A stretch of DNA of 64,000 bases, taken from the NCBI RefSeq assembly GCF_042477335.2, contig NC_091262.1, positions 67,876,001 through 67,940,000 of the forward strand, given 5' to 3'. Numbering within the stretch: the stretch's first letter is position 1; each line of letters starts with the position of its first letter. The notes under the pieces were generated by a model that saw only the letters and a list, made by a program, of their open reading frames with translations, was not told the origin of the DNA and made no database searches. Shown piece by piece: positions 1 through 64,000 of the stretch. The DNA is from Ovis canadensis (lineage: Eukaryota; Chordata; Mammalia; Artiodactyla; Bovidae). The translations under genes were made by a program, and so were the position numbers.

Positions 1-208
1 TATATTTAATGGGGCCACCATTCCTATAGGCCTAAATCAAATGTTCTTCCTTATCTGAAGACTGGCTACACTCAACAGTCTTTTGGGGAAACTGAAAATA
101 CGTATTTCACAAGCTCCTTTTTCAGATATTCTTAATCAATATGTACGGGCTAGGACTTAAGGATTTTCATGTGTGATCACTCTCGAGATGATGCTAATTA
201 GAAGCCAC

Positions 209-381
209 CACTGAGAACTGCTAATCTAGAAAGTCATCTGCAGTCCTTGTTGAAAATACTGATTATCATGCCTGCCCTAGTAGAGACATGAATCAGAATT
301 TCCAGAGGTGAGACCTAAGAAGTTGTATTTTTAACATGTCTTCAGATGACTCATCATAGACAGGTTTGGGAAACATTGGTT
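209..381. mobile_element. MER5-like hAT DNA transposon relic
   Basis: Reads like a diverged MER5-type non-autonomous hAT element. It starts CACTGAGAACTG, has the internal 'gaatcagaatttccagaggtg' type core, and ends with a roughly complementary terminus (GGTTTGGGAAACATTGG). Assignment is from memory of the family consensus. Confidence 0.5.
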
Positions 382-1388
382 AAGAGAATACCAAAAAATC
401 AGGATCTGTGATCAAAGCTGACAGAAAGGGCAGCATCCTCTCATAGGATGAAGCAACTAAAAGAAAAACATGTTAAAAGCTAAGCTCAGCCCATCACATC
501 CCAGAGCAGCAGCAATCACTGATTTTTGGTTACAAACTAGTCGAAGTCTGACAGGACTTCATGGGAGACAGTACTTGACCTCTCCTCTGTGGAAATACTA
601 GCCTTAGAAATGTTGGAAATGGACTTTGTAGAGAGAAGTGTCATCAGTAAACTTCCCTTTCTGTGGATATTAGAGACTATTCTCAGTCACTGCTTTGTAT
701 TCGACATCCAGATTTGTAAATGTTAACATAATGGTAAAAGCAAAGGCAGACCAGGGCAGAAATGAATCACTGGCTTGATGCTTTAGCTCCTTGCTCCCCA
801 ACATCTATACTTATTCCTCATTTACTCATGTCTTAGAGGAAGAAGCACTCTAAGATATTTATTTACACTAATCAGGTGCCCTGAATATCATCCCCTCAAC
901 TATCCTTTTCATTATGCCCTCTGATACAGTTTTTACCTTATTATGTTCTCCTTTATTACACCCTCTATATAGCTTCACCATATTCCTATCTACCAGCATT
1001 TTCATCTTACCATATAAGTATATCCATTCTCTCCCATATTGAAACTATTCCTCAATACATTTTTTTTTATCTCTGAGATACCTAATAGTCCCTTTTTCTT
1101 TACTACAACTAAAATTCTCAACACTTATTTAGACGTAAATGTGGCTGTTACTCATCAAATGGGTATTTGGGTGCTTCCTGAGCTATAGAAGACATTTTTC
1201 ATTGCCAAATAAATAACTCCATCTGTGTGTCAGATAAGTGCCTAAAGTTCAGAATGTCCTAATCTGAAATTGTCACCCCTAACTCCTCTTCCCCAACATG
1301 TGTTTTCTGTGTCTGTATCCCCATTTTAATGAATCAAATATACATATAGCTAGATTTCCAAACTAGAAATCATGTGAAATTCCTCTTT
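382..1388. other. Unassigned AT-rich intergenic DNA
   Basis: No open frame, tRNA or repeat I can name. The stretch 900-1080 is pyrimidine-rich and could hold very old LINE2 material, but I cannot support it. Confidence 0.5.
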
Positions 1389-1590
1389 CTCCCTGTAGCT
1401 CAAGTGGTAAAGAATCTCCCTGCAATGCAGGAGACCAGGGTTCAATCCCTGAGTCAGGAAGATCCCCTGGAGAAAGGGAACGGTAATCCACTCCAGTAAT
1501 CCTGCCTGGAGAATCCCATGAACAGAGAAGGCTGGCAGGCTACAGTTCTTGGGGTTGCAGAGTCAGACACAACTGAGCAACTAACACACA
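1389..1590 (+). mobile_element. Bov-tA SINE
   Basis: tRNA-Glu-derived head with A/B-box-like segments (tagctcaagtggtaaagaat, ggttcaatccctgagtc) followed by the Bov-A body ending agtcagacacaactgagcaactaacacaca. Moderately diverged and noncoding. Confidence 0.93.
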
Positions 1591-2064
1591 ATTTGTCTTC
1601 ATGATAAATCTCAAATCCATTTCCCTTTCACTCCCCACAAACAACACATCAGTTCAAGACTTTGTCATTTAAGCTCAATAATGCAACATCTCGATCAAGT
1701 CATATCCAGCCCAGAGCTCTCCATATTTTCCGGTCATCAAAAGAAATCTCATCAAATCTTGGTGAAAGGATTCAAGTCTAACACATTTCCTCATCTGCTA
1801 GTTAAAAAACCTCAAAAGTAAAGGAAATGAGCCAGCAATATGGTAATATAATTTATGTGATATTATTTGGATACTACACATTTTGTCTGTTTTTCTTTGT
1901 TGCTTTTGTTTTGGTGGGTTTTGGAGGTTTTGTTTTTTATCTCTATGCCAGTTCAAACCCATAGTCACAGGGTTTGCCATAGAGCTTTCTGATTCTCTAT
2001 TTCCATAACATTTTTAAACAAGTTTTAGGGGGAAAATATCAAGATTTGTTTAAAACTCCAAATA
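1591..2064. other. Unassigned intergenic DNA
   Basis: No recognisable element. A 60-codon minus-strand open frame at 1798..1980 has no recognisable protein features. Confidence 0.5.
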
Positions 2065-2681
2065 TGTTATAGTTTTCTCAGGGTATATGCCAAGTAGTGG
2101 GATTGCTGGTTATATGGTGGTTGGCTTTTTTTTTAGTTTTTTAAGGAAGCTCCAAAGAGGCATGTTTCCCAATAATCATTGCAGCACTATTTAAAATAGC
2201 CAGGACATGAAAGCTACTTAAATGTCCATAGACAGATGAATGGATAAATAAGATGTGGTACATGTATACAATGGAACATTACTTAGCCATAAAAAGAAAT
2301 AAAGTTGGGTCATTTGTAGTGATGTGGATGGACCTAGAGTCTGTCATACAGAGTGAAGTCAGTCAGGAAGAGAAAAACAAATATTGTATATTAACATATA
2401 TGTGCGCAATCTAGAAAGATGGTACAGATGAGCCTGTGTGCAGGGCAGGAATAGAGACACAGACATAGTGAATGGACATGCGGACACAGAGGAGGAAGGA
2501 GAAGCTGAGACAGATTGGGAGAGCAGCACTGTCTATACACGACCATGTGTAAAATAGAGAGTTGGCGAGAAGCAGCTGTATAACATAGGGAGCTCAGCTC
2601 AGAGCTGTGATGACCTAGAGGGGTGGGATTGAGGGTGGAAGAGAGGTTCAGGGAGAGGGGACATATGTGTGCGTGTGTGTG

Positions 2682-2684
<3 letters not shown>

Positions 2685-2736
<52 letters not shown>
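2685..2736. repeat. (AT)n microsatellite
   Basis: About 25 uninterrupted AT units inside the L1 3' UTR, preceded by a short (GT)n run. Likely length-polymorphic. Confidence 0.95.
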
Positions 2737-2787
2737 GATTTACTTCACTGTACAGCAGAAACCAATACAACATTGTAAAGCAATTAT

Positions 2788-3009
2788 GCCTGCATGCAAA
2801 GTCACTTCAGTTGTGTCTGAATCTGCTACCCCATGAACTATATAGACCACCAGGCTCCTCTGTCCATGGGATTCTTTAGGCAAGAATACTGGAGTGGGTT
2901 GCCATGCTCTCCTCCAGGAGATCTTCCTAATCCAGGGATCAAAACTGCATCTGTCTCTGCCCATGCACTGGCAGGTGGGTTCTTTACCACTAGCCCACCT
3001 GGGAAGCCC
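2788..3009 (-). mobile_element. Bov-tA SINE nested in L1 tail
   Basis: Reverse-complement Bov-tA. It is flanked by a perfect 11-bp target-site duplication AAAGCAATTAT at 2777..2787 and 3010..3020, so it inserted after the L1. Confidence 0.95.
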
Positions 3010-3318
3010 AAAGCAATTATACTCTAATAAAAATTTTTTTAAACTTCAAATACATAATTTGGGTTGTTCCAGCAAGCAAAAACCTCTCTAGGAGAGTCAA
3101 AAGTTATAATTTCTTATTGTAGAAATCATGTCCCTTTATTGTTGGAATTTAATTTTCAGAATTTCTTAGCAGTTTCTAAGTGGTTGGAGAGCTATCAAAC
3201 AAAGTTTATGCTCTTTTACTTAAACAGCAGTGTTCACTGAGGACAATGTGCTTAATAGCAAAGAAAAAGTAAAAATGATACCCATAATCCCACACTCAAA
3301 GTTAACAAGAGTTAAAGT

Positions 3319-3825
3319 CAGAGTTCTCCAGAGAAACAGAATCAATAGGATAGATGCAAATATAGACATAGATATATATATTGATATATATAGACATATA
3401 CATATGGTATCTTTTATCATAGCTCCATGTATATGTATAAAGAGAATTACTTTAAGGAATTGGCTCCCATGATTGTGGGACTGGCAAGTTTAAAATCACA
3501 GAGTAGGCCAGCAGGCATTCGTGTGTCAGTCTTGAGCCCAAAATTTGTATGAGAGTCTGGGAGGCTGAAAACCAAGATAGGCACCAATGCTTCAGTCTTG
3601 AGGAAAAATTTCCTCACCATGAAACTTCTATTTTTGCTCTTAAGCCCCTTCAAAAGATGGGAAAAGACTCATTCACATTATCAAGGGTAGTCTCCTTTAC
3701 TTGAAAGACAGTTTATTACAGCTATTTATCACAAGTTCAAAATACCAGCACAACAACACTTGGATAAGTATTTGATGAAATAATGGGTACTATAGCCTAG
3801 CTAAATCAACAATAATATTAGCCAT
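3319..3825. mobile_element. Ancient mammalian LTR-like repeat
   Basis: Follows a common mammalian interspersed repeat that starts 'cagagttctccagagaaacag', continues 'aaggaattggctcccatgat' and ends near 'ctagctaaatcaac'. I believe it belongs to an old LTR/MaLR-type group but cannot name the subfamily. Noncoding. Confidence 0.6.
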
Positions 3826-4094
3826 TCAACCATATAACACTTCCCTCTGTCTTTTTCTAGGCATAAATGGGATTACACATACAAATCCTATGATAGAAAC
3901 TAACAAATAAAAGCATTTCTAAAGAAGTTTCTTGTGTCAAATTAAACTGCCATTCTAATAACCAAGAGTTTATTATTAACTTTTAAAGTGTTTACTTATA
4001 TGCTATTATACAAGGAGACTACAACATCTCCACATTCACAGAGATATGTTTAGTTTTGCCAGTTCAATCGTGTGTAATTGACTTCACAAAGAAA
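3826..4094. other. Unassigned intergenic DNA
   Basis: AT-rich. No feature recognised. Confidence 0.5.
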
Positions 4095-5740
4095 TCTTGG
4101 GATCTTCTCTGAGGGGCCAGGTCAAGATGGCAGAATAGGAGGATATGGAGCTTACCTCCTCCCATAAATACATCAAAAATACATCTACATGTGGAATGCT
4201 TCTCACAGATTACCTGGTGAATACTGGCAGATGATAGTATAAAACTCAAATTGCAATAAAGATCACCACATACCCAGCTAGGATGAAAGAGAAAGAAAAA
4301 AGGAATTGGAATGGGAGCTTGTATGCTGGGAAAGAGCTGGGAAAGAGGAGAGGTTCCCTCGCCCTGGGAAGCCTCTTGACTGGCAGGGACATGAGCTGGA
4401 ACAGAAAGGGAGCTTCAGAGGCTCGTAGGAGAGTACAGCAGCCATCTTGCAGTAAGCAGAACAGAGAGAGACCAGAGCAAAGGGACCGTGCCACCTTCCT
4501 GCACTCCCCAGCCTGAGACAAAAGTCTGTTAGTGTGTGCAGGGGCTGGGTGCTGAAATCCAGGCTTCAGAGGACACACACGGAGAGAAGACTGGGGTTGG
4601 CTGAAACCTGAAGAGGGCAGAGTATGGCCCAAGCTACATACAACTGAGGGTATGTGCAGAAAGGAGCTGAGGTTGATCATTGAAGCCTCATTACTAATGC
4701 AAGCACTCAAAGAGGGGGAGGGGGCAAGGCACACCATAGCAGCCTCATTTTCAATCACAGTGAGCATGGCTCCACCTCTGCATGTTCAAGGAGCAGGCAA
4801 GTGCTTGCCCACACATGTAGGCAGGGCTGAAATTTGAGCTCTCTTCCGGCATGGTTGTACAATATATAGATTTACGCCACCACCACCAGGACCAGTTTAA
4901 ACTCAACACCTGTGGGACATCTGAACAGAATACTCAGAATACTCATGTCCCTGTGGCTAAGGCCAGTCCAGTATTAGCACCTATGGGCTGGGTCATAGTC
5001 TGGGCTGCTTCTGTAGCTCCCAAGGTGCATCCAGGTGCATGACTACTGTGATCTTGGTACCTGACTCAGTGGATCTGGGCAGGCGGTTTTGTGACTACAC
5101 CAGGGTCTGCTGCCTGCCTTTCCATGACTGAGAAGAGGTTGAGGGTGGTGTCAAAAAGAGTGTACTTTGTCAGCCCATACAATGGGTGGCAGGCAACACC
5201 AGAGTACACACTTCCCAGTGGAAAGCTCCTGCAGAGGAAGGCTCAGTGGCTCCTCTCCCAGCAGGAGTGCTCCAGTCCCACCTACCTCACAGTACAGCTC
5301 AGAAGGGAACCTGGGGCCTTGTACACCAACAACTGGGGAGTCGAACCTGCCCCTGCTAGGACTGTGACAATCACAGAGCAAAGAGGAAGCCTCTCTCAAT
5401 ATCCACGGCAGGCTGTAGTCACCAGAGCAGTCATACCCTCTATCAAAAGGGGAAAAAACCAGCATACACTGAGGAAAAATGCAGCAGATATACTTACTAA
5501 AAACAGCTCTTGCACCAAAAATATTAGACATACACAGGCTACATGGGGATGCAACCCTCCATGACCACAGTAGATAACTGTTTCCCCTAAACTCATAGAG
5601 ACAGAGAAAATAAGTAAAATGAAGAAACAGAGGAACCACTGCCAACTAAATGATTAAGAAAATTCCCTTGAAAGAACAAATGATGAAACAGTCCTCTTCA
5701 CTCTAATAGACACTGGTTCAAAAGGAGGTAATAAAAAATA

Positions 5741-6617
5741 ATGAAGGAATTAAGAAAGGCTATTGATATACATGCAGATTACTGTAAAAAGGAACTAGAA
5801 ACTATAAAAAGGAACCAAGTAAAATTAGAAAATTCATTTGCTGAGATGAAAGCTGAGCTAAAGCCTAGGCAGAGCAAACTGAATAATGTAGAAGAACAAA
5901 TAAGTGATCTGGAAGATAGAATAATGAAAATTATCCAATTAGAACAGAGGACAGAAAGACAAATGAAAAAAATGAAAGCAACATATGGGACCAAAGCAAT
6001 AATAAAAAGCATGACAATCATTCATAGTTGGGATCCCAAAGGGGAAGAAAGAGAAAGGGGGATCAAAAATGCATTTGAAAAAATTATGCCTGAAAACTTC
6101 CTAAACTTAAAGAAGGAAACAGATATCCAGGAGCAGGAAGCACAGAGAGTACCAAACAAGATGAACTCAAACAAGACCTACAATAAGACATACTATAGTT
6201 AAAATGGCAAAAGTTAAAGAGACAAAGCTAAACACAGCAAGAGAGGGGACTTGCCTAGTGGTCCACTGGCTAGGACTCTGTTCTCCCAATGCAGGGGGTC
6301 CAGGTTTAATCCCTGGGCAAGGAACTAGATCCCACATGCCACAATCAAGATCAAAGATTCCGCATGCCATAGCTAAGGCCTGGCACAGCCAAATAAATAA
6401 AAAAATTTTTTAAAAATAAGTGCAGCAAGAGAAAAACAAAGAGTTAGCTAAAAGTGATATTGGCTGATTTCTTTACAGAAAAGTTGCAGGCCAGAAGGGA
6501 GTGGCAAGATATATTCAAAGTCCTAAAAGGGAAAAACATGCAACTTAGGATACTCTACCCAGCAAGATTAGCATTTAGAATAGAAGGATAGATAAAGAAT
6601 TTCTCAGACAAGCAAAT
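5741..6617 (+). pseudogene. L1 ORF1 relic (RNA-binding coiled-coil protein)
   Basis: The 153-codon open frame at 5741..6202 encodes a lysine/glutamate-rich coiled coil with the L1 ORF1-like 'EEQISDLEDRIMKI' and 'AFEKIMPENFLNLKKETDIQEQEAQRVP' type segments. After the SINE, 6433..6617 resumes with DNA that would encode the C-terminal region ('...LQARREWQDIFKVLKG...' type), but stops and frameshifts interrupt it. L1 ORF1 normally encodes the trimeric chaperone of the L1 RNP. This copy cannot be functional. Confidence 0.8.
6245..6422 (+). mobile_element. CHR-type (CHR-2-like) SINE
   Basis: tRNA-derived head 'gacttgcctagtggtccact' and a 'cccacatgccacaa' body ending gcacagccaaataaataaa plus an A-rich tail. 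Target-site duplication CAGCAAGAGA at 6235..6244 and 6423..6432. This family is shared by Cetartiodactyla, older than Bov-tA. Confidence 0.9.
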
Positions 6618-6619
6618 AG

Positions 6620-6801
6620 CTGATGGGACACTGCTCTATAACACAGGGAGCTCAACTTGGCGCTCTGTGATGACCTAGAGGGTCAGCTCAAAAGGGAGGG
6701 GATATATGTGTTCTTATAGCTGATTTACATTGTTGCACAGCAGAAACCAACACAACACTGTAAAGCGATTATGCTTCAATTAAAAATAAATTTAAAAAAA
6801 A
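6620..6801 (+). mobile_element. Short L1 3' UTR insertion
   Basis: Severely 5'-truncated L1 tail (tataacacagggagctcaac ... gcagaaaccaacacaacactg) inserted into the ORF1/inter-ORF region of the older L1, which resumes after it. Confidence 0.85.
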
Positions 6802-7313
6802 TAATATAACAATGCTAAACCTAGCCTAAAAGTAATACTGAAAGGTCTTCTCTAAATAGAAAATAAGCAAGAATCCATAGGAAAGAGAAAATTACAATTG
6901 GAAAGTAAATCGCTTAAATAAGCCACTACACAGATTAAAAAATGTTTATGAAAGTGAGGATAACTACAGTGGATAGCAAAAGAATAAAAATGATAATATA
7001 AAAGAATACATCAAAATCATAAAATGTGGAAGAGGAGAGTAAGAAAATGGGGATCTTTTTCTAGAATGTGTTTGAGCCTATATGATTACCAGTCTAAAGC
7101 AAGCAGATATAATAATGGATTAGAATAATTGAAAAACAGGATAACCACAAATCAAAAACATACAGTAGATTAACAAAAAAAAAAAAATAAGAGAGAGTGA
7201 ACACAAGCTTAAAACAGAAGAAAATCATCAAACCACACAACGAGAGTCTCCTGGGGAGACAGGCGACAGCTGTGGCTCACTGTGGGGACAAGGACACTGG
7301 TGTCAAGACATAC

Positions 7314-7518
7314 TGTGCTGAGCTGATCAGTCATGTCTGACTGTTTGCAACACCATGAACTGTAGCCTGCCAAACTCCTTTGTTTATGGGATTCTCCTGG
7401 CAAGAATATTGGAGTGGGTAGCCATTCTATTTTCCAAGGAATCTTCCTGAACCAGGGATAGAACCCAGGTATCCTGCATTGCAGGCAGATTCTTTATCAT
7501 CTGAACCACCAGGAAAGC
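7314..7518 (-). mobile_element. Bov-tA SINE
   Basis: Reverse-complement Bov-tA: 'gatcagtcatgtctgactg' through to 'ctgaaccaccaggaaagc'. Moderately diverged. Confidence 0.9.
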
Positions 7519-7569
7519 AAAGTTAGACATACTAGACTGAGGAGTACTAGTTGGCATGATCTCTCCTGG

Positions 7570-7628
7570 GGCTTCCCTTGTGGCTCAGCTGGTAAAGAGT
7601 CGCGAAGAGCCGGACACAATTTTTTTTC
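7570..7628 (+). mobile_element. Internally deleted Bov-tA SINE
   Basis: About 30 bp of the tRNA head (ggcttcccttgtggctcag) run straight into the SINE 3' end (gtcgcgaagagccggacac). The roughly 150 bp in between are missing. Confidence 0.75.
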
Positions 7629-7796
7629 CTCAAAGTGAAAATGAGCGACTTTACTTCTCCTGGAAACTACCATTTTGACACCAAGACCTGGTCCCACACA
7701 GCATACTGCAGGCTCCATTGTTGGGATGCCTCAGGCCAAACAACCAAAGGAGTAGGAACACAGCCCCACCCGTCGGCAGACAGGCAGCCTCAGTTC

Positions 7797-9001
7797 AGTT
7801 CAGTCGCTCTGTCGTGTCCGACTCTTTGTGACCCCATGAATCGCAGCACACCAGGCCTCCCTGTCCATCACCAACTCCCGGAGTTCACTCAGATTCACAT
7901 CCATCGAGTCCATGATGCCATCCAGCCATCTCATCCTCTGTCGTCCCCTTCTCCTCCTGCCCCCAATCCCTCCCAGCATCAGAGTCTTTTCCAATGAGTC
8001 AACTCTTCGCATGAAGTGGCCAAAGTACTGCAGTTTCAGCTTTAGCATCATTCCTTCCAAAGAAATCCCAGGGCTGATCTCCTTCAGAATGGACTGGTTG
8101 GATATCCTTGCAGTCCAAGGGACTCTCAAGAGTCTTCTCCAACACCACATTTCAAAAGCATCCATTCTTCGGCGCTCAGCCTTCTTCACAGTCCAACTCT
8201 CACATCCATACATGACTACTGGAAAAACCATAGCCTTGAATAGACGGACCTTAGTTGGCAAAGTAATGTCTCTGCTTTTGAATATGCTATCTAGGTTGGT
8301 CATAACTTTTCTTCCAAGGAGTAAGCGTTTTTTAATTTGGCTGCAGTCACCATCTGCAGTGATTTTGGAGCCCCAAAACATAAAGTCTGACACTGTTTCC
8401 ACTGTTTCCCCATCTATTTCCCATGAAGTGATGGGACCAGATGCCATGATCTTCGTTTTCTGAATGTTGAGCTGTAAGCCAACTTTTTCACTCTCCTCTT
8501 TTACTTTCATCAAGAGGCTTTTTAGTTCCTCTTCACTTTCTGCCATAAGGGTGGTGTCATCTGCATATCTGAGGTTATCGATATTTCTCCTGGCAATCTT
8601 GCTTCCAGCCTGTTTCTTCCAGCCCAGCGTTTCTCATGATGTACTCTGCATTAAGTTAAATAAGCAGGGTGACAGTATACAGCCTTGACGTACTCCTTTT
8701 CCTATTTGGAACCAGTGTGTTGTTCCATGTCCAGTTCTAACTGTTGCTTCCTGACCTGCATACAGATTTCTCAAGAGGCAGGTGGTCTGGTATTCCCATC
8801 TCTTTCAAAATTTTCCACAGTTTATTGTGATCCACACAGTCAAAGGCTTTGGCAGAGTCAATAAAGCAGAAATAAATGTTTTTCTGGAATTCTCTTCCTT
8901 TTTCCATGATCCAGCGGATGTTGGCGATTTAATCTCTGGTTCCTCTGCCTTTTCTAAAACCAGCTTGAACATCAGGAAGTTCACGGTTCACATATTGCTG
9001 A
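7797..9001 (-). mobile_element. BovB LINE, 5'-truncated
   Basis: The 3' end is at 7797 (the ttcagttcag terminal run, reverse-complemented 'actgaactga'); the 5' end is truncated at 9001 inside the reverse-transcriptase region. An open frame at 7800..8546 (248 codons) covers the post-RT C-terminal domain ('[20 protein letters not shown]' onward, with the [12 protein letters not shown] segment). Upstream frames are broken, so it is a dead copy. It split the L1 5' UTR at 'ggcagcct/gctgcct'. Confidence 0.95.
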
Positions 9002-9034
9002 AGCTGCCTAAAGTCTTCCAAACCCACAGCCACC

Positions 9035-9530
9035 TGGTCAATGGCTAAAGAAGATACGGTACATATATACAAAAGGATATTACTCAGTTGTATAAATGAA
9101 TGAAATATTGTCATGTGCAACAACATGGATGGACTAGAGATTATCATACTAAATGAAGTAAGTTAGAGAAAAACAAAGATCATATCATTTGTATGTGGAA
9201 TCTTAAAAAAAGAGATGAACTGACAAAGCAGAAAGAGATTTGTGGACTTGGAAAATAAACTTATGGTTAACAAAGGGAAAATAGGGAGGGATAAATTATG
9301 AGGTAGAGATTAACATAAACACAGTCTCATATATAAAATAGATAATCAACAAATACCTACTGTATAGCACAGGGAACTCTACTCAATACTCTGTAATAAT
9401 GTATATGGGAAAGAATCTGAAAAAGAGAACATATACATATATATATAACTGAATCTCTTTGCTGTATCCCCTGAAACTAATACAACACTGTAAGTCAACT
9501 CTAGTCCAATATGAAATATTAAAAAAAATT
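9035..9530 (+). mobile_element. L1 3' end
   Basis: L1 ORF2 terminus and 3' UTR: 'aacatggatggactagagat', 'tgtggaatcttaaaaaa', 'tgaaactaatacaacactgtaagtcaactc' and an A-rich end. Frames decayed. Confidence 0.88.
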
Positions 9531-9805
9531 AAGTAAAAAAATAGTATACTAAGAGAAGATCATAACAAATTCTGTCTTCATGTTCTCATATTACAACTAC
9601 AGAGGCTGAAAGTGCAAGAGACAACGTTGCTGGTAAACATTTCATGGATTCAGCAAGTATACCAGATTTCATGCTGGAAACTGAAAGTACATTTAGTTAA
9701 AAGGACTAATGCAATTTCTAATATACTGGCAGTGACCAAGGAAAATTTGCATTTTGTATCTCAGTCAAGATACTCAAAAACCGGAAACAGTGGCAGATTT
9801 TTTTT
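9531..9805. other. Unassigned intergenic DNA
   Basis: Short stretch between an L1 tail and a BovB. Nothing recognised. Confidence 0.5.
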
Positions 9806-10385
9806 TCCTTTGGGCTCCAAAATCACTGTGAATAGTGACTGCAGCCATTATATTAAAAGACACTTGTTCCTTGGAAGGAAAACTATGACAAACAGCATAT
9901 TAGAAAGTAGAGATATCACTTTGCTGACAAAGGCCCATATTGTCAAAGCTATAGCTTTTCCAGTAGTCATGTACAGATGTGAGAGTTGGACCATAAAGAA
10001 GGCTGAGTGCCAAAGAATTGATGCTTTCAAACTGTGGTGCTGAAGAAGACTTGTGAGAGTCCCTTGGACAGCAAGGAGATCAAACCACTCAATCCTAAAG
10101 GAAATCAACCCTGTATGTTCACTGGAAGGACTGATGCTGAAGCTGAAGCTGAAGCTCCAATACTTTGGCCACCTGATGAGAAAAGCCGATTCATTGGAAA
10201 AGACCCTGATGCTGGGAAAGATTGAAGGCAAAAGAAGAGAGTGACAGGATGAGATGGTTGGATAGCATCACTGACTCAATGCATATGAGCTTGAGCAAAC
10301 TCTGAGAGATAATGACGGACAGAGAAGCCTGGCATGCTGCAGTCCATGGGGTCGCAAAGAGTCAGACACGATGACGAACAAGAAT
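9806..10385 (+). mobile_element. BovB LINE 3' end
   Basis: 5'-truncated BovB encoding the post-RT C-terminal region in broken frames (9612..10043 overlaps its start; 10053..10244). Ends 'ggtcgcaaagagtcagacacgatgac'. It contains a small expansion of 'ctgaag' units near 10134-10152. Confidence 0.93.
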
Positions 10386-10487
10386 AACACCAGTTCTGTT
10401 CAGAGTCCATTCTGGATATGAATTCTTAAGTTTATGTAATGTAATTAAACAAGTTTTCCCTTCTATGCTTTGTGCTTTTGAACTTTC

Positions 10488-11758
10488 TAACACCGCACAC
10501 AAAAATAAACTCAAAATGGATTAAAGATCTAAATGTAAGATCAGAAACTATAAAACTCCTAGAGGAGAACATAGGCAAAACACTCTCAGACATAAATCAC
10601 AGCAGGATCCTCTATGATCCACCTCCCAGAATACTGGAAATAAAAGCAAAAATAAACAAATGGGATCTAATTAAAATTAAAAGCTTCTGCACAACCAAGG
10701 AAAATATAAGCAAGGTGAAAAGACAGCCTTCTGAATGGGAGAAAATAATAGCAAATGAAGCAACTGACAAACAACTAATCTCAAAAATATACAAGCAACT
10801 TATGCAGCTCAATTCCAAAAAAATAAATGACCCAATCAAAAAATGGGCCAAAGAACTAAACAGAAATTTCTCCAAAGAAGACATACGGATGGCTAACAAA
10901 CACATGAAAAGATGCTCAACATCACTCATTATTAGAGAAATGCAAATCAAAACCACAATGAGGTACCACTTCACACCAGTCAGAATGGCTGCGATCCAAA
11001 AATCTGCAAGCAATAAATGCTGGAGAGGGTGTGGAGAAAAGGGAACCCTCCTACACTGTTGGTGGGAATGCAAACTAGTACAGCCACTATGGAGAACAGT
11101 GTGGAGATTCCTTAAAAAATTGCAAATAGAACTACCTTATGACCCAGCAATCCCACTTCTGGGCATACACACCGAGGAAACCAGAATTGAAAGAGACACA
11201 TGTACCCCAATGTTCATCGCAGCACTGTTTATAATAGCCAGGACATGGAAACAACCTAGATGTCCATCAGCAGATGAATGGATAAGAAAGCTGTGGTACA
11301 TATACACAACGGAGTATTACTCAGCCGTTAAAAAGAATTCATTTGAATCAGTTCTGATGAGATGGATGAAACTGGAGCCGATTATACAGAGTGAAGTAAG
11401 CCAGAAAGAAAAACACCAATACAGTATACTAACACATATATATGGAATTTAGGAAGATGGCAATGACGACCCTGTATGCAAGACAGGGAAAGAGACACAG
11501 ATGTGTATAACGGACTTTTGGACTCAGAGGGAGAGGGAGAAGGTGGGATGATTTGGGAGAATGCCATTCTAACATGTATACTATCATGTGAATTGAATCG
11601 CCAGTCTATGTCTGACGCAGGATGCAGCATGCTTGGGGCTGGTGCATGGGGATGACCCAGAAAGATGTTATGGGGAGGGAGGTGGGAGGGGGGTTCATGT
11701 TTGGGAATGCATGTAAGAATTAAAGATTTTAAAATTAAAAAAAAAAAACAATAAAAAA
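10488..11758 (+). mobile_element. Young 5'-truncated L1 with open ORF2 C-terminus
   Basis: From 10488 the frame stays open to a stop at 11452 (about 320 codons of ORF2 C-terminus). It includes the C-rich tail motif '[19 protein letters not shown]' and '[12 protein letters not shown]'-like residues, then a 300-bp 3' UTR and an A-rich tail. Intact reading over nearly 1 kb and near identity to 29632..30090 point to a recent insertion. It lacks EN and RT domains, so it cannot move itself. Confidence 0.92.
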
Positions 11759-11850
11759 GTCCTCTCATCATGAAAAAATTTTAACATATCTTACAAATAT
11801 TTTTATAGTATCACCTCTAACATTTAATATTTAATTATTTTGGAATCATT

Positions 11851-11972
11851 TGGCCGGGGGTGGGGGGCGGATGCCATGCCAGCTGTGGGATCTTAGTTCC
11901 CCAACCAGGGATTGAACCCAGGCCCTCAGAGCAAAAGCACCTAGTCCTAACCACTGGACTCCCAGGGAATTC
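11851..11972 (-). mobile_element. CHR-type SINE fragment
   Basis: Reverse-complement head: 'gttccccaaccagggattga ... ccactggactcccagggaattc'. Flanks 'tttggaatcat' and 'tttgggattat' may be a decayed target duplication. Confidence 0.8.
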
Positions 11973-12339
11973 TTTGGGATTATCTTTTTAACGTGCTGAT
12001 AGGTAGGGATCCAACCTTGTTTTTATTCATATAATCAGGTAGATTATTTAATACTATATACTGAAGTAATATATCTTTTATTTTTTAAAAAAAGAAACCA
12101 TTTTGTCAATTAAATTGCTAAAAATACTGTCTCCCAACAGCAATTTATATTTATTTGATCGCTAAAGTTGCACATACTTCCATATATTTATTGTTCAGTC
12201 ACTTTTCTTCCATTATGAAACACTCTTCCTTGTCTCTTGCTTATTTTCTTCTATTTATTTATGTCTTCTTGATTTGTGAGTGTTCTCTCTATTTAAAATT
12301 AAATATTAAACTTCTTATTTTTACATAAAAAATAACAAA
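11973..12339. other. Unassigned AT-rich DNA
   Basis: No feature recognised between the CHR SINE and the following L1. Confidence 0.5.
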
Positions 12340-13057
12340 GTTTTGATGCAATCCTTATCAAAATACCAAGTGCATTTTTCACCAAACTAGAACAAATAAT
12401 TCTAAAATTTGTATGGTTACACAAAAGACTTCAAATAGCTAAAATAATATTGAGAAAGAAAACACAGCTGAAGAAAACATGCTCCTAGATATCAGACTAA
12501 AGCTATACTCATCAAAACAGAGACACAAAAAGAGACACATAGATCAATGAAACAGGATAGAGAACCCAGAAAGAAAAAGGAAAACTTATGGTCAATTAAT
12601 CTACAAGAAAGGAGGCAAGAATACAAGGGAGAAAAGACAGGCTCTTCAATAAGTGGTTCTGGGAAAACTGAACAGATGCATGTCATAGAATGAAATTAGA
12701 ACTTTATCACCATACACAAAAATAAACTCAAAATGGATTAAAGACCTAAGTATAAGACAGGAAACCATAAAACTCCTAGAATAAAACATAAGTAGAACAT
12801 TCTTTGACATAAGTTACAGCAAGATATTTTTTGGATCTGCCTCCTAAAGCAAAGGAAATAAAAGCAAAAATAAACAAATGGGACCTAATTAATCTTAAAA
12901 ACATTTGTGAAGCAAAGAAAATCATTGATGTAATGAAAAGACAACTTACTGATTGGGAGAAAATATTTTCAAGTGATATGACGAATAAGGGGTTAATATC
13001 CAACATATGTAAACAGTTCATACAACTCAAAATAAAAATTTTTTTAAAAAACAAGCA

Positions 13058-13828
13058 TTACTCAGCCATTAAAAAGAATACATTTGAATCAGTTCTAATG
13101 AGGTGGATGAAACTGGAGCCTATTATACAGAGTGATGTAAGCCAGAAAGAAAAACACCAATACAGTATGCTGCTGCTAAGTCGCTTCAGTCGTGTCCGAC
13201 TCTGTGCGACCCCACAGACAGTAACCCACCAGGCTCCCCAGTCCCTGGGATTCTCCAGGCAAGAACACTGGAGTGGGTTGCCATTTCCTTCTCCAATGCA
13301 TGAAAGTGAGAAGTGAAAGTGAAGTCGCTCAGTCGTGTCTGACTCTTAGCGACCCTATGGACTGCAGCCCAACAGGCTCCGTCCATGGGATTTTCCAGGC
13401 AAGAGTACTGGAGTGGGGTGCCATTGCCTTCTCCGCCAATACAGTATACTAACACATATATATGGAATTTAGAAAGATGGTAATGATAACCCTCTATGCG
13501 AGACAGCAAAAGAGACAGAGATGTATAGAACGGACTTTTAGACTCTGTGGGAGAGGGAGAGGGTGGGATGATTTGGGAGAATGGCATTAAAACATGTATA
13601 CTATCAGGTAAGAAACGAATAGCCCGCCAGTCTATGTTCAATACAGGATACAGGATGCTTGGGGCCGGTGCATGGGGATGATCCAGAGAGATGATACGGG
13701 GTGGGAGGTGGGAGGGGGGTTCAGGACTGGGAACTCATGTACACCTGTGGCTGATTCATGTCAATGTATGGCAAAACCAATACAGTATTGTAAAGCAAAA
13801 TAAAGTAAAAAATAAAAATTAAATAAAT
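13058..13828 (+). mobile_element. Young L1 3' end nested in old L1
   Basis: ORF2 terminus plus ruminant L1 3' UTR with A-rich end. Target-site duplication AAACAAGCA at 13049..13057 and 13829..13837; outside it the old L1 reads continuously. The element is itself split by a Bov-A2 SINE. Confidence 0.93.
13169..13435 (-). mobile_element. Bov-A2 dimeric SINE
   Basis: Two Bov-A monomers in tandem, reverse-complemented. Perfect 12-bp target duplication CCAATACAGTAT at 13157..13168 and 13436..13447 inside the young L1, making it the third layer of nesting. Confidence 0.96.
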
Positions 13829-14367
13829 AAACAAGCAACCCAATTAAAAATGGGCAAATGAACTGAATGAGCTTTTTAAAAAAAAAAAAAAAAGTACATG
13901 CAGATGGATAATAGGTACATGAAAAGATATTCAACATTGCTACCCATCAGGGAAATGCAAATCAAAACCACAGTGAGATATCACCTCACAGCTGTCAGAA
14001 TGGTTATTACCAAAAAGGACATAAACAACAAATGTTGGCAAGGATGTATAGAAAAAGAAACCATCATACACTGTTGCTAGGAATGTAAATTGGTGCAACC
14101 ACTATGGGAAATATCATGAAGGTTTCTCAAAAACTACAAATAGAACTACCATATGACATAGCCATTCCACTCCTGGGTGTATATATAAAAAAAACAAACT
14201 TACTAATTCAAAAAGATACATGCATCCCCAATTTTCATATTTGCAGTATTTATAAATGCCAAAATATGGAAACAACCTCAATGTCCATCAACAGATGAAT
14301 GGATAAATATGTGGTGTATATATACATATATACACAAACATACATACGTACATACACAATGGAATAG

Positions 14368-14483
14368 TGCTGCTGCTAAGTCGCTTCAGTTGTGTCCAAC
14401 TCTGTGCAATCCCATAGACGGCAGCCCACCAGGCTCTGCCGTCCCTTGGATTCTCCAGGCAAGAACACTGGGGTGGGCTGCTG
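14368..14483 (-). mobile_element. Bov-A monomer SINE
   Basis: Begins with the tgctgctgctaagtcgcttc (reverse-complement GCA-repeat tail) signature and runs to 'gcaagaacactggggtgggc'. Inserted in the old L1 near its ORF2 end. Confidence 0.9.
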
Positions 14484-14981
14484 TTTAAAAAGGGACTAAA
14501 TTTTGCCAGAACATGGATGCACTTGCAATAACATGGATGGACTTGGAAGGCATTGTGCTAAGTGAAATAAGTCAGAGAGAAAAAGGCAAAACTGTATGAT
14601 CATTTATATGTGGAATCTAAAAAATAAGACAGACTAGTAAATACAACACTACCAAAGGAAAAAAAAAAAAGACTCACAAATATTGAGAAAGCACTATTGG
14701 TCACCAGGCAGAAGAAGGAAGTGCAGAGGGACAAGATAAGTGTGGGGGGTTAAGACAAACTTCTATGGATAAAATAAGCTACAGATATAGTCAATATTTT
14801 ATAAAAACTATATTCCCAACACAGTGAATGTAGCCAAGATTTTATAGTAACTATAAATTGACTATAACCTTTAAAAATTGTGAATCACTATATCATAAAT
14901 CTGAAACTTACACAATATTTTGCACTGGCTATATCTCAATCAAAAACAAAAAAATTCTTCTTTAATGAACAAATATAACAA

Positions 14982-15295
14982 AATAGAAACAGAGTCATAG
15001 ATACGGAAAACAAACAGGTAGTTGCCAGAGGGCAGGGTATTGAGGTGATGAGAGAAATACATGAGGGAGATTAACAGGTACAAACTTCTAGCTATAAAAT
15101 AAATGAATCACAGATATGAAATGCACAGTGTGAGATATATAGTCAATAATTATATTACATCTTTGTATGGTGATAGATGGTAACTAGACTTACTGTGATG
15201 ATCATTTTGCAATGTATAGAAAAATTGAGTCACTATGGTGTATACCAAGAATGAATATAGTTTTGCAGGTCAATTATAACTCAAAGCCACCCAAC
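14982..15295 (+). mobile_element. L1 3' end (older subfamily)
   Basis: 3' UTR type 'aacaggtagttgccagagg ... atgaatcacagatatgaaatgcac ... gtataccaagaatg', ending in a (AC)n run near 15300. Noncoding. Confidence 0.75.
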
Positions 15296-15299
15296 CAAA

Positions 15300-15960
15300 C
15301 ACACACACAAACTGATTGCTAGAAACAGAGATCAGATTTCTGGTTATAAGACATGGAATGTGGGGGAAGGGAGAATTAATAAAGGTGGTCAAAAGATATG
15401 AAAGATACAAACTAAGGATATAAAGTACATGATATAATTAATACTGTAGCATATTATTTATGACAGTAAATCCTAAGAGTTCTCACCACAAGGAATTTTT
15501 TTTCATTTTTTTAAAATTTTATATCTATATGAGGTGATTGATGTTCACTAAACTTATTGCAGTAATCATTTCGTGATGTATCTAAGTCAAATCACCATGC
15601 TGTATACTTTAAACTTACATAGTGCTGTATGTCTGGAGAAGGCAATGGCACCCCACTCCAGTACTCTTGCTTGGAAAATCCCATGGATGGAGGAGCCTGG
15701 TAGGCTGCAGTCCATGGGGTCGCTAAGAGTCGGACACGACTGAGCAACTTCACTTTCACTTTTCACTTTCATGCATTGGAGAAGGAAATGGCAACCCACT
15801 CCAGTGTTCTTGCCTGGAGAATCCCAGGGACGGGGGAGCCTGGTGGGCTGCCGTCTATGGGGTCACACAGAATCGGACACGACTGAAGCAACTTAGCAGC
15901 AGCAGCAGTGCTATATGTCAGTTAAATCTCAATAAAATTGGAATGTAAAAAACTAAATAG
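15300..15960 (+). mobile_element. L1 3' end split by Bov-A2
   Basis: Second L1 3' UTR ('ggtggtcaaaagatatgaaag' ... 'atgctgtatactttaaacttacat' ... 'gtcagttaaatctcaataaa'). It resumes after the SINE at 15907. Confidence 0.8.
15634..15906 (+). mobile_element. Bov-A2 dimeric SINE
   Basis: Full dimer from 'ggagaaggcaatggcacccc' to the (AGC)n tail. Target duplication AGTGCTGTATGTC at 15621..15633, repeated as AGTGCTATATGTC (one mismatch) at 15907..15919. Confidence 0.97.
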
Positions 15961-16409
15961 GAATATGCCCTCAAGGCTATCTCAGTATGTTTTAATTTGT
16001 GATTATACACTTTTTAAAATACTTCATCCACTGTTACCTTCATTGAAGTGAAGATTTTTATCAAGGAAGTGTCCTTATCCAGATGGCGAAATGTGCAAGA
16101 TAGAAACGAAAACAAAAAAGAAATAATGTCTCAGAAGGAACCAAATAGAAAGGGAATAATAGACATGATGAATTTTAAGGAGAAAGAAAACACTCCATAA
16201 CTTTAGATGTGTGACCAAAACGCAAGAAACTTAAAGTTGATGAGAGAACTGCAGAAAAGAAAATGCCTTTTCCACTACAAGCACAGGTGGAAAAAAGAAA
16301 AAGAAAAAAATGACTGTGGAGAATATTTTACCCTTGTCAACAGAATTTAGTGTGAAAAGGATATTGTAATTCTTTCAATTATAAAATTACTTCATTTCAA
16401 AATAGATAT
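15961..16409. other. Single-copy-looking DNA 3' of FSCB
   Basis: Between the repeat cluster and the FSCB polyadenylation signals. No element recognised; A-rich on the plus strand. Confidence 0.5.
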
Positions 16410-16470
16410 TTTATTCCACTTTAGATTTGAATAAAAATAGTAGAGTAATTTTAAATCACTAGTTTTTATT
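16410..16470 (-). terminator. FSCB polyadenylation signals (two AATAAA)
   Basis: On the gene strand AATAAA occurs at 16465..16470 and again at 16410..16415, about 143 and 198 bp beyond the FSCB stop codon. Either would give a short 3' UTR. Which one is used needs cDNA ends. Confidence 0.6.
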
Positions 16471-16612
16471 GCTCACTTTCCAAACTATACTCCATGTCTT
16501 AGGATTTCCATTCACTTCCTTCTTCACAAAGCTCTCTCCAAATACCTTCAAATATACCTACCATTTTCTTACGTATGTACTTCCCAGAACCTCCTGGTTT
16601 CTGATTGTTAAC

Positions 16613-19198
16613 TTAGTTACGATCAGACCACAGCTGAGGAGGAGGCCCCTGTTCCAGTTCTATATGTATCACACCCTGTATTTCAAAAGAAACCCCTTCA
16701 TTCTTGGTATCAGATGAGTCTTTAGGAACAGTATCCCGTTCTAAAGGCTCTTCAGATTTTGGCTTATCATCCAAAGTCCCTGATTCTAATTTTACTACCA
16801 GGACGTCTGCTTCCTTTGGAGCCTGATCTACTGGAGACACATTCTCTACAAGAGCCTCATCTGCAGGGGTTTGCTCAAATGGTGGAAGCAGAACCTCAAC
16901 AGAGATTTCTTCTAAAGAGATTGGTGTAATAAAGGGCTCTCCAGTGAGTGAAGGCTGTTTCTCAACAGAGACCATTTCTGAAGTAGTTTCTTCAGCTGAT
17001 GGAGGCTGCAGTTCAGCAGGGGCCTCTTCTGCAGGAGCCTCCTCAGTGGGTAGAGATTGAACTTCTTCTGTGGCCTCTTCTGCAGAGGCCTCATCAGCTG
17101 GTAAAGACTGAACTTCTGGAGCTGCTTCTGCAGGGTCCTCCTCAGCTGGTGGAGACTGAACCTCTGGGGGCTCTCCTGCAGGGGCCTCTTCAGCTGGTGG
17201 AGGCTCAGGTTCAGCTGGGGCCTCTTCTGCAGGGGCCTCCTCAGCTGGTAGGGAATGAAGTCCTTGACCCTCTTCTTCAGGGCCCTTGTCAACTGGTGGA
17301 GACTGAACTTCTGGGGCCTCTTCTTCAGGGGCCTTGTCAGCTGCTGGAGACTGAAATCCTAGGCCCTCTTCTGCAGAGGCCTCATCAGTTGGTAGAGACT
17401 GAACTTCTGAGGCCTCTTCAGTGGCCTCAGCTGGTGGAGGCTGAACTTCCAGGGGCTCTTCTGCAGGGGCCTGCCCAGCTGGTACAAACTGAACTTCTGG
17501 GGCCTCTTTTTCAGGGGCCTCCTCAGCTGGTGGAGACTGAACTTCTGGAGCTGCTTCTTCAGGGGCCTCTTCAGCTGGTGGAGACTGAACCTCTGGGGGC
17601 TCTTCTGCAGGGGCCTCCTCAGCTGGTGGAGACTGAGCCTCTGGGGCCTCTCCTACAGGGGCCTCCTCAGCTGGTGGAGACTGAACTTCTGGAGCTGCTT
17701 CTTCAGGGGCTTCTTCAGCTGATGGAGACTGAACCTCTGGGGACTCTCCTGCAGGGGCCTCTTCAGCTGGTGGAGGCTCAGCTTCAGCTGGGGCCTCTCC
17801 TACAGGGGCCTCCTCAGCTGGTGGAGACTGAACTTCTGGAGCTACTTCTTCGGGGGCCTCTTCAGCTGGTGGAGATTGAACCTCTGTGGGCTCTCCTGCA
17901 GGGGACTCCTCAGCTGGTGGAGACTGAACCTCTGGGGCCTCTTCTACAGGGGCCTCCTCAGCTGGTGGAGACTCAGTGTCAGCTGGGGCCTCTTCTGCAG
18001 GGGACTCCACAGCTGGTGAAAGTTGAAGTTCTGGGGCCTCATGTATAGGAGCCTCTTCAGCTGAAGGAGGCTGAACTTCAGTAAGAGGCTCTTTTAAAAG
18101 AGTCTGTTCTGATGAGGTGGCCTCTACTTTAGCATGGGCCTCATATCCAGCAGTGTCTTCCACTGGGGAAGGCTGTATTTCAACAGGAGCCTCTTCAGCA
18201 GGAGGCTCTTCTGAAAGAGGCTCTTCATCTGGCATAGGCTCTACTTTAGCAGGAGCCTCATCTCCAGGAGCCTCTTCAGTTGGGGAAGGCTGTACTTCAA
18301 GAGGAGCCTCTTCAGCTGGTGGAGGCTGAACTTCCACAGGAAGCTCTTCTTCGGTAATCTCATCTAGCGGAAGTTGTTCTTCAGCAGAGATCTCTTCTGC
18401 AGCAGGAGGCTGTACTTCAACTGGAACATCTTTCTCATCTTCTAAAGGTACAGGAGACTCTTTTTTGGTTGGTGAAATAGATAATGTTCTGCTAATACTT
18501 TGCTGCCTAATTTCTTCATTGCTACTTGTTGTGGGTTGAAATTCAGGATGTTCACTGACAAAAATATTCCCTGAAGATTTGTGCTTCTGTGCACCTTCCT
18601 TTGACTTTGAAAAAGAATTAGCCGGCCATCCAATAACCACTACTTCTGATTCACTGAAGTATGTCTGCTGTTCCTTGTCTACTTTCTCTTTTTGAGGAAA
18701 GTTCATCATTGTCCAGTCTCCAGTACAAGTAGTCTGCTGAGATCTGTCTGTTTTGACTTGAACAGAGTATCTGCTTGGTGGAACTTCTACTTCCTGAACA
18801 CTCTCTGGAAATTCAGGACCTACTTCAACAGCAGCTGGCTTTTCCTCAGGTACCACTGCTTCACAAACTAACTTGATTTCTTCTTTTTTCTCTTCTGCAA
18901 TAGCTTCTGTCTGCACAGACTTATCAGCCATATCCTGTACATGCTTTCTCTTTATCCAAGTTTGCTGAAGTTGAGAAGATACTCTATGATATTCATAGTT
19001 TAATTTGCTTCCAGGAATATTACCAATACTAAAGGCAGCTTTGGGGCAAGATGATTGTGGTATAGACAATTGTTTCTTTTTCTCTGTCACTTCAGTCTGC
19101 TGGGATTTATCTACCATGGGCTGGCTAGGTCGTCTTCTCTTTCGAATTTCTTGCCTGCCTGCTGAGATAGACTGTTCAGATTCATCCTTTTCTTCCAT
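16613..19198 (-). CDS. FSCB: Fibrous sheath CABYR-binding protein, 861 aa
   Basis: Recognised by its N-terminus ('GRQEIRKRRRPSQPMVDKSQQTE', 'SIGNIPGSK', 'QQTWIKRK') and proline/glutamate repeats. In the family, FSCB is a testis-specific, calcium-binding, PKA-phosphorylated protein of the sperm tail fibrous sheath. It binds CABYR late in sheath assembly. Layout: residues 1-250 are non-repetitive, with a canonical PKA site R22-R23-P-S25 and four D-K/R-x-x-Q-T motifs (30-35, 92-97, 151-156, 174-179). Residues about 259-745 are repetitive, most regularly 393-735 with a 16-residue unit PPAEEAPxExPEVQSP-like. Residues 746-861 form an acidic tail. No signal peptide or membrane segment is seen. The frame is uninterrupted and single-exon. 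The start is the first Met after an in-frame TGA at 19217..19219, with G at -3 and G at +4. Human FSCB is, from memory, about 825 residues; repeat number likely explains the difference. Confidence 0.95.
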   Translation of the reverse strand: MEEKDESEQSISAGRQEIRKRRRPSQPMVDKSQQTEVTEKKKQLSIPQSSCPKAAFSIGNIPGSKLNYEYHRVSSQLQQTWIKRKHVQDMADKSVQTEAIAEEKKEEIKLVCEAVVPEEKPAAVEVGPEFPESVQEVEVPPSRYSVQVKTDRSQQTTCTGDWTMMNFPQKEKVDKEQQTYFSESEVVVIGWPANSFSKSKEGAQKHKSSGNIFVSEHPEFQPTTSSNEEIRQQSISRTLSISPTKKESPVPLEDEKDVPVEVQPPAAEEISAEEQLPLDEITEEELPVEVQPPPAEEAPLEVQPSPTEEAPGDEAPAKVEPMPDEEPLSEEPPAEEAPVEIQPSPVEDTAGYEAHAKVEATSSEQTLLKEPLTEVQPPSAEEAPIHEAPELQLSPAVESPAEEAPADTESPPAEEAPVEEAPEVQSPPAEESPAGEPTEVQSPPAEEAPEEVAPEVQSPPAEEAPVGEAPAEAEPPPAEEAPAGESPEVQSPSAEEAPEEAAPEVQSPPAEEAPVGEAPEAQSPPAEEAPAEEPPEVQSPPAEEAPEEAAPEVQSPPAEEAPEKEAPEVQFVPAGQAPAEEPLEVQPPPAEATEEASEVQSLPTDEASAEEGLGFQSPAADKAPEEEAPEVQSPPVDKGPEEEGQGLHSLPAEEAPAEEAPAEPEPPPAEEAPAGEPPEVQSPPAEEDPAEAAPEVQSLPADEASAEEATEEVQSLPTEEAPAEEAPAELQPPSAEETTSEMVSVEKQPSLTGEPFITPISLEEISVEVLLPPFEQTPADEALVENVSPVDQAPKEADVLVVKLESGTLDDKPKSEEPLERDTVPKDSSDTKNEGVSFEIQGVIHIELEQGPPPQLWSDRN
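16994..18022 (-). repeat. 48-bp coding tandem array in FSCB
   Basis: Encodes residues about 393-735 as roughly 21 imperfect 16-residue units (PPAEEAP...PEVQS). Some units are shortened (14 residues near 588-601) or lengthened (17 residues). The DNA repeats too, with 'cctcagctggtggagactga' recurring every 48 bp, so unit gain and loss by slippage or unequal exchange is expected. Looser copies extend out to residue 259. Confidence 0.93.
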
Positions 19199-19500
19199 TT
19201 CTAAGACTGGTAGATTTCAAACTTATTAACCTTCAAGTAAATTAACCATCAGGAATGACAAATGTACCAGATACTTAAGCCTTTGCCTTCCTCATTAAGT
19301 GCTCTTCTGTTGAGCTACCTCAGGAAAAAGTTGGTTCATAAATTATTACATTCTGTACTACACTCCTGTTGGATCCCACCTCATTTAGTAAGCATCTTTC
19401 CTGTTTAATCTCTGGTATGACTAAATATAACTTCTAGAAGTTTTACTAAGAGTCTATGACATCACAGCCAATGGTCACTGCAAGGTTCCATCAGTGATAT
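19199..19500 (-). promoter_or_regulatory. FSCB 5' UTR / proximal promoter region
   Basis: On the gene strand this holds a CRE-like TGATGTCA (19457..19464) and, 3 bp away, an inverted CCAAT box (19468..19472), about 260 bp upstream of the ATG. CRE-like sites bound by CREM are typical of haploid germ-cell promoters, which fits FSCB expression. The transcription start itself cannot be read. No convincing TATA box is seen, only AT-rich 'taataatttatg' at about 19338-19349. The section 19219..19425 is duplicated in inverse orientation at 21699..21926. Confidence 0.5.
19219..19425 (-). repeat. Inverted duplication, arm 1 (FSCB 5' flank)
   Basis: Its reverse complement aligns along its whole length with 21699..21926. 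Shared blocks include 'aaatgaggtgggatccaaca', 'tacagaatgtaataatttat' and 'ggtacatttgtcattcctga'. By eye identity is about 88-90 % outside one insertion. Confidence 0.9.
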
Positions 19501-20295
19501 ATCCAGAACCTTTTAACCTGGTAAACAACTCACAGATGCTGGCCACAAGTGAGAAATCTACTACCTGAAACAAGTTGAAAACAAGCATTTGTCTAGCAGA
19601 GGAATATGAAGTAAACTCTGGTAATGCTGCTTTGTTTTAGTTGGAGTTGATGCTTTTGAACTTTTAATTCTGTTTGCTTCATCCTACTGTTAAAGACAGA
19701 TATAATGCAGAATTCAGAATTCTGCAGTGTACTTGCAATTGTTTGAGAAAACAACTGGTAAAATATTCGTGGCAAAGTTCTATCAATATGTATTCATATA
19801 ATTTGAGGGAAAGTTAATATTGTTTGAAAAACTTGAGTTCTGAGATCCATACCCATGTAAGTTCATTATCTCCTTAGTATTCAGTAACCACAGGAGCCTA
19901 CTATTAATGTTTATATACATGCATGACATGTTTGCCTTCTCAAATAACTTGAGATAGTCTAATTTTCAATTATCTCAGAAAATAGTTCCACCCAAAGTTT
20001 GACAAATAAAATAATGTTGAGTCTAAATACATGTCAAGTGGGAAAAAAATGCATTTTTTTTGATGCAACCAGTATATACGCTGCTGAATAACTACATGGG
20101 AATGAATTCCCATCGAAGATGAAATCATTTAATTGAAGCTTTGAAAAAGAGAAATCCCAGTTAAGCATACTGTAAATGGAATTGTAATAGATTTAAAATA
20201 TAAATAAACTTTAACATACATCACACAAAAATTTTACAAGAAAGATGAATTGGTCAAAAGATGTGCAAAATCCTATTCCTTTAGTCTAAGAAATG
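19501..20295. other. Unassigned DNA upstream of FSCB
   Basis: No repeat recognised. It could contain distal promoter sequence. A 60-codon minus frame at 19593..19775 has no recognisable content. Confidence 0.5.
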
Positions 20296-21576
20296 TTCAG
20301 TTCAGTTGCTCAGTCATGTCCAACTCTTTGCGACCCCATGAATCACAGCACACCAGGCCTCCCTGTCCATCACCAACTCCCGGAGTTCACTCAGACTCAC
20401 GTCCACTGAGTCAGTGATGCCATCCAGCCATCTCATTCTCTGTCGTCCCCTTCTCCTCCTGCCCCCAATCCCTCCCAGCATCAGAGTCTTTTCCAATGAG
20501 TCAACTCTTTGCATGAGGTGGACAAAGTACTGGAATTTCAGCTTTAGCATCATTCCTTCCAAAGAACACCCAGGACTAGGCTCCTTTAAGATGGACTGGT
20601 TGGATTTCTTTGCAGTCCAAGGGACTCTCAAGAGTCTTCTCCAACACCACAGTTCAAAAGCATCCATTCTTCGGCTCTCAGCTTTCTTCACAGACCAACG
20701 CTCACATCCATACATGAACACTGGAAAAACCATAACCTTGACTAGACGGACCTTTGTTGGCAAAGTAATGTCTCTGCTTTTGAATATGCTATCTAGGTTG
20801 GTCATAACTTTTCTTCCAAGGAGTAAGCATCTTTTAATTTCATGGCTGCAGTCACCATCTGCAGTGATTTTGGAGCCCCCAAAAATAAAGTCGGACACTG
20901 TTTCCACTGTTTCCCCATCTATTTCCCATAAAGTGAAGGGAGCAGATGCCATGATCTTCGTTTTCTGAATGTTGAGCTTTAAGCCAACTTTTTCACTCTC
21001 TACTTTCACTTTCATCAAGAGACTTTTTAGTTCCTCTTCACTTTCTGCCATAAGGGTGGTGTCATCTGCATATCTGAGGTTATTGATATTTCTCCTGGCT
21101 ATCTTGATTCCAGCTTGTGTTTCTTCCAGCCCAGCGTTTCTCATGATGTACTCTGCATATAAGTTAAATAAGCAGGGTGACAATATACAGCCTTGACGTA
21201 CTCCTTTTCCTATTTGGAACCAGTGTGTTGTTCCATTGTCCAGTTCTAACTGTTCCTTCCTGACCTGCATACAGATTTCTCAAGAGGCAGGTCAGGTGGT
21301 CTGGTATTCCCATCTCTTTCAGAATTTTCCACAGTTTCTTGTGATCCACACAGTCAAAGGCTTTGGCATAGTCAATAAAGCAGAAATAGATCTCGTTTTG
21401 GAAGTCTCTTGCTTTTTCCATGATCCAGCGGATGTTGGCAATTTGATCTCTGGTTCGTCTGCCTTTTCTAAAACCAGCTTGAACATCTGGAAGTTCACAG
21501 TTCACATATTGCTGAAGCCTGGCTTGGAGAATTTTGAGCATTACTTTACTAGCATGTGAGATAAATGCAATTGTTA
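20296..21576 (-). mobile_element. BovB LINE with nearly open RT C-terminal half
   Basis: 3' end at 20296, 5' truncation near 21576 ('acaattgcatttatctcac' on the element strand). Frame 20314..21270 (318 codons) is open from just before the RT palm through the post-RT domain and keeps the catalytic Y-A-D-D at residues 67-70. The preceding RT part lies in another frame (21164..21643), so one frameshift separates them near 21240. It sits between the arms of the inverted duplication. Confidence 0.95.
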
Positions 21577-21698
21577 ATGAAAAGCAAATAGACTTTAAAA
21601 AAATGTAGTCACAAGAGACAATGTAATAAACATACCTAAACAATTATTATGACTTCATTAACCTAAGAATATGTTTAAATTCCTAATATTTTAAAAAG

Positions 21699-21926
21699 TT
21701 TAGTCATAACCAGAGATTAACACGGAAGGAGGAGGTGGGATACTAAATGAGGTTGGACTCTAAATGAGGTGGGATCCAACAGGAGTGCAGTACAGAATGT
21801 AATAATTTATGAACTAATTTTTTCTGAAGTAGCTCAGTAGAAGAACACTTAATAAGGAAAGCAAAGGCTTAAGTAGCTGGTACATTTGTCATTCCTGATG
21901 ATTAATTACTTGAAGGTTAATAAGTT
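21699..21926 (+). repeat. Inverted duplication, arm 2
   Basis: Inverted copy of the FSCB 5' flank (arm 1). It carries an extra stretch near 21731-21765 in which 'ctaaatgaggt' plus following bases is itself tandemly duplicated, making this arm about 20 bp longer. No FSCB coding sequence follows it. Confidence 0.9.
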
Positions 21927-22819
21927 TTTAATCCTAGCCAAATAAATAAGCACCTTCCACACTCTTTGATCCAGCCCCTAAAGCACCCTCTCTCTAAACA
22001 AGGAACAGTGAATACTTGTTGGGTGTAATTGGGAGGAATGCAATTAGAAACCACACTGCCTGTCCTACATCTCAACTTGCTTTGCTTTCATTTTTGTCTT
22101 TTTTGTTCCGCTACATTTTATCTTTCTAAAATTTAACAAAATGAAGTAAAACCAAAGTCACTTTACAGAAGTATTGATGTAGGTTTTAATCTGACCTGCT
22201 GAAAACTAGATTGTTAATCAGCCTGTTTGTGATCTGGTTTTCCACTCAATTGCATCTGTCAAACACTGAATGTGTATTTTGCAATCAAGTTTCTGACATT
22301 TTATGTGGTATCTTCAAAGCCTGTTCTGGGCCAACTCATAAAAAGAAATAAATGTCAAAACCAACACTGCCTTAATTGAGTTAATATAACATTACAAGTA
22401 CTGAATTAATTTTGCTGCTTCAACTTAAATAAGATTTTGCCAAGATTTCCATAGATGTAAACCAACTTCTAATTATTTGATTTTTTTGTTTTCCCCTCTA
22501 AGTAATAATGAAGAACTTGATCTTTCTTAATTGCACACCAAACTATCATAGTAAACAGCCTGTTGCTACTAGCTTATTCATAGAAGCAAATTAGCATTCC
22601 TAGTCAATCAATCTACTTGCTATTCCAAATAGAATTATGAATGATTTCATAAAACAATTTCTCATCATATTTTTTAAGATCCACAAATGATCCTTTTGTT
22701 CTACTAATCTAACCAACAATTACATTATTGAATATCTGGTCAATTTTAGGTTTGGTGTTCTAACTTTTGTTTAGGAAATCTCACATGATCAGGTCTCTCT
22801 CCTTGACTTGGTTCATATC
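21927..22819. other. Unassigned single-copy-looking DNA
   Basis: AT-rich, without recognisable repeats or frames. Confidence 0.5.
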
Positions 22820-23222
22820 TGTTGCAGGTTCAATTACGTATCCCCTGAAAGATAAGTTGAAGTCCCAACCTGTAGTATCTCTGAATGGGACCTTATTTGG
22901 AAATAAGGTATTTGCAAATGTAATCAGGGTAAGATGGAATCCTAAAAAGAAGAAAATTTGGGCAAAAATATACACAGAGAAAATGGCCATATGAGATGGA
23001 AGCAAAAATTAGAGTTATATTGCTACAAGGCAAGGAACACCTAGGTCTACCAGAAGTTGGAAGAGGCAATGAAAGATCTTCTTTTTGAGGCTTCAGAGGG
23101 GGCATAATCCTGCCAACACCTTGACTTAGGGGCTTTAAGCCTCTAAAACTAGAGTACATTCCTGTTGTTTTAACCTTGTTTTTGATACTTTCTTATGGCA
23201 GCCCTAGGAAAACAATAGAACA
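22820..23222 (-). mobile_element. MLT1-like MaLR LTR
   Basis: Reverse complement of a MaLR LTR. Diagnostic blocks are 'gttgaagtcccaacctgtagt', 'gaccttatttggaaataagg', 'caaggaacacctaggtctacc' and 'ttatggcagccctagga'. Old, noncoding; no internal region is seen. Confidence 0.85.
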
Positions 23223-24132
23223 TTTCATAACCCCATGTTTCTGACTCCCACTTGACATGATATACTTCTGACTCTCTCAATCTCTAATACTAGTTTCCTT
23301 ATTTCTGATTCAGGCTTGACATTTAGTTTCATACAATATTTGACCAATTTCTGCAATTATAAAACCAGAGGGATTTGCTGAAAGACCTCTACCTGATGAC
23401 TTGTATTTAATTTTACCAAAAACAAATTTGTTGAGTAGCATGTAATTTCATTTATAATTATGATGACTTTGAAAGATATGATTTGGAGATAGCAGAGATA
23501 TTTCAAATCAATATAGACCAAACATCTGAACTGTGGTCTACACTGCTTTGTTCTAAACTGAACAGACCAAATAAGATGAAGTCTGAAATATGTCCATTGG
23601 ATATGGTAACTATAAGGAAATTGGTAATTTGAGTAAGAGCAATTTCAGTGGAAGGGTGGGAAACAAGTGATAAAACAGTAGGACTTCTGTGAATTAAGTT
23701 TTTTAAATTAAATTGCAGTTAAAAAATAAGTATAAAATACCACATGGACAAAGAGCTATACTTAAAACACTAAAAAGTTTTAGAAAATCAATATACAAAT
23801 AACACAATAGAAAAAAAAATGAAAGAACATGAATAGAAGATGTATAGAGGAAAAATAACTGACCAATAAGCCTATAAAAGAGATCAACTTCAATTCTAAA
23901 ATTAAGATTAAAAAAATATCAATGTAAAACTAGCAAAAATTATTTTAAAGATAATATACCCTCCCCTCAAAAATGAAAATATTATTAAATGGATGGTCTC
24001 CTACATTACTGACAGGAGTTTGAATTGATACAATCCTTACAGAGAATTTGAAAGTAAATATGAAAAATTTCTAAAACATGCATACCATTTGCCAATAATT
24101 CTGTTTCCAAGAAACTTAAGTTTTAGAAATAA
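23223..24132. other. Unassigned AT-rich DNA, possibly decayed L1
   Basis: The part from about 23700 onward (plus-strand A-rich, 'atgaaaatattattaaatgg', 'gtttgaattgatacaatcc') resembles decayed L1 but I cannot align it. Confidence 0.4.
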
Positions 24133-24290
24133 TTATTTCCTCAAGAAATATTTACTGAATACCTATATATTCCAGGAGCAATTTCTACATGTTGAGAAAA
24201 CAACAGAATACAAAAGGACATTGTTTCCTGTCCTTATGAATCTCACAGTCTAGTGGAAGAAACTAAATAGTAAAAAAAAAAAAAGTGAAA
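24133..24290 (-). mobile_element. L2 LINE 3' end relic
   Basis: Reverse-complement L2 3' end: 'aagaaatatttactgaatacc', 'gagaaaacaacagaatac', 'cttatgaatctcacagtctag'. Highly diverged. Confidence 0.6.
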
Positions 24291-25415
24291 ATAGTGTTAA
24301 TTAGTGAACAGGGAATATACTGTACCTAGAGTAATAGGACCAGAATGGGTTTATAGTAGAGAGCACCAAATTGAGAAAGAATCCAAAAGAGAAACAGTAA
24401 GAAGAAAGTGACATGTTCTCGGAATTATGAGAAATCTGCTGTGGCAAGAGGAAAGGCAAAGCAAAAAAGAAGGCATGTTTTAGATGTGCTTGAAGAAGTA
24501 GATAGCAGCCTGATGGTGCACTGATTTAAGACTCTATAAGGTATTGTTATTTTGGATATAACTATTGTAAATATTTAGGCACCCAATATCAGAGCACCTA
24601 AATTTAAAAAGCAGATATAAAGAGACCTGAAGGGATGAGTAGACAACAATGCAATAATAATAGGTGACTTGATTATATCACTTTCATTAAAGAGTAGATA
24701 ATTCAGATAGAAAATGAATAAGAAAACACTTAACTTGAATTACACTTTTAACAGACATGTATAAACATCCCTTCCCATAACAGCAAACTAAACATTCTCT
24801 TCAAGCATACTTTGAACATTCTCTAAGACAGATTATGTTATCTAATAAAAAAGTCTTTAAAATTTTATTAAAACTGAAATGATATCAAGCATCTTTTCTA
24901 ACCACAATAGTATTAAATTAGAAATCAAGTACAAGAAGATAACAGCAAAATTCATAAATATATGGAAGTTAAATATCTCACTATTGAGGCAAAACTATGG
25001 GTCAAAGAGGAAATCAAAAAGGAACTTAAGAATATCTTGAGACAAATAAAAATATAAATACAACATACCAAAATAAATGGATGCAACAAAAGCAGTTCCA
25101 AAAGGGAAATTTATACCAATAAACACCTACATCAAAAAAGGAAGATCTCAAACAACCTAACTTTATACCTCAACAACTAGTAAAAGAATAATAAAAGAAA
25201 AGATAGTAAAAGAAAGAAAATAACAAAGAACAGAGCAGAAATAAATGAAATAGATTAGAAAGACAATAAAAAATAAAACATGATTTTTTTTAAAACATTA
25301 AAGTGATAAGCTTCTAGCTAGACTGAGAGAAGATTCAAATAAAATCTGAAATGGAAGAGGAGACATTACAGCTGATACATAGAAATACTAAGGATCATAA
25401 GAGAGAATTATAACT

Positions 25416-25442
25416 CTGTGTGTGTGTGTGTGTGTGCGTGTG
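25416..25442. repeat. (GT)n microsatellite
   Basis: Uninterrupted TG/GT run at the edge of the following SINE. Confidence 0.9.
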
Positions 25443-25647
25443 TGCACGTTAGTCACTCAGTCATGTCTGACTCTGCAACCCCATGGACTGTAACCCACCA
25501 GGTTTCTCTGTCCATGGAATTTTCCAAGCTGGAACACTGGAGTGGGTTGCCATTTCCTTCTCCAGGGGATCTTCCTGACTCAAGGATCAAGCCTGGGTCT
25601 CCCGCATTGCAGTCAGACTCTTTACTGTCTGAGCCACTGGGAAGCCC
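25443..25647 (-). mobile_element. Bov-tA SINE
   Basis: Reverse-complement Bov-tA from 'agtcactcagtcatgtctga' to 'tgagccactgggaagccct'. Confidence 0.93.
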
Positions 25648-25714
25648 TCAAGGACCATAATTATACACAAATAAATTGGACAAGTGAGAAGAAATTAATA
25701 GATTCCCGGAAACA

Positions 25715-25851
25715 GAGAAGGAAATGGAAACCCATTCCAGTGTTCTTGCCTGGAGAATCCCAGGGATGGGGGAGCCTGATGGGCTGCCGTCTATGGGCTC
25801 ACACAGAGTCGGACACGACTGAAGCGACTTAGCAGCAGCAGCAGCAGCAGA
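25715..25851 (+). mobile_element. Bov-A monomer SINE
   Basis: 'gagaaggaaatggaaaccca' through 'cgacttagcagc' with an (AGC)n tail. Recent-looking. Confidence 0.93.
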
Positions 25852-26452
25852 AATAGAACCTATCAAAACTGAATCATGAAGAAATAGAAAATCTGAACAG
25901 ATCAATGAATAGTAAGGAGATTTAATAGTTATTAAAAACCTCCCAACAGAGAAAAGCCCAGAATGAGATGCCTTCACTAGTGAATTCTATCAAACATTTA
26001 AAGGGAATTAATATCAATTCTCTCAAAGTCTTCCAAAAAATTTAAAACAGGAGAAAAATTCCAAATTTCTCTTCATGAGGCCAGCATCGTCCTAACACCA
26101 AAGCTTGTGAGGACAGTATAGGAAATGAAAATTACTGATCAACATCCCTGATGAACATAAAAGAAAAAATCCTTAACAGAATATTAGCAAACTGATTTCA
26201 ACATATGAAAGGGATAATACATTATGATCAAATAGCATTTATCTCTGGAATGCAAGGATGCTTCAACATATGCACATCAAGAAATGTGACTCATCATACT
26301 AACAAAATGAAGGATACATCATGTGATTATATCCACAGATGCAGAAAAGCATTTAACAACAACAAAAAAATTAACAAAACATATTTCCATGATGAAAATA
26401 CTCAACAAATTAGGTACAGATGAAAAATACCTCAACATTATAAAGGCCATAT

Positions 26453-26579
26453 CTACTCTACCAAGTCGCTTCAGTAATGTCCGACTCTGTGTGACCATAG
26501 ACGGCAGCCCACCAGGCTCCTCTGCCCCTGGGATTCTCCAGGCAAGAACACTGGACTGGGTTGCCATTTTCTTCTCCCC
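26453..26579 (-). mobile_element. Bov-A monomer SINE
   Basis: Reverse-complement monomer with a perfect 12-bp target duplication TAAAGGCCATAT at 26441..26452 and 26580..26591 inside the L1 RT region. Confidence 0.95.
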
Positions 26580-27138
26580 TAAAGGCCATATATGAAGCTA
26601 ATGATATAGTCAACAGTGAAAAGCTAAAGTTTCTGTTCTGGCATCAGGAAAAAACAAGGATGATTACTCTCACCATTTCTATTCAACACAGTATTAGAAG
26701 TACTAATCAGCAATTAAGCAAGAAAAAGAAATAAACAGCATTCAAATTGGAAAAGAGGAAATAGAACAGTCTCTGAAAACAACATATTTAATATATAAAA
26801 ACCCTAAATATGCAAACTGCAAACATGTTAAAACCAATTTTAAAATTCAGTAAAGTCACAGAATTTTTAAAAATCAATATACAAAATCAATTACATTCTT
26901 ATATGCTGACAATAACTATGAAGAAAAAGAAATTAAGAAGATAATTCATTTTATCATACCATCAAAAATAATATACTTTGAAATAAATTTAAACAAAGAA
27001 ATTAAAGATCTGTCCACTGAAAACTATAAGGTATTGATGAAAGAAACTTAAGAAGGCATAAATAAACGGACAGACAGACTAGAAGAATCAATATTTTTAA
27101 AATGTCTATACCACCCAAAGCCATCTCTAGCTTCAATT

Positions 27139-27350
27139 AGCTTCCCTGGTGGCTCAGATGGTAATGAATCTGCTTGTAACACAGTAGACCCAGGTTTGAT
27201 CCCTGGGTCAGGAAAATCCCTTGAAGGAGGAAGTGGCAACCCACTCCAGTACTCTTGCCTGGAGAATTCCATGGACAGAGGAGCCTGATGGGCTACAGTC
27301 CTCTGGGTCACAGAGAGTCAGACACAACTGAGCAACTAACACACACACAA
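27139..27350 (+). mobile_element. Bov-tA SINE
   Basis: 'gcttccctggtggctcagat' head through 'gagcaactaacacacacaca' end. Inserted in the old L1 RT/C-terminal region. Confidence 0.95.
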
Positions 27351-27925
27351 TCTTTATAAAAATTTCAATGTCATTTTTCACAGAAATATAAAAAACAATC
27401 CTAAAATTCATTTGGAACCATGAAAGATGGTAAATTGCCAAAGCAACCTCAGGAGAAACAGAGGTGGGGGCATCACACTTCCTGATTTCAAACTATACTA
27501 CAAAGCTATAGTAATCAAACACTGAGGTACTGACAGAGAAAAAGATTAATAGATCAATGGAGAACCTAGAAATAAACCAAAACATATATGATTAGTTAAT
27601 TTTTGAGTCGGCACCAAGAATACAATGGGAGAAAGAGTCACTTTAATAAGTGGTGTTGGAAAAACTAAGTATTCATGTGCAAAAAATGAAATTGAACCCC
27701 TATCTTACAAAATTACACTCACAAAAATTAATTCAAAATGGATTAGAGTTGAATATAATACCTGAAACCATTTAACTCCTAGAAGAAATCTTGGAGAACA
27801 AAATCCTTGACGTTGGTTTGGCAATGATTTTAGGGGATTTGACACCAAAACAAAAGCAAAACAAATGCAAAACTAAGCAGATGGAACAAAATCAGATTAA
27901 AAAGCTTATACACAACAAAAGAAGC

Positions 27926-28383
27926 AGTTCTAATGAGGTGGATGAAACTGGAGCCTATTATGCAGAGTGAAGTAACCCGAAAGAAAAACGCCAATATAGT
28001 ATACTAACGCATATATATGGAATTTAGAAAGATGGTAATGATAACCCTATATGCGAGACAGCAAAAAAGACACAGATGTATAGAACAGTCTTTTGGACTC
28101 TGTGGGAGAGGGAGAGGGTGGGATGATTTGGGAGAATGGCATTGAAACATGTATAATATCATATATGAAATGAATCACCAGTCCAGGTTCGATGCATGAT
28201 ACTGGATGCTTGGGGCTGGTGCACTGGGATGACCCAGAGGGATGGTACGGGGAGGGAGAAGGGAAGGGGGTTCAGGATGGGGAACACATGTATACCTGTG
28301 GCAGATTCATGTTGATGGCAAAACCAATACAATATTGTAATTAACCTCCAATTAAATAAATTTATATTTAAAAAAAATTTTTA
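27926..28383 (+). mobile_element. Young L1 3' end
   Basis: ORF2 terminus ('tgaggtggatgaaactggag') and the longer-type ruminant L1 3' UTR ending 'aaaaccaatacaatattgta' with an A-rich tail. Breaks the old L1, which resumes at 28384. Confidence 0.9.
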
Positions 28384-28474
28384 AGAAACCATTAATAAAA
28401 TGAAAAAGTGACTTATTGAATGGTAGAAAGTGTACACCAAATCATTTACTCAATCAGGGATTAATATTAATATT

Positions 28475-29424
28475 GCTGTTGTTAAGTTGCTAACTCTTTG
28501 TGAGCCTATGGACTGCAGCATGCCACTCTTCCCTGTCCTTTGTCATTTCCCAGAGTTTGTTCAAATTCATGTCTATTGAATCAAAGATGCCATCCAACCA
28601 TTTCATTCTCTGTCACCCTCTTCTCCTCCTGCCCTCAGTCTTTCCCAGCATCAGGGTCTTTTCCAGTGAGTCGGCTCTTTACATCAAGTGGCCAAAGTTT
28701 TGGACCTTCAGTTTCAGCTTCAGCATCAGCACTTCTAATGAATATTCATGATTGATTTCTTTAGGATCGACTGGTTTCATCTTCTTGAAGTCCAAGGGAC
28801 TCTCAGGAGTCTTCTCCAACAATATAGTTCAAAAGCATCAATTCTTCAATGTTCAGCTTTCTTTATGGTCCAACTCTCACATCCATACATGACTACTGGA
28901 AAAACCATAGCTTTGACTAGATGGACCTTTGTTGGCAATGTAATGTCTCTGTTTTTTAATATGCTGTCTAGGTTGGCCATAGCTTTTCTTCCAAAGAGCA
29001 AGCGTCTTTTAACTTCATGACTGCAGTCACCATCCGCAGTGATTTAGGAGCCCAAGAAAATAAACTCAGTCACTTTTTCCATTGTTTCCTCATCTGTTTG
29101 TCATGAAGTGATGGAATCAGATGCAATGATCTTAGCTTTTTGAATGTTGAGTTTTAAGCCAGCTTTTTCACTCTCCTCTTTTGCTTTCATCAAGGAGCTC
29201 TTTATTTCCTCTTCACTTTCTGTCATAAGGGTAGTATCATCTGCATAGCTGAGGTTATTAATATTTCTCCCAGAAATCTTGATTCCAGCTTGTGCTTCAT
29301 CCAGCCTGGCATTTTGTATGATGTACTCTGCATATTAAGTTAAATAAGCAGGGTGACAATATACAGCCTTGATGTACTACTTTCTCGATTTTGAACCAGT
29401 CCATTATTCCATGGTAAGTTCTAT
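28475..29424 (-). mobile_element. BovB LINE with 14-bp target duplication
   Basis: 3' end near 28475, 5' truncation at 29424. TTAATATTAATATT flanks it at 28461..28474 and 29425..29438. Frames are broken (pieces visible on both strands, e.g. 28748..29020). Inserted into the old L1. Confidence 0.95.
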
Positions 29425-29631
29425 TTAATATTAATATTAAAATTATGTAAAAACTCATACAACTTAGTTGCAAAAAAACAGAAATTCACCAATTGAAAAG
29501 GAGCAAATGATTGGAATAACATTTTTCCAAAGACATACAAATGGTCAACAGGTAAGCAATATCTTTTAGATCCATCTCTAGATTAATGAAAATAAGAATG
29601 AAAATAAACAAATGGGACTTAATCAAACTTA

Positions 29632-30090
29632 CACAATGGAGTATTACTCAGCCGTTAAAAAGAATTCATTTGAATCAGTTCTGATGAGATGGATGAAACT
29701 GGAGCCGATTATACAGAGTGAAGTAAGCCAGAAAGAAAAACACCAATACAGTATACTAACACATATATATGGAATTTAGGAAGATGGCAATGACGACCCT
29801 GTATGCAAGACAGGGAAAGAGACACAGATGTGTACAACGGACTTTTGGACTCAGAGGGAGAGGGAGAGGGTGGGATGATTTGGGAGAATGACATTCTAAC
29901 ATGTATACTATCATGTGAATTGAATCGCCAGTCTATGTCTGACGCAGGATGCAGCATGCTTGGGGCTGGTGCATGGGGATGACCCAGAAAGATGTTATGG
30001 GGAGGGAGGTGGGAGGGGGGTTCATGTTTGGGAATGCATGTAAGAATTAAAGATTTTAAAATTTAAAAAATAAAAAACTAAAAAAAAAAA
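29632..30090 (+). mobile_element. Young L1 3' end, near-twin of 11306..11758
   Basis: Only about three substitutions were noticed against the 11.3-11.7 kb copy before the tails. Target duplication AAACTTA at 29625..29631 and 30091..30097. Keeps the last roughly 40 ORF2 codons in frame (antisense open frame 29709..29957 is a shadow). Confidence 0.95.
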
Positions 30091-30599
30091 AAACTTAATA
30101 GCTTTTGCACAGCAAAGGAAATCATAAATAAAATGAAAAGACAACTTAAGAATTCAGAGAAAATATCAAATGATATGTAAATATTTGCAAATGATAAGAC
30201 TGACAAGGAATTAATCTCCAAAATATACAAACAGCTCATGCAGCTCAATACGGAAGAAAACAAACAACCCAATCAAAAAATGGGCAGAAGTCCAAACAGA
30301 CATTCCCCAACAAACACATGAAATGGCTGACAAACACATGAAAAGATGCCCCATGTCACTAACTATAGAAAAATGCAAATCAAAATTAAAATGAGGTATC
30401 ACATCACAGCAGTCAGAATGGCCATCATCAAAACGTCTACAAATATTAATGCTAGAAAGGGTAAGGAGAAAAAGGAACCCTCCTACACTGTTGGTAGGAA
30501 TGTAGATTGGCACAACCATTATGGAGAACAGTACAAAAGTTCCTTGAAAAAACTAAAAATAGAATTAACATATGATCCTGCAATCCCACACATGGGCAT

Positions 30600-30804
30600 G
30601 GTAGTGCTTAGTGGCCTAGTCATATCCCACTCTTTGCAATGCATGGATTGTAGCCTGGCAGGCTCCTCCGTCCTAGGGATTCTCCAAGCAAGAATACTGG
30701 AGTGGTGGCCACTCCCTTCTCTAGGGGATCTTCCTGTCCCATGGATTGAACTCAGGTTTTCTGTGTTGACGGCAGACTTTTTACCATCTGAGCTACCATG
30801 GAAG
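30600..30804 (-). mobile_element. Bov-tA SINE
   Basis: Reverse-complement Bov-tA with a perfect 15-bp target duplication CCCACACATGGGCAT at 30585..30599 and 30805..30819, inside L1 ORF2 DNA. Confidence 0.96.
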
Positions 30805-30974
30805 CCCACACATGGGCATATATCCAGAGAAAACCTTAATTCCAAAGACACATGCACCCCACTGTTGACAATAGCCAAAATATGGAAGTAAATTAAATGT
30901 CCATTGATAGATGAATGGATAAAGATGTGATACACACACACACATATATATGCAATGGAATATAGGAAGGCTTT

Positions 30975-31198
30975 TTTTTTTTTTTTGGTTTTTTGCTTAT
31001 TTGCTTAGTCACTAAGTCATGTCTGACTCTTTTGCAATCCCATGGACTATAGTCTACCAGGCTCCTCTGTCCATGGGATTTCACAGGCAAAAATACTGGA
31101 CTGTACTACCATTTCATTCTGCAGGGCATCTTCCTGATGCAGGGATCAAACCCATATCTGCTGCAATGCAGGCAGATACTTTGCCAGTAGGCACTAGG
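30975..31198 (-). mobile_element. Bov-tA SINE with poly-T start
   Basis: T-run at 30971-30985, then 'gcttagtcactaagtcatgtctgac' through 'gcaggcagatactttgcc'. Splits the L1 'ggaatattactca' site. Confidence 0.88.
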
Positions 31199-31210
31199 GA
31201 CTATTACTCA

Positions 31211-34200
31211 TCTGAATTGGAAAATTCAGACTTAAATTGAAGAAATTAGGGAAAACCACTAGACCATTCAGGTAGGACCTAAATCAAATCCCTTGCAGTT
31301 TTACACAGTGGAAGTGACAAATAGATGCAAGGGATTAGATCTGATACACAGAGAGCCTGAAGAACCATGGACAAAGGTTCGTGACACTGTGCAGGAGGCA
31401 GGGATCAAGACCATCCCCAAAAAAAAGAAATGCAAAAAGGCAAAATGGTTGCCTAAGGAAGCTGTACAAAGAGCTGAGAAAAGAAAAGAAGCAAAAGGCA
31501 AAGGAGAAAAGGAAAGATGTACCCATTTGAAAGCAGGGTACCCAAGAATTGCAAGGAAAGAAAAGAAAGCATTTCTCAGTGTTCAGTGCAAAGGAATAGA
31601 AGAAAACAACAGAATAGGAAAGACTAGAGATCTCTTCAAGAAAATTCGAGATACCAAGAGAACATTTCATGCAAAGATGGGTGCAATAAAGGACAGAAAT
31701 GACATGGGCCTAATATAAGCAGAAGATATTAAGAAGAAGTGACAAGAATACATAGAAGAACTATACTAAAAAGATCTTCATGACCCAGATAACCACGATG
31801 GTCTGATCATTCACCCAGAGCCAGACACCTTAGAATGCAAAGTCAAGCAGGCCTTAGGAAGCATCACTACAAACAAAGCTAGTGGAGGTGATGGAATTCC
31901 AGTTGAGTTATTTCAATCATGAAAGATGATGCAGTGAAAGTGCTGCAGTCAATATGCCACCAAAGTTGGAAAACTCAGCAGTGGCCACCGGACTGGAAAA
32001 GGTCAGTTTTCATTCCAATCCCAAAGAAAAGTAATGCCAAAGAATGTTGAAACTACCACACAATTGGACTCATCTCAGTTTGAGTGCAGTCGCTCAGTTG
32101 TGTTCAACTCTTTGTGACCCCATGGACTGCATCACAACAGGCCTCCTTGTACATCACCAACTCACAGAGCCTACTCAAACTCATGTTGATCCCATTGGTG
32201 ATACCATTCAACCATCTCATCCTCTGTTGTCTCATTCTCCACCCGCCTTCAATCTTTCCCAGCATCAGGGTCTTCTCCAATGAGTCAGTTCTTTCCATCA
32301 GGTCACCAAAGTATTGGAGTTTCAGCTTCAGCAGCAGTCCTTCCAATAAATATTCAGGACTGATTTCCCTTAGGATTAACTGGTTGGATCTCCCTCCAAT
32401 CCAAGTGACTCTCAAGAGTTTTCGGTGCTGGACTTTCTTTATAGTGCAAATCACACATCCATACATTACTACCGAGAAAACCATAGCTTTGACTAGAAAG
32501 AACTTTGTCAGCAAAGTAATATCTCTGCTTTTTAATGTGCTGTCTAGACTGGTCATAGTTTTTCTTCCAAGAAGCTAGCATCTTTTAGTTTCATGGCTGC
32601 AGTAACCATCTGCAGTAATTTGGTACCCCCCCTAAAAGAGTCTCTCACTGTTTCCATTGTCTCCCCATTTATTTCCTGTTAAGTGATGGGACTGTATCAT
32701 GATTTTAGTTTTCTGAATGTTGAGTTTTAAGCCAACTTTTTCACTCTCCTCTTTCACTTTCATCAAGAGGCTCTTTAGTTTTTCTTCATTTTCTACCATA
32801 AGGGTGGTGTATCTGAATATCTGACGTTATTGATAATTCTCCTGGCAATCTTGATTCCACCTTGTGCTTCATCCAGGCCAGCATTTCAGATTATGTACTC
32901 TGCATATAATTTAAATAAGCAGGGTGACAATATACTGCCTTGACAGACTCCTTTTCCTATTTGGAACCAGTCTGTTCTATGTCCAGTTCTAACCGTTGCT
33001 TCTTGACTTGCATACCGATTTCTCAGGAGGCAGGTCAGGTAGTCTGGTATTCCCATCTCTTGAAGAATTTTCCACAGTTTTTTGAGATCCACACAGTCAA
33101 AGGCTTTGGTATAATCAATATCAGAAATAGATATTTTTCTGGAACTCTGGCTTTTCCAATGATCCGACGGATGTTGGCAATTTGATCTCTGGTTCCTCTG
33201 CTTTTTCTAAAACCAGCTTGAACATCTGGAAGTTCACAGGTTACATACTGTTGAAGCCTGGCTTGGGAATTTGAGCATTGATTTCCTAGTGTGTGAGATG
33301 AGTGCAATTGTGCAGTAGTTTGAGCATTCTTTGGCATTGCCTTTCTTTGAGATTGGAATGAAAACTGACCTTTTCCAGTCCTGTGACCATTGCTGCATTT
33401 TCCAGATTTGGTGGCATATTGGATGCAGAGCTTTCACAGCATCTTTTACAATTTGAAATAGCTCAGCTGGAATTGCATCACTTCCACTACCTTTGTTTGT
33501 AGTGATGCTTCCTAAGGCCCACTTGACTTCGCTTTTCAGAATGTCTGGCTCTAGGTGAGTGATCACACCATTGTGATTATCTGGGTCATGAAGATCTTTT
33601 TGTATAGTTCTTCTGTGTATTCTTGCCACTTCTTAATATCTTCTGCTTCTGTTAGGTCCATACCATTTCTGTCCATTATTGAACCCATCTTTGCATGAAA
33701 TGTTCCCTTGGTATCTCTAATTTTCTTGAGGAGATCTCTAGTCTTTCCCATTCTTTTGTTTTCCTCTATTTCTTTGCATTGATCTCTGAGGAAAGCTTTC
33801 TTATTTCTCCTTGCTATTCTTTGGAACCCTGCATTCAAATGGGTATATCTTTCCTCTTCTCCTTTGCCTTTAGCTTTTCTTCTTTTCTCAGCTATTTGTA
33901 AGGCCTTGTCAGACAACCTTTTTGCATTTCTTTCTCTTGGGGATAGTCTTGATCACTGCCTCCTGTATAATGTCATGAACCTCCATCCATTGTTCTTCAG
34001 GCACTCTGTATATCAGATCTAATCCCTTGAATCTATTTGTCACTGCCACTGTATAATCATAAGGGATTTGACTTAGGTCATACCTGCTCACACAATAGTA
34101 AAGCAATGCTCAAAATTCCCCAAGCCAGGCTTCAACAATATGTAAACCGTGAAATTCCAGATGTTCAAGCTGGTTTTAGAAAAGGCAGAGGAACCAGAGA

Positions 34201-35345
34201 TCAAATTGCCAACATCCATTGGATTATCAAAAAAGCAAGAGAGTTCCATAAAAACATCTACTTCTACTTTATTGATTATGCCAAACACTCTGACTGTGTG
34301 GATCACAACAAACTGTGGAAAATTCTGAAAGAGATGGGAATACCAGACCACCTGACCTGCCTCCAAAGAAATCTGTATGTATGTCAAGAAGCAACAGTTA
34401 GAACGAACATGGAACAACAGACTGGCTCCAAATAGGGAAATGAATATGTCAAGGCTGTATATTGTCACCCTGTTTATTTAACTTATATGCAGAGTACATC
34501 ATGTGAAATGCCAGGCTGGATGAAGCAAAAGTTGGAATCAAGATTGCTGGGAGAAATATCAATAACCCCAGATACACAGATGACACCTTCTTATGGCAGA
34601 AAGCGAAGAACTAGAGAGCCTCGTGATGAAAGTGAAAGAGGAGAGTGAAAAAGCTGGCTTAAAACTCAACATTCAAAAAATGAAGATCATGGCATATGGT
34701 TCCATCACTTCATGGCAAACAGATGGGGAAACAATGGAAACAGTGAGAGGCTTTATTTTGGGAGGCTCCCAAATCACTGCAGATGGTGACTGCAGCCACG
34801 AAATTAAAAGACACTTGCTCCTTGAAAGAAAAGCTATGACCAACCTAGACAGCATATTAAAAAGCAGAGACATTATTTTGCCAACAAAGGTCCATCTAGT
34901 CAAAGCCATGGTTTTTCCAGTAGTCATGTGTGGATATGAGACATGGACTATAAAGAAAACTGAGCACTGAAGAATGGATTTTTTGAATTGTGGTGTTGGA
35001 CTAGACTCTTGAGAGTCCCTTGGATTGCAAGGAGATCCAACCAGTAAACCCTAAAGGAAATCAGTCCTGAATATTCACTGGAAGGACTGATGCTGATGTT
35101 GAAGCTCCAATATTTTGACCACCTGATAGGAAGAACTGACTCATCTGCAAAGACCCCGATGCTGGGAAAGATTGAAGGCGGGAGGAGAATGGGACAACAG
35201 AGGATAAGATAGTTGGATGGCATCATCGACTCAATGGACATGAGTTTGGGCAAGCTCCAGGAGCTGGTGATGGACAAGGAAGCCTGGCATGATGCAGTCC
35301 ATGGGGTCACAAAGAGTCAGACATGACTGAGCAACTGAACTAAAC
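31211..35345 (+). mobile_element. BovB LINE interrupted by an antisense BovB
   Basis: First half 31211..32077 ('gaattggaaaattcagactt' to 'attggactcatctca'); second half 34087..35345 ('ctcacacaatagtaaagcaatg' to 'gactgagcaactgaac'). The halves join in register across a 4-bp CTCA repeat (32074..32077 and 34087..34090). It covers the pre-RT, RT and post-RT regions, with decayed frames (31293..31718, 34037..34435, 34593..34970). The YADD box reads 'YTDD'-like at about 34574. Confidence 0.93.
32078..34086 (-). mobile_element. BovB LINE, antisense nested copy (about 2 kb)
   Basis: 3' end at about 32078, 5' end near 34086 ('aggtatgacctaagtcaaat' on the element strand). Carries the pre-RT domain (33563..33916 frame), RT fragments (33234..33629, 33035..33337, 32886..33092) and the post-RT domain, all broken by frameshifts. 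Confidence 0.94.
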
Positions 35346-36207
35346 TGAGCTGATAGAAATTAAATAATGCCATTTGCAGCAGCATGGATGGAATGGAGAT
35401 TGTTATAGTAAGTACAGTAAGTCTGTATAGTCAAAGTTATGGTTTTCCAGTAGTCATGTATGGATGTGAGAGTTGGACCAGAAAGAAGGCTGAATGTTGA
35501 AGAATTAATGCTTTTGAACTGTAGCACTGGAGAAGACTCTTGAGAGCCCCTTTGACAACAAGGTGATCAAACCAGTCAATCCTAATTGAAATCCATCCTG
35601 AATATTCATTAGAAGGACTGATGCTGAAAATGAAGCTCCAATACTTTGGCCACCTGATAGGAAGAGCTGACTCATTAGGAGAGACTCTGATGCCCAGAAA
35701 GATTGAGGGCAGGAGGACAGGGGACAACAGAGGACTAGATGGTTGAATGGCATCACTGACTCCACGGACATGAGTTTGAGCAAGCTCCAGGAAATGGTGA
35801 AGGATAGGGAAGCCGGGTGTTCTGCAGTCCGTGGGGTTGTAAACCGTCAGACACAACTGAGCAACTAAAAACTACAACAAAAGTAAGACAGCGAAAGACA
35901 AAGTATGATATCACTTATATGTGGAACTTAAAAATAATGATAAAATGAACTTAATTATAAAACATAAATAGACCCATAGACATATAAAATAAACCTATGG
36001 ATACCAAAGGAGAAAGGGGAAGGAATAAACTAGGTCTTTAGAATTAACATATACACACTACTATATATAAAACAGATGACCAACAAGACCTACTGTATAG
36101 TACATGGCACTATACTCAGCGTTTTGTAACAATACATTAGGGAAAGAAATCTGAAAAAGAATACGTATATGTATAGCTGAATCACTTTGCTATATACCTG
36201 AAACTAA
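35346..36207 (+). mobile_element. L1 3' end split by BovB
   Basis: 'atgccatttgcagcagcatggatgg' at 35369 continues after the BovB as 'tatgatatcacttatatgtgg' (35907) and ends 'atatacctgaaactaatct'. Confidence 0.87.
35421..35880 (+). mobile_element. BovB LINE 3' end
   Basis: 5'-truncated, starts at 'agtcaaagttatggttttcc' and ends 'cagacacaactgagcaacta'. Short AGTAAG-type target repeat at both sides. Confidence 0.93.
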
Positions 36208-36697
36208 TCTCACATGCTAGTAAAGTAATTCTCAAAATTCTCCAAGCCAGGCTTCAGCAATATGTGAACCGTGAACTTCCTGATGTTCAAGCTGGTTTTA
36301 GAAAAGGCAGAGGAATCAGAGATCAAACTGCCAATATCCGCTGGATCATCAAAAAGCAAGAGAGTTCCAGAAAAACATCTATTTCTGCTTTATTGACTAT
36401 GCCAAAGCCTTTGACTGGGTGGATCACAACAAACTGTGGAAAATTCTGAAAGAGATGGGAATACCAGACCACCTGACCTGCCTCTTGAGAAATCTGTATG
36501 CAGGTCAGGAAGCAACAGTTAGAACTGGACATGGAACAACAGACTGGTTCCAAATAGGAAAAGGAGTATGTCAAAGCTGTATATTGTCACCCTGCTTATT
36601 TAACTTATATACAGAGTTATAAGTATAACTTCTGGGCTGGAAGAAGCACAAAGGAGTTAACTGCAACATAAAGTCAGATATGATAGGAAGTGAAGAC
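36208..36697 (+). mobile_element. BovB RT-region fragment lacking its 3' end
   Basis: Well preserved from 'ctcacatgctagtaaagtaa' to 'ttatttaacttatatacag' (36610), then decays with deletions through 'gggctggaagaagcacaa' to about 36697. It never reaches the BovB 3' terminus, so it was trimmed after insertion. Confidence 0.9.
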
Positions 36698-36703
36698 AGG
36701 TAT

Positions 36704-36890
36704 AAAGGCAGCTCAGTCAGTAATGAATCTGCCTGCAATGCAGGAGACCCAGGTTCAATCCCTGAGTCAGGAAGGTCCTCTGGAAAAGGGAATGGCTTTT
36801 CTTTCCTGGAGAATGCCATGCACAGAGGAACCTGGCAGGCACAGTCCATGGGGTCTCAAAGAGTTGGACAAGACACTTTCATTTTTTCAA
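36704..36890 (+). mobile_element. Bov-tA SINE
   Basis: 'ggcagctcagtcagtaatgaa' head through 'ggtctcaaagagttggacaaga'. May have replaced or displaced the BovB 3' part. Confidence 0.9.
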
Positions 36891-37934
36891 GGAAAAAATA
36901 AAAGGGAACAGGGACAGAAGCCCAGTGAAAAAGCATAGTGGGAGCAAATGAGTGAGAAAATGGAAAAGATAATAACAGATGGTGAGAGGGTAGTAAGCTA
37001 TAATTTAGGATTTTTTTAAAAAGGCAAAGTAATGTAGGCTTACAATAAAGCCAAGGATACGATGGGGTGTAAGTCTCTAAACTTGAGGACTTCAAGGAAC
37101 TTAGAAATAAGACCTTGAAATCTGACATTGAGTGAACCAAGTACAAGGAATAAGAACAATGATTCCAAGTCTGAAGCCAGTGATTTCAGTGAATTTGCAG
37201 AAGTACTGAGGAAGTTGATTAAGCATAGGAAGAAGGAATAGATTGCCACAGTGTATCAGTAAAATCTTCATTAAGTAAATATATTTTGTATAACAGATAA
37301 GGGAAGGACTGAAGCAATCATGGACTCTTCCTCCCCATCCCAAAGTGCTTGTGGTTTGAGGAAATAAGGGCTTCTGCTGAAGAAAGTTGCAAGGAAAAGT
37401 TATACCATCAGTTAAAGCAAAGCAATGGATGTAGTAGGCTACCAAAATATTGACAACGTATGGGAGCTTTCATAGGGGGTGGAGAAATGCACAAAGTACA
37501 GCTTGAGCGGGATGGAATCAATAGAAAATTAAAATAGGAGACAGGTAAGACGCGTATCACCAAGATGGCCTTACCGTTTCCCTCCGCTCGGCTAAACTTG
37601 AGACAGGCTTCCTCCTCAGTCTGTCTCTGATCTCCATTTTCTTAGAGTAGTTTCTTTAGAAATCTTTGAAAATTTCCTCCTGCCTCTTAGAAATGTAAAT
37701 CATTTTAAAGCCTCTTGCCAGTTTTACAACTCAGGGCTCTTTCTCAATGACCTGGGAGCTGTCCATTTTTCACATCTCCCTCATAGAAGACAGTGCCCCT
37801 ATCTTTCAGTTTCTGTGGGAGGGTAGCGGCCTATCTTTGGTGAGCAGTGGGTGCCTTGCTCCAAGTTGTAAAACTACCTGCTGTCATGAAGATGTAAGAA
37901 TCATAACACAGGGAAATTGCTTCATATTCTATAA
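36891..37934. other. Unassigned intergenic DNA
   Basis: No recognised repeat. Contains small antisense frames (36856..37146, 37101..37445) without recognisable protein features. CpGs cluster weakly at 37550-37590. Confidence 0.5.
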
Positions 37935-38068
37935 AAATCTAATTGGGAAAAGAATTTGAAAAAAATATATACACATGTATATGTGTAATTGAATCACTTT
38001 GTCGTACACCTAAAACTAAGACATTGTTAATACTCCAATATAAAGTAAAAAGTGAAAAAAAAAAAAAA
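37935..38068 (+). mobile_element. L1 3' tail
   Basis: 'tgaatcactttgtcgtacacctaaaactaa ... ctccaatataaagt' followed by an A-run: the last 130 bp of an L1. Confidence 0.8.
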
Positions 38069-38679
38069 CCCAAACACAGATGGCCTAAAATTCACCCAAT
38101 CAATCTCTTAAAAATTGTCCAGCCCTTTGTTTCAGTAGTGTTGAGTTCAGACAGCATCTTTTGGTCTCTCACCTCTATTCCAATGGCCTTGAGTAAAGTC
38201 TTCCTCACCTGTTTAACTTTGTTTAGTACAACATTTGTCTTGATGGAATAAAAGAATAGATTACATGAGGAATGCTCAGTATGGATTGTGTCAAAATACA
38301 TCAAGGATGTGAAGCACTGAGATATTTTGACCACCATGTTCTCAAAATATCTCAGATTTAAAAATGTTTCATTGTAGGTACAGATTGCAATGCCTTATTC
38401 TAGTAACCCTTGTTTAATCAGCGACTATTGAACTATTTTTGCTCCACTCATCCTTCTATTAAGTGTTTATGGTAGAAAGACATACTATATATACAACAGG
38501 ATTTGATCTTTTAAGATATTATTTTTGTCATTATTATTTTACTAGAGGAAATAGCTAGCAACTGTAATGTAGAGAACTAGTGATTGAGGAAGAAGGATAG
38601 TGGTCTTTTCTGTGGATGTTTTTGCAATCCTTTACTTTTATAACAAGATGCCAACCAAAATATATATTTCTATAGATAT
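38069..38679. other. Unassigned intergenic DNA
   Basis: 38090-38340 looks like part of an old interspersed repeat, but I cannot name it. The rest is AT-rich with nothing recognised. Confidence 0.4.
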
Positions 38680-38817
38680 GCTGCTGCTACTGCTGCTAAG
38701 TGGCTTCAGTGGTGTCCGACTCCTAGAGACCCCATGGACTGCAGCCCACCAGGATCCTCCGTCCATGGGATTTTCCAGGCAAGAGTACTGGAGTGGGGTG
38801 CCATTGCCTTCTCTGTA
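38680..38817 (-). mobile_element. Bov-A monomer SINE
   Basis: Starts with (CTG)n 'ctgctgctactgctgctaag'. Perfect 9-bp target duplication TATAGATAT at 38671..38679 and 38818..38826. Confidence 0.95.
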
Positions 38818-40271
38818 TATAGATATAAATATATCCATATTTTATATAGATAAATAGAAAAATACACAAAGTCAGTCATTTTCAGAATATGTCAATGAAT
38901 TAGTACACAGTCAAAATATTTTACAGTGAGGATCAATGTTCATACTGATTTTCCACAAACATTCAGAAACACTTGTGTCTTCTGAATCTTCACATTTTAA
39001 ATTGCATACAATTATGATGTCTTGTTCGTCATTCTAGATCTCTTCACTCTTTTACACCACACTGTACCCCAGAAGCCTGGCCCAGATGAACTGCAACAAT
39101 GGGTAACCTTGCTTTTTGCTCTCAGCAAATGGAGTGCTCTCGAGAGGAGATCTGAAGGAGACAGGAGAGTGAGGTTCCTCCAGCTCCTTCACTGAAAAGT
39201 TGCTTGGAGCTGACTGAGTCCCTCTGCCAAAGGTCACAGCTCCTGGAAGATCCTTTGCAGATAGCTCTTTTCATACAATTCTCTCACACTCTGTCTTTCT
39301 CTCTCTGTCTCTCCCCCTCTCCCTCCACTCTTGCTCATTGTCTCTCTCACCACTAAGCTTTTCCCCTGCCCCTTTCATCTTAGGGATAGTAATGTTACTG
39401 GTTCAGGGTACTGCACTAGTCATATTTTCTTTATACTCTGCCTAGACTTTTATAATTAGTGCCCTTATTAAGAGCTCCTGAAATTACCTAAATTTTGTGT
39501 TTTCCTGTGAAGAATAATACATATATAAATTTAGGGATCTGAGGATGTTAGTATATTATAAGCCTTGAAATCATTTTGTGATATATAGTTTATAAATCCT
39601 GAGTAATAAGAATGTTTAGTTAACAAAACACCCCTTTCTCTAAATATTTCTGATCAATGGTAATTAGTTTTAGACCATACCCCAGTTTAGCTAGAGAAAT
39701 AAAGGAGTTGTGGAAGCAGCGTATGTCAATTCTTTCTAGTCCACTCACACAGGAAAATCAAGTTGAGTATTGGTTATATTAACAATCAAGCTCTTAATAA
39801 ACAGGCTACATTATGCAGGTCAGAGAGGGAGTTTTAGTGACAAGAATCATCTCCTTTACTTCCTTCTCTAGTCCTTCCAAAGCGATCCAGGAATTCTCCT
39901 TTGAGATAGATACAAATTAGGACAGGAGTAATTCCTTTGGGGCCATGATATAGTTGCTACTGGGCCCCAGGTTAATCTCGTTTACAAAAGATCTCAGTTG
40001 TGTGGACAATGTAGGATGCACACCCAGGAGTCTCATCTTTGACCAAGCAGTGCTCAACGTGTTACACAGTAATTTCTTCATCAGAAGTAGGTTCTGCTCC
40101 TTGGTTTAATCCAAAAGTTGCTACATCAGAAAAGGAATTTAATAGGAATTAAATTACTTATTTTATTAAAAAATTAAAGTACTTTTTTCTTGTTTAGTGG
40201 AAAATATTCTTCTATCACAAAAGACTAAAACATTCTTGTAGGCAACAATCACTGGTCAATATAAGGTCTTA
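38818..40271. other. Intergenic DNA with CT-rich tract
   Basis: 39040-39600 reads like an old interspersed repeat ('gaaggagacaggagagtgag', 'actgagtccctctgccaaag') of unassigned family and includes a CTCT-rich tract at 39283..39334. The remainder is unassigned. Confidence 0.4.
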
Positions 40272-40613
40272 GTATTCCTTGGAATGCAAGGAGAGCCAAC
40301 CAGTCTATCCTAAAGGAAATCAGTCCTGAATGTTCACTGGAAGGACTCATGATGAAACTGAAACTCCAATACTTGGCCACCTGATGCAAAGAACTGATTC
40401 ATTGGAAAAGACCTTGATGCTGAGAAAGATTGAAGGCGGGAGGAGAAGGGGACGACAGAGGATGAGATGGTTGGATGGCATCACTGACTCAAATGACATG
40501 AGTTTGGGCGGACTCTGGGAGCTGGTAATAGACAGGGAGGCCTAGTATGCTCCAGTGCATGGAGTCACAAAGAGTTGGACACGACTGAGTAACTGAACTG
40601 AACTGAACTGATT
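40272..40613 (+). mobile_element. BovB LINE 3' end (short)
   Basis: Last 340 bp of BovB, ending in the terminal 'actgaactgaactgaactga' microrepeat. Frame 40330..40545 is a fragment of the post-RT domain. Confidence 0.95.
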
Positions 40614-43385
40614 CCTATTTTTAATTAAAAATTTACAATTCTTATCCATACTTAACTTTTATCCTGTTTCACTCTTCTCCTGAGACAATTAACTACAAAG
40701 AGAACTTAAGAGAATTAAACCCAATATATAAAATATACATGAAAAAATGATATTGAGTCTGATTAAATAATTAATTGTTCCATATATAGCAATTTGAATA
40801 AAAAATTTTGTATTTAGTCTATCTCTAGTTTTTAAAACTTTTAACATTATATAGTTAAAATGGAGCATCATTTTCCCAGAAATATGAAAAAAGTGAACAT
40901 AAGTTCTACTTTGAAATATTCTAATTATACAGAGGCAGAAATGTTCAAGCAGAAACTATTAAAAATGCAAATTCAGCTATTTGAGAGGCTATTAAAAATT
41001 CTTTATTAGAAAAAGAAGACCAGAGTTTTTAAACATGCCAAGAAAAAAAATTGCTTAGAAATATCCTCCAGGGACAAATTATGTACTTGCTGAGAAAGGA
41101 CTTTAAAAGGATGTAAGTATCCCTTCCATCCATTCTGACTTTAGATCATGGATGACTGCAGATCATTTCCATAAATATGCTCACCAGAAGTTTCTATGAA
41201 ATGAACTAAATTCTAATTGTGAAATATCTGCTGCCCTGTCCAGAATAAACTCATCTGCTTGTCTCTGTGCCCTACAACAGCCTTCAATTGAAGAGAAGGT
41301 GAAAGAGGCCCAGCAAGACCAAAGTTTTTGCAAAAAGGTAGTAAGATCTGAGGTGTGGCTGTCTTTTCCCCAACCTGTATCTGAACCTCAGAACTCAAGC
41401 ACTCCTTGACTATTTCGCCCATAGGAAAAACATCCCCCAACTACCTTCTAGAACTTCCTTGCTTCAAACAGCCCAAAGGTATGTGTTTAACCAACTAAGC
41501 CATGGCGCTAAAGACCCCAAAGGTGTCAAGCAGATATAAAAAAATCCTCACAGCAGCTGTCCCTGAAAGTATTACTATATAACCTAATAAACACATAACA
41601 AAAATAGCATTAGAGCACCTGAGAAAAAAATATATCCTGATGAAATGAAGAGATTTTAAATAATCCTTCATTTAAAGGGTTAGATTTATAAAGTACTGAA
41701 GTTCTAACTCAGCTGAACAACCATAACCCTTTTGTATTGGACATGCTTAGTTCTTGCTGCAAGGTCAAAGCTCTCTGTGGACAACACAAGCTCCTGTGTA
41801 CACAAATGGAGCATAGCACATGACTCTGGAGATTCATTTTGAAAGTATGACTTGTCAGCTCTAGCATTGCAAGGCATTAAAATCCACGCACTGTTCTCTG
41901 ATGATAACATTGTTTCTAACTACTTGGCACCAGGAGTCACAATGGAAACCACTGACGGCAATAAAAGGCAGGCTGAGGAAATGGGATCCCTCCTCCCTTG
42001 GATTTCAACGTGACATTATGCTATTGCCCGCTCCATGCGTGGCTAGATCGCTTCAACTGTGCATGAAGCCCGCAGAGCTCAAGAGAAAAATCTGATGATG
42101 CTGGATGGAGACTGGAGAGCATCCTCATCTTAACTCTAAATAATACACAGAAGTTTTCTGCTTCAATCATGCAAACAAGCAGCTACACCACTACCTTTCT
42201 GTTTCATGGTCTATTGTTTTAAAAGAGCTATGTAAAACAGTTCTCTTCAAAGGCAGCTTTAAAGTGACTCCCAAGTCAATGAAGAGATATCAAACTCAAA
42301 CAGGCTCACCGGGAGCAGAGATTTCAAGTAGGCATTAACTGAAATCAAGTATATTGATACCAACTGAATATTGATGGTACACCAAAGATAAAATAGAAAT
42401 TTCTCAATTTCTAAAAGAGGGATTGGATTCAGGTTAAGTCAGAAAATGTACACATAGCTGTATGGTAGTTTAATTCTGCACATATATTCATGTAGTTATA
42501 AACACAAATGCCTTTCCCTAACTCTTCAGTTGAAAGTTTTATTAAACAGAGGCAAAGCCATTTCATAATAAGGAATGCATGTAACATGTAAATATCTTCC
42601 AGAGAGGAAAAAAATTGATTTAATTTTGCAATCAATACATAAATGAGACTTTTGGTGTTTTGGCTTTTTTTTTTTTTTCCACAACAGATCTTGGTAGTAG
42701 AAAGAGAAAAGAAACCATGTAGGTACTAAATATCTTTAAAAAGGGGCAAATAGGTGACACTGGTAAAATGGGATGGATGATACTGAAAATAGATTACCTA
42801 TTTCATAATTTCATCAAGGTTTAATCTCATCATAGAAAATTACCCAAAAATATACTAACACAATGAAGCCTCTAATAATCTGTTTTTATGTATCATTAAA
42901 AATATTGAAACAAAATTTAAGTTTCACAAAAACAAAATTTCTAACATATAGCAGTAAAAAAATAGATACTAGGGAAAATTCATTGCTAGATCAATGACTT
43001 TTTGTCAGAGAGCAATTTCTCAGTTTAAGCAAATATCCTCAATAATATTAAGTCACATTATTAATATACTGCCAATTTTTCTGAATGGTCATGAAATAAA
43101 TGTTACTAAATATCTTTTACACTCAACCAGACAAATAGTAATGACATCAGAATAGCTGGTAGAACTTTAAAGAATACCAATACAAATTATGATTAACAAT
43201 AAAAAAAAAGTTCAAAGATATGGGGCTCTCTCATATGAGATAATTTGCATAAATGTTGGAGAGGGAGAGAGGAAAAAATGGACCACAGTGAACAGCAGTA
43301 GGTGACTAATACTTTCCTCCTCCAACAAAGAATGTGTATATCTATATACTAGTCACCATTTGCTTATAATTCCTCAAATTGCTTA
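40614..43385. other. Long stretch of single-copy-looking DNA
   Basis: No repeat or gene recognised over 2.7 kb. 41880-42130 is less AT-rich and contains several CpGs. Small frames (41213..41440, 41704..41910, 41901..42095, 42429..42635) lack recognisable domains. A T-run lies at 42666-42678. Confidence 0.5.
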
Positions 43386-43408
43386 TGTGTGTGTGTGTGT
43401 GTGTGTGT
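43386..43408. repeat. (GT)n microsatellite
   Basis: About 11 GT units. Confidence 0.9.
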
Positions 43409-43741
43409 ATTTAATCTATATTCCCACCATCCTGAATTAGCAATGTTTAACATTTAATTATATTTGTTTGTTTTTAAAAAGATAGGATAAAAAGCATTAC
43501 AAATATAGCTAAGGTCTTTTGCTAATGGTGCCTGCTCCATTGTCCACTTTCCCTTCATATACTAGAGAACCAATTGCTACTATTATATATATCCAGATAC
43601 ATGTTTGTGAACATTTATTTTAATTTGAATAAATGCCATAATATGGTATGTGTTGACCTAAAAAAAAAAAATAAAGAAGTATTTGAAGAACTTCAAAGAT
43701 ACTGAAAAATAGTATCTCTATTAATGACCTACCATACCCCA
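43409..43741. other. Unassigned intergenic DNA
   Basis: AT-rich. Nothing recognised. A-run at 43659-43670 next to the BovB start. Confidence 0.5.
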
Positions 43742-44433
43742 GATGAAAGAGGAGTGAGAAAGTTGGCTTAAAACTCAACATTCAGAAGACTAAGATCATG
43801 GCATCCAGTCCCATCACTTCATGGCAAATAGATGGGGAAACAATGGAAACAGTGAGAGACTTTATTTTGAGGGGCTCCAAAATCACTGCAGATGGTGACT
43901 GCAGCCATGAAATTAAAAGGTGCTTGCTCCTTGGAAGAAAAGCTATGACAAACCTAGATAGCATATTGAAAAGCAGAGACATTACATTGCCGACAAATGT
44001 CCATCTAGTTAAAACTATGGTTTTTCCAATGGTCATGTATGGATGTGAGAGTTGGACTGTGAAGAAAGATGAGCACCCAAGAATTGATGCTTTTGAACTG
44101 TGGTGTTGGAGAAGACTCTTGAGAGTCCCTTGGACTACAAGGAGATCCAATCAGTCCATCCTAAAGGAGACCAGTCCTGGGTGTTCATTGGAAGGACTGA
44201 TGTTGAAGCTGAAACTCCAGTACTTTGTCCACCTGATGTGAAGAGCCAACTCACTGGAAAAGACCCTGATGCTGGGAAAGACTGAAGGCAGGAGGAGAAG
44301 GGGACGACAGAGGATGAAATGGTTGGATGGCATCACTGACTGAGCAAGCTCCAGGAGTTGGTGATGGATAGGGAAGCCTGCCGTGCTGCAAAGAATCGGA
44401 CACGACTGAGCAGCTCACCTGAAGTGAACCGAT
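43742..44433 (+). mobile_element. BovB LINE 3' end
   Basis: 5'-truncated. Frame 43798..44241 (147 codons) is open over the post-RT domain ([12 protein letters not shown]). Part of the terminal region near 44340 is deleted relative to other copies ('atcactgactgagcaagctcc'). Confidence 0.94.
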
Positions 44434-44486
44434 ATGCCAGTCTCCACACTAAGTACTTCATATGCATTATTTAATAATATTTATTG

Positions 44487-45210
44487 AGTGCAATAAGCAG
44501 AATAATGGCCTCCCAATGATGTTCATGTCTTAATATCCAGAACCTATTAATATATTAGCTTACCCAACAAAAGAAAATTAAGGTTGCAAATGGAATTAAG
44601 GTTTTTAATCAGCTGACATTGAGATGGGGAGATTATCCCAAGATTATTCAGATGCGCCAAATGTAATAACAAGGGTACTTTTAAAGTGAAAAAGAGGGGC
44701 AGAAAAGTAAGAGATTTAAACATGCTATGCTGCTCATGTGTAAAATGATTAATGGGAAGCTGTTCTATAACACAGGGAGCTTAGCTCTGTGTTCTGTGAT
44801 GACCTAGAGGGGTAGTGTAGGGGAGGAGGGGTGAGAGGGAGGCTCAAGAGGAAGAGGACATATGTATACATATAGCTCATTCACTTTGTTGTACAGCATA
44901 AAATAATAACATTGTAAAGCAATTATACTCCAACTTTTTTTAAAAAAGATGCTACACTGCTGACTTTCAAAGTGGAAAAATGAAGCCAAGGAATGTAAAT
45001 TGTCTCTAGAAACTAGAAAATGGAGGAAATGAATTCCCCCCTAGAGTCCTCAGAAATGACAATGCCCTGCTGACACTTTAATTTTTCCCTAGAAATACCC
45101 ATTTCAGACCTCTGACCTCCTGGACTGTAAGAGAATAAAGTTGTATTGCAAAAGCCACCAAGTTTGTGGTAATTTGTTAGAGTATCATTAAGAAATAAAT
45201 AGATGGAATT
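44487..45210 (-). mobile_element. MLT1-like MaLR LTR split by L1 tail
   Basis: Outer pieces 44487..44734 ('ataatggcctcccaatgatgttc', 'tgagatggggagattatccc') and 44949..45210 ('ctagaaatacccatttcag', 'ccaccaagtttgtggtaat') are collinear with a MaLR LTR in reverse orientation. Confidence 0.82.
44735..44948 (+). mobile_element. L1 3' UTR insertion in MaLR LTR
   Basis: 'gttctataacacagggagct' to 'gcaattatactccaac' plus an A/T tail. Flanked by ATGCTATGCTGCT (44722..44734) and ATGCTACACTGCT (44949..44961), a 13-bp target duplication with two mismatches. Confidence 0.88.
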
Positions 45211-45239
45211 TTCCATTATTTCATTTAACACAAAATTCT

Positions 45240-45375
45240 ATAAATTATTATTGTTGCTATTTTAATGATGGAGAAACTTGAGTCTTAGTTTAGGTAACCT
45301 GCCCAAGGTTACATAGCTAGTGGGTACCTGAACAAGATTCAAAACTATTCTGATTCCAAAGACCACTCATCAATT
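45240..45375 (-). mobile_element. MIR SINE relic
   Basis: Reverse-complement MIR core: 'gatggagaaacttgagtctt', 'aacctgcccaaggttacatagctag'. Confidence 0.75.
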
Positions 45376-46504
45376 ACTATACCATAATTCTTCTGTTATG
45401 TGTTGATATTACCATAAACTCAATGTTCCAACTCCTCATCATATATTTATTTTGAAAGAAAATTCCATCACTAGGGTCTTAATATGTGTGAAGACATGAA
45501 GCAGCTGGTTCAGACTGCTGCCCTAATGAAGAAGATGGTATAAAACAGGACAGTGACTAAAAGCAGGAGCAAGACTAGGAGTTTTGCACATGTAGTTGTG
45601 AGCAATGAAGCAGGGAGGCATTCTGACAGCTGCTGATGACAAGCAGATGGGCTACGACAGCACATCAGGCTCCGTGAATGACACGGAGCTTTCGATAACG
45701 GTTCCTACTGGTACAGCCCACTGACACCATTTTTTCAGTGCTGACATTCTCAAACATTCTCATTTCCGGTGACTCATTGGCAGAGACAGTATAACATTTG
45801 GACCCAAGAGATCTCTCTACTAAAGAACACTGAAGTGTACTATATTTTCACCATTAATTATTTAAAGCATGATATTTTTCTTCCTGATTTTTATTGGTTT
45901 TCATGGAAATCTCCATTGACTAATACTTCATATTCAGTGTAAATCCACTCAGATGTCCTCACTCTAAGCTTTCAGGTTTTACTCCTTCACAATCAATTCC
46001 TTTTCATGTAACAGACTTGGCAATAATGCAATTATGTTGTATTTCTGCAACTGGCACAATTAAATTTTGTGTCTGATTTTCAGTACATTATAAGAAATAA
46101 AAGATTCTTTTAAAAAGACCTCTGGTTCTTGGATAATGACTTTGGTTGAGAGTTTAAAGACCTGAATTTGAATTTCTTCTGGGAGTATTCCTGTACATTC
46201 AAAGGAAGCCATCACTTAGCACAATGCTTATAGTCATCCCTACATACTGGTTAGAAGCTACTAATGCACTTGACTATTAGGCATTCAACACTATCAATAG
46301 CAGAAGCAATTTTAATTAATCCTGATACCACTGCATACCATGGAACCATGGATTATTAACATCCCATTACACATTTGCACAGAACTCAGCACTGCACTTA
46401 GGTTTCAAATCTCATCTTTGAGGTTCTATTTCCTGAGCCTATTCCTATTACCAATTTTGTATTGGTCAGGAAAGTCAGAAGGCAGAAACCATACTCATTG
46501 GAAT
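45376..46504. other. Unassigned single-copy-looking DNA
   Basis: No repeat recognised. 45560-45720 is CpG-containing and less AT-rich, with no open frame of note. Confidence 0.5.
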
Positions 46505-46641
46505 GCTGCTGCTGCTGCTAAGTCGCTTCAGGCATGTCCGACTCTGTGCGATCCCATAGATGGCAGCCCACCAGGCTCCTCTGTCCTCAGGATTCTCCAG
46601 GCAAGAGCACTGGAGTAGGTTGCCATTTCCTTCTCCAAGTT
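46505..46641 (-). mobile_element. Bov-A monomer SINE
   Basis: (CTG)n-start reverse-complement monomer. Perfect target duplication ATTGGAAT at 46497..46504 and 46642..46649. Confidence 0.95.
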
Positions 46642-47157
46642 ATTGGAATAGAAATAATCTAATCTAAAACGCATTAACCATGTATTCGAAAATTAAGAAG
46701 GCAAAAAGAGAATACCAAGAAATCATGGAAACAGCACAAGGACCATTCTTAACAGTTAGGGGGACAAAGAGGAGGTTATAACGACTAAAATTTGGATGCT
46801 TGGAGGAGGGACCCATGGACCTGAAACTCAGACCTGTGAGGAGAGAGTACTGTTCACCAGCTAGGCATCTCTGAGTGGCCATGAATGGGGTTGGTTCTGC
46901 AAGCATTAGGAAAACTGTGATCTGGTATCAGCTGCAGCTACAGGAAGAAGCTTTGCAGGGGAGATACTGACAGAAGGCAACAGACAGGGAGGACTCAGTC
47001 TCCCCACTTTCTCTTCAGTCTTGCAAACTCCCTCTAGTGCTCCCTACTGGCAGATTCTAACACAGAAGCAGCTAGGCTGAAAGCAGAAAGGTGGTTTACA
47101 GTGCCCCAGCTCCACCTGAGAGGGAGCTGCCAAATAACTGGCACATAGTATAATGTT
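46642..47157. other. Probable old interspersed repeat, family unknown
   Basis: 46740-47110 contains blocks ('tggtatcagctgcagctacagg', 'aactccctctagtgctcc') that I associate with an ancient mammalian repeat, but I cannot name it. The minus frame 46664..46906 is not a recognised protein. Confidence 0.35.
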
Positions 47158-47340
47158 CATCCATTCATTCATTGATGCACAAAACATTTTTAAATACCTA
47201 CTATATTCCCAGCATTTATAAACAGTGAACAAGAGAATAAAGTCCCTGTTTTCATGGAGCTGACATTTTGGCAGGGGAGACATAATAAACAAATAGACAA
47301 ATATTCACTATTCTAAAATGGTAAAAGTGTTCAACAAAAT
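47158..47340 (-). mobile_element. L2 LINE 3' end relic
   Basis: 'catccattcattcattgatgc', 'cctactatattcccagcatt', 'gtccctgttttcatggagctgac', 'gggagacataataaacaaat': the reverse complement of the L2 3' end. Confidence 0.82.
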
Positions 47341-47394
47341 ATTAAATCAGGATGAGAGGATGGAGAGAAACAGGGCCAGAGGCAGTATAGATAA

Positions 47395-47625
47395 AGGCAG
47401 TAAAGAAAAACTATGGAGAGTAAAGCCAGACCGCAAGGGTTTGAATCCTAGCTCTCCTCCTTACCAACTCTACAATCCTAGACAAGTTACTTAAACTCTC
47501 TGCATCTCTGTCGCTATGTGTGTCAAATGGAAATAATGATGACAATAAAAATATCAATCTCATGGGAATGCTGTAAAGATTGAACAAGTGGGTATCTATA
47601 AAGTGATTAGAATATAGTGAGGGTC
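47395..47625 (+). mobile_element. MIR SINE
   Basis: tRNA-related head and core: 'gggtttgaatcctagctctc', 'gacaagttacttaaactctctgc', 'caatctcatgggaatgctgt'. Confidence 0.85.
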
Positions 47626-48967
47626 ATATTGTTGAAGTGTGTTATGGCTTAATGGCAGAGGCTGCAGACAGTGGGAGTGGGGTGGGAGGTTAAAGTAAAA
47701 GAAGAGATAAAAGATGTGGAAGCAGCTGTGAGAAACAAAGAAAACACTGGCTTCATCTCCAGGCCAGTGCTATAAACTATACAAAAGAGAAAACAGCCTC
47801 CCTTGAGAGGTCTTCTAGGGAGGTTGTCTTCAAGGCGGGGAGACAAATTTAAATTAAAGATATAGAAACCACATTCAGAAAAAAGACTAAGGATATGGAG
47901 AGGCAGATGGTAATGGGAGCAATTTAGAGAAAGAGAAGGTAGAGGCGTGAAACAGGTATTTACCACTTACTACGTCAATTTCACCAAAAGTAAGAACATC
48001 ATGATGAAAATGATAATAGTCCCCTGGTGTTAAGACCCCCAAAACACTTATGAACAATAATATATATATATATATATTTCTATTGCACTTTCCAGTTTAC
48101 AAAATGTTTTCATATCCACTCTCTGTGAAACTGGCAGATAACATACATTCACTATGAGAGTGAAGACATGGGCAAACCTAGCATTAGCCCAATAACTCCT
48201 AAATATTTGACAGTTGCCAGGAGAGTGACTGTGTCTACCGAAGGCTAAACTAAGGTCTTAGAGAAAATACACTGTAGACACTTAGATGTGTTCACATCAT
48301 ATCTGTGAAACTTTTGATGGATTCTGAGCTGATGGTATATGTAAATTTAAAAGGCTTTTGGTGGAACAATACTCTAATTAAACCACCAATTACCTCATCA
48401 GTGTCCACTGGGGAAAAAACCTTAAAGTTGAAAATTATGTTTTACTAGGAGGATTTGCTGAGGACCTAGGCCCAGGAGGGAGCCCCTCAGATAGCTCTAA
48501 GGGACTACCTTGAAGAGATTAAGGGAGGAGTCAGAATATGTAGGCGTTTATGCAAAAAAAAAAAAGTGTCAGAATGTCAAAGATTATATTAAAGAAAAAC
48601 AAGCATCTCAAGTTAATGAATTTAAGGCTTTTCTATATATGGGAAGACTCAAGAGTCTGGGTTCACTGAAATCATTTATTTGATTTGCACCTCAACTATC
48701 TAGGGCCAGTAGCCTGTTCTTCTCCATTCTGAACCCCTCAAGGTATGCAGTTGGGAGTGGCTGCAGTGGCTGACTCTTTGATGGCCACAACATGCTTTGT
48801 TTACTGATGTGACAGGTGCCATTCTTCTAAAATTTGGCCATTCTGCATACCTGTCAATATGCTGCAGCCACAGGTGACTCGGGCCAAAAAGCCCTGTCCA
48901 CTGCCTTCCTGGCGTAACTTTAAGAAACTTCTGGGAAATTCTAACAGGTGCGCCATATAAATCGCTT
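47626..48967. other. Unassigned intergenic DNA with (AT)n
   Basis: Contains an (AT)n run at 48058..48079 and possibly MIR-like material at 48090-48190 ('gcactttccagtttacaaaatg'). The minus frame 47649..47966 is not recognised. Confidence 0.45.
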
Positions 48968-49096
48968 GTGAAAGTGAAGTGAAGTCACTCAGTCGTGTCC
49001 GACTCTTTGCGACCCTGTGGACTGTAGCCCTCCAGGCTTCTCTGTCCATTGGATTCTCCAGGCAAGAATACTGGAGTGGGTTGCCGTTTCCTTGGG
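48968..49096 (-). mobile_element. Bov-A monomer SINE
   Basis: 'gtgaagtgaagtcactcagtcg' through 'gagtgggttgccgtttcctt'. Confidence 0.93.
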
Positions 49097-49189
49097 ATGT
49101 ACAGTATCCTGAAGATAGCTTTTTAGAATAACAGAATCAGAATCCATTTCCTAGAGAGACACAGGATGTTAAAGAACTCCCAATCAGTC

Positions 49190-49375
49190 TCTGACTTTAC
49201 AGATTTGAACAATGAAGTCCAGTGAAGTAAAGGGACTTGCTCAGTCACTTTAGACTTTAGGGCACTTTAGACTTTCGTCACTTTAGGGCACAGAGATTCA
49301 TAATTAGTGGCAGAGGCAGGGCTGAATTCTGGTTTCCTGAATACTGATCCAACATTCTCTTTCAGCTCTATCTGT
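49190..49375 (-). mobile_element. MIR SINE relic with internal duplication
   Basis: Reverse-complement MIR ('aagtaaagggacttgctcagtcac', 'agtggcagaggcagggct'). About 45 bp of short repeats ('actttag', 'gggca') were inserted at 49248-49290. Confidence 0.7.
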
Positions 49376-49644
49376 TACCCTCTCCTAGGATTACTGGGAG
49401 AATTACACAAGCAAAGGCAGCTATTAATAATTGGAAATCAAAACAGACATAGAAAACGAAATAGTGGTGGGGAAGACATCTTTTACAGGAGGCTTGTGAC
49501 TAAGCTAATAAAAGGACAAAAGTGACTCGTTAGTATGTTTAACCATTGTGTAAAATGCACACATATCATGCATATTTCTCAAGTGACATAGCTTTAAAGT
49601 ATCTTATTTCCACAGCTTCTTATTAAACCTATAGTCTCTGCATT

Positions 49645-49750
49645 CAACTGATTTGAAAACACCTTGAAGACAGAGACTGCATCTTCCGAGTCTTTATATT
49701 CCCTTGACCCAGCACAAAGCTTGGGTACACAGAGTTATTCAATTACTGCT
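49645..49750 (+). mobile_element. L2 LINE 3' end relic
   Basis: 'ccttgaagacagagactgcatc', 'cccttgacccagcacaaagc', 'attcaattactgcttc': a diverged L2 terminus in sense orientation. Confidence 0.6.
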
Positions 49751-50717
49751 TCCTATGTAGCTGATTGTAATGCTTGTCAAAATATTCACCCCTTGACTAT
49801 GCCAATTATTTAAACCTTTTTTCATGGTTTAGTGAAGCAACAGTTAGAGCTTTTCTAAAGCAGACTACTGTTCTCTTGATTTTCCTACTCAATTTTAACT
49901 CTGAAGTGTGAGTGCCATTCTACTTAGAAAACATTTCTGTTTTATTCAGTCATTTTTTTCTGCAAAATTCACAAGTCAAAATTATGGTTTAGATTAATAT
50001 AAAGTAGCACAGTTGAAGCTTTGTTTCATGAAAGACTTAAGCACACAAAGGTTATTCTACATAAAATGCCACATAAAGCAATTTAGCTGACTTGAAAAGC
50101 AAAAAAGGGGAGGGACTATATGGAAAGAATTATGTACAAATGGAGCACTTCTGGTTTCTATGGTAACCAACATAAATGAATACCTTTATGGAAAATGGAC
50201 CAGCAAATTCAGGGAGATGTAAATGTATAAGCACAAAAGCCAAAAAACCACTCCAATCATACGGTATGTAAACAAGTCCGCAGCTTTCCCTTAAATAGAA
50301 TTACAAATTAGAAAAAATACTTTTAAGCCCTATTACTTACAGCATGTTTAGAGGTTTTGCTTAATGTATTGTTTTGCTATTTAAATACTTGTCTACTATT
50401 CAAACATTTATCAATAATTAGAAATGATTTTTTACTTTTACTGTTCACTGGATCAATGATTGTAATTACAAAAATACAGAAAATTTTCTTGACTTATATG
50501 ATCACCTAATATTTTAGTGTTTTAGAGATGATATACTTGCTTTGTTGTATTATGGAAGAGTACAGATGTTCCTAGCAACCACTAGACACCATATCCCCAT
50601 TGAGCAGTTATGAAGTCCACCTACAATAAGTCCTTTCCTCTCTGTAGAACACTGACTCTCAGACTAAAATGACTAACTCCATCTGTCCAATATGCTTTCC
50701 AGGCAACTAACAGATTC
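49751..50717. other. Single-copy-looking DNA with an X-box
   Basis: No repeat recognised over about 950 bp. Contains GTTTCTATGGTAAC (50154..50167), which fits the RFX X-box consensus RYYNYY-NN-RRNRAC. Confidence 0.5.
50154..50167. promoter_or_regulatory. RFX-type X-box motif
   Basis: Both half-sites match the consensus with a 2-bp spacer. RFX factors (e.g. RFX2 in spermatids) use such sites. Function here is inferred only; it lies about 31 kb upstream of FSCB. Confidence 0.35.
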
Positions 50718-50930
50718 AAGGGCTTCTCTGGGGGCTCAGTGGTAAAGAATTCACCTGCAATGCAGGAGACATGAGTTCAATCCCTGGGTCAGGAAGATCC
50801 CCTGGAGGAGCGCGTGGCAACCCTCTCCAGTATTCTCACTGGGACACTCTCATGAACAGAGGGTCCTGGCAAACTACAGTCCATGGGGTCACAAAGAGTC
50901 AGACATGACTGAATCAACTAAACACACACG
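50718..50930 (+). mobile_element. Bov-tA SINE
   Basis: 'gggcttctctgggggctcag' head through 'gactgaatcaactaaacaca'. Confidence 0.94.
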
Positions 50931-51164
50931 AACACAGAATAGAATCAAATTGTCTCCTAGTCACTTATAGTAAAGACACTGCCTAGAGCTGAGTATCATG
51001 AAATGTTTAAAATGACTGTACAGTATGCATTAAGCAACATGTTCAATGTATGCAGACAGCAGATTTTTGTGGTTTTCCCCTTAAACATGTAGAACACAGA
51101 GCTGAAAAGTAATGAACATCTCAAAGTTGTGAGTTTTCTCAATTCAAAGACTTCACTAGGTTTT

Positions 51165-52170
51165 TTGTTGTTTTTTTTTTTACATTTTATTGAGATATAA
51201 AGTAACCAAGCAGGACCCTACAGTCCCCTTCTGGGACAGACACTCCTATGTCCTCTGCCTGTTCTTGCTGGTAGAAAAGTTTTAATCTTCCAGGCCTCCC
51301 TTGAGTCACAAAAGCCTGGTTCAAGAATTAATGATTGAAAGAATGTGAATATATACTAACAACAATAAAATAGCAGCTGAGTCAGGAGAACTGGTAGCAA
51401 TTTAAACAGTAAATCAGACGTACAGCAGTCAGAGACTCTTTCATTCCTCCCTGAAGGACGTAGATAAGTCTCTGTTGCACATTCCTCAGTTGTTTTGCAG
51501 GTACTAAAACCCCCACCAGATGGAAGAAGTTAAATGCATGATGACCACGGGCACTTGCCCCGAGAGCAGCTAGAGTCTGAAAATTGATGATGTCAACCCT
51601 ACCCTGTTACCTCATCATCAACCAATGAGAGGAATGTGAACAAGCTGATTAGGCACCCTGAGACTCTCCCTCATCTTGCCATTAAAACCCTCTCCCTGAA
51701 ACCCATTGGGAAGTTCTAGTCTTTTGAGAATTAGCCTCTCAAACTCCCTGCTTAGCTTCTGCAATAAACATTACACTTTCCTTCAGTACAACCTGGTGTC
51801 AGTAGATTGGCTTTACTGCACACAAGTGGATTTGGTAACAAAAATTGACATATAGCACTGTATATGTTTAGGGGGAAAGCATAACTATTTGACTTATATA
51901 CATCATGAAACAATAACCATAATAAGTTTAGTAAATATCTATCATTTCACATAGATACAAAATAAAAGAAAAAAAAAGTTTCCTTGTGATAAGAACTCCC
52001 AGGATCCACTCTCTTAACAACTTTCGAGTATAACACCCAATAGTATCAATTATATCTATCACATTTTACATTACATCCCTAGCACTAATTTATCTTATAA
52101 CTGGAAGTTTGTATATTTTGATTACCTTCATCCAATCCTCCCTCAAGATTTCAATATGTTTGCTCTTATC
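51165..52170 (-). mobile_element. L1 3' end relic hosting a solo LTR
   Basis: 'acattttattgagatata' then, after the LTR, 'attgacatatagcactgtatatg', 'ccataataagtttagtaaatatc', 'tcttataactggaagtttgt': the reverse complement of an old L1 3' region. Confidence 0.78.
51200..51840 (+). mobile_element. Solo endogenous-retrovirus LTR (BTLTR1-like)
   Basis: About 640 bp placed cleanly inside the L1. Typical LTR features are a CCAAT box ('accaatgagagg', about 51619), TATA-like 'ccattaaaaccctc' (about 51680), the polyadenylation signal AATAAA near 51764, and a 3' part 'caacctggtgtcagtagattgg' ending 'ggtaaca'. No gag, pol or env is present, so LTR-LTR recombination probably removed the provirus. The left edge is uncertain by a few bases. 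Confidence 0.78.
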
Positions 52171-52304
52171 TTTCCAGATAAGCATGAATGGTATTAAAAG
52201 ACTTTGTAGACATTGTTTGATTTGGAATTGTGGCCACTTGGTCACTATACAATCTGTCAGTTTCCCCAAAGTGTTATGTTAATGGTTTTTTCCTTCTTTT
52301 GTTC

Positions 52305-52866
52305 ATCAGTGATTGCAGCCATGAAATTAAAAGATGCTTACTCCTTGGAAGGAAAGTCATGACCAACCTAGATAGCATATTGAAAACAGAGACATTTCTT
52401 TGTCAACAAAGGTCCATCTAGTCAAGGCTATGGTTTTTCCAGTGGTCATGTATGGATGTGAGAGCTGGACTATAAAGAAAGCTGAGCACCAAAGAATTGA
52501 TGCTTTTGAACTGTGATGTTAGAGAAGACTCTTGAGAGTCCCTTGGACTGTAAGAGATCCAAACGGTCCATCCTAAAGGAAACCAGTCCTGAATATTCAT
52601 TGGAAGGACTGATGCTGAAGCTGAAACTCCAATACTTTGGCCACCTGATGCGAAGAGCTGACTCATTGGGAAAGACCCTGATGCTGGGAAAGATTGAGGA
52701 CAGGAGGAGAAGGGGATGACAGAGGATGAGATGGTTGGATGGCATCACTGACTCAATGGACACAGGTTTGGGTAGACTCTGGCAGTTGGTGACGGACAGG
52801 GAGGCCTGGCGAGCTGCGGTTCATGGGGTCACAAAGAGTCGGACACGACTGAGCGACTGAACTGGA
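52305..52866 (+). mobile_element. BovB LINE 3' end
   Basis: 'gattgcagccatgaaattaaaag' to 'gactgagcgactgaactg'. Frames broken by one or more indels. Confidence 0.95.
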
Positions 52867-52904
52867 TATCACTGTGCGCTGGATTCAAGTGGAGACACTG
52901 GAGA

Positions 52905-53095
52905 TGACTTCCAATCCAGCTCTACTTACCCACAGATTTATAATTTCTGGTGCTTTTCATTTCTCCATGTTTCTGTCCGATATCATCGTCCTTCTGCCTG
53001 AAGGACTTTCTTTAAAATTTGTTGTAATGCTTGTGTGTTCATAATGAATTATTTCAGCCTTTGCTGCAATCTAGAAACCTCTCAAGAAAGTATCC
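52905..53095 (-). mobile_element. Possible L1/HAL1 relic
   Basis: 'ccttctgcctgaaggactttctttaaaatttgttgtaatgc' and 'aatgaattatttcagcctttg' resemble a reverse-complement old L1-type segment. Weak. Confidence 0.4.
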
Positions 53096-53190
53096 AGAGG
53101 CAACTGCAGAGTTAACCTTATTTCCCTCTCAGGAATCGCTGTCCAGGGTTGCCAAATTATTCAGTGTCTGAAAACGCTTGTGTTTTTGTT

Positions 53191-53491
53191 TTTATATTTA
53201 TTAACATTATTTTTGACTGGGCTGGGTCTTCACAGTTTCACGGACTTTTTTCCATTTGCAGTGAGCAGGGGCTATTCTTTGTTGCGATGCATGGGCCTCT
53301 CACTGCAGTAACTTCTCTTGTTGTAGAGCTTCTAGGTACACAGGCTTCATTAGTTGCAGCACGGGCTCAGTAGTTGTGGCACACAAGCTTATTTGCTCTG
53401 CAACATGTGGGATCCTCATGGACCAGGGATAGAACATGTGTCCCTTCCACTGGCAGGCAGATTCTCAACCATGGACCACAAGGGAAGTCCC
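53191..53491 (-). mobile_element. CHR-type (CHR-1-like) SINE, full length
   Basis: Reverse complement from the A/T tail ('tttatatttattaac ... ctgggctgggtcttc') through 'tcagtagttgtggcacacaag' to the tRNA head ('accatggaccacaagggaagtccc'). Confidence 0.9.
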
Positions 53492-53789
53492 AAAAATGCT
53501 TGCTTAATGTATTTAGTTTTCTGTTGTTGCTCACATTGGGAGGTCAAATCAGGTCCTTGTTACTCTGTCATGGCAGAAGTCTTACTCTTGTGTAGATGAA
53601 AACCATAAATTTCATTGAAACCTATGTCATGGAATATGTTCTTTTCATCTTTGCATTTAGCGGTTTCTATGCTTTATCAAATATGCTATTTATGAAATAA
53701 AATTCATAATTTATGGCAAGAAGAGAAAAATTTAAACAAAATTTTTCTTTGTCTGTTTGGACCTCCTTCTTCCACTTCAGTGTGTATTG
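53492..53789. other. Unassigned intergenic DNA
   Basis: Nothing recognised. Confidence 0.5.
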
Positions 53790-54150
53790 TTCACCTGCAG
53801 TAAGCAGACCTCCTTAGGAAATAATATTCCTTTTTAATCTCATCAAGGGTCACAACTTCTTAGGAGATAATTTTCCTTCTTAATCTTGTAAGGGGCTGTG
53901 ATGATCCATGACCCACCATTTGTTTTGTATGCTTAGATCTGGATTGTATAAACTGTCAATAGTATGTCATTTAATATACAGTCCTTTATCTCAAAAACTT
54001 ACATAACTGTGCTTTGACCTCTAACAAGCAGAACAGTTCTCAGAGCTTTCTGAGAGGCTGTTCCAAGTGTTTAATCCTCCAATTTAGCTCAAAAAATATT
54101 TTCCACTTTTTCTTAGATCAAGTGATTAATACTTACTTTGACATTATGAA
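53790..54150 (+). mobile_element. Probable ruminant ERV LTR
   Basis: LTR-like 3' part: 'gtgctttgacctctaacaagc', 'gttctcagagctttctgag', 'tttagctcaaaaaatattttccac'. Upstream, a roughly 48-bp block ('cttaggaaataatattcc...' and 'cttaggagataattttcc...') is tandemly duplicated. No viral genes. Boundaries and family are uncertain. Confidence 0.5.
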
Positions 54151-54631
54151 AATAAGTACACCTGTATGTTAAAAAAGAAATTTTTGTTGTGTCAATGAGA
54201 GACAATAGGTAATACATCCAAAGGAAATGATAGGACATATCATTTAAAAAAGGACTTTAAAAAATTCACAGCCCTCAAGCCTCTTACTCATAATTGAGGG
54301 TATAAAAGGATTTGGAGCTGAAGAAGAGGAAGGAAAGTATTTCTTTAAAGAGGCCTGAAGCTGTGTTGCAGATTTTACCCTCTGCAAGGAAGAAATGAAC
54401 TTTCATCTCAGGGAAAAATATTTTAACAACTCAGAGGATTTAATTTGTGTCCTCTGCAGTTGGAGTGCTTAGTGGTCTAGTGGTTTGTTTGCTCACATCT
54501 GTGCAAACTAGTGTGCTTTCCTCTGACTAGCTGTCCCAGAGTCAGAGCAAGGATGTAAATCTTGAGTAGCATATGACTTACACTCCAGAGAATGGGTAAT
54601 TGTTTCCCTTCAAGAACAAGGAGAAGAATTG
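54151..54631. other. Unassigned intergenic DNA
   Basis: Nothing recognised apart from a SINE-like scrap at about 54465-54490. Confidence 0.5.
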
Positions 54632-54826
54632 GCTTCACTGTTGGTTCAGAGGGTAAAGAATCTGTCTGCAATGCAAAAGACCTGGGTTTGATCCCTGGGT
54701 AGGGAAAATCCTCTGGAGAAGGGAATGGCTTTCCACTCTAGTATTCTTGCCTGGAGAATTCCTTGGACAGAGGGGCTGGTCCATGGTATCACAGAGAATC
54801 AGACACCACTGAGTAATTAACAGTTT
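54632..54826 (+). mobile_element. Bov-tA SINE
   Basis: 'ggcttcactgttggttcagag' head through 'agacaccactgagtaattaac'. Confidence 0.92.
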
Positions 54827-54879
54827 AACTTTTCCAATTATTTTAGGCCTCATCCAAAAAATCCCTAGAGGGTAAAACA

Positions 54880-54881
54880 GA

Positions 54882-54912
<31 letters not shown>

Positions 54913-54914
54913 AA
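54880..54914. repeat. (CT)n(CA)n microsatellite
   Basis: Compound dinucleotide run. Confidence 0.93.
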
Positions 54915-56323
54915 ACTAAAAGTATTTGGTCTGAAAGAGAAATAAATGACCAGGTGGCAATTATATGCATTGTCCTTTTTAAGGAAATATGTCTTTGATA
55001 AGATATCCCTAGCACCTACAAGAAATGAACTCATTTTCAAACATCTGTTGAGCCCAAAAGAGAACCAGATCAGGTTGACAGTACCAATCAAAAGAGAATC
55101 CACCTACTTCCGCCCACCCTGGAGGACTAGAAACAGCATTTGTTAAATGAGGCCGAAGTAGAAATGCTAATTAGGAGAAGCCTCAACTTTAAAGCAAGAC
55201 TGAATATTTGACTACTATGGAGAACAGAAATTTTTGGTTGCTAAATTGTGACACTTAGTGACTGGTAAATCTTATGTGTTAATATTATCTAAAAGAGACC
55301 AGAGAAGTATTTTAGTGTGCCCAAGTTTTCACCAGGAGCAGGGGAAGAATTAACTCCATAGTTAGATTTAAAGGGCAATCTAGACAAGAAGAGTCTAAAT
55401 TAAGGTGGAATGACAATCCCCATCCCACAGATTGTTCTTGTTCAACACAGAGATTATATAAGAACCTATGAAAGATAAACAAAACCACAAGTGAAAATGT
55501 GCACATTAGATATATGAAGTTAAATCATAATTCTGCTGTGTAAAAACATCCCAAAATGATTAAGGAAAGAATGGTGTTTATTTATAAGTTTACACAACCA
55601 TGTAGAATAACTACAGTTATACCCAAGAGGATAGTTCAGATAAAAATAGAAGGGGAAAAAAAGCCCATTATGAGGCTTTTTTAAAGCTCTTCATTGAGTC
55701 CTTTCAAGATGTTTCTCAATTTTACCACCTCTTTTCCTTTCAGTATAAACATTTTGATTTCAGCAATATTTCATAATCTATTCAATGTATAAAATTATAA
55801 TGCAATGCCTGATTAATCTGATTTTCAAAAATTTTTGTGTTCATTATAGACAAGAAAATACACTGCGAGGAGATCAGGAATTATCACATTATGTATTACA
55901 GCCATTTATGTGTGGAAATGGAGCATGAAATAAACTATTTAGTTCATTAGCTCAAGTAGGAGAGCATTGTCCAAGTATGTTGTCCATTAATCATTGATAA
56001 CCAGTGTTTAGTGTGCAGACATGCACAACCACAAGAATGGCTGAGTGATGTCAAATTCTCTTCATGAATATCATGGCATATGCAACTTTTATGTGTGATT
56101 TACCACAGTGCCCTTGGCAGAGCCCATGGGGAAATCTTGGAATGAAGATCAATTAAATAGTACACATTTACCTGTTTCTAGAAAACAAATTTTGAATATT
56201 CAAATATCCTATTCTCAATCCCCCTTTTTTATGTTATCTCAAATGAAATTTGCCAAAACAGCTCTGTAACCAGATAAATCTGTGATTCCCTTCGAACACC
56301 ATTGTCCCCTCCCTGTTCTTGAT
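54915..56323. other. Unassigned single-copy-looking DNA
   Basis: No repeat, gene or RNA recognised over 1.4 kb. Confidence 0.5.
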
Positions 56324-56525
56324 GATCTTTATTGTTTGCTCATGTCTAACTCTTTGTGACCCTGTGGACTATAGCCTGCCAGGCTCCTCTGTCCATGGGA
56401 TTTCTAGGCAAGACTACTGGAGTGGGTTGTCATTTCCTCCTCCAGGGGATCTTTCTAACCCAGGGATTGAACCCACATCTCCTGCACTGGTGAGCAGATT
56501 GTTTACCACTGAACCATCAGGGAAG
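56324..56525 (-). mobile_element. Bov-tA SINE
   Basis: Reverse complement. Perfect 12-bp target duplication CCTGTTCTTGAT at 56312..56323 and 56526..56537. Confidence 0.96.
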
Positions 56526-56732
56526 CCTGTTCTTGATAACACCTTATAACAAATTATTGATTTCCTGTCAAGAAATATCTCCTGATAAGCACTGCTAAAT
56601 ACCCTGAGTAATAGTAAATGGGAGGAAACCCAATGGAAATTTTATATAAGGTATATTCAAATTATCATTTTCTTCAGTACTGAAACATTAAAGGTTGGCT
56701 GATTATACTTTAAAGTTGGAGCAGTGGGTGAA

Positions 56733-59045
56733 GGAGGTTGGAGACAAGATGGCAAAGTAGAAGGACCTGAGCTCATCTTCTCTCAGGAAAACACCAAATT
56801 CACAACTAATGGCTGAATAACCAAACAAAAAGAACTGGAACCTACCCAAAAAAGATACTGTACATCCAAAGACAAAGAAGCCACAATGAGAAGGTAGGAC
56901 AGGTGCATTCAGAATATAATTAAGTCCCTTACCCACCAAGTGGGTGATCCATATATTGGAAAATAACTATATATCACAGGTTCTCCCACAGAAAGAAGAG
57001 TTCTGAGCCCCACTTCAGGCTCCACAGCCTGAGAGCCTGGCATCAAGAGGAGGAGCCCCAGAGCGTTTGGCTTTAAAGACCCGTAGGGCTTGATCACAGG
57101 TACTGCCCAAGACTAGGGGAAAGAGAAACTCTACACCTGAAGGGCACATGCAAGGTCTTATGCGCACTGGAACCCAGGGGAAAATGCTGTGACTTCACTG
57201 GATCCTGGGCCAGACCTACCTGCTGGTCTTGGAGGATCTCCTAGGGAAACAGGGAAGTGACTGTGGCTTACTGTGGGGACAAGGACACCAGTGGAGAGGT
57301 ACTGGGGAGGTCCTGGGGAGGTACTGGGGAGGTCCTGGGGAGCTCACTGACATGAGCTCTCCTGGAGGCTCCCATTGTGATACCAAGACCTGGCCCCACC
57401 CAACAGCCTATAAGCTCGTTTTGGGACACCTCAGGTCAAACAGCCAAGAGGGTGAGAACACAACCCCATCCATCAACAGAGTGGATACCTAAACTCTTCC
57501 TAAGCTCCCAGGCTCAGAAAGACACGGCATGACTCTGCCCACCAGACGGACAAGATCCATTTGCACTCACTAGCGGACAGGCACCAGTCCTTCCTACTAG
57601 GAAGGAGCCTGCAGAAGCATCTTACAGCAGCCTTACTCACCAGCTGGCAGACACTCAAAGCAAAAGGAACTAGAATCCTGCAGCCTGTGCCACAAAGACC
57701 GCAAACACAAAGTTAGACAAAAGAAGACAGAGGAACATATTCCAGACAAAGGAACAAGATAAAAGCACAGAAGAACAACTAAGTGAAGTAGAGTCCGGCA
57801 ATATACTGGAAAAATAACTGAATAATGATAGAAAAGACAATCCAAGATTTCAGAAAAAGAATGGAGGCACAGACTGGGAAGATACAAGGAATGTTTAAGA
57901 GCTAGAAGATATAAAAAAAGAAACAAACAAACAAAAAAAAACATTGAACAATACAATAGCTGAAATAAAGAATATATTCAGTTCAGTTCAGTTCAGTCAC
58001 TCAGTCTTGTCCGACTCTCTGCGACCCATGAATCGCAGCATGCCAGGCCTCCCTGTCCATCACCAACTCCCGGAGTCCACCCAAACCCATGTCCATCAAG
58101 TTGGTGATACCATCCAGCCATCTCATCCTCTGTCGTTCCCTTCTCCTCCTGACCCCAATCCCTCCCAGCATCAGAGTCTTTTCCAATGACTCAACTCTTC
58201 GCATGAGGTGGCCAAAGCATTAGAGTTTCAGCTTTAGCATCAGTCCTTCCAATGAACACCCAGGACTGGTCTCCTTTACGATGGACTGGTTGGATCTCCT
58301 TGCAGTCCAAGGACACTCAAGAGTCTTCTCCAACACCACAATTCAAAAGCATCAATTATTTGGTGCTCATCTTTCTTCACAGTCGAACTCTCACATCCAT
58401 ACATGACTACTGGAAAAACCATAGCCTTGACTAGACGGACCTTAGTCGGCAAAGGAATGTCTCAGCTTTTCAATATGCTATCTAGGTTGGTCATAACTTT
58501 TTTTCCAAGGAGTAAGCGTCTTTTAATTTCATGGCTGCAGTCACCATCTGCAGTGATTTTGGAGCCCAAAAAAATAAAGTCTGACACTGTTTCCACTGTT
58601 TCCGCATCTATTTCCCATGAAGTGATGGGACCAGAGGCAGTGATCTTTGTTTTCTGAATGTTGAGCTTTAAGCCAACTTTTTCACTCTCCTCTTTCACTT
58701 TCATCAAGAGGCTTTTTAGTTCCTCTTCACTTTCTGCCATAAGGGTGGTGTCATCTCCATATCGGAAGTTATTGATATTTCTCCCGGCAATCTTGATTCC
58801 AGCTTGTGCTTCCTCCAGCCCAGCGTTTCTCATGAGGTACTCTGCATATATGTTAAATAAGCAGGATGACAATATACAGCCTTGACGTACTCCTTTTCCT
58901 ATTTGGAACTAGTCTGTTGTTCCATGTCCAGTTCTAACTTAATAACAACAGCAGAATAAATGAGGCAGAAGACTGGATAAGTGAGCTGGAAGACTAAAGA
59001 GTGGAAATCACTACCACCAAGCAGAATAAATTAAAAATAAATAAA
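56733..59045 (+). mobile_element. L1 5' UTR and ORF1 start, split by BovB
   Basis: Starts at an L1 5' end ('ggttggagacaagatggc'). About 1 kb of 5' UTR includes a perfect 22-bp tandem duplication (57297..57318, 57319..57340). ORF1-like A-rich coding DNA follows from about 57780. After the BovB it continues at 58939 ('agactggataagtgagctgg') and stops near 59045. No ORF2. Small UTR frames (57229..57492, 57633..57956) are not genes. Confidence 0.85.
57977..58938 (-). mobile_element. BovB LINE with open RT end
   Basis: 3' end at 57977 (ttcagttcagttcag), 5' truncation at 58938. Frame 58462..58872 (136 codons) covers the end of the RT. The catalytic tetrad reads Y-G-D-D rather than the BovB-typical Y-A-D-D (residues 37-40). 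Inserted in L1 ORF1. Confidence 0.95.
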
Positions 59046-59177
59046 GGTGGAGCAGTAAATAAAGTTTTGTTTCCTGACATTACCAATAAGACAACCTATA
59101 ATGGCACCTCTGTCATTTTCCAAATATGCTTACCAACTTTAATAGCAAAATCTTTAAATTCTGTTTAAAAAAAAAAA

Positions 59178-59632
59178 AACTAGCATCATTATTCAACATT
59201 TAGATAATATGGTAATGCCAGCTGTATCTATGATACCAAAATGATTAAAATAATATTATCACACGAAGAAGTAGGTAGACCGATGAAAATAAACACTTTT
59301 ACTTTCAACAATATAGATGAATCTCACAAACATATTAAGCAAAAGAAGTATACCTAAAAGAATACTTACTATATAGTTAGACATATAAAGTGCAAAAACA
59401 CAGCAAAGCTAAAATATGCTGTCAGAGGTCAGTATGTGGTTAACTTTGGTATAGGCGATGGTGATGGGGGATTAACATGAGAGGGGTTTCTGAGGCACTG
59501 GTAATAGTCTATTCCTTGAACTGGGTGCTGGCTGAGTGGACATGTAGGACTTGTGAAAATTCGGTGACCTATACACTAATGTTTTCTATGTGTTTATGTG
59601 TATACTTCAATAAAATGTCAAAAATAATCCTC
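59178..59632 (+). mobile_element. L1 3' end (old subfamily)
   Basis: 'gatgaatctcacaaacatatt', 'gtggttaactttggtatagg', 'ttgaactgggtgctggctgag', 'tgtatacttcaataaaatgtc': an old L1M-type 3' terminus. Confidence 0.75.
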
Positions 59633-60279
59633 CTAGGATACAGAATGTAATATATAAGTGCCTTCCTATTAATAGCCAGTGAATCTAAATGAAGAGGGAC
59701 TAGGTGCCTCACAGCACAGGACAACAATGAATACAGAGGGTGGACACACAAGCTGAGTTCAGCAGCAACAGGCAGACATGTGCTAGATGAAGGCAGCACT
59801 CAAACGCAGAGACAGGCAAGAGAAGAGCAGAACAGGCACAAAGGGAAGGAAAGAGTTATGACTAACGAAATGAGGCAATGCTCTCCACTTAGTATCCAAA
59901 TCTACTTTCTGATGGGTAAAGAATGCTTGCACGGAGGAATACTGGCCTATTGGGAAGGCATGCTTCCCAGATTTCCCGTAACGGGAGCCAGAGCCGTGAG
60001 GAACATGACATCAGAACAAGGCAAGTCCAAGAGTGATATCATCAAAGCAGCAGAGCAGGAGCTCTCTAGCATGCTTCCCCACAAAGAATACTGGTTTTGA
60101 CAGTTACTCATGGATGAGAGAGTCTTTGAAGAGGTCTAATGGTCGAGTGGAGAAACACCAGCACACCATTTAGAGCAAAAGCAATCTGAGATTGGACACA
60201 TTGGAGAAGTCAGTAAACACTGGAGCAGAAGACTCCTGCTTCAAGTACAAAGATAGCAATACAAGATTTCAAGGAGCAT
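59633..60279. other. Unassigned stretch, possibly L1 5' sequence
   Basis: Contains the 106-codon plus frame 59780..60100, which has no domain I recognise. It may be the decayed 5' UTR of the L1 that follows. Confidence 0.4.
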
Positions 60280-61713
60280 AAAAAGCCAAAGAAACATGAC
60301 ACCATCCAAAGAACATCATAATGTTCTAGGAACCAACCCCAAATAAATGGAGACCTATGATTTGCCAGATTAAGAATTCAAGATAATTATTTAAAGGAAG
60401 CTCAGGGAGCTACAAGAAAATACAGAAAACAATTTAGCTAAATCAGGAAATTAATACATGAACAAAATAAAAAATTTAACAGACAGGTTATAAATCATTT
60501 TAAAAAGAAGCAAACTGAAATACTAGAGCTGAAGAATAGTGACATTTAAAATACCGTAAGAGTAACAACAGAAGATTTTATCTAAGCAGAAGAAAGAGTC
60601 TGTGAAGTAGAAGACAAGTCATTTGAAATGATCTGGTCAGGTGAGAATAAATTTAAAAGAATTTTTTTAAATAGATAGACAAGCTATGTGAACCATAGGA
60701 TATCATTAATGGAAACAATATATGAATTATTGAAGTCCCAGAGGAAAAGAAAGAAAGGAACAAAAATCTTATTTAAAAAAAAATAATGGCTGAGAACCTC
60801 CCAAATCCAGAGAGTGATTTAGACACTCAAGTTCATGAAGTCCATAAGTCAACACACTCAGTGTAGAGAGCCTCTCCAAGGCACGTTATAACAAAATTGC
60901 CTAAAATGAAAGACAAGAAAAATTTTAAAGCAATAAGAAAAAAAAAATCCTCACATACATGGGAGCTCCCAAAAAGCTAGAAGCAGATGTCTCAGCAGAA
61001 ACCTTGAAGGTCAAGAGAAAGCGACAAGATATATTGATGGTCCTGAAAGGAGAAACAAACAAACAAAACCTTCCGGCTAAGAAAAACTTACCTGGCAAAG
61101 CTGTCCTTCAGTAACAAAGGGGAGATAAAGACTCTCAGACAAATTTAAAAAAACCTAAGGGAGTTCATCACCACTAGACCTGCCTGACAAACGCTGAAAA
61201 GAGTTCTTCAAGCTGAAATCAAAAGATGCTAATTAGTAACATGAAAAGAGGAAAATATGAAGCACACTGATAAAGTAAATTCATGGGCAAATTCACAATA
61301 TGCAAATAGTATAAAAATTGTTATGTATTAACCTCTTATCACCAGTATAAGACTAAAGGGAAAAAGTATTAAAAGTTACTATAATTGAAATAATTGTTAA
61401 TATTACAACAATTAAAAAGTTATAAATTGTGACATTAAAGTAAAAAAGTTTGGGGGGTGAATTTTTGTATGCAATCTAGGTTAAGTTGTTATCAGTTTAA
61501 AATAGACTATTATATGTATGTTTTATGTAAGCCTAATGGTAACTCCAAAGCAAAAACATATAGGATGTATACTAAAGATAAATAAAAGAGAATTAAAGCA
61601 TACCACTTTGAGAAAATCATCAATTCACAGAGGAAGACAGAGAGGATAATAACAAAGGAACTACAAAAAAGTGAGAAAATAATAAGATAGCAATATTATT
61701 TTCTTGTGAAAGA

Positions 61714-61908
61714 GAGTGTTAGTTGCTTAGTTATGTCTCTCTGCAAACCCATGGACTGTAGCCTGCCAGGCTCCTCTGTCCATGGAATTCTCTAGGCAAG
61801 AAAACTGGAGTAGGTAGTCAACCCCTTCTCTAGGGGATCTTCCTGATCCAGGGGATCAAACCCAGGTCTCCTGCACTGCACACATATTCTTTACCATCTG
61901 AGCCGCCT
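61714..61908 (-). mobile_element. Bov-tA SINE
   Basis: 'gttagttgcttagttatgtctc' through 'taccatctgagccgcctt'. Confidence 0.92.
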
Positions 61909-62425
61909 TAACTATCAATAATTACTTTAAGTGTTTAAAAGGTTAAGTTCACAAATCAAAAGACATAGAGTGGCTGTTGAATGGATTAAACAAAAACATG
62001 AACCAACTATATGGCACATACAAGAGACTCATTTAGCTGGATGAACACCTCTTATCCCAAAGTGAAAGATGAAAAAGATATTCTACAACAATGAAACCAA
62101 AAGAAAGTGAGGGTAGCTACACTTATGTCAAACAAAGATTTTAAGTAAAAAATATAGCAAAAAGTAGTCGTTATATAATGAAAAAAGGGGTCAATTTATC
62201 AAGAGGTTATAACTATTATAAATATAAACTATATAACAATTATAAACTTTATAATTTCATTATAAATAAATTCAGCATCAGAGCACCTACATATATTCAG
62301 CAAAAACTAACAAATCTGAAGAGAGAAATGGAAATCACACATTAATACTAGAGGACTTTACTAATACCCCACTTTCAAAAAACAGTGGACCTGAACTAAC
62401 TTGAGACCAGATGAACCTAACTGAC

Positions 62426-62476
62426 ATATATATATGTGTGTGTGTGTATATATATATTTATATATATATATATAAA
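62426..62476. repeat. (AT)n/(GT)n microsatellite
   Basis: AT and GT runs directly before a SINE body. Confidence 0.92.
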
Positions 62477-62612
62477 TTCCTGGAGGAGGGCATGGCAACC
62501 TACTCCAATGTTCTTGCCTGCAGAATCCCCATGGACAGAGGAGCCTAGCGGGCTTCATGGGGTCGCAAAGAGTCGGACATGACTGAGTGAAAGAGCACGG
62601 CATGCACATATA
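62477..62612 (+). mobile_element. Bov-A SINE body
   Basis: 'cctggaggagggcatggcaacc' through 'gagtcggacatgactgagtg'. The tRNA head is missing. Confidence 0.9.
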
Positions 62613-62982
62613 TAAATTAAATAACCTATTAGAAACAAATTCCTAGAAACATACAACACGCCAAGACTTAATCATAAAGAAACATAAAATCTTAACAATT
62701 CTAAAACAAATAAGAATATTGCATAAGGAGTCAGAAACCACTGAACAAAAAAATTCCAGGGCCAGATAATTTCACTGATTAATTCTCCAAACATTTAAAG
62801 AATTATTATCAGTCCTTCTCAAACTCTTTCAAAAAATGAAGAGGAGGCAACATACCCTAACTCATTTGACAAGGTCAACAGTACCCTGATACCAAAGCTA
62901 GAGAAGGGTATTACAAAAAAACTACAGATAAATAAACCTGATGAATATAGATGCAAAATTTCCCAACAAAATATTACTAGCA

Positions 62983-63298
62983 CAGCACAAGGGACACAGA
63001 TGTACAGAGCAGACTTTTTGACTCTGTGGGAGAGAGAGAGGGAGGGATGATTTGGGAGAATGGCATTGAAACATGTGTAATATCATATAAGAAATGAATC
63101 GCCAGTCTAGGTTCGATGCAGGATACAGGATGCTTGGGGTTGGTGCACTGGGATAACCCAGAGGGATGGTATGGGGAGGGAGGTGGGAGGGGGGTTCAGG
63201 AGTGGGAACTTATGTACACCCCTGGTGGATTCATGTTGACATATGGCAAAACCAATACAGTATTGTAACGTAAAAAAATAAAATAAAATAATAATAAA
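62983..63298 (+). mobile_element. Young L1 3' UTR insertion
   Basis: Only the last 310 bp of a ruminant L1. Perfect 15-bp target duplication AAAATATTACTAGCA at 62968..62982 and 63299..63313, inside old L1 ORF2. Confidence 0.95.
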
Positions 63299-63540
63299 AA
63301 AATATTACTAGCAAACTGAATTCAACAATACATTAAAAAGATAATACACCATGGTGAAGGGGGATTTACCCCTGAGTTTCAAGGATGATTCAACATAGAA
63401 AATGACTGGATGTAGTAGACTACATTAATTGAATGAAAGATTAAAGTAATATAATCACCACAATAGATGAAGGAAAAATTGACAGAATTGAACATGCTTC
63501 CATAATAATAGCTCTGAAAAATTTTGGTATAGAAAGAATA

Positions 63541-64000
63541 TGTTGCTGTTGTTCAGTCCCTAAGTCATGTCTGAATTTGTGACCCCCATGGACTGCAGCA
63601 CACCAGGCTTCCCTGTCTTCATTATTTCCCAGAGTTTGCTTAAACTCTTGTCCATTGAGTCAGTGATGCCATCCAACCGTCTTACCCTCTGTTGTCCCCT
63701 TCTCCTCCTGCCCTTAATCTTTCCCAGCATCAGGGTCTTTTCCAATAAGTCGGCTTGCCATATCAGGTGGCCAAAATATTGGAGCTTCAGCTTTAGCATC
63801 AGTTCTTCCAATGATTATTCAGCGTTGATTTCTTTTAGGATTGACTGGTTAGATCTCCTTGCAATCCAAGGGACTCTCAAGAGTCTTCTCTAGCACCAAA
63901 ACATGAAAGCATCAATTCTTCGGTGCTCGGCCTCCTTCATTGTCCAACTCTCACATTCATACACGACTACTGGAAAAACCATAGCCTTGACTAGATGAAC
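63541..64000 (-). mobile_element. BovB LINE, cut by window edge
   Basis: 3' end near 63541 ('ttgctgttgttcagtccctaag'), continuing past 64000 toward its 5' end. Minus frame 63560..63811 is the post-RT terminus. Confidence 0.95.

What the first reader, a model, noticed from the sequence alone, without database searches (positions are those of the whole stretch)
19219..21926. Inverted duplication of the FSCB 5' flank around a BovB
The reverse complement of 19219..19425 (starting 21 bp upstream of the FSCB ATG) aligns end to end with 21699..21926, at roughly 88-90 % identity by eye. The second arm carries no FSCB coding sequence, and a 1.28-kb BovB lies in the 2.3-kb loop. The arms could pair as DNA or, if transcribed, as RNA over the FSCB 5' UTR, and the copy could act as an opposite-facing promoter. 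I recognise neither arm as a known transposon, so a local inverted duplication is more likely than two copies of one repeat.
Basis: seen in the sequence. Interest (0 to 1): 0.75.

Follow-up and report, generated by a model that had tools for sequence, protein, structure and literature searches.

The report
Small inverted copy of FSCB leader
A roughly 200-base piece just in front of the sperm gene FSCB was copied once, backwards, about 2.4 kb away in a sheep-type genome; it is a real two-copy local duplication, but it looks like an ordinary rearrangement scar and probably not a working switch.

Summary
Window 19213-19425 (minus strand, ending 15 bp before the FSCB ATG) and 21699-21933 (plus strand) are an inverted pair: 157 of 168 core bases identical, 89% over 226 columns, with a 17-bp unit repeated about three times in arm 2 only. 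Searches of the window's own 2.97-Gb genome (Ovis, inferred) with arm 1, arm 2 and a 26-mer find these two places only, so neither arm looks like an interspersed repeat. The loop BovB is one of many and shows no clear sign of involvement. The functional suggestions are not supported: the likely FSCB core promoter (CRE-like site beside a CCAAT box, TATA-like box) lies outside or at the edge of arm 1 and is absent from arm 2, so mainly 5' leader was copied, and arm 2 lies upstream of the expected transcript. Best reading: one templated insertion of template-switch type, perhaps 15-30 My old, now decaying. The junctions do not prove the mechanism. A new instance of a known kind, of low interest. 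No other ruminant genome could be read, so age and direction are inferred.

The parts
16613..19198 (-). FSCB coding sequence (861 aa), ATG at 19198
   Evidence: ORF; FSCB homologues across mammals, one Ovis protein 100% identical over 42% of the query; protein start conserved in musk deer, hippopotamus, pig, mouse and Tasmanian devil
19213..19425 (-). arm 1, FSCB 5' leader / proximal flank (probable parent copy)
19422..19429 (-). TATA-like TATATTTA at the outer edge of arm 1; its TATA part is not in arm 2
   Evidence: alignment; function inferred
19457..19472 (-). CRE-like TGATGTCA beside ATTGG (CCAAT box), outside arm 1, absent from arm 2
   Evidence: the only one of 5 CRE-like sites in the window with CCAAT/ATTGG within about 25 bp; function inferred
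19426..20288 (.). loop, left part, no other copy in 264 kb of held sequence
20289..21576 (-). 5'-truncated BovB (LINE) copy in the loop, ends set by eye (longest BLAST limits 20295-21574)
   Evidence: reverse transcriptase domain PF00078 in ORF 20314-21270; the name BovB and the strand of its ends are recalled/by eye
21577..21698 (.). loop, right part, no other copy in 264 kb of held sequence
21699..21933 (+). arm 2, inverted copy of arm 1
21732..21785 (+). ~17-bp unit repeated about three times, in arm 2 only
   Evidence: D1, spacing 17, 17

Best explanation
One germline rearrangement in the ruminant line copied about 207-213 bp of the FSCB 5' leader and inserted the copy in opposite orientation about 2.4 kb upstream (before or after the BovB arrived). 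The likeliest route is a replication or repair template switch (FoSTeS/MMBIR-like templated insertion). Shown: two copies found, inverted, about 92% identical in the core. Inferred: which copy is the parent (arm 1, because it abuts the gene), the mechanism, and the age. Since then arm 2 has drifted and its 17-bp unit has expanded in tandem. It most likely does nothing: the promoter-like elements were not copied and arm 2 is not in the expected FSCB transcript.
For: Exactly two genomic places for arm 1, for arm 2 plus flanks and for a 26-mer with up to 3 mismatches (0 in the reversed control). Both unique parts of the loop have no second copy in 264 kb. No shared flank word of 7 bp or more around arm 2 and no A-run after it on its sense side, so no sign of retrotransposition. 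Differences are 10 transitions to 1 transversion, as for old drift; in 8 of 10 transitions arm 2 has the A/T base, as expected if arm 2 is the decaying copy (weak, ten changes). Motifs likely to be the FSCB core promoter lie outside or at the edge of the copied piece.
Against: No junction signature proves a template switch: taken strictly, the junction homology is 0 and 2 bp, which 18% of 100,000 random placements equal or exceed. No outgroup sequence was available to show the empty site or the parent. Constraint on arm 2 was not tested. The genome tool skips very common words, scores only the best candidates and withholds some stretches, and a whole-genome positive control with BovB did not complete.
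Confidence: 0.8

Rival explanations
1. RNA-templated copy: the 5' part of an FSCB mRNA was reverse-transcribed and inserted, so that arm 2 is a fragmentary processed pseudogene of the 5' leader.
For: The copied piece begins near the expected start site (TATA-like box at 19422-19429) and ends 15 bp before the ATG, so it coincides roughly with a 5' leader; a BovB LINE copy lies next door.
Against: No A-run after arm 2, no shared 7-bp flank word (AAGTTT, 6 bp, is shared), no coding sequence; retrocopies are usually 5'-truncated and keep the 3' end (recalled). The transcription start is only predicted.
Confidence: 0.06
2. The arms are the terminal inverted repeats of one old transposon into which a BovB later inserted.
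For: Two inverted ends around a 2.3-kb interior.
Against: A transposon family should have other copies, and none were found in the genome. Arm 1 is the leader of a mammal-wide gene. The one loop ORF that I scanned is a reverse transcriptase; the other loop ORFs were not scanned for transposases.
Confidence: 0.03
3. Arm 2 acts: as a start site for a plus-strand testis RNA, or as a source of antisense RNA to the FSCB leader when read on the minus strand.
For: The arms would pair strongly as RNA (predicted duplex -287 kcal/mol for plus-strand copies, -298 for minus-strand copies). Divergent transcription is common at testis piRNA loci (26 of the 49 pachytene clusters in the passage form divergent pairs, PMC7782496, passages seen).
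Against: None of the promoter words scanned is in arm 2, A-MYB-type words included (none in arm 1 for A-MYB either); no Rfam match in 15000-25000 at gathering score; arm 2 lies outside the expected FSCB transcript; no expression data held.
Confidence: 0.06
4. Assembly artefact (mis-joined inverted repeat).
For: Inverted repeats are sometimes made in assembly (recalled).
Against: The arms differ at 11 of 168 core sites plus indels and a tandem expansion, far beyond sequencing error.
Confidence: 0.01

Closest known systems
Local templated insertions / dispersed inverted duplications by FoSTeS/MMBIR
   Same: Short segment copied once to a nearby site in inverted orientation. In one human series template-switch join-points showed microhomology in 15 of 57 and microhomeology in 19 of 57 (PMC6902434, passages seen).
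   Different: No clear junction microhomology here in strict register; this is an old, diverged copy and not a new variant.
ODIRA / inverted triplication-derived inverted copy number variants (PMC10766186, passages seen)
   Same: Inverted orientation with a spacer between arms.
   Different: That model starts from inverted triplications with long palindromic junctions; here one 0.2-kb piece is present in two copies.
Microinversions, template switch or MMBIR proposed (PMC8755829, abstract seen)
   Same: Strand-switching DNA synthesis near the source is one of the proposed routes.
   Different: Those are 17-33 nt segments inverted in place (the abstract holds that many are not easily explained by template switching); here the original is kept and about 207-213 bp is added elsewhere.

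Membership tests
Local inverted (dispersed) duplication | two homologous copies, opposite orientation, near each other | tested here: met
Local inverted (dispersed) duplication | no further copies in the genome | tested here: met
   (tool warns that very common words are skipped and only best candidates scored; no genome-wide positive control answered)
Local inverted (dispersed) duplication | empty site in an outgroup | not testable with these tools
   the genome tool says that this genome has no relatives here
FoSTeS/MMBIR templated insertion | microhomology at the junctions | tested here: inconclusive
   0 + 2 bp in strict register, chance 0.18; AAGTTT shared at both ends of arm 2 allows other readings
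Interspersed repeat / transposon | many genomic copies | tested here: not met
   by contrast the loop BovB gives 74 alignments in 264 kb
Processed retrocopy | poly(A) tail and target-site duplication | tested here: not met
   no shared flank word of 7 bp or more, no A-run after arm 2 in the printed flank; decay of old marks cannot be excluded
Duplicated promoter | core promoter elements present in the copy | tested here: not met
   CRE-like/CCAAT and TATA-like sites absent from arm 2; motif scan only, the true start site is unknown

The most novel reading that the evidence does not exclude
In ruminant testis, arm 2 is transcribed on the minus strand and makes RNA antisense to the FSCB 5' leader (or small RNAs from the duplex), a lineage-specific brake on FSCB created by one inverted duplication.
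Probability: 0.04. Interest if true: 0.5.

Novelty: new member of a known kind. Interest (0 to 1): 0.15.

Why it matters
By itself, little: it is a scar, roughly dated by divergence, beside a sperm gene that is dispensable for fertility in mice (PMC7401351, passages seen). It could serve as a clean two-copy marker to date a small templated insertion across ruminants. If arm 2 were transcribed in testis it would be a simple case of a new antisense control arising from one duplication.

Tried and rejected
Transposon with long terminal inverted repeats: disfavoured on copy number; only one loop ORF was scanned against Pfam. Retrocopy of the mRNA leader: no A-run, no flank word of 7 bp or more; kept as a minor rival. 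BovB-driven origin (twin priming or transduction): BovB-like sequence is dense, 122 bp of other DNA separates it from arm 2, and its 3' side shares no word of 7 bp or more with its own 5' side or with the left side of arm 2, and one 7-bp word with the right side of arm 2. NAHR-driven inversion of the loop: the longest perfect matches are 28, 26, 24 and 22 bp, short for efficient exchange (threshold recalled). Junction microhomology as proof of MMBIR: not better than chance in strict register. Structured RNA: no Rfam match in 15000-25000 at gathering score. Base rate: 20 stretches of 10 kb from the same genome plus the window; among self-pairs with E of 1e-8 or less, at least 60 columns, at least 70% identity, less than 10 kb apart and low-copy (median cover of 2 or less on both sides), the 20 stretches gave 4 direct pairs and 0 inverted, and this pair was the only one left in the window (two stretches held N runs; two loci that repeat the window were dropped before counting). 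That is too small a sample to call the event rare genome-wide. Other collections: a 28-bp word of the core had 0 matches in viral contigs and 0 in prokaryote genome contigs, as expected. Seven paper searches were answered: FSCB/fibrous sheath/CABYR, inverted duplication/template switching, FSCB/promoter/testis/intronless, CREM/spermatid promoters, FSCB/sheep/sperm, dispersed or templated duplication, template switch/ruminant/BovB/sheep genome. None of the titles listed is on this structure; these are listings (8 to 17 rows each), not full texts, and most rows were not opened.

Full report
What was checked. Alignment confirms it. The core 19219-19388 (minus strand) matches 21760-21927 (plus) at 157 of 168 bases, 10 transitions and 1 transversion, with 2 gap columns. 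BLAST extends the block to 19213 and 21933 at 91.5% over 176 columns, E = 3.3e-65. A longer gapped alignment covers 226 columns at 89.4%. Against 3000 random pairs of window segments the observed score of 146.6 compares with a median of 10.2 and a 99th percentile of 30; one random pair scored 148.2, presumably an interspersed-repeat pair (not checked).

Shape of the pair. The match stops 15 bp before the FSCB ATG on one side and near 19425 on the other. Arm 2 has about 23 extra bases: a ~17-bp unit is present about three times at 21732-21785 (D1), once in arm 1. In 8 of the 10 transitions arm 2 has A or T where arm 1 has G or C. That fits a free copy drifting toward AT, but with ten changes it is weak.

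What the gene is. The ORF at 16613-19198 (minus) is FSCB: of 73 proteins matched, 54 bear an FSCB name from a source, the nine weakest are unrelated bacterial or metagenome proteins, and one Ovis protein (570 aa, unnamed in function) is 100% identical over 42% of the query. Five homologues read out (musk deer, hippopotamus, mouse, pig, Tasmanian devil) share the start of the protein, so the ATG at 19198 is sound. The genome holding the window is 2.97 Gb in 42 contigs; Ovis is my inference.

Not a repeat. Arm 1 finds two places in the genome, both here. Arm 2 with flanks, at E up to 10, finds the same two. A 26-bp word of the core with up to three mismatches finds the same two, and its reversed control none. 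The tool warns that very common words are skipped and that only the best candidates are scored, and a genome-wide positive control with a BovB piece did not complete. As a local contrast, the BovB of the loop gives 74 alignments in 264 kb while the two other parts of the loop match only themselves.

How common such pairs are. In 20 stretches of 10 kb from the same genome, filtered in the same way (E of 1e-8 or less, at least 60 columns, at least 70% identity, less than 10 kb apart, low-copy), there were 4 direct pairs and 0 inverted pairs; in the window this was the only pair left. So such a pair is not an everyday sight at this scale, but 200 kb is too little to call it rare in 3 Gb. An earlier listing of the window alone, with a looser filter and no distance limit, also showed other low-copy pairs, among them two other inverted ones (15458-15633 / 52017-51847 and 31269-32077 / 34086-33294), the latter next to BovB copies.

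What was copied. A scan for promoter words found TGATGTCA next to ATTGG at 19457-19472 (FSCB sense), the only one of 5 CRE-like sites in the window with a CCAAT box within about 25 bp, and a TATA-like TATATTTA at 19422-19429. They lie outside and at the edge of arm 1, and arm 2 has neither. [quoted passage not shown] its main text does not mention FSCB). If these are the FSCB promoter, transcription starts near 19400 and the copied piece is nearly the 5' leader alone. The start site is inferred, not mapped.

How it arose. Two copies, inverted, close by, with single-copy sequence on the inner sides, point to one templated insertion by strand switching in replication or repair. Junction evidence is neutral: strict register gives 0 and 2 bp of homology, which 18% of 100,000 random placements equal or exceed, although AAGTTT occurs at both ends of arm 2. 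There is no A-run after arm 2 and no shared flank word of 7 bp or more, which argues against a retrocopy. Age: K2P distance is 0.070 for the core and 0.115 over 226 columns. With a recalled ruminant rate of about 2.2e-9 per site per year this is roughly 16 to 26 My, with wide error, so I expect it in bovids and perhaps all Pecora and not in pig or whale. This could not be tested.

What it does. Most likely nothing. The arms could pair as RNA (-287 kcal/mol for plus-strand copies), but both would have to be transcribed, and arm 2 lies upstream of the expected FSCB start. Only a minus-strand RNA through arm 2 would be antisense to the FSCB leader. No expression data are held. In mice FSCB loss leaves fertility normal (PMC7401351, passages seen). 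In cattle a SNP 126 kb from FSCB was associated with total motility of frozen-thawed sperm (PMC10812825, passages seen), which says nothing about this structure.

Verdict. Interest is low.

Noticed in passing
31269-32077 and 34086-33294: Another local inverted pair, 84.8% over 809 bp, beside BovB-like copies 32080-33311 and 34087-35345; probably 5' parts of two BovB copies in opposite orientation, one of them rearranged (interpretation inferred).
   Followed up: no
16999-18048 (+): A 349-aa open frame runs antisense through the proline/glutamate-rich repeat region of FSCB, presumably a by-product of the repeat's codon pattern.
   Followed up: no
15458-15633 and 52017-51847: A diverged (74%) inverted pair 36 kb apart, median cover 1 in the window's self-comparison; possibly an old interspersed repeat.
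   Followed up: no
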